In this document: piece by piece, positions 1 through 12,687 of the stretch
Position numbering within the stretch: position 1 is the stretch's first letter
How the letters are laid out: the number at the start of each line of letters is the position of its first letter
Source of the DNA: a bacterium 42_11
GTDB lineage: Bacteria; Synergistota; GBS-1
Assembly (NCBI GenBank): GCA_001508835.1
Contig: LGFB01000013.1
Location: 1 to 12,687 of the forward strand
Length of the DNA: 12,687 nucleotides
Reading direction: 5' to 3'
Position numbers and translations under genes: made by a program
The notes under the pieces: model-generated
Told to the model about the DNA's origin: nothing
The model's input: only the letters and a program-made list of their open reading frames with translations
Database searches by the model: none

Positions 1-495
1 AAAGGCGGCGTCATCCTTGATGTGGGTTCCGGGACAGGGGTTTTAATCCCGTTTTTAAGGAAACTTTTTATGCCTTCTCTGATAGTTGAAATAGATATAG
101 CGGAGAACATGCTTGCTGTGGCAAGGAGAAAGTTCGGAAGCGACGGTATCCTTTACATTTGGGGAGATGCGGAAAGTTATGAGTTCGATAGGAGTTTCGA
201 TGCTATAATATGTTACTCCTCTTTTCCTCACTTTGAAAACAAAGAAGGCCTTATAAGCCACTTGGTTAGCTTTCTTAAGGAGGGAGGAATATTTGCTGTT
301 GTCCACTCTTCTGGTAGAGATACCATTCACAGGATTCATGCCTTAAACGAGGTTACCAAGAATGACCTTCTTCCCGCGGGAGATGAGCTTGCCAAGATGT
401 TCGAGAAAAGAGGGCTTGAAGTCTTTAAAGTGATTGATACGGAAGATGAATATGTAGTAGCGGGGCTAAAAGGGGCTAAGGTTAAGTTTATTTAG
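1..495 (+). CDS. Class I SAM-dependent methyltransferase, 5' end outside window
   Basis: The frame is open from base 1 and ends at TAG 493-495, so 164 residues are visible and the N-terminus lies upstream. A GTG at 22 is in frame, but it falls inside the SAM-binding motif and is not the start. The visible protein opens with the beta1/motif I loop DVGSGTG (visible residues 7-13). The acidic end of beta2 follows (VEID, about 29-32), then a motif-IV-like segment (FDAIICYSSFPHF, about 66-78) and the usual LKEGG turn before beta5. This is the Methyltransf_11/25 type of Rossmann fold. The C-terminal half (HSSGRDTIHRIH, then DLLPAGDELAKMF) resembles a small-molecule methyltransferase subgroup common in anaerobes, but the substrate cannot be named. 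A promoter lies just after it, so it probably ends its own transcription unit. The fold is secure; the substrate is unknown. Confidence 0.85.
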   Translation, partial: KGGVILDVGSGTGVLIPFLRKLFMPSLIVEIDIAENMLAVARRKFGSDGILYIWGDAESYEFDRSFDAIICYSSFPHFENKEGLISHLVSFLKEGGIFAVVHSSGRDTIHRIHALNEVTKNDLLPAGDELAKMFEKRGLEVFKVIDTEDEYVVAGLKGAKVKFI

Positions 496-518
496 AACTT
501 TTCAATATTGCATATAAT
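491..518 (+). promoter_or_regulatory. Sigma-70-type promoter for the carboxypeptidase-thrC pair
   Basis: A perfect TATAAT lies at 513-518. A TTTAGA box (4 of 6 matches to TTGACA) lies at 491-496, with a 16-base spacer. The predicted transcript would start near 525 and give a leader of about 30 bases. The -35 overlaps the stop codon of the upstream methyltransferase gene. The -10 is convincing; the -35 is moderate. Confidence 0.55.
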
Positions 519-556
519 ACCCTTTTCTTCTAAAATTTAAAGGGAGGCGTATTTTG

Positions 557-1366
557 ATGATCGGAAGGAAGAGGTTTATTCTTTGGGGAATTTTATTCTC
601 GCTCTTTATGTTACATGAACCCGCCTTTGGGCAAAAGCTTTCTGATCCCTTTTCTCCCTCAGCTTCGTCTTACTTGGTCAAGGTAAACCGCAAGATAGTA
701 TGGGGTAAAAATATTCACGAAAGGCTTCCTCCCGCAAGCTTGACCAAGGTAATGACAGCTTTAATTGCTATCGAGAGGGCGAATTTGAACGCTGTGGTTA
801 AAGTTGGTAAGTCTGTGGAAAGGGAGAGGGGTTCAAGAATAGGTCTTAAGCCTGATGATAGGGTGAGGGTTATAGATTTGCTTTACGCTACTTTGATTTA
901 TTCTGCTAACGACGCTTGCAGAGCTTTAGCCGAATATATTGGGGGTAGCGAGGCTAATTTTGTTAGGATAATGAATCTCAAAGCCAAAAGGCTTGGATTA
1001 AGAGATACTCATTTTGCTAACGCTTGTGGCCATGACCATCCTAATCATTACTCAAGCGCTTATGACTTGGCGGTTTTGACGGAGTTTGCTATGCGAAAAC
1101 CCATTTTTGCTAAGATAGTTTCGATACCCAGCGTTTATATAAGAACCGTGGACGGGAAAAAGGTTTTTAAGCTTGTGAACAGGAATAAGCTTTTGGGTGA
1201 TTATCCAGGGGTTTCAGGCGTTAAAACTGGCTATACAAGAAAGGCGGGGAATTGTTTGATCGCTTGGGCACAAGGAAGGGGTAGGAGAGTCCTCTTAGTC
1301 TTGTTAAACGCTCCTAATCGGTGGGAGGATGCCAGGATTCTTTTAGATAAGGCTTTTAGCCTTTAG
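557..1366 (+). CDS. D-alanyl-D-alanine carboxypeptidase (S11 family, PBP5-like), catalytic domain only
   Basis: This is an exported serine peptidase that trims the terminal D-Ala from peptidoglycan stem peptides. Numbering is from ATG 557 (269 aa). TTG 554 is also possible; the GGAGG at 543-547 lies 6 bases from TTG and 9 from ATG. A signal peptide covers residues 1-25, with a basic start, a hydrophobic core, and probable cleavage after AFG. The three active-site motifs are complete: SLTK (S61 nucleophile, K64), SAN (116-118) and KTG (223-225, in GVKTGYT). The protein ends about 45 residues after KTG. It therefore lacks the C-terminal beta domain and the amphipathic membrane anchor of E. coli PBP5, and should be soluble outside the inner membrane. 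It resembles the shorter DacF/DacB-like forms. The stop is followed after 12 bases by the thrC start, so the two genes are co-transcribed although functionally unrelated. Confidence 0.9.
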   Translation: MIGRKRFILWGILFSLFMLHEPAFGQKLSDPFSPSASSYLVKVNRKIVWGKNIHERLPPASLTKVMTALIAIERANLNAVVKVGKSVERERGSRIGLKPDDRVRVIDLLYATLIYSANDACRALAEYIGGSEANFVRIMNLKAKRLGLRDTHFANACGHDHPNHYSSAYDLAVLTEFAMRKPIFAKIVSIPSVYIRTVDGKKVFKLVNRNKLLGDYPGVSGVKTGYTRKAGNCLIAWAQGRGRRVLLVLLNAPNRWEDARILLDKAFSL

Positions 1367-1372
1367 GGAGGG
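1366..1372 (+). promoter_or_regulatory. Ribosome site placing the thrC start at TTG 1379
   Basis: GGGAGGG lies directly against the in-frame ATG at 1373, which leaves essentially no spacer for that codon. The in-frame TTG at 1379 sits 7 bases after the GGAGG core (1367-1371), the spacing used elsewhere in this window. TTG is therefore the better start. Confidence 0.65.
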
Positions 1373-1378
1373 ATGGTT

Positions 1379-2425
1379 TTGTTAAGATGTAAATCTTGTG
1401 GGAAAGAGTACATGAGCTTTAGGGTTTTATGTGAGTGCGGAGGGCTTGTCGATTACATTGAAGAAAGGCCGAAGCTGTTTGACAGCTGCCTTGACAAGCG
1501 ATTTTTAGATGTAAGAAGATATCTTCCCCTTCTTCCGATAAAAGAAAGCTTTCGTCCGAGCGTTACTTTACCCATAACTCCCGTCGTTGAAAGGGATATT
1601 GCCGATACGAAAGTCTTCTTTAAACTCGATTATTTGATGCCCAGCGGTTCGTTTAAAGATAGGGGAACCTATGTAACCGTTGCGAAGCTGAAGGAAGAGG
1701 GTATCAGGGAGGTTACATTGGACTCTTCCGGCAACTCTGCTTTAAGCCTTGCTCTCTTTGCGAAGAGCGAGGGCTTGAAAGCCCACCTTTTCATTCCTGG
1801 CTATACGAGTAAGGGGAAAAAGCGGCTTCTTAGGCTTTTAGATGCCGAGGTTCATGAAATCGAAGGTTCTAGAATGGATGTTCATAAAAAGGCAAAAAGC
1901 TTTGAAGGGGGATTTTACGTTTCTCACTGGTTTAATCCCTATTTTCTTGAGGGAACTAAGGTGGTTTCTTATGAGGTTTATGAGCAGATAGGAGCCGTTG
2001 ATTACGTGTTAAGTCCCGTTGGAAGCGGGAGCCTGTTTATAGGCCTTTATAAAGGATTTAAAGAGCTCAAAAGCTCGGGAAAGCTTGAGCTACCTGTTAT
2101 GATAGCGGTTCAGGCCAAGGGCTTTGAAAGCTTGACGGAGAGAAGTCAGGAAAAGACCACCCTTGCCGAGGGCATAGCTATCCCTGAACCCCCCAGAAAA
2201 GGAGAGATGAAAGATATTATCAACGAAACTAATGGAAGGGTGGTTTCTGTTGGAGATGATGAAATAAGTCAAGCCCTTTCTGAGCTTATTTCTTTTGGTT
2301 TTCTTGTCGAACCTACTTCAGCTGCAACCTATGCAGGTTTTAAGGTTTTGCTTAGCGAAGGATATTTCGAGAAAAAGGCGAAGATTTTAATTCCCCTTAC
2401 CGGTTCTGGCTTAAAAAACGTGTAG
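1379..2425 (+). CDS. thrC: Threonine synthase (PLP-dependent, short ThrC type)
   Basis: This enzyme converts O-phospho-L-homoserine and water to L-threonine and phosphate, the last step of threonine synthesis. It is a cytoplasmic fold-type II PLP enzyme of 348 aa from TTG 1379 (350 aa if ATG 1373 is used). An N-terminal zinc-ribbon-like segment has cysteines at 4, 7, 18 and 20 (CKSCG, then LCECGG), as in many threonine synthases. The PLP lysine is K93 in PSGSFKDRG. SSGNSALSLA (about 117-126) is the substrate/cofactor asparagine loop, and PVGSGS (about 213-218) is the phosphate-binding glycine loop. EPTSAATYAG and PLTGSGLK near the C-terminus are typical of threonine synthase. The zinc ribbon and SFKDRG argue against cysteine synthase or threonine dehydratase. 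No homoserine kinase gene is visible nearby. The stop is only 2 bases from the stop of the convergent chemoreceptor gene. Confidence 0.9.
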   Translation: MLRCKSCGKEYMSFRVLCECGGLVDYIEERPKLFDSCLDKRFLDVRRYLPLLPIKESFRPSVTLPITPVVERDIADTKVFFKLDYLMPSGSFKDRGTYVTVAKLKEEGIREVTLDSSGNSALSLALFAKSEGLKAHLFIPGYTSKGKKRLLRLLDAEVHEIEGSRMDVHKKAKSFEGGFYVSHWFNPYFLEGTKVVSYEVYEQIGAVDYVLSPVGSGSLFIGLYKGFKELKSSGKLELPVMIAVQAKGFESLTERSQEKTTLAEGIAIPEPPRKGEMKDIINETNGRVVSVGDDEISQALSELISFGFLVEPTSAATYAGFKVLLSEGYFEKKAKILIPLTGSGLKNV

Positions 2426-2427
2426 TC

Positions 2428-3270
2428 TTAAATAGATAAATCCTTGAGCCTCATTTGAGCTTTTACAACCGAAGAGATAACCCTTGACAAAGTTTCAAAC
2501 TTTTCTACCGTTTTTTCCAAGACCTGAAGAGCCTTATCAAAGTTTTCTCTTTCTTCTAATAGATTTTCCCTCGTTCCCGAAAGGAGCTCAGCTATGCGAT
2601 AAAGGAGTTCGTAGTTTCCCTGCATGAAGTTCATAAGCTGTTGAAGAGAGCTTTGAACGCTGTTAAAGATTTCTCCCACAAGCTTGGTGCTTTCCAGCGC
2701 TTCCGTGACTGCTCCCGAAAGCTCGCTGACCTGGTCTGTTATGTTTTTGGCTACCCTGTTTGATTCCCCTGCGAGCTTTTGGACTTCCGATGCTACTACG
2801 GCAAAGCCTTTACCGTATTCGCCCGCTCTTGCAGCTTCTATCGAGGCGTTTAAAGCTAAAAGATTGGTTTGCTTTGCAATCTTCGTTATCTCGACAGCCA
2901 TATTTTGTATTTCGCTAAACATCGATAGGGTTTGAGAAGTCTTGTTTATGGAGGACATAACCACTTCGCTTATCTTGGATATATCGGCTCCGGACTTTTT
3001 TAATTCCTCTATAATTTGCTTGTTCACTTCCTTAGAGTCTTCTATGCTTTTTACGAGGTTTTTACTTTCCTCTTCAAATTTTCCTGATAATTCTTCTATC
3101 TTTTTGCGAGTATAATCGAATGTTTTTTCAAGCTCCCTCAAATTCCCTTGGGCTTTCCTGACCCTTGATAGTAAAGCTTCATCGAGCTGAGACATAAATG
3201 AGGTCATAAGATTTTCCGCAAAAAACGATGAAAACACCTTTTCGCTACTTTTCCCCTTTAACTTGACCAT
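2428..3270 (-). CDS. Soluble methyl-accepting chemotaxis protein signalling domain (ODP partner)
   Basis: This is a cytoplasmic chemoreceptor of 280 aa made almost entirely of heptad-rich helices. It has no membrane segment, HAMP domain or recognisable sensor domain. The CheA/CheW-binding hairpin tip is intact at about residues 131-167 ([20 protein letters not shown], then [17 protein letters not shown]). Long coiled-coil arms lie on either side, and the C-terminus (MRLKDLSI) has no CheR-tethering pentapeptide. An in-frame ATG at 3294 exists. The start used here, ATG 3270, has GGAAGGTGAT immediately upstream (3283-3274), and that ribosome site contains the TGA stop of the upstream gene. The gene lies 4 bases downstream of the di-iron protein gene and is certainly its operon partner. 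The family precedent is sensor-less receptors that take their input from ODP. Input through the partner protein, rather than an N-terminal domain, is inferred. Confidence 0.92.
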
Positions 3271-3273
3271 GTT

Positions 3274-3283
3274 ATCACCTTCC
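3274..3283 (-). promoter_or_regulatory. Ribosome site overlapping the ODP stop codon
   Basis: Read on the minus strand, GGAAGGTGAT ends 3 bases before ATG 3270. Its TGA (3277-3275) is the stop codon of the ODP gene, so a terminating ribosome sits on the next gene's initiation site. This implies translational coupling of sensor and receptor, and it decides the receptor start. Confidence 0.75.
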
Positions 3284-4054
3284 ATATATTTCATCTATTA
3301 TATCTGCTCCACACCTTAGCGTTCTAAGCCAGTTGAAAAATTTCTTCACGTTTTCCCCTTTAAATATGGCTCCGTGTTGTGGCGCTACAATGTTTATTTC
3401 TTTTTTCTCAACTATGTCAAGCCATTTTTTGAGTATACTGCTTGAAGCTAAATACCTTTTGTGAAAACCCTCCATCAGTTTAACATGGCTATCGAAGTCT
3501 TCAACGAAGAGATATCTTTTTCCTCTCTCAAAGATGGCGGCGCCTATATCTCCTGAAAATAAGATTTTTGCCTTGGGATCGTATAAGGTGAAGTTTCCAG
3601 TGGAATGAAGAAAGTGGGATGGGATTATCTCAAGTTCCGTTCCCGAAGATAGCTTAATTTTGTCTCCTCTGTCTGGGATAGGGTTTACCCTGCTTTTGTC
3701 GTAAATGCCGAAGTGCGGAAGAAATCTTATCCACAGATTTGAGATGTGGATTCTTGCATTTTCCGCTATAGATAGCCACAGCATTATTCCTGAGGAAACA
3801 TCTGGGTCTTGGTGAGTAAAGAAAATATGTCTGATCTTACTTGGTTCTATTATTTCGGAGACGTTTGCTAATACTCTTGGAAATACATGGACGCCACCTG
3901 GGTCAAGCAGTATGGCCTCGTTACCGTCGATTATCATATATTGGTTGGTCTGAACTATCCCTTCCTCCTCCTTTTCTTCCCATGCAAGGAATAAAAACTT
4001 ATGATTGGGGTCCTCATACAGACTTACGTTTTCAGTTGCTTTTACATCTTGCAC
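3275..4054 (-). CDS. Oxygen-binding di-iron protein (ODP), flavodiiron-like metallo-beta-lactamase fold
   Basis: Predicted cytoplasmic di-iron sensor of oxygen and iron that signals to the neighbouring chemoreceptor. It is 259 aa from GTG 4054 (269 from ATG 4084). GTG is preferred because GGAGGTGG (4067-4060) lies ideally before it, and that site would be coding if ATG were used. Residue numbers below count from ATG 4084; subtract 10 for the GTG start. Metal-site motifs in order are THQDPDV (H91, D93, D95), FLHSTGNF (H160), FSGDIG (D179) and APQHG (H237). The segment after SGDIG (VEDFDSH, then [10 protein letters not shown]) matches the ODP/flavodiiron family rather than hydrolytic lactamases. 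There is no flavodoxin or rubredoxin domain, so it is not a full oxygen or NO reductase. Compared with the flavodiiron pattern HxExDH, Asp replaces Glu and Val follows the second Asp. Alternative: an enzyme acting on NO or O2 with a separate electron donor. Confidence 0.85.
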
Positions 4055-4059
4055 ATTGG

Positions 4060-4067
4060 CCACCTCC
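4060..4067 (-). promoter_or_regulatory. Ribosome site placing the ODP start at GTG 4054
   Basis: GGAGGTGG on the minus strand has its GGAGG core 8 bases before GTG 4054. The upstream in-frame ATG at 4084 has only a weak AAGG two bases away. Confidence 0.7.
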
Positions 4068-4103
4068 ATATCTGAAAGCCTCATAACCTTGGTCTTTTTT
4101 TTA

Positions 4104-4134
4104 ATTATATCATTTACTCTTGAGCATTTGGCAA
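4104..4134 (-). promoter_or_regulatory. Promoter for the ODP-chemoreceptor operon
   Basis: On the minus strand a perfect TATAAT lies at 4109-4104 and TTGCCA (4 of 6) at 4134-4129. The 19-base spacer is longer than ideal. The predicted transcript start is near 4097, giving a leader of about 43 bases before GTG 4054. The -35 overlaps that of the opposite promoter. Confidence 0.55.
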
Positions 4135-4156
4135 AGTTATGGTAAAAGCTTATAAG
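4128..4156 (+). promoter_or_regulatory. Promoter for the MFS transporter-DUF1015 genes
   Basis: TTGGCA at 4128-4133 (5 of 6), a 17-base spacer, and TATAAG at 4151-4156 (5 of 6) make one of the best sigma-70-type promoters in the window. An imperfect dyad, AGCTT-5-AAGCT (4147-4161), overlaps the -10 and could be an operator; that role is inferred. Confidence 0.6.
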
Positions 4157-4190
4157 AAGCTAACTTCGTGGAGAAAGGGGAGTTTCTTGA

Positions 4191-5375
4191 GTGGGAAGGG
4201 AATGGGTTATATTGCTTTCGAGCGTTTTAATGATGTTTTGCATAGGTGGAGTTTATGCTTGGAGCGCCTTCGCTTATGAGCTGATTAAAGGTGGTTATAT
4301 TTCAGTGACGCAATCTCAGATAATCTTCGGTTCTATAAGCGGAGGTATCCCAATTTATATGATATTTGCGGGTAGAATCGAAAAGAGGCTAATTAGCTTG
4401 AGGAAATTTGTCTTCGTCGTGGGCTCGTTGTTCGGGGGTAGCTATATTCTTGCCGGTTTGTTTAGGGGAAACTTCTGGGGAATCTGGTTTTCCTTGGGGG
4501 TTTTGAGCGCCTTAGGAATAGGCTTGCTTTACGCGTTAGGGATAGGCATACCTATGAGATGGTTTCCTCCTCAGAAGAAGGGATTAATTACGGGCATAAG
4601 CGTGGGTAGTTTTGGTTTAGGTTCAGTGGTATTGCCCTTTATTATAACCTACTTGAAGGGATTAGGTTATTCGGTCCACCAGATATTTATGACGGTAGGT
4701 GTTATATATATACTGCTTATCTCCATAAGCTCCCTCTTTTTTGACAAGCCTGGTGACCCAGAAGGGCAGTCTGATCAAGGTTTAAGTCTTGGAAAGGGGA
4801 AGATTCTTTCTGGATGGCGTTTTTGGAAGCTCTGGCTTGGCATTTTCTGCGGCGTTTTTGGTGGTGTAATGGTGATAGGTAACTTGAAGAACATGGGCTT
4901 GACTTTGATAGATAATGAAATGCTTGTTACAGCAAGCATTTCATTATTTGCCGTGTCAAATTGCTTAGGTAGAATTTTGTGGGGCTGGATAGGAGACAGG
5001 CTCGGTTCTCCCCGTGCCATAGTTCTTGGTTTGCTTTGTGGAGCCTTAGGTTTGTTAGGGTTGTATATTTTTTCCATTAATGCTATCTTATATACATCGT
5101 TGGTGCTCTTGCTTGGGTTCAGCTATGGTGCTAACTTTGTCCTTTTCGCAAGAGAGACAGCGGAGGAGTACGGGATTAATAACGTAACTACGGTTTATCC
5201 CTACGTTTTTCTCGGTAATGCGGTGGCGGCTGTTTGTGGTCCGATTGTTGGAGGGCTTTTATATGATATGTATGGCGATTATTATACCGCGGTTTTGGTT
5301 GCCATTTTTGTGTCCTTTTTGGGGATCTCCATTTTTATAAAGGATATTTTTAAGCCTATCAAAGTGGAGGGATGA
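4191..5375 (+). CDS. MFS transporter of the oxalate/formate antiporter (OFA) type
   Basis: This is an inner-membrane carrier of 394 aa with a hydrophobic pattern fitting 12 helices. The GTG start follows GGGGAG (4177-4182) by 8 bases. The first helix carries GGVYAWSAF (19-27), the hallmark of the OFA family. RWFPPQKKGLITGISVGS (123-140) is the family's cytoplasmic segment after helix 4. GRILWGWIGDRLG (260-272) is the helix 8-9 loop motif. A hydrophilic middle loop (about 185-210) separates the two halves. The predicted helix 11 region (about 335-358) has no lysine, whereas the oxalate transporter OxlT uses a lysine there, so oxalate is not a safe substrate call. Small mono- or dicarboxylates are more general possibilities for this family. 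The stop lies 4 bases before the start of the DUF1015 gene, whose ribosome site is within this coding region. Confidence 0.88.
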   Translation: MGREWVILLSSVLMMFCIGGVYAWSAFAYELIKGGYISVTQSQIIFGSISGGIPIYMIFAGRIEKRLISLRKFVFVVGSLFGGSYILAGLFRGNFWGIWFSLGVLSALGIGLLYALGIGIPMRWFPPQKKGLITGISVGSFGLGSVVLPFIITYLKGLGYSVHQIFMTVGVIYILLISISSLFFDKPGDPEGQSDQGLSLGKGKILSGWRFWKLWLGIFCGVFGGVMVIGNLKNMGLTLIDNEMLVTASISLFAVSNCLGRILWGWIGDRLGSPRAIVLGLLCGALGLLGLYIFSINAILYTSLVLLLGFSYGANFVLFARETAEEYGINNVTTVYPYVFLGNAVAAVCGPIVGGLLYDMYGDYYTAVLVAIFVSFLGISIFIKDIFKPIKVEG

Positions 5376-5379
5376 AGAG

Positions 5380-6633
5380 GTGGCTATAGTTAAGCCGTTT
5401 AAAGCTTTAAGGCCTCGGGCCGATTTGGTTCAGCTTGTGGCATCTTTACCTTATGATGTTCTTAGCTTCCATGAGGCGAAGAAGATGGTCGAGGGTAATC
5501 CTTATTCTTTTCTTAGGGTTGAAAAATCGGAGATAGAATTTTCTTACGAGCCTGGCGTTGACGATATCAGGGTTTATAAAAGGGCGAGGGAAAATTTAGA
5601 GAGAATGGTAAAAGAGGGCGTCTTAGTGGAGGAGGGAAAGCCGTGCTTCTATATATACAGGGAAATCGCGAAAGGAAGGGTTCAGACTGGAATAGTAGGA
5701 TGTTGCAGTATAGATGACTATCTCAATAACGTCATTAAGAAGCACGAGCACACTCGTGCAGATAAGGAATTGGAGCGCATAAGGCATATCGAAACTTGCG
5801 ACGCTAATACAGGTCCCGTATTCCTATTTTATCCATATTCTCAGGAGATAAACAGATTGACCGAGGGCTGGATAGAAAGACACCGCCCCGTTTATGATTT
5901 TCAGTCCGAAGACGGCGTGAGGCATATCGTTTGGATTATAGACGATGAAGGTCTCATAAAGGAGATAGAGGAGGCTTTTAAGAAGATCGATTCCCTTTAT
6001 ATAGCTGATGGACATCATCGGTGTGCTGCTGCTGTTAAGGTGGGGCTTGAAAGAAGAAAGGAAGCCCCAAGCTTTACCGGGAAAGAGGGATTTAACTACT
6101 TTCTGGCCGTTATCTTCCCCGACAGGGACCTTTATATCATGGAATATAATCGTGTGGTGAGGGATTTAAACGGCCTTACCGAGGAGGAGTTTTTGTCCAA
6201 GGTTGGGGAGAAGTTTCTCTTGGAGGAAAGGGGGAAAACTCCTTATCGTCCTGAGAGGGAGCATTTCTTTGGCATGTATTTAGGCGGTAAGTGGTATAAG
6301 CTCGAGGCCAAAAAGGGAACTTATGATGAATCTGATCCGGTTAAGTCTTTGGATGTCTATATCTTGCAGGAGAACTTGTTAGGGCCTATCTTGGGAATAT
6401 CGGATCCGAGGACTGATAGGAGGACAGATTTTGTTGGTGGAATAAAGGGCATTGAAGAATTAAAGAGAAGGGTTGATTCTGGGGAGATGAAAGTGGCATT
6501 CGTTCTTTATCCTGTTTCCGTTAAATCCTTGATGGCCGTTTCTGATGCGGGAATGGTTATGCCTCCTAAATCCACTTGGTTTGAGCCAAAGTTAAGGAGC
6601 GGTTTATTTGTTCATAAGCTAAGCGAGTGGTAA
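5380..6633 (+). CDS. DUF1015 (COG4198) family protein
   Basis: This cytoplasmic protein of 417 aa belongs to a widespread family of unknown function. The GTG start has GGAGG (5366-5370) 9 bases upstream, inside the end of the transporter gene, so the two are coupled. Conserved family blocks are all present: the N-terminal VKPFKALRPR, KKHEHTRADKELERI (120-134), TGPVFLFYP (about 144-152), IADGHHRCAAAVK (208-220), RTDFVGG (348-354), and the C-terminal block MPPKSTWFEPK (394-404). The invariant ADGHHR looks like a catalytic or ligand site. It recalls the GxHR-type motif of ParB/sulfiredoxin-fold proteins, a fold that includes free serine kinases. That link is my inference from the motif, not an established function. 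There are no membrane segments or signal peptide, and the length is normal for the family. Confidence 0.88.
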   Translation: MAIVKPFKALRPRADLVQLVASLPYDVLSFHEAKKMVEGNPYSFLRVEKSEIEFSYEPGVDDIRVYKRARENLERMVKEGVLVEEGKPCFYIYREIAKGRVQTGIVGCCSIDDYLNNVIKKHEHTRADKELERIRHIETCDANTGPVFLFYPYSQEINRLTEGWIERHRPVYDFQSEDGVRHIVWIIDDEGLIKEIEEAFKKIDSLYIADGHHRCAAAVKVGLERRKEAPSFTGKEGFNYFLAVIFPDRDLYIMEYNRVVRDLNGLTEEEFLSKVGEKFLLEERGKTPYRPEREHFFGMYLGGKWYKLEAKKGTYDESDPVKSLDVYILQENLLGPILGISDPRTDRRTDFVGGIKGIEELKRRVDSGEMKVAFVLYPVSVKSLMAVSDAGMVMPPKSTWFEPKLRSGLFVHKLSEW

Positions 6634-6669
6634 AAAGACAGGGTTGCCTCTTATGTCGCTTGGCATTCT

Positions 6670-7578
6670 TTGCAAGGCTTTATGCTAATTCCAATGGGGG
6701 TGACGGGGATAGACTTAGCAAGAAGGTTCTCCCAAAGGTTTAAGTTTGGCCTTATTAGAAGGGCATTTTACATGGCGGATTATGTCGATTGGAAAGATGT
6801 ATTAAAAGAGGCCCTCCCCTTTCAGGCCCAAAGAGACTTAGATCCGCCTTCAATACGGATTCTTGGGGAGGAAGATGGTTTTTCCCTTTATCAGGTAGGG
6901 GATATCAACCTCTATCTTCCATCTTCGGTTGATTTTCATGGCGGGTTACCGGTGGCCTACCGGGAAATCTTCATAGAGAAGGTCTATGAAGGAGGAAGAT
7001 GTCTTGTTCGACCGGGGGATTGGGTGATCGATGCCGGGGCTTGTGAGGGTTTTTTTTCGCTATATGCTTTAAGAAAGGGAGCCAAGGTTATTGCCTTTGA
7101 ACCTATCCCCGAACTTGCAGAGGCTTTGAAGAAAACCCTTCAGAGTTATATAAGGGAGGGAAGAGCAAAGGTTTTCGCCTTTGGACTGGGTGAAAAGGAT
7201 GAGGAGTTAGAGATGTTTCTTTTTAAAGATGGGGTTATGAGTAGCACCTTTTCTGAGGATAAGGTGAAACATTGGCATGAAGGGTGGTTGGAATATGAAA
7301 GATTAAGGTTAAAGGTGGTTTCCATCGATGGACTTTTTAAAAATGGACTTTTGCCTCCGGTATCTTTTATAAAGGCAGATGTGGAGGGCTACGAAAAGAA
7401 ATTACTTTTGGGCGCTTCTGAGGTTGTTCGTCGTTTTAAACCGCGCCTCTCTATATGTACCTATCACCTCCCCGATGATTATATCGAAATACCCAAGATC
7501 GTTGAAGGTTTTGGCTTGAAATATAAGATAAAGTTAAAGCCCCACATGGGAACAATTGGAGTTATGCATGCTTGGTAA
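6670..7578 (+). CDS. FkbM-family SAM-dependent methyltransferase
   Basis: This is a predicted O-methyltransferase, possibly acting on a surface sugar or another glycosylated product. It has 302 aa from TTG 6670. Motif I is VIDAGACEGFFSLYA (119-133) and the post-I acidic motif is AFEPIPE (142-148). The family-defining block is SFIKADVEGYEKKLLLGA (232-249), followed by FKPRLSICTYH (256-266). The first 100 residues (basic, then a beta-rich segment) are a family-variable region. The start is uncertain. TTG 6670 is the first possible codon after the in-frame stop of the DUF1015 gene but lacks a good ribosome site. ATG 6772 has AGAAGGG (6757-6763) 8 bases upstream and would give 268 aa with motif I intact. 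The 3' end overlaps the end of the convergent glycosyltransferase gene by 45 bases. Confidence 0.85.
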   Translation: MQGFMLIPMGVTGIDLARRFSQRFKFGLIRRAFYMADYVDWKDVLKEALPFQAQRDLDPPSIRILGEEDGFSLYQVGDINLYLPSSVDFHGGLPVAYREIFIEKVYEGGRCLVRPGDWVIDAGACEGFFSLYALRKGAKVIAFEPIPELAEALKKTLQSYIREGRAKVFAFGLGEKDEELEMFLFKDGVMSSTFSEDKVKHWHEGWLEYERLRLKVVSIDGLFKNGLLPPVSFIKADVEGYEKKLLLGASEVVRRFKPRLSICTYHLPDDYIEIPKIVEGFGLKYKIKLKPHMGTIGVMHAW

Positions 7579-8835
7579 ACCCCTAGGGTTCAGTATTTCC
7601 TGGTAAAGTCTGGCAAACCTTTTAGCCACTACTTTGCTATCGAATTCTTCGACCACCTTTTGACGCGCTCTTTTAGAAAGCTCTTCGTAGCTTTGTGCGT
7701 TCAATATCCATTCTATACCTCGTTTTAAGTCATCGGTATCATAGGGTTTAGCGAGGTATCCATTGATTTTATGGTCTACAATATCAAGCAACCCCGTGCA
7801 TCCGAAGGCTACCACGGGAGTCCCACAGGATAAAGCCTCAGCGGCTGTTTGCCCGAATGATTCTTGTAAGCTTGGTACCACCATAACATCTCCTGCACAG
7901 TATAGCATGGCCAATATTTGCTCATCCTTTATTTCTCTCATGTAGTGAGTTTTAAATCCAAAATTTGGTAAGCTTTTAGATTCCGAGATTCCGAAGACCA
8001 CAAGTTCTACGTCCTCTCTTTTTATCTTATGGAGGGCTTTAGTTAATTCGTAAAATCCTTTTCGCCTATCCTTCATCGCGTTGAAGGCACCAAAGAGGAT
8101 TAGTTTTTTATCTTCAGGGAAACCGAAGAATCTTCTCGCCTCAACTTTGCGGGAAGGTTTAAAAACGTCTGTTCTTACCGGATTGGGAATGTTCAGTATG
8201 GTTCTACCTTTAAAGATGGAGCTTCTTCTTGCACAGTCAGCTATCCATCTACTTACTCCTACTATGGTTAAGTTTGCTATTTTTGAAAGGCTTTTTTTCT
8301 TTCTTGACCAAATAAATCGGCTTAAATCCCTTTCCTCGCCACTTGAAATTATCTTGCATTTCCCGCAGTTATCTTCGTATCTGTTGCAGTTTTCGCTGTA
8401 ATGGCATCCTCCTGTAAATGGCCACATGTCGTGCAAAGTCCATACCATGGGCTTTTTAATAGAGGATATATCTTCTATGGAAAGCGCTCCGTTACATATC
8501 CAGTTTAAGTGAACGATATCGGGGTTGATTTCCTTTATCAGGTTTAGCATTTGAAGAGATGGCATCCATTCTATACTAAATGGTTTATCGAGCCTTTTCT
8601 TTTTAACAAGCTCGTGTATGAGGATAGGGGCCTTGTCTAAGAAGGATTTTATCAACCTCTCCGGTGGTTGTTCCTTCTTCTCCTCATGACCTATAACTGT
8701 AGGGTCATCGCTGAGCTTTCTCTTAACGAGCATTAAGCTTTCTACCCCGATAGATAAAAGGGCTCTATGTAGCCTGTATGTTGCCTTTGCCGCTCCCCCG
8801 AGGGTATCATAGGTGCTTACCAAGAGAACCTTCAG
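7534..8835 (-). CDS. GT4-family glycosyltransferase, WcaC-like, probable CTG start
   Basis: This is a GT-B-fold retaining sugar transferase, probably for an extracellular polysaccharide or lipopolysaccharide, acting at the cytoplasmic face. It has 433 aa from CTG 8835, which follows AGGAGG (8850-8845) by 9 bases and gives the typical N-terminus KVLLVSTYDTLGGAA. A TTG at 8823 is the next candidate but would cut off the first beta strand and has no ribosome site. The glycine-rich loop TLGGAAKATYRL binds the acceptor side. INPDIVHLNWI precedes HDMWPFTGGCHY (135-146), the signature of WcaC-like transferases, with cysteines at 144, 150, 157 and 160. The donor-site ESFGQTAAE (325-333, E-x7-E) and SCGTPVVAF are intact. 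The neighbouring FkbM methyltransferase is convergent rather than co-transcribed, but could act on the same glycan. Confidence 0.88.
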   Translation of the reverse strand: MKVLLVSTYDTLGGAAKATYRLHRALLSIGVESLMLVKRKLSDDPTVIGHEEKKEQPPERLIKSFLDKAPILIHELVKKKRLDKPFSIEWMPSLQMLNLIKEINPDIVHLNWICNGALSIEDISSIKKPMVWTLHDMWPFTGGCHYSENCNRYEDNCGKCKIISSGEERDLSRFIWSRKKKSLSKIANLTIVGVSRWIADCARRSSIFKGRTILNIPNPVRTDVFKPSRKVEARRFFGFPEDKKLILFGAFNAMKDRRKGFYELTKALHKIKREDVELVVFGISESKSLPNFGFKTHYMREIKDEQILAMLYCAGDVMVVPSLQESFGQTAAEALSCGTPVVAFGCTGLLDIVDHKINGYLAKPYDTDDLKRGIEWILNAQSYEELSKRARQKVVEEFDSKVVAKRFARLYQEILNPRGLPSMHNSNCSHVGL

Positions 8836-8844
8836 ACCTGACTG

Positions 8845-8850
8845 CCTCCT
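8845..8850 (-). promoter_or_regulatory. Ribosome site implying a CTG start at 8835
   Basis: A consensus AGGAGG on the minus strand precedes CTG 8835 by 9 bases. No ATG, GTG or TTG lies in frame at a workable distance; TTG 8823 is 21 bases away. Confidence 0.65.
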
Positions 8851-8937
8851 TTTGAGTTTTCATTTTCGATTTTTTGAGCTGACATCGGGTTATACGCTTC
8901 CCGCGGTGCTTGAAATTAAGATACCACATATTTCGTA

Positions 8938-8966
8938 TTGCTTTGCTATTCGATTGGGTTTATAAT
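8938..8966 (+). promoter_or_regulatory. Distal promoter candidate of the arginase-fold gene
   Basis: TTGCTT (8938-8943), a 17-base spacer and a perfect TATAAT (8961-8966). Transcription would begin near 8973 and give an untranslated leader of about 170 bases ending at ATG 9145. Confidence 0.5.
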
Positions 8967-9064
8967 CTTTAAAAGTCCTTTCGAAAGAGCAATTACAGTT
9001 TATCACAAGGGTACGAAGATTTGGATGGGTGTTTCCCTCAAGTCAATTGTAGCTGGAGCTTTCT

Positions 9065-9079
9065 TCCCTTCCAAAGGGA
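9065..9079 (+). repeat. Short hairpin in the leader
   Basis: TCCCTT (9065-9070), loop CCA, AAGGGA (9074-9079): a perfect 6-base stem. Part of its left arm (CCCTT, 9066-9070) could pair instead with AAGGG at 9106-9110, which overlaps the left arm of the inverted repeat at 9100-9134. Confidence 0.45.
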
Positions 9080-9092
9080 CATTAAAACAGGT

Positions 9093-9122
9093 TTTTTGGC
9101 CTCTAAAGGGATTAGCTATAAT
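9093..9122 (+). promoter_or_regulatory. Proximal promoter candidate inside the leader
   Basis: A perfect TATAAT at 9117-9122. The -35 is poor: TTTTTG at 9093-9098 with an 18-base spacer, or TTGGCC at 9096-9101 with only 15. A transcript would begin near 9129, just before the ribosome site. Confidence 0.35.
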
Positions 9123-9134
9123 TATTTTTAGAGG
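9100..9134 (+). repeat. Inverted repeat that would mask the ribosome site
   Basis: CCTCTAAA (9100-9107) is a perfect complement of TTTAGAGG (9127-9134), with a 19-base loop. The right arm contains the GAGG of the ribosome site for ATG 9145, so in a long transcript the hairpin would hide that site. The pairing is seen in the sequence; regulation is inferred. Confidence 0.5.
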
Positions 9135-9144
9135 TGAGGATGTT

Positions 9145-9870
9145 ATGATGCAAGGCTCGTTTTCCATCCTCATCCTCGATTTTGATGGGGTATATAAGTT
9201 ACAGAAGGATTTATCCTCATTGGGGGAGATCCTGGACTTCGAGGGGTCTGAGGGAATCAGGTTTATGACTTCTTTCGCCAAGCTTGACGAATTAGATAAA
9301 CTGATTCCACATAGAGATAAAACTATCGCTTTTATCGGCGGAGGGAAGTATCATCATCTATCTTTGGTCTTCTTAAGAAGGATTAAAGTGCCATTTGTAT
9401 TGCTTCTTTTTGATAAGCATTTTGACGGACTTAAGAAGGGGAGCGATTTTGTAAGGTGCGATTCTTGGTTAAACTTCGCATTTGGTCTCAGGAATTTGCT
9501 TAAGGTTGGTTTCATATACATGATCGGGGGAGGAAGAGGGAAGTTGCATCTTCTCACTCCCGATCCGTCAGGGTTGCTTAAGTTTCTGGAAGATAAATGG
9601 GTTTATATAAGCATAGATAAGGATATCCTTGACGTTTCCATTGCTCGTTGGGGTAAAGGATGGCTATCCTTAGATATCCTTTTAAGATTGGTTAGGGCGA
9701 TCCCGAGGGAGAAGATCATAGGGGTTGATGTATGCGGAGAACCTGATGGATTTGAGTTTTGGAAGATACCTCAGAGTGAAGCTGTAAACTTAGCCATCTT
9801 AAACTCTCTCGGGATGGAAATTCCCACCCGCTTCCATAGAGATCTATATGGATGGAGTTTTAACGCTTAG
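9145..9870 (+). CDS. Compact arginase/agmatinase-fold (ureohydrolase superfamily) protein
   Basis: 241 aa from ATG 9145; ATG 9148 follows directly, and GAGGTGAGG at 9131-9139 supports either. The superfamily cleaves guanidino or formimino groups from arginine, agmatine or formiminoglutamate with two Mn ions. Metal motifs are present in the right order: GGGKYHH (65-71, replacing GGDHS), DKHFD (90-94, replacing DAHxD) and SIDKDILD (156-163, replacing SIDIDxxDP). GWLSLDILLRLVRAI and IIGVDVCGEPDG match the later helix and the last strand. It is about 50 or more residues shorter than typical arginases, mainly at the N-terminus, and the usual substrate-specificity segments are not recognisable. Activity is plausible because the predicted ligands are conserved, but the substrate is unknown. 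It stands alone between convergent and divergent genes, with a long leader. Confidence 0.78.
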   Translation: MMQGSFSILILDFDGVYKLQKDLSSLGEILDFEGSEGIRFMTSFAKLDELDKLIPHRDKTIAFIGGGKYHHLSLVFLRRIKVPFVLLLFDKHFDGLKKGSDFVRCDSWLNFAFGLRNLLKVGFIYMIGGGRGKLHLLTPDPSGLLKFLEDKWVYISIDKDILDVSIARWGKGWLSLDILLRLVRAIPREKIIGVDVCGEPDGFEFWKIPQSEAVNLAILNSLGMEIPTRFHRDLYGWSFNA

Positions 9871-9913
9871 CTCCGTGTTTTCTTTGGCTTCCCTTTTCTC
9901 GCTGATGCATCTT

Positions 9914-11518
9914 TTAGAAGGAGGCTACATATCCGTCGGTTCTGGGTTCTGTTGCCCCCACGAGTGCTCCGTTTTCGAGTTTAAAGATAAGTTGTCCTCT
10001 TCCAAAGGAGTCAACATCGTCGCTGAAGGTAGCTTCATGCCCCATCTTCCTCAGGGATTCTAAGATTTCATTTGAAAATCCTTTTTCAAGGTGTACGAGT
10101 TTTTCTCCCCTCCATTGCCATCTTGGGCCGTCTAAGGCTTCTTGGGGATTCATATTCCAATCTATTATCCTGCAGAGAACCTGCAAGTGCCCTTGGGGTT
10201 GCATAAAGGCTCCCATTACTCCGAAGGGACCGATTGGCTTTCCATCTTTCATTAAAAATCCCGGTATTATCGTGTGATAGGGTCTTTTCCCTGGTTCCAA
10301 GAAATTAGGGCTTTGTGGGTCTAAGCTGAAGCTGTAGCCTCTATTGTGAAGCGCTATTCCTGTTTCGGGGACCACCAAACCTGACCCGAATCCTGTGAAG
10401 TTGCTCTGTATAAAGGAAACCATGTTTCCCTCTTTGTCAGCTGTTGCTAAGTAAACGGTGCCGAACTCTTTGACCATATCTACTTTAGGGACATAAGCTT
10501 CTTTACCTATTAGAGCCCTCCTTCTTTCGAGCCTTTCTTCGCTTAGTAGCTCTTCTATTGGAATTTCCCTGAACCTCGGGTCAGATATATAGGTGAAGGC
10601 GTCTTCGAAAGCTAGTTTTATGGATTCTATTTGAAGGTGCAAGGATTCTGGAGTATCAGGTGGTGGCATTCTAATTTCCGATAAGATTCCTAAAGCCAGC
10701 AGTACCACTATCCCTTGAGAGTTCGGAGGGAGTTCAAATACCTCATATCCTTTATAGTTAATTTTTAACGGGTTTACCTCTTCGGGTTTAAAGGCGGACA
10801 GATCTTCCTTTCTTATATATCCTCCATACCTTCGAGAGAAGATATCTATCTTTTCGGCAAGCTCTCCTTGATAGAAATCTTCACAATAGCTTTCTGCCAT
10901 GGCTTTTAGGGTTTTTGCATGGTCTTTAAGGGTGACTATATCTCCTGGTTCCGGTGGATATCCCTTTGGACAGAAGGTTTTGAACCAAAAGGAAAATTCT
11001 TCTCCAGACAGTTTTGAGTATGTTTCAAAAGATCTCTTCCACAGTTTCGATACAGTTACCGATATTGGGAACCCCCCTTCGGCGTAGTTGATGGCCGGTT
11101 CGAACAGCTTCTTGAAGGGAAGCTTCCCGAACTTCCTTGATAGGTAAGCCCATGCTGCTGGTGCTCCAGGGACTGTGACCGGAGGAAAGCCGTACTTTGG
11201 CATTCTTTTGAGCCCTTGCTCTCGAAGCCTTTCTGCCGAAAGCAACCTTGGAGCGAAACCACTCGAATTCAGCCCATGAAGCTTCCCTTTGTGATATATT
11301 ATTGCGAAGGCGTCACCGCCTATACCGTTGCTTGTAGGTTCAACGACCGTTAGACATATAGCTGTAGCTATTGCTGCATCTATAGCGTTTCCACCTTCCC
11401 TCAGCATTTCGAGTCCCGCTTGTGCTGCCAAAGGAACCGAGGTTGCGACAATTCCCTTATTGGCGTAAACCAGGCTTCTTCTTGAAGGGTATCTATAAGA
11501 TGACGGGTTAAAATTCAT
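9914..11518 (-). CDS. Gamma-glutamyltransferase family protein, cytoplasmic type
   Basis: This is an N-terminal-nucleophile hydrolase/transferase acting on gamma-glutamyl compounds such as glutathione. It has 534 aa from ATG 11518, chosen because AGGGGGTGA (11532-11524) lies 5 bases upstream. The longer GTG at 11527 would lie within that site. Self-cleavage is expected before T354 in FGTVYLATAD, which would be the new N-terminal catalytic residue of the small subunit. SNGIGGDAF (64-72), GKRPYHTIIPGF (about 410-421), GVMGAFMQPQGH (about 433-444) and ATEPRTDGYVA near the C-terminus are family blocks. The QPQGH version resembles the YwrD-like branch rather than E. coli GGT. There is no signal peptide, so it should act inside the cell on imported peptides. 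It is divergent from a peptide-binding protein gene 62 bases away, which supports a peptide-scavenging role. Confidence 0.9.
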   Translation of the reverse strand: MNFNPSSYRYPSRRSLVYANKGIVATSVPLAAQAGLEMLREGGNAIDAAIATAICLTVVEPTSNGIGGDAFAIIYHKGKLHGLNSSGFAPRLLSAERLREQGLKRMPKYGFPPVTVPGAPAAWAYLSRKFGKLPFKKLFEPAINYAEGGFPISVTVSKLWKRSFETYSKLSGEEFSFWFKTFCPKGYPPEPGDIVTLKDHAKTLKAMAESYCEDFYQGELAEKIDIFSRRYGGYIRKEDLSAFKPEEVNPLKINYKGYEVFELPPNSQGIVVLLALGILSEIRMPPPDTPESLHLQIESIKLAFEDAFTYISDPRFREIPIEELLSEERLERRRALIGKEAYVPKVDMVKEFGTVYLATADKEGNMVSFIQSNFTGFGSGLVVPETGIALHNRGYSFSLDPQSPNFLEPGKRPYHTIIPGFLMKDGKPIGPFGVMGAFMQPQGHLQVLCRIIDWNMNPQEALDGPRWQWRGEKLVHLEKGFSNEILESLRKMGHEATFSDDVDSFGRGQLIFKLENGALVGATEPRTDGYVASF

Positions 11519-11535
11519 TTCCTTCACCCCCTTTT

Positions 11536-11547
11536 TATTATATAATA
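11536..11547. promoter_or_regulatory. Palindromic shared -10 box of divergent promoters
   Basis: TATTATATAATA is a perfect 12-base palindrome containing TATAAT on both strands: plus 11541-11546, minus 11542-11537. It is the only promoter-like element in the 62 bases between the two start codons. -35 boxes are weak on both sides: plus TTTCCT at 11518-11523 with 17 spacing, minus TTAAGA with about 19. Confidence 0.5.
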
Positions 11548-11580
11548 TCTTTGTTTAAAGCTCTTAAGGAGGTGTTAGTC

Positions 11581-12687
11581 TTGAAAGGGAGAGCCTGGGT
11601 TTTTTTGTTTTTCGTTATTTTGGGAGCTTTTCTTTCTGGTCAAGCTTTAGCCGTTGACCGTTCTAAAATAGTTATAGTTGCTACACCTGAAGATCCAGCG
11701 ACGCTTGACCCTGCGGTTGCTTGGGAGCCTAAAGCTCAGCTTGTCATAAGGAATTGTTATAACACTCTTGTGGTGATGGATGGAGAAAGCGCAAAAGATG
11801 TTAAAGGAGAGCTTGCTGAAAGGTGGGAGGTGAAGGACGAGGGCAAAACCTATATTTTTTACCTTGTTAAGGGGGTTAAATTTCATGACGGTACAGAGCT
11901 TACCGCTGAAGATGTGAAATATTCAATCGAAAGAACCATAGGCGTTGATAAAGGTCCGGGATCTCAGCTTAAGGAGGTAATTGATGGCATTGAGGTTCTT
12001 GATAAATACACGGTTAAATTTACGCTTAAGCATGCTACACCATGGTTTTTGACCTTGCTGGCCCAGTCGGGGGCTTCCATAGTAAACAGCAAGCTGGTTA
12101 AATCTCATGCCACCGAAAAGGACCCTTGGGCTTTAGATTGGCTTCATGACAAGGTTGCGGGTTCAGGTCCCTATAAGCTTGAGAGATGGGTTCATGAACA
12201 GCAGATAGTTTTGGTTAAAAACCCCGATTATTTTAGAGGATGGAAGGATAATCAGTTTGAGATGGCGATAATAAGAACTGTAAAGGAACCTTCCGAAAGA
12301 AGACTCCTTCTTGAAAAGGGAGATGTAGATATAGCCTTTAGGATTTCTGAGGATGACCTACTTAAGATCAAGGATCAGAAAGGGATAAGCGTTTTGACAC
12401 AGCCCTCCCTAACGATATTCTACATAGGATTTAACGTTAAGAAGGGTCCTCTGCAGGATGTGAGGGTTAGGAAGGCTTTAGCTTATGCCTTCGATTATGA
12501 CGCTTTCGTAAACGATGCGATGCGTGGCTTTGTTAAGAGGCTTAGGGGGCCCGTTCCGAGCTCTCTTTGGAATTACGATGAGAGCTATCCCCATTATAAG
12601 AGGGATATAGAGAAGGCTAAAAAGCTGCTTGCCGAGGCCGGCTATCCTAACGGCGGTTTTACTTTGGATTTTATAGTGGAAACGGGA
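11581..12687 (+). CDS. ABC transporter substrate-binding protein, family 5 (peptide/DppA-OppA type), 3' end outside window
   Basis: This is the periplasmic receptor of a peptide or related ABC importer. The TTG start has AAGGAGGTG (11566-11574) at ideal distance, and 369 residues are visible with no stop before the window ends. A signal peptide covers residues 1-24 (basic start, hydrophobic core, cleavage after ALA). There is no lipobox cysteine, so it is a free periplasmic protein, which fits an outer-membrane-bearing organism. Family features include PEDPATLDPA near the mature start and GVKFHDGTELTAEDVKYSIE (about 98-117), the SBP_bac_5 signature region. GSGPYKLERW (about 195-204) and DVRVRKALAYAFDY (about 294-307) are also typical. 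Peptides are the most likely ligand given the divergent gamma-glutamyltransferase, but nickel, glutathione or oligosaccharide are possible in this family. Permease and ATPase genes would be expected downstream. Confidence 0.93.
   Translation, partial: MKGRAWVFLFFVILGAFLSGQALAVDRSKIVIVATPEDPATLDPAVAWEPKAQLVIRNCYNTLVVMDGESAKDVKGELAERWEVKDEGKTYIFYLVKGVKFHDGTELTAEDVKYSIERTIGVDKGPGSQLKEVIDGIEVLDKYTVKFTLKHATPWFLTLLAQSGASIVNSKLVKSHATEKDPWALDWLHDKVAGSGPYKLERWVHEQQIVLVKNPDYFRGWKDNQFEMAIIRTVKEPSERRLLLEKGDVDIAFRISEDDLLKIKDQKGISVLTQPSLTIFYIGFNVKKGPLQDVRVRKALAYAFDYDAFVNDAMRGFVKRLRGPVPSSLWNYDESYPHYKRDIEKAKKLLAEAGYPNGGFTLDFIVETG

Follow-up and report, generated by a model that had tools for sequence, protein, structure and literature searches.

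The window, by which we mean the whole 12,687-nucleotide stretch of DNA that was analysed, carries two consecutive genes on its minus strand, the first encoding an oxygen-binding di-iron protein (ODP) and the second a soluble chemoreceptor (Table 1). In the open reading frame listing the ODP gene is the minus-strand frame 4084..3275, specifying 269 amino acids; its likely start is the GTG at 4054, which has the motif GGAGGTG just 5' of it, but as ATG codons also lie in frame at 4069 and 4084 this start is favoured rather than proven. The predicted protein covers the whole of the PF19583 ODP model (model positions 1-194) with 261.4 bits, against a cut-off of 27.2, and its nearest relatives of solved structure are 6qrq (E 1.7e-126) and 6qnm (E 3.2e-94), both named oxygen-binding di-iron protein, which we take to be the ODPs of Thermotoga maritima and Treponema denticola, respectively. 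The assignment of the product to the ODP type in the first-pass annotation is thus borne out. ODPs head the list of PDB matches, so the closest relatives are not hydrolases, and a type 2 metallo-beta-lactamase appears only at 5.1e-4.

The window ODP shares its fold and the positions of the di-iron ligands with the flavodiiron proteins, but unlike them has no flavodoxin domain. The other full-length relative in the genome (on contig C219) is a flavodiiron paralogue with a flavodoxin domain and the motifs HHMEPDH and PGHG; relative to it, the ODP replaces Glu by Asp and His by Val in motif 2, and carries Gln in place of the Gly that precedes the last His. As this paralogue also passes the PF19583 cut-off, with 80.5 bits, it is the ligand set and not the Pfam name that separates an ODP from a flavodiiron protein. 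Eight residues (H91, D93, D95, V96, H160, D179, Q236 and H237) are identical in all 79 ODPs compared, which comprise the window and 78 further loci and include 73 distinct sequences. Excerpts from a study that terms the T. maritima ODP a 'diiron oxygen sensor' (PMC7785958) describe a sensor-type ligand set in which the third His of motif 2 is lost and a Gln stands at motif 5; this set is present in the window protein as V96 and Q236.

In the receptor PF00015 (MCPsignal) is recognised with 94.8 bits against a cut-off of 34.6, and no second Pfam family is found at E 0.001. Its PDB relatives are the methyl-accepting chemotaxis protein fragments 3g67 (1e-37) and 3g6b (1.6e-36), presumably the soluble receptor Tm14 of T. 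maritima. The highest 19-residue hydropathy mean is 0.66, so that a membrane segment is not expected, and AlphaFold models the receptor alone as helical over residues 3-277 (mean pLDDT 87.2, pTM 0.49). The protein therefore has what defines a soluble chemoreceptor, an MCP signalling domain with neither membrane segment nor input domain, as it had been read initially. No NCBIfam model scored above its cut-off for either of the two proteins.

The junction of the two genes on the minus strand reads ATGGAAGGTGATAACATG. The ODP stop codon TGA (3277-3275) is followed by four bases (3274-3271) and then by the receptor ATG (3270), which agrees with the earlier description of a 4-base gap with the stop codon inside the receptor's ribosome site. 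A longer receptor frame of 288 aa (3294..2428, minus strand) opens upstream, and a start at 3294, overlapping the ODP gene, is possible. In L038 and L039, two relatives, the opening of the receptor frame follows the ODP stop by just 3 bases, and under a start-picking rule that chose late starts for some receptors 65 of 78 receptors, the window's among them, begin 1 to 30 bases past the ODP stop; such short spacing is consistent with coupled translation in general. A promoter and terminator scan of 2380-4300 returned three promoter-like and one terminator-like signals, all on the plus strand, against 3.8 and 1.9 in shuffled sequences.

Table 1. Features of the ODP and receptor genes, with positions in the window
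Feature	Position	Strand	Basis
ODP (oxygen-binding di-iron protein) gene	3275..4084	minus	PF19583, 261.4 bits; PDB 6qrq, E 1.7e-126
Metal motif 2, HQDPDV; ligands H91, D93, D95 by homology	3797..3814	minus	79/79 sequences
V96 in motif 2, at the site of the third His of flavodiiron enzymes	within 3797..3814	minus	79/79
Metal ligand H160 by homology	3605..3607	minus	79/79
Metal ligand D179 by homology to flavodiiron proteins	3548..3550	minus	79/79
Q236-H237, sensor-type Gln beside the last His ligand (PQHG)	3374..3379	minus	79/79
ODP stop and 4-base gap in the receptor's ribosome-site-like stretch (GGAAGGTGATAAC-ATG)	3271..3277	minus	sequence
Soluble receptor gene, 280 aa, MCP signalling hairpin only	2428..3270	minus	PF00015; 3g67, E 1e-37; AlphaFold
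N-terminal partner signature, residues 13-37, proposed ODP dock	3160..3234	minus	entropy; own-genome profile
Kinase-contact tip, residues 125-165, role by homology	2776..2898	minus	mean entropy 0.73 bits, 66 sequences
C-terminal partner signature, residues 258-280, proposed ODP dock	2431..2499	minus	entropy; own-genome profile

Conservation of the pairing and the resident chemotaxis machinery

Within the window's phylum 40 of 185 genomes contain ODP-like matches (E 1e-30 or better), as do 58 of 103 in the phylum of G186, the Thermotogaceae genome of locus L020. A soluble receptor frame lies directly downstream on the same strand in 77 of 79 ODP loci (window included), adjacency having been read in 30 of the 40 synergistote hits, 30 of the 61 Thermotogota hits and all 19 loci from a contig collection, sets that overlap. 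Among the 77 paired loci the contig of L030 ends within the receptor, and ODP and receptor share one frame in L091 and L093. The two exceptions are L026, where the ODP lies between an MCP and a cheR-cheD-cheB row, and L034 (2165-2947, plus strand, in a record assigned to Pyrodictium), which has no receptor nearby and an archaeal flagellin gene on its contig; no CheA was found in the genome of the latter. The L034 ODP overlaps a 231-aa frame of unknown nature, and this archaeal record could be mis-binned. Pairwise distances among ODPs and among receptors are correlated (r 0.86 over 70 pairs, with 0 of 2000 permutations as high), a value that co-inheritance alone could yield, because the permutation ignores shared ancestry.

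Two characterised systems are close in kind. The ODP and Tm14 of T. maritima, taken as 6qrq and 3g67/3g6b, are orthologous to the window pair and have the same gene order; in the Thermotogota locus L091 the 6qrq and 3g67 sequences, recognised by eye from the PDB alignments, adjoin, 9 bases apart, and the identity to the window pair is about 69% for the ODP and 41% for the receptor. The window pair is closer to those of the Fervidobacteriaceae-type loci L078-L086 (75-78% for the ODP and 59-67% for the receptor). Tm14 is described, in excerpts from PMC12871147, as a T. maritima receptor without a ligand-binding domain and without canonical methylation sites. In T. denticola, according to excerpts from PMC7666581, the ODP TDE2498 serves chemotaxis as its oxygen sensor; TDE2498 is genetically coupled to TDE2496, a homologue of MCPs that has neither a membrane nor a sensing module and is able to modulate CheA; the same excerpts state that deletion of the ODP alters CheA order in the arrays and that the ODP has no obvious place in the array densities. 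The window thus resembles T. denticola in the coupling of an ODP to an MCP that lacks membrane and sensing parts, but the T. denticola pair belongs to another phylum and to an F2-type CheA system. The earlier statement that such pairs are established as acting on CheA in both organisms therefore stands for T. denticola (PMC7666581); for T. maritima the excerpts cited carry the role of the ODP as an oxygen sensor and not an action of the pair on CheA.

The genome, which is 77.6% complete and in 245 contigs, holds 10 MCPs over the cut-off, one CheA (C245) with Hpt, P2, dimerisation, ATPase and CheW domains, one separate CheW (C181) and three flagellin hits. The CheA cluster also contains a MinD/ParA-like ATPase, two PilZ proteins, CheB, CheC and CheD; CheB is spread over two frames, each matching one part of the methylesterase model. 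The 10 window proteins scanned by Pfam include no chemotaxis protein besides the pair, as had been noted, and the suggested search of the genome for cheA, cheW and flagellar genes has located the kinase on another contig; the absence of CheA from the genome, which the first-pass annotation had named as fatal to its reading, is therefore not what is found. Its view of the protein family, of the pairing and of the need for a remote kinase is supported. Across the phylum CheA is present in 38 of 40 ODP genomes versus 90 of 145 without an ODP match, as raw counts across related genomes; the two ODP genomes in which no CheA hit was obtained are G012 and G036.

Several further loci deserve mention. 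Internal stop codons occur in the ODP matches of G012, G014, G186, G187, G233-G236, G239 and G289, some of which may run past the gene's own end and others of which may be decayed copies. In G002, a member of the same family as the window genome, the ODP-MCP pair (L140, 4857-7394) is divergent from cheR. Locus L067 (G000:C102, 53-919, minus strand) encodes a 288-aa protein in which a Rossmann-like N-terminal part, recognised by eye and without a Pfam match, is joined to an MCP tip; its neighbours encode a BNR-repeat protein and a B12/pterin-binding protein.

The receptor termini as a candidate ODP-binding end

Positional entropy was computed over 66 of 78 receptors, after exclusion of 8 rows no longer than 260 aa and of 4 that were duplicate or cut, and the same set served for sequence profiles. 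Of nine receptor stretches compared across these 66 sequences, the kinase-contact tip is the most conserved. In the 57 receptors of Synergistota/Thermotogota type the mean entropy of the tip is 0.60, and both ends of the protein are conserved relative to the stretches next to them, with 1.09 in residues 13-37 versus 2.39 in residues 38-85 and 1.37 in residues 258-280 versus 2.25 in residues 241-257; the remaining stretches between tip and ends range from 1.77 to 2.39. Profiles of the two ends match the window receptor with 62.1 (N-terminal) and 44.6 bits (C-terminal), and nothing else reaches above 4.3 bits among the frames of at least 100 aa at 28 loci of its own genome, including 10 receptors. 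For the 9 other receptors this comparison covered the protein's own N-terminal end in 8 (all but L003) and its C-terminal end in 7 (all but L009 and L010).

A chemoreceptor hairpin has both of its termini at the end far from CheA. Since the signature is not found in the other testable receptors of the genome, and since the two ends come together far from the kinase tip, the paired N- and C-termini of the receptor are likely to form its ODP-binding end. In nine receptors from other phyla, inspected by eye, the C-terminal pattern is loose and the N-terminal signature largely missing, so that a dock of this form would not be universal.

Histories of the pair and of the resident CheA

The window ODP is 84% identical to that of G001 and 77% to that of G003, both of its own family, and 72-78% to those of Thermotogota in the same clade (L019 being Fervidobacterium); the identity is 67% to G002, of the same family, and 57-66% to other synergistotes. 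In the ODP tree (72 of 80 rows, the 80 being 79 loci plus the window; L017, L022, L030, L036, L064, L078, L093 and L107 were dropped as duplicates or cut) the window, G001 and G003 are grouped with 11 Thermotogota rows (support 99/98), and G002 is placed with other synergistotes on a long branch, at a node that is not starred (91/79). The receptor tree, of 60 rows after removal of the same eight, two loci without a receptor and 10 divergent sequences, recovers the same 14-row set (100/98), again with G002 apart on a long branch. Two groupings were put to an AU test, both chosen with the tree already in view: uniting all synergistote ODPs is rejected (AU p 0.0069), and uniting the four family ODPs only marginally so (AU p 0.0415).

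CheA has another history. The four family members form a clade (100/99) that lies outside the one uniting the 14 sampled Thermotogota (100/100), and the midpoint root, which serves for drawing only, places the family beside the Thermotogota. Identity to the CheA of the window genome is 78% in G002, 48-51% in full-length Thermotogota sequences and 48-52% in other synergistotes. By the CheA tree the family kinase is not derived from Fervidobacteriaceae, yet it does not fall within the other synergistotes and is not shown to be typically synergistote, as these are no closer. A similar conflict between the placements of the pair and of CheA is seen at L087 (G251).

In the window, G001 and G003 the pair is flanked by genes for a methyltransferase, a carboxypeptidase and threonine synthase, and on the other side by a DUF1015 gene; G003 has in addition a nitroreductase-like gene, whereas the window and G001 have one or two MFS genes. 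These flanking genes are absent around the pair in G002 and in the Thermotogota loci L141 and L142. The similar gene order in three family genomes argues against a mis-binned contig, and a search at E 1e-30 gives a single ODP hit in each of them. Taken together, the ODP and receptor trees, the other history of CheA and the flanking genes suggest, as the most likely history, that the two genes were exchanged together between Fervidobacteriaceae-type Thermotogota and this synergistote family, in either direction. Judged by title, none of the papers listed by a literature search concerns such a transfer.

As to the surroundings of the pair, the MFS gene of the window (4191-5375, plus strand, divergent from the ODP gene) encodes a carrier of lactate/oxalate-formate type, below the NCBIfam cut-offs; it is doubled in G001 and has no match near the pair in G003. 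A 310-aa frame without a Pfam match (8938-9870, plus strand) corresponds to a 53% identical stretch about 5 kb from the pair in G003.

Proposed function and alternatives

We consider it highly probable that the window encodes an oxygen/iron-sensing ODP-MCP module of the T. denticola kind, which would have been exchanged as a unit and would work with a resident CheA of other history. By homology, the ODP would bind two irons, with O2 forming a stabilised iron-peroxy adduct; the resulting change would reach the partner receptor, most probably through that end of the hairpin which lies away from the kinase tip and bears the signature termini; the receptor would join arrays of the genome's one CheA and one CheW and alter CheA activity, and thereby flagellar behaviour. 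We infer that the pair could in this way serve oxygen avoidance in an anaerobe, or report iron.

The ODP reportedly acts as a sensor of both Fe[II] and oxygen, binding O2 as an iron-peroxy species (Muok et al. in 2019). That the pair reports iron level and not oxygen, with apo and iron-loaded ODP differing in their control of the receptor and O2 being secondary, seems rather unlikely to us; Fe[II] does stand beside oxygen in the title of that work, and the sequence separates neither signal from the other, the same ligands serving both.

The alternative that there was no transfer, so that the trees would stem from an ancient duplication followed by differential loss, from a long-branch effect or from mis-binning of the contig, is improbable: the family-clade test is marginal and G002 does sit on a long branch, but the flanks are common to the window, G001 and G003 and not to the Thermotogota loci, each of the three genomes has its one ODP hit, and CheA tells of another history. 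It is very improbable that the metallo-beta-lactamase-fold protein is an enzyme which only shares a transcript with the receptor, whether a hydrolase or, like the flavodiiron proteins, an oxygen or NO reductase. The shared fold family (PF00753, 61 bits), weak PDB flavoprotein matches (9.3e-7 at best) and a Pfam ODP model that is not decisive by itself, matching the genome's own flavodiiron protein too, speak for such a reading. Against it stand the missing flavodoxin domain, the invariant V96 and Q236, the separate flavodiiron protein of the genome and the receptor neighbour in nearly all loci.

The preferred reading of an exchanged oxygen/iron-sensing module admits a broader and more tentative proposal, namely that the ODP-MCP pair might be a portable plug-in sense organ that moves between phyla as a unit and couples to any CheA that its new host already has. 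The pair would be able to do so because the receptor combines a general kinase tip with a private ODP dock, formed at the opposite end by its own termini. The pair itself is real and ordinary in kind; what is added here is a probable cross-phylum exchange and a testable docking surface. A structurally solved oxygen/iron chemotaxis module is extended to a deep synergistote lineage, the regularity of the sensor-receptor pairing is displayed, and a concrete docking surface is proposed on a receptor that itself has no input domain. If the exchange was natural and cross-phylum, receptor modules would be swappable onto a foreign kinase.

The ODP sensor domain is also wired in other ways. A 684-aa frame at L143 (G245:C17, 562-2616, minus strand) combines an ODP domain (219.9 bits) with GGDEF and response-regulator domains, and by these domain matches the protein is an ODP joined to a c-di-GMP-type enzyme. 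Tandem ODP-ODP-MCP gene rows were met in two genomes of the Thermotogota search, at L144 (825-3230, minus strand), where Pfam was also run, and at L145 (2164-4613, plus strand).
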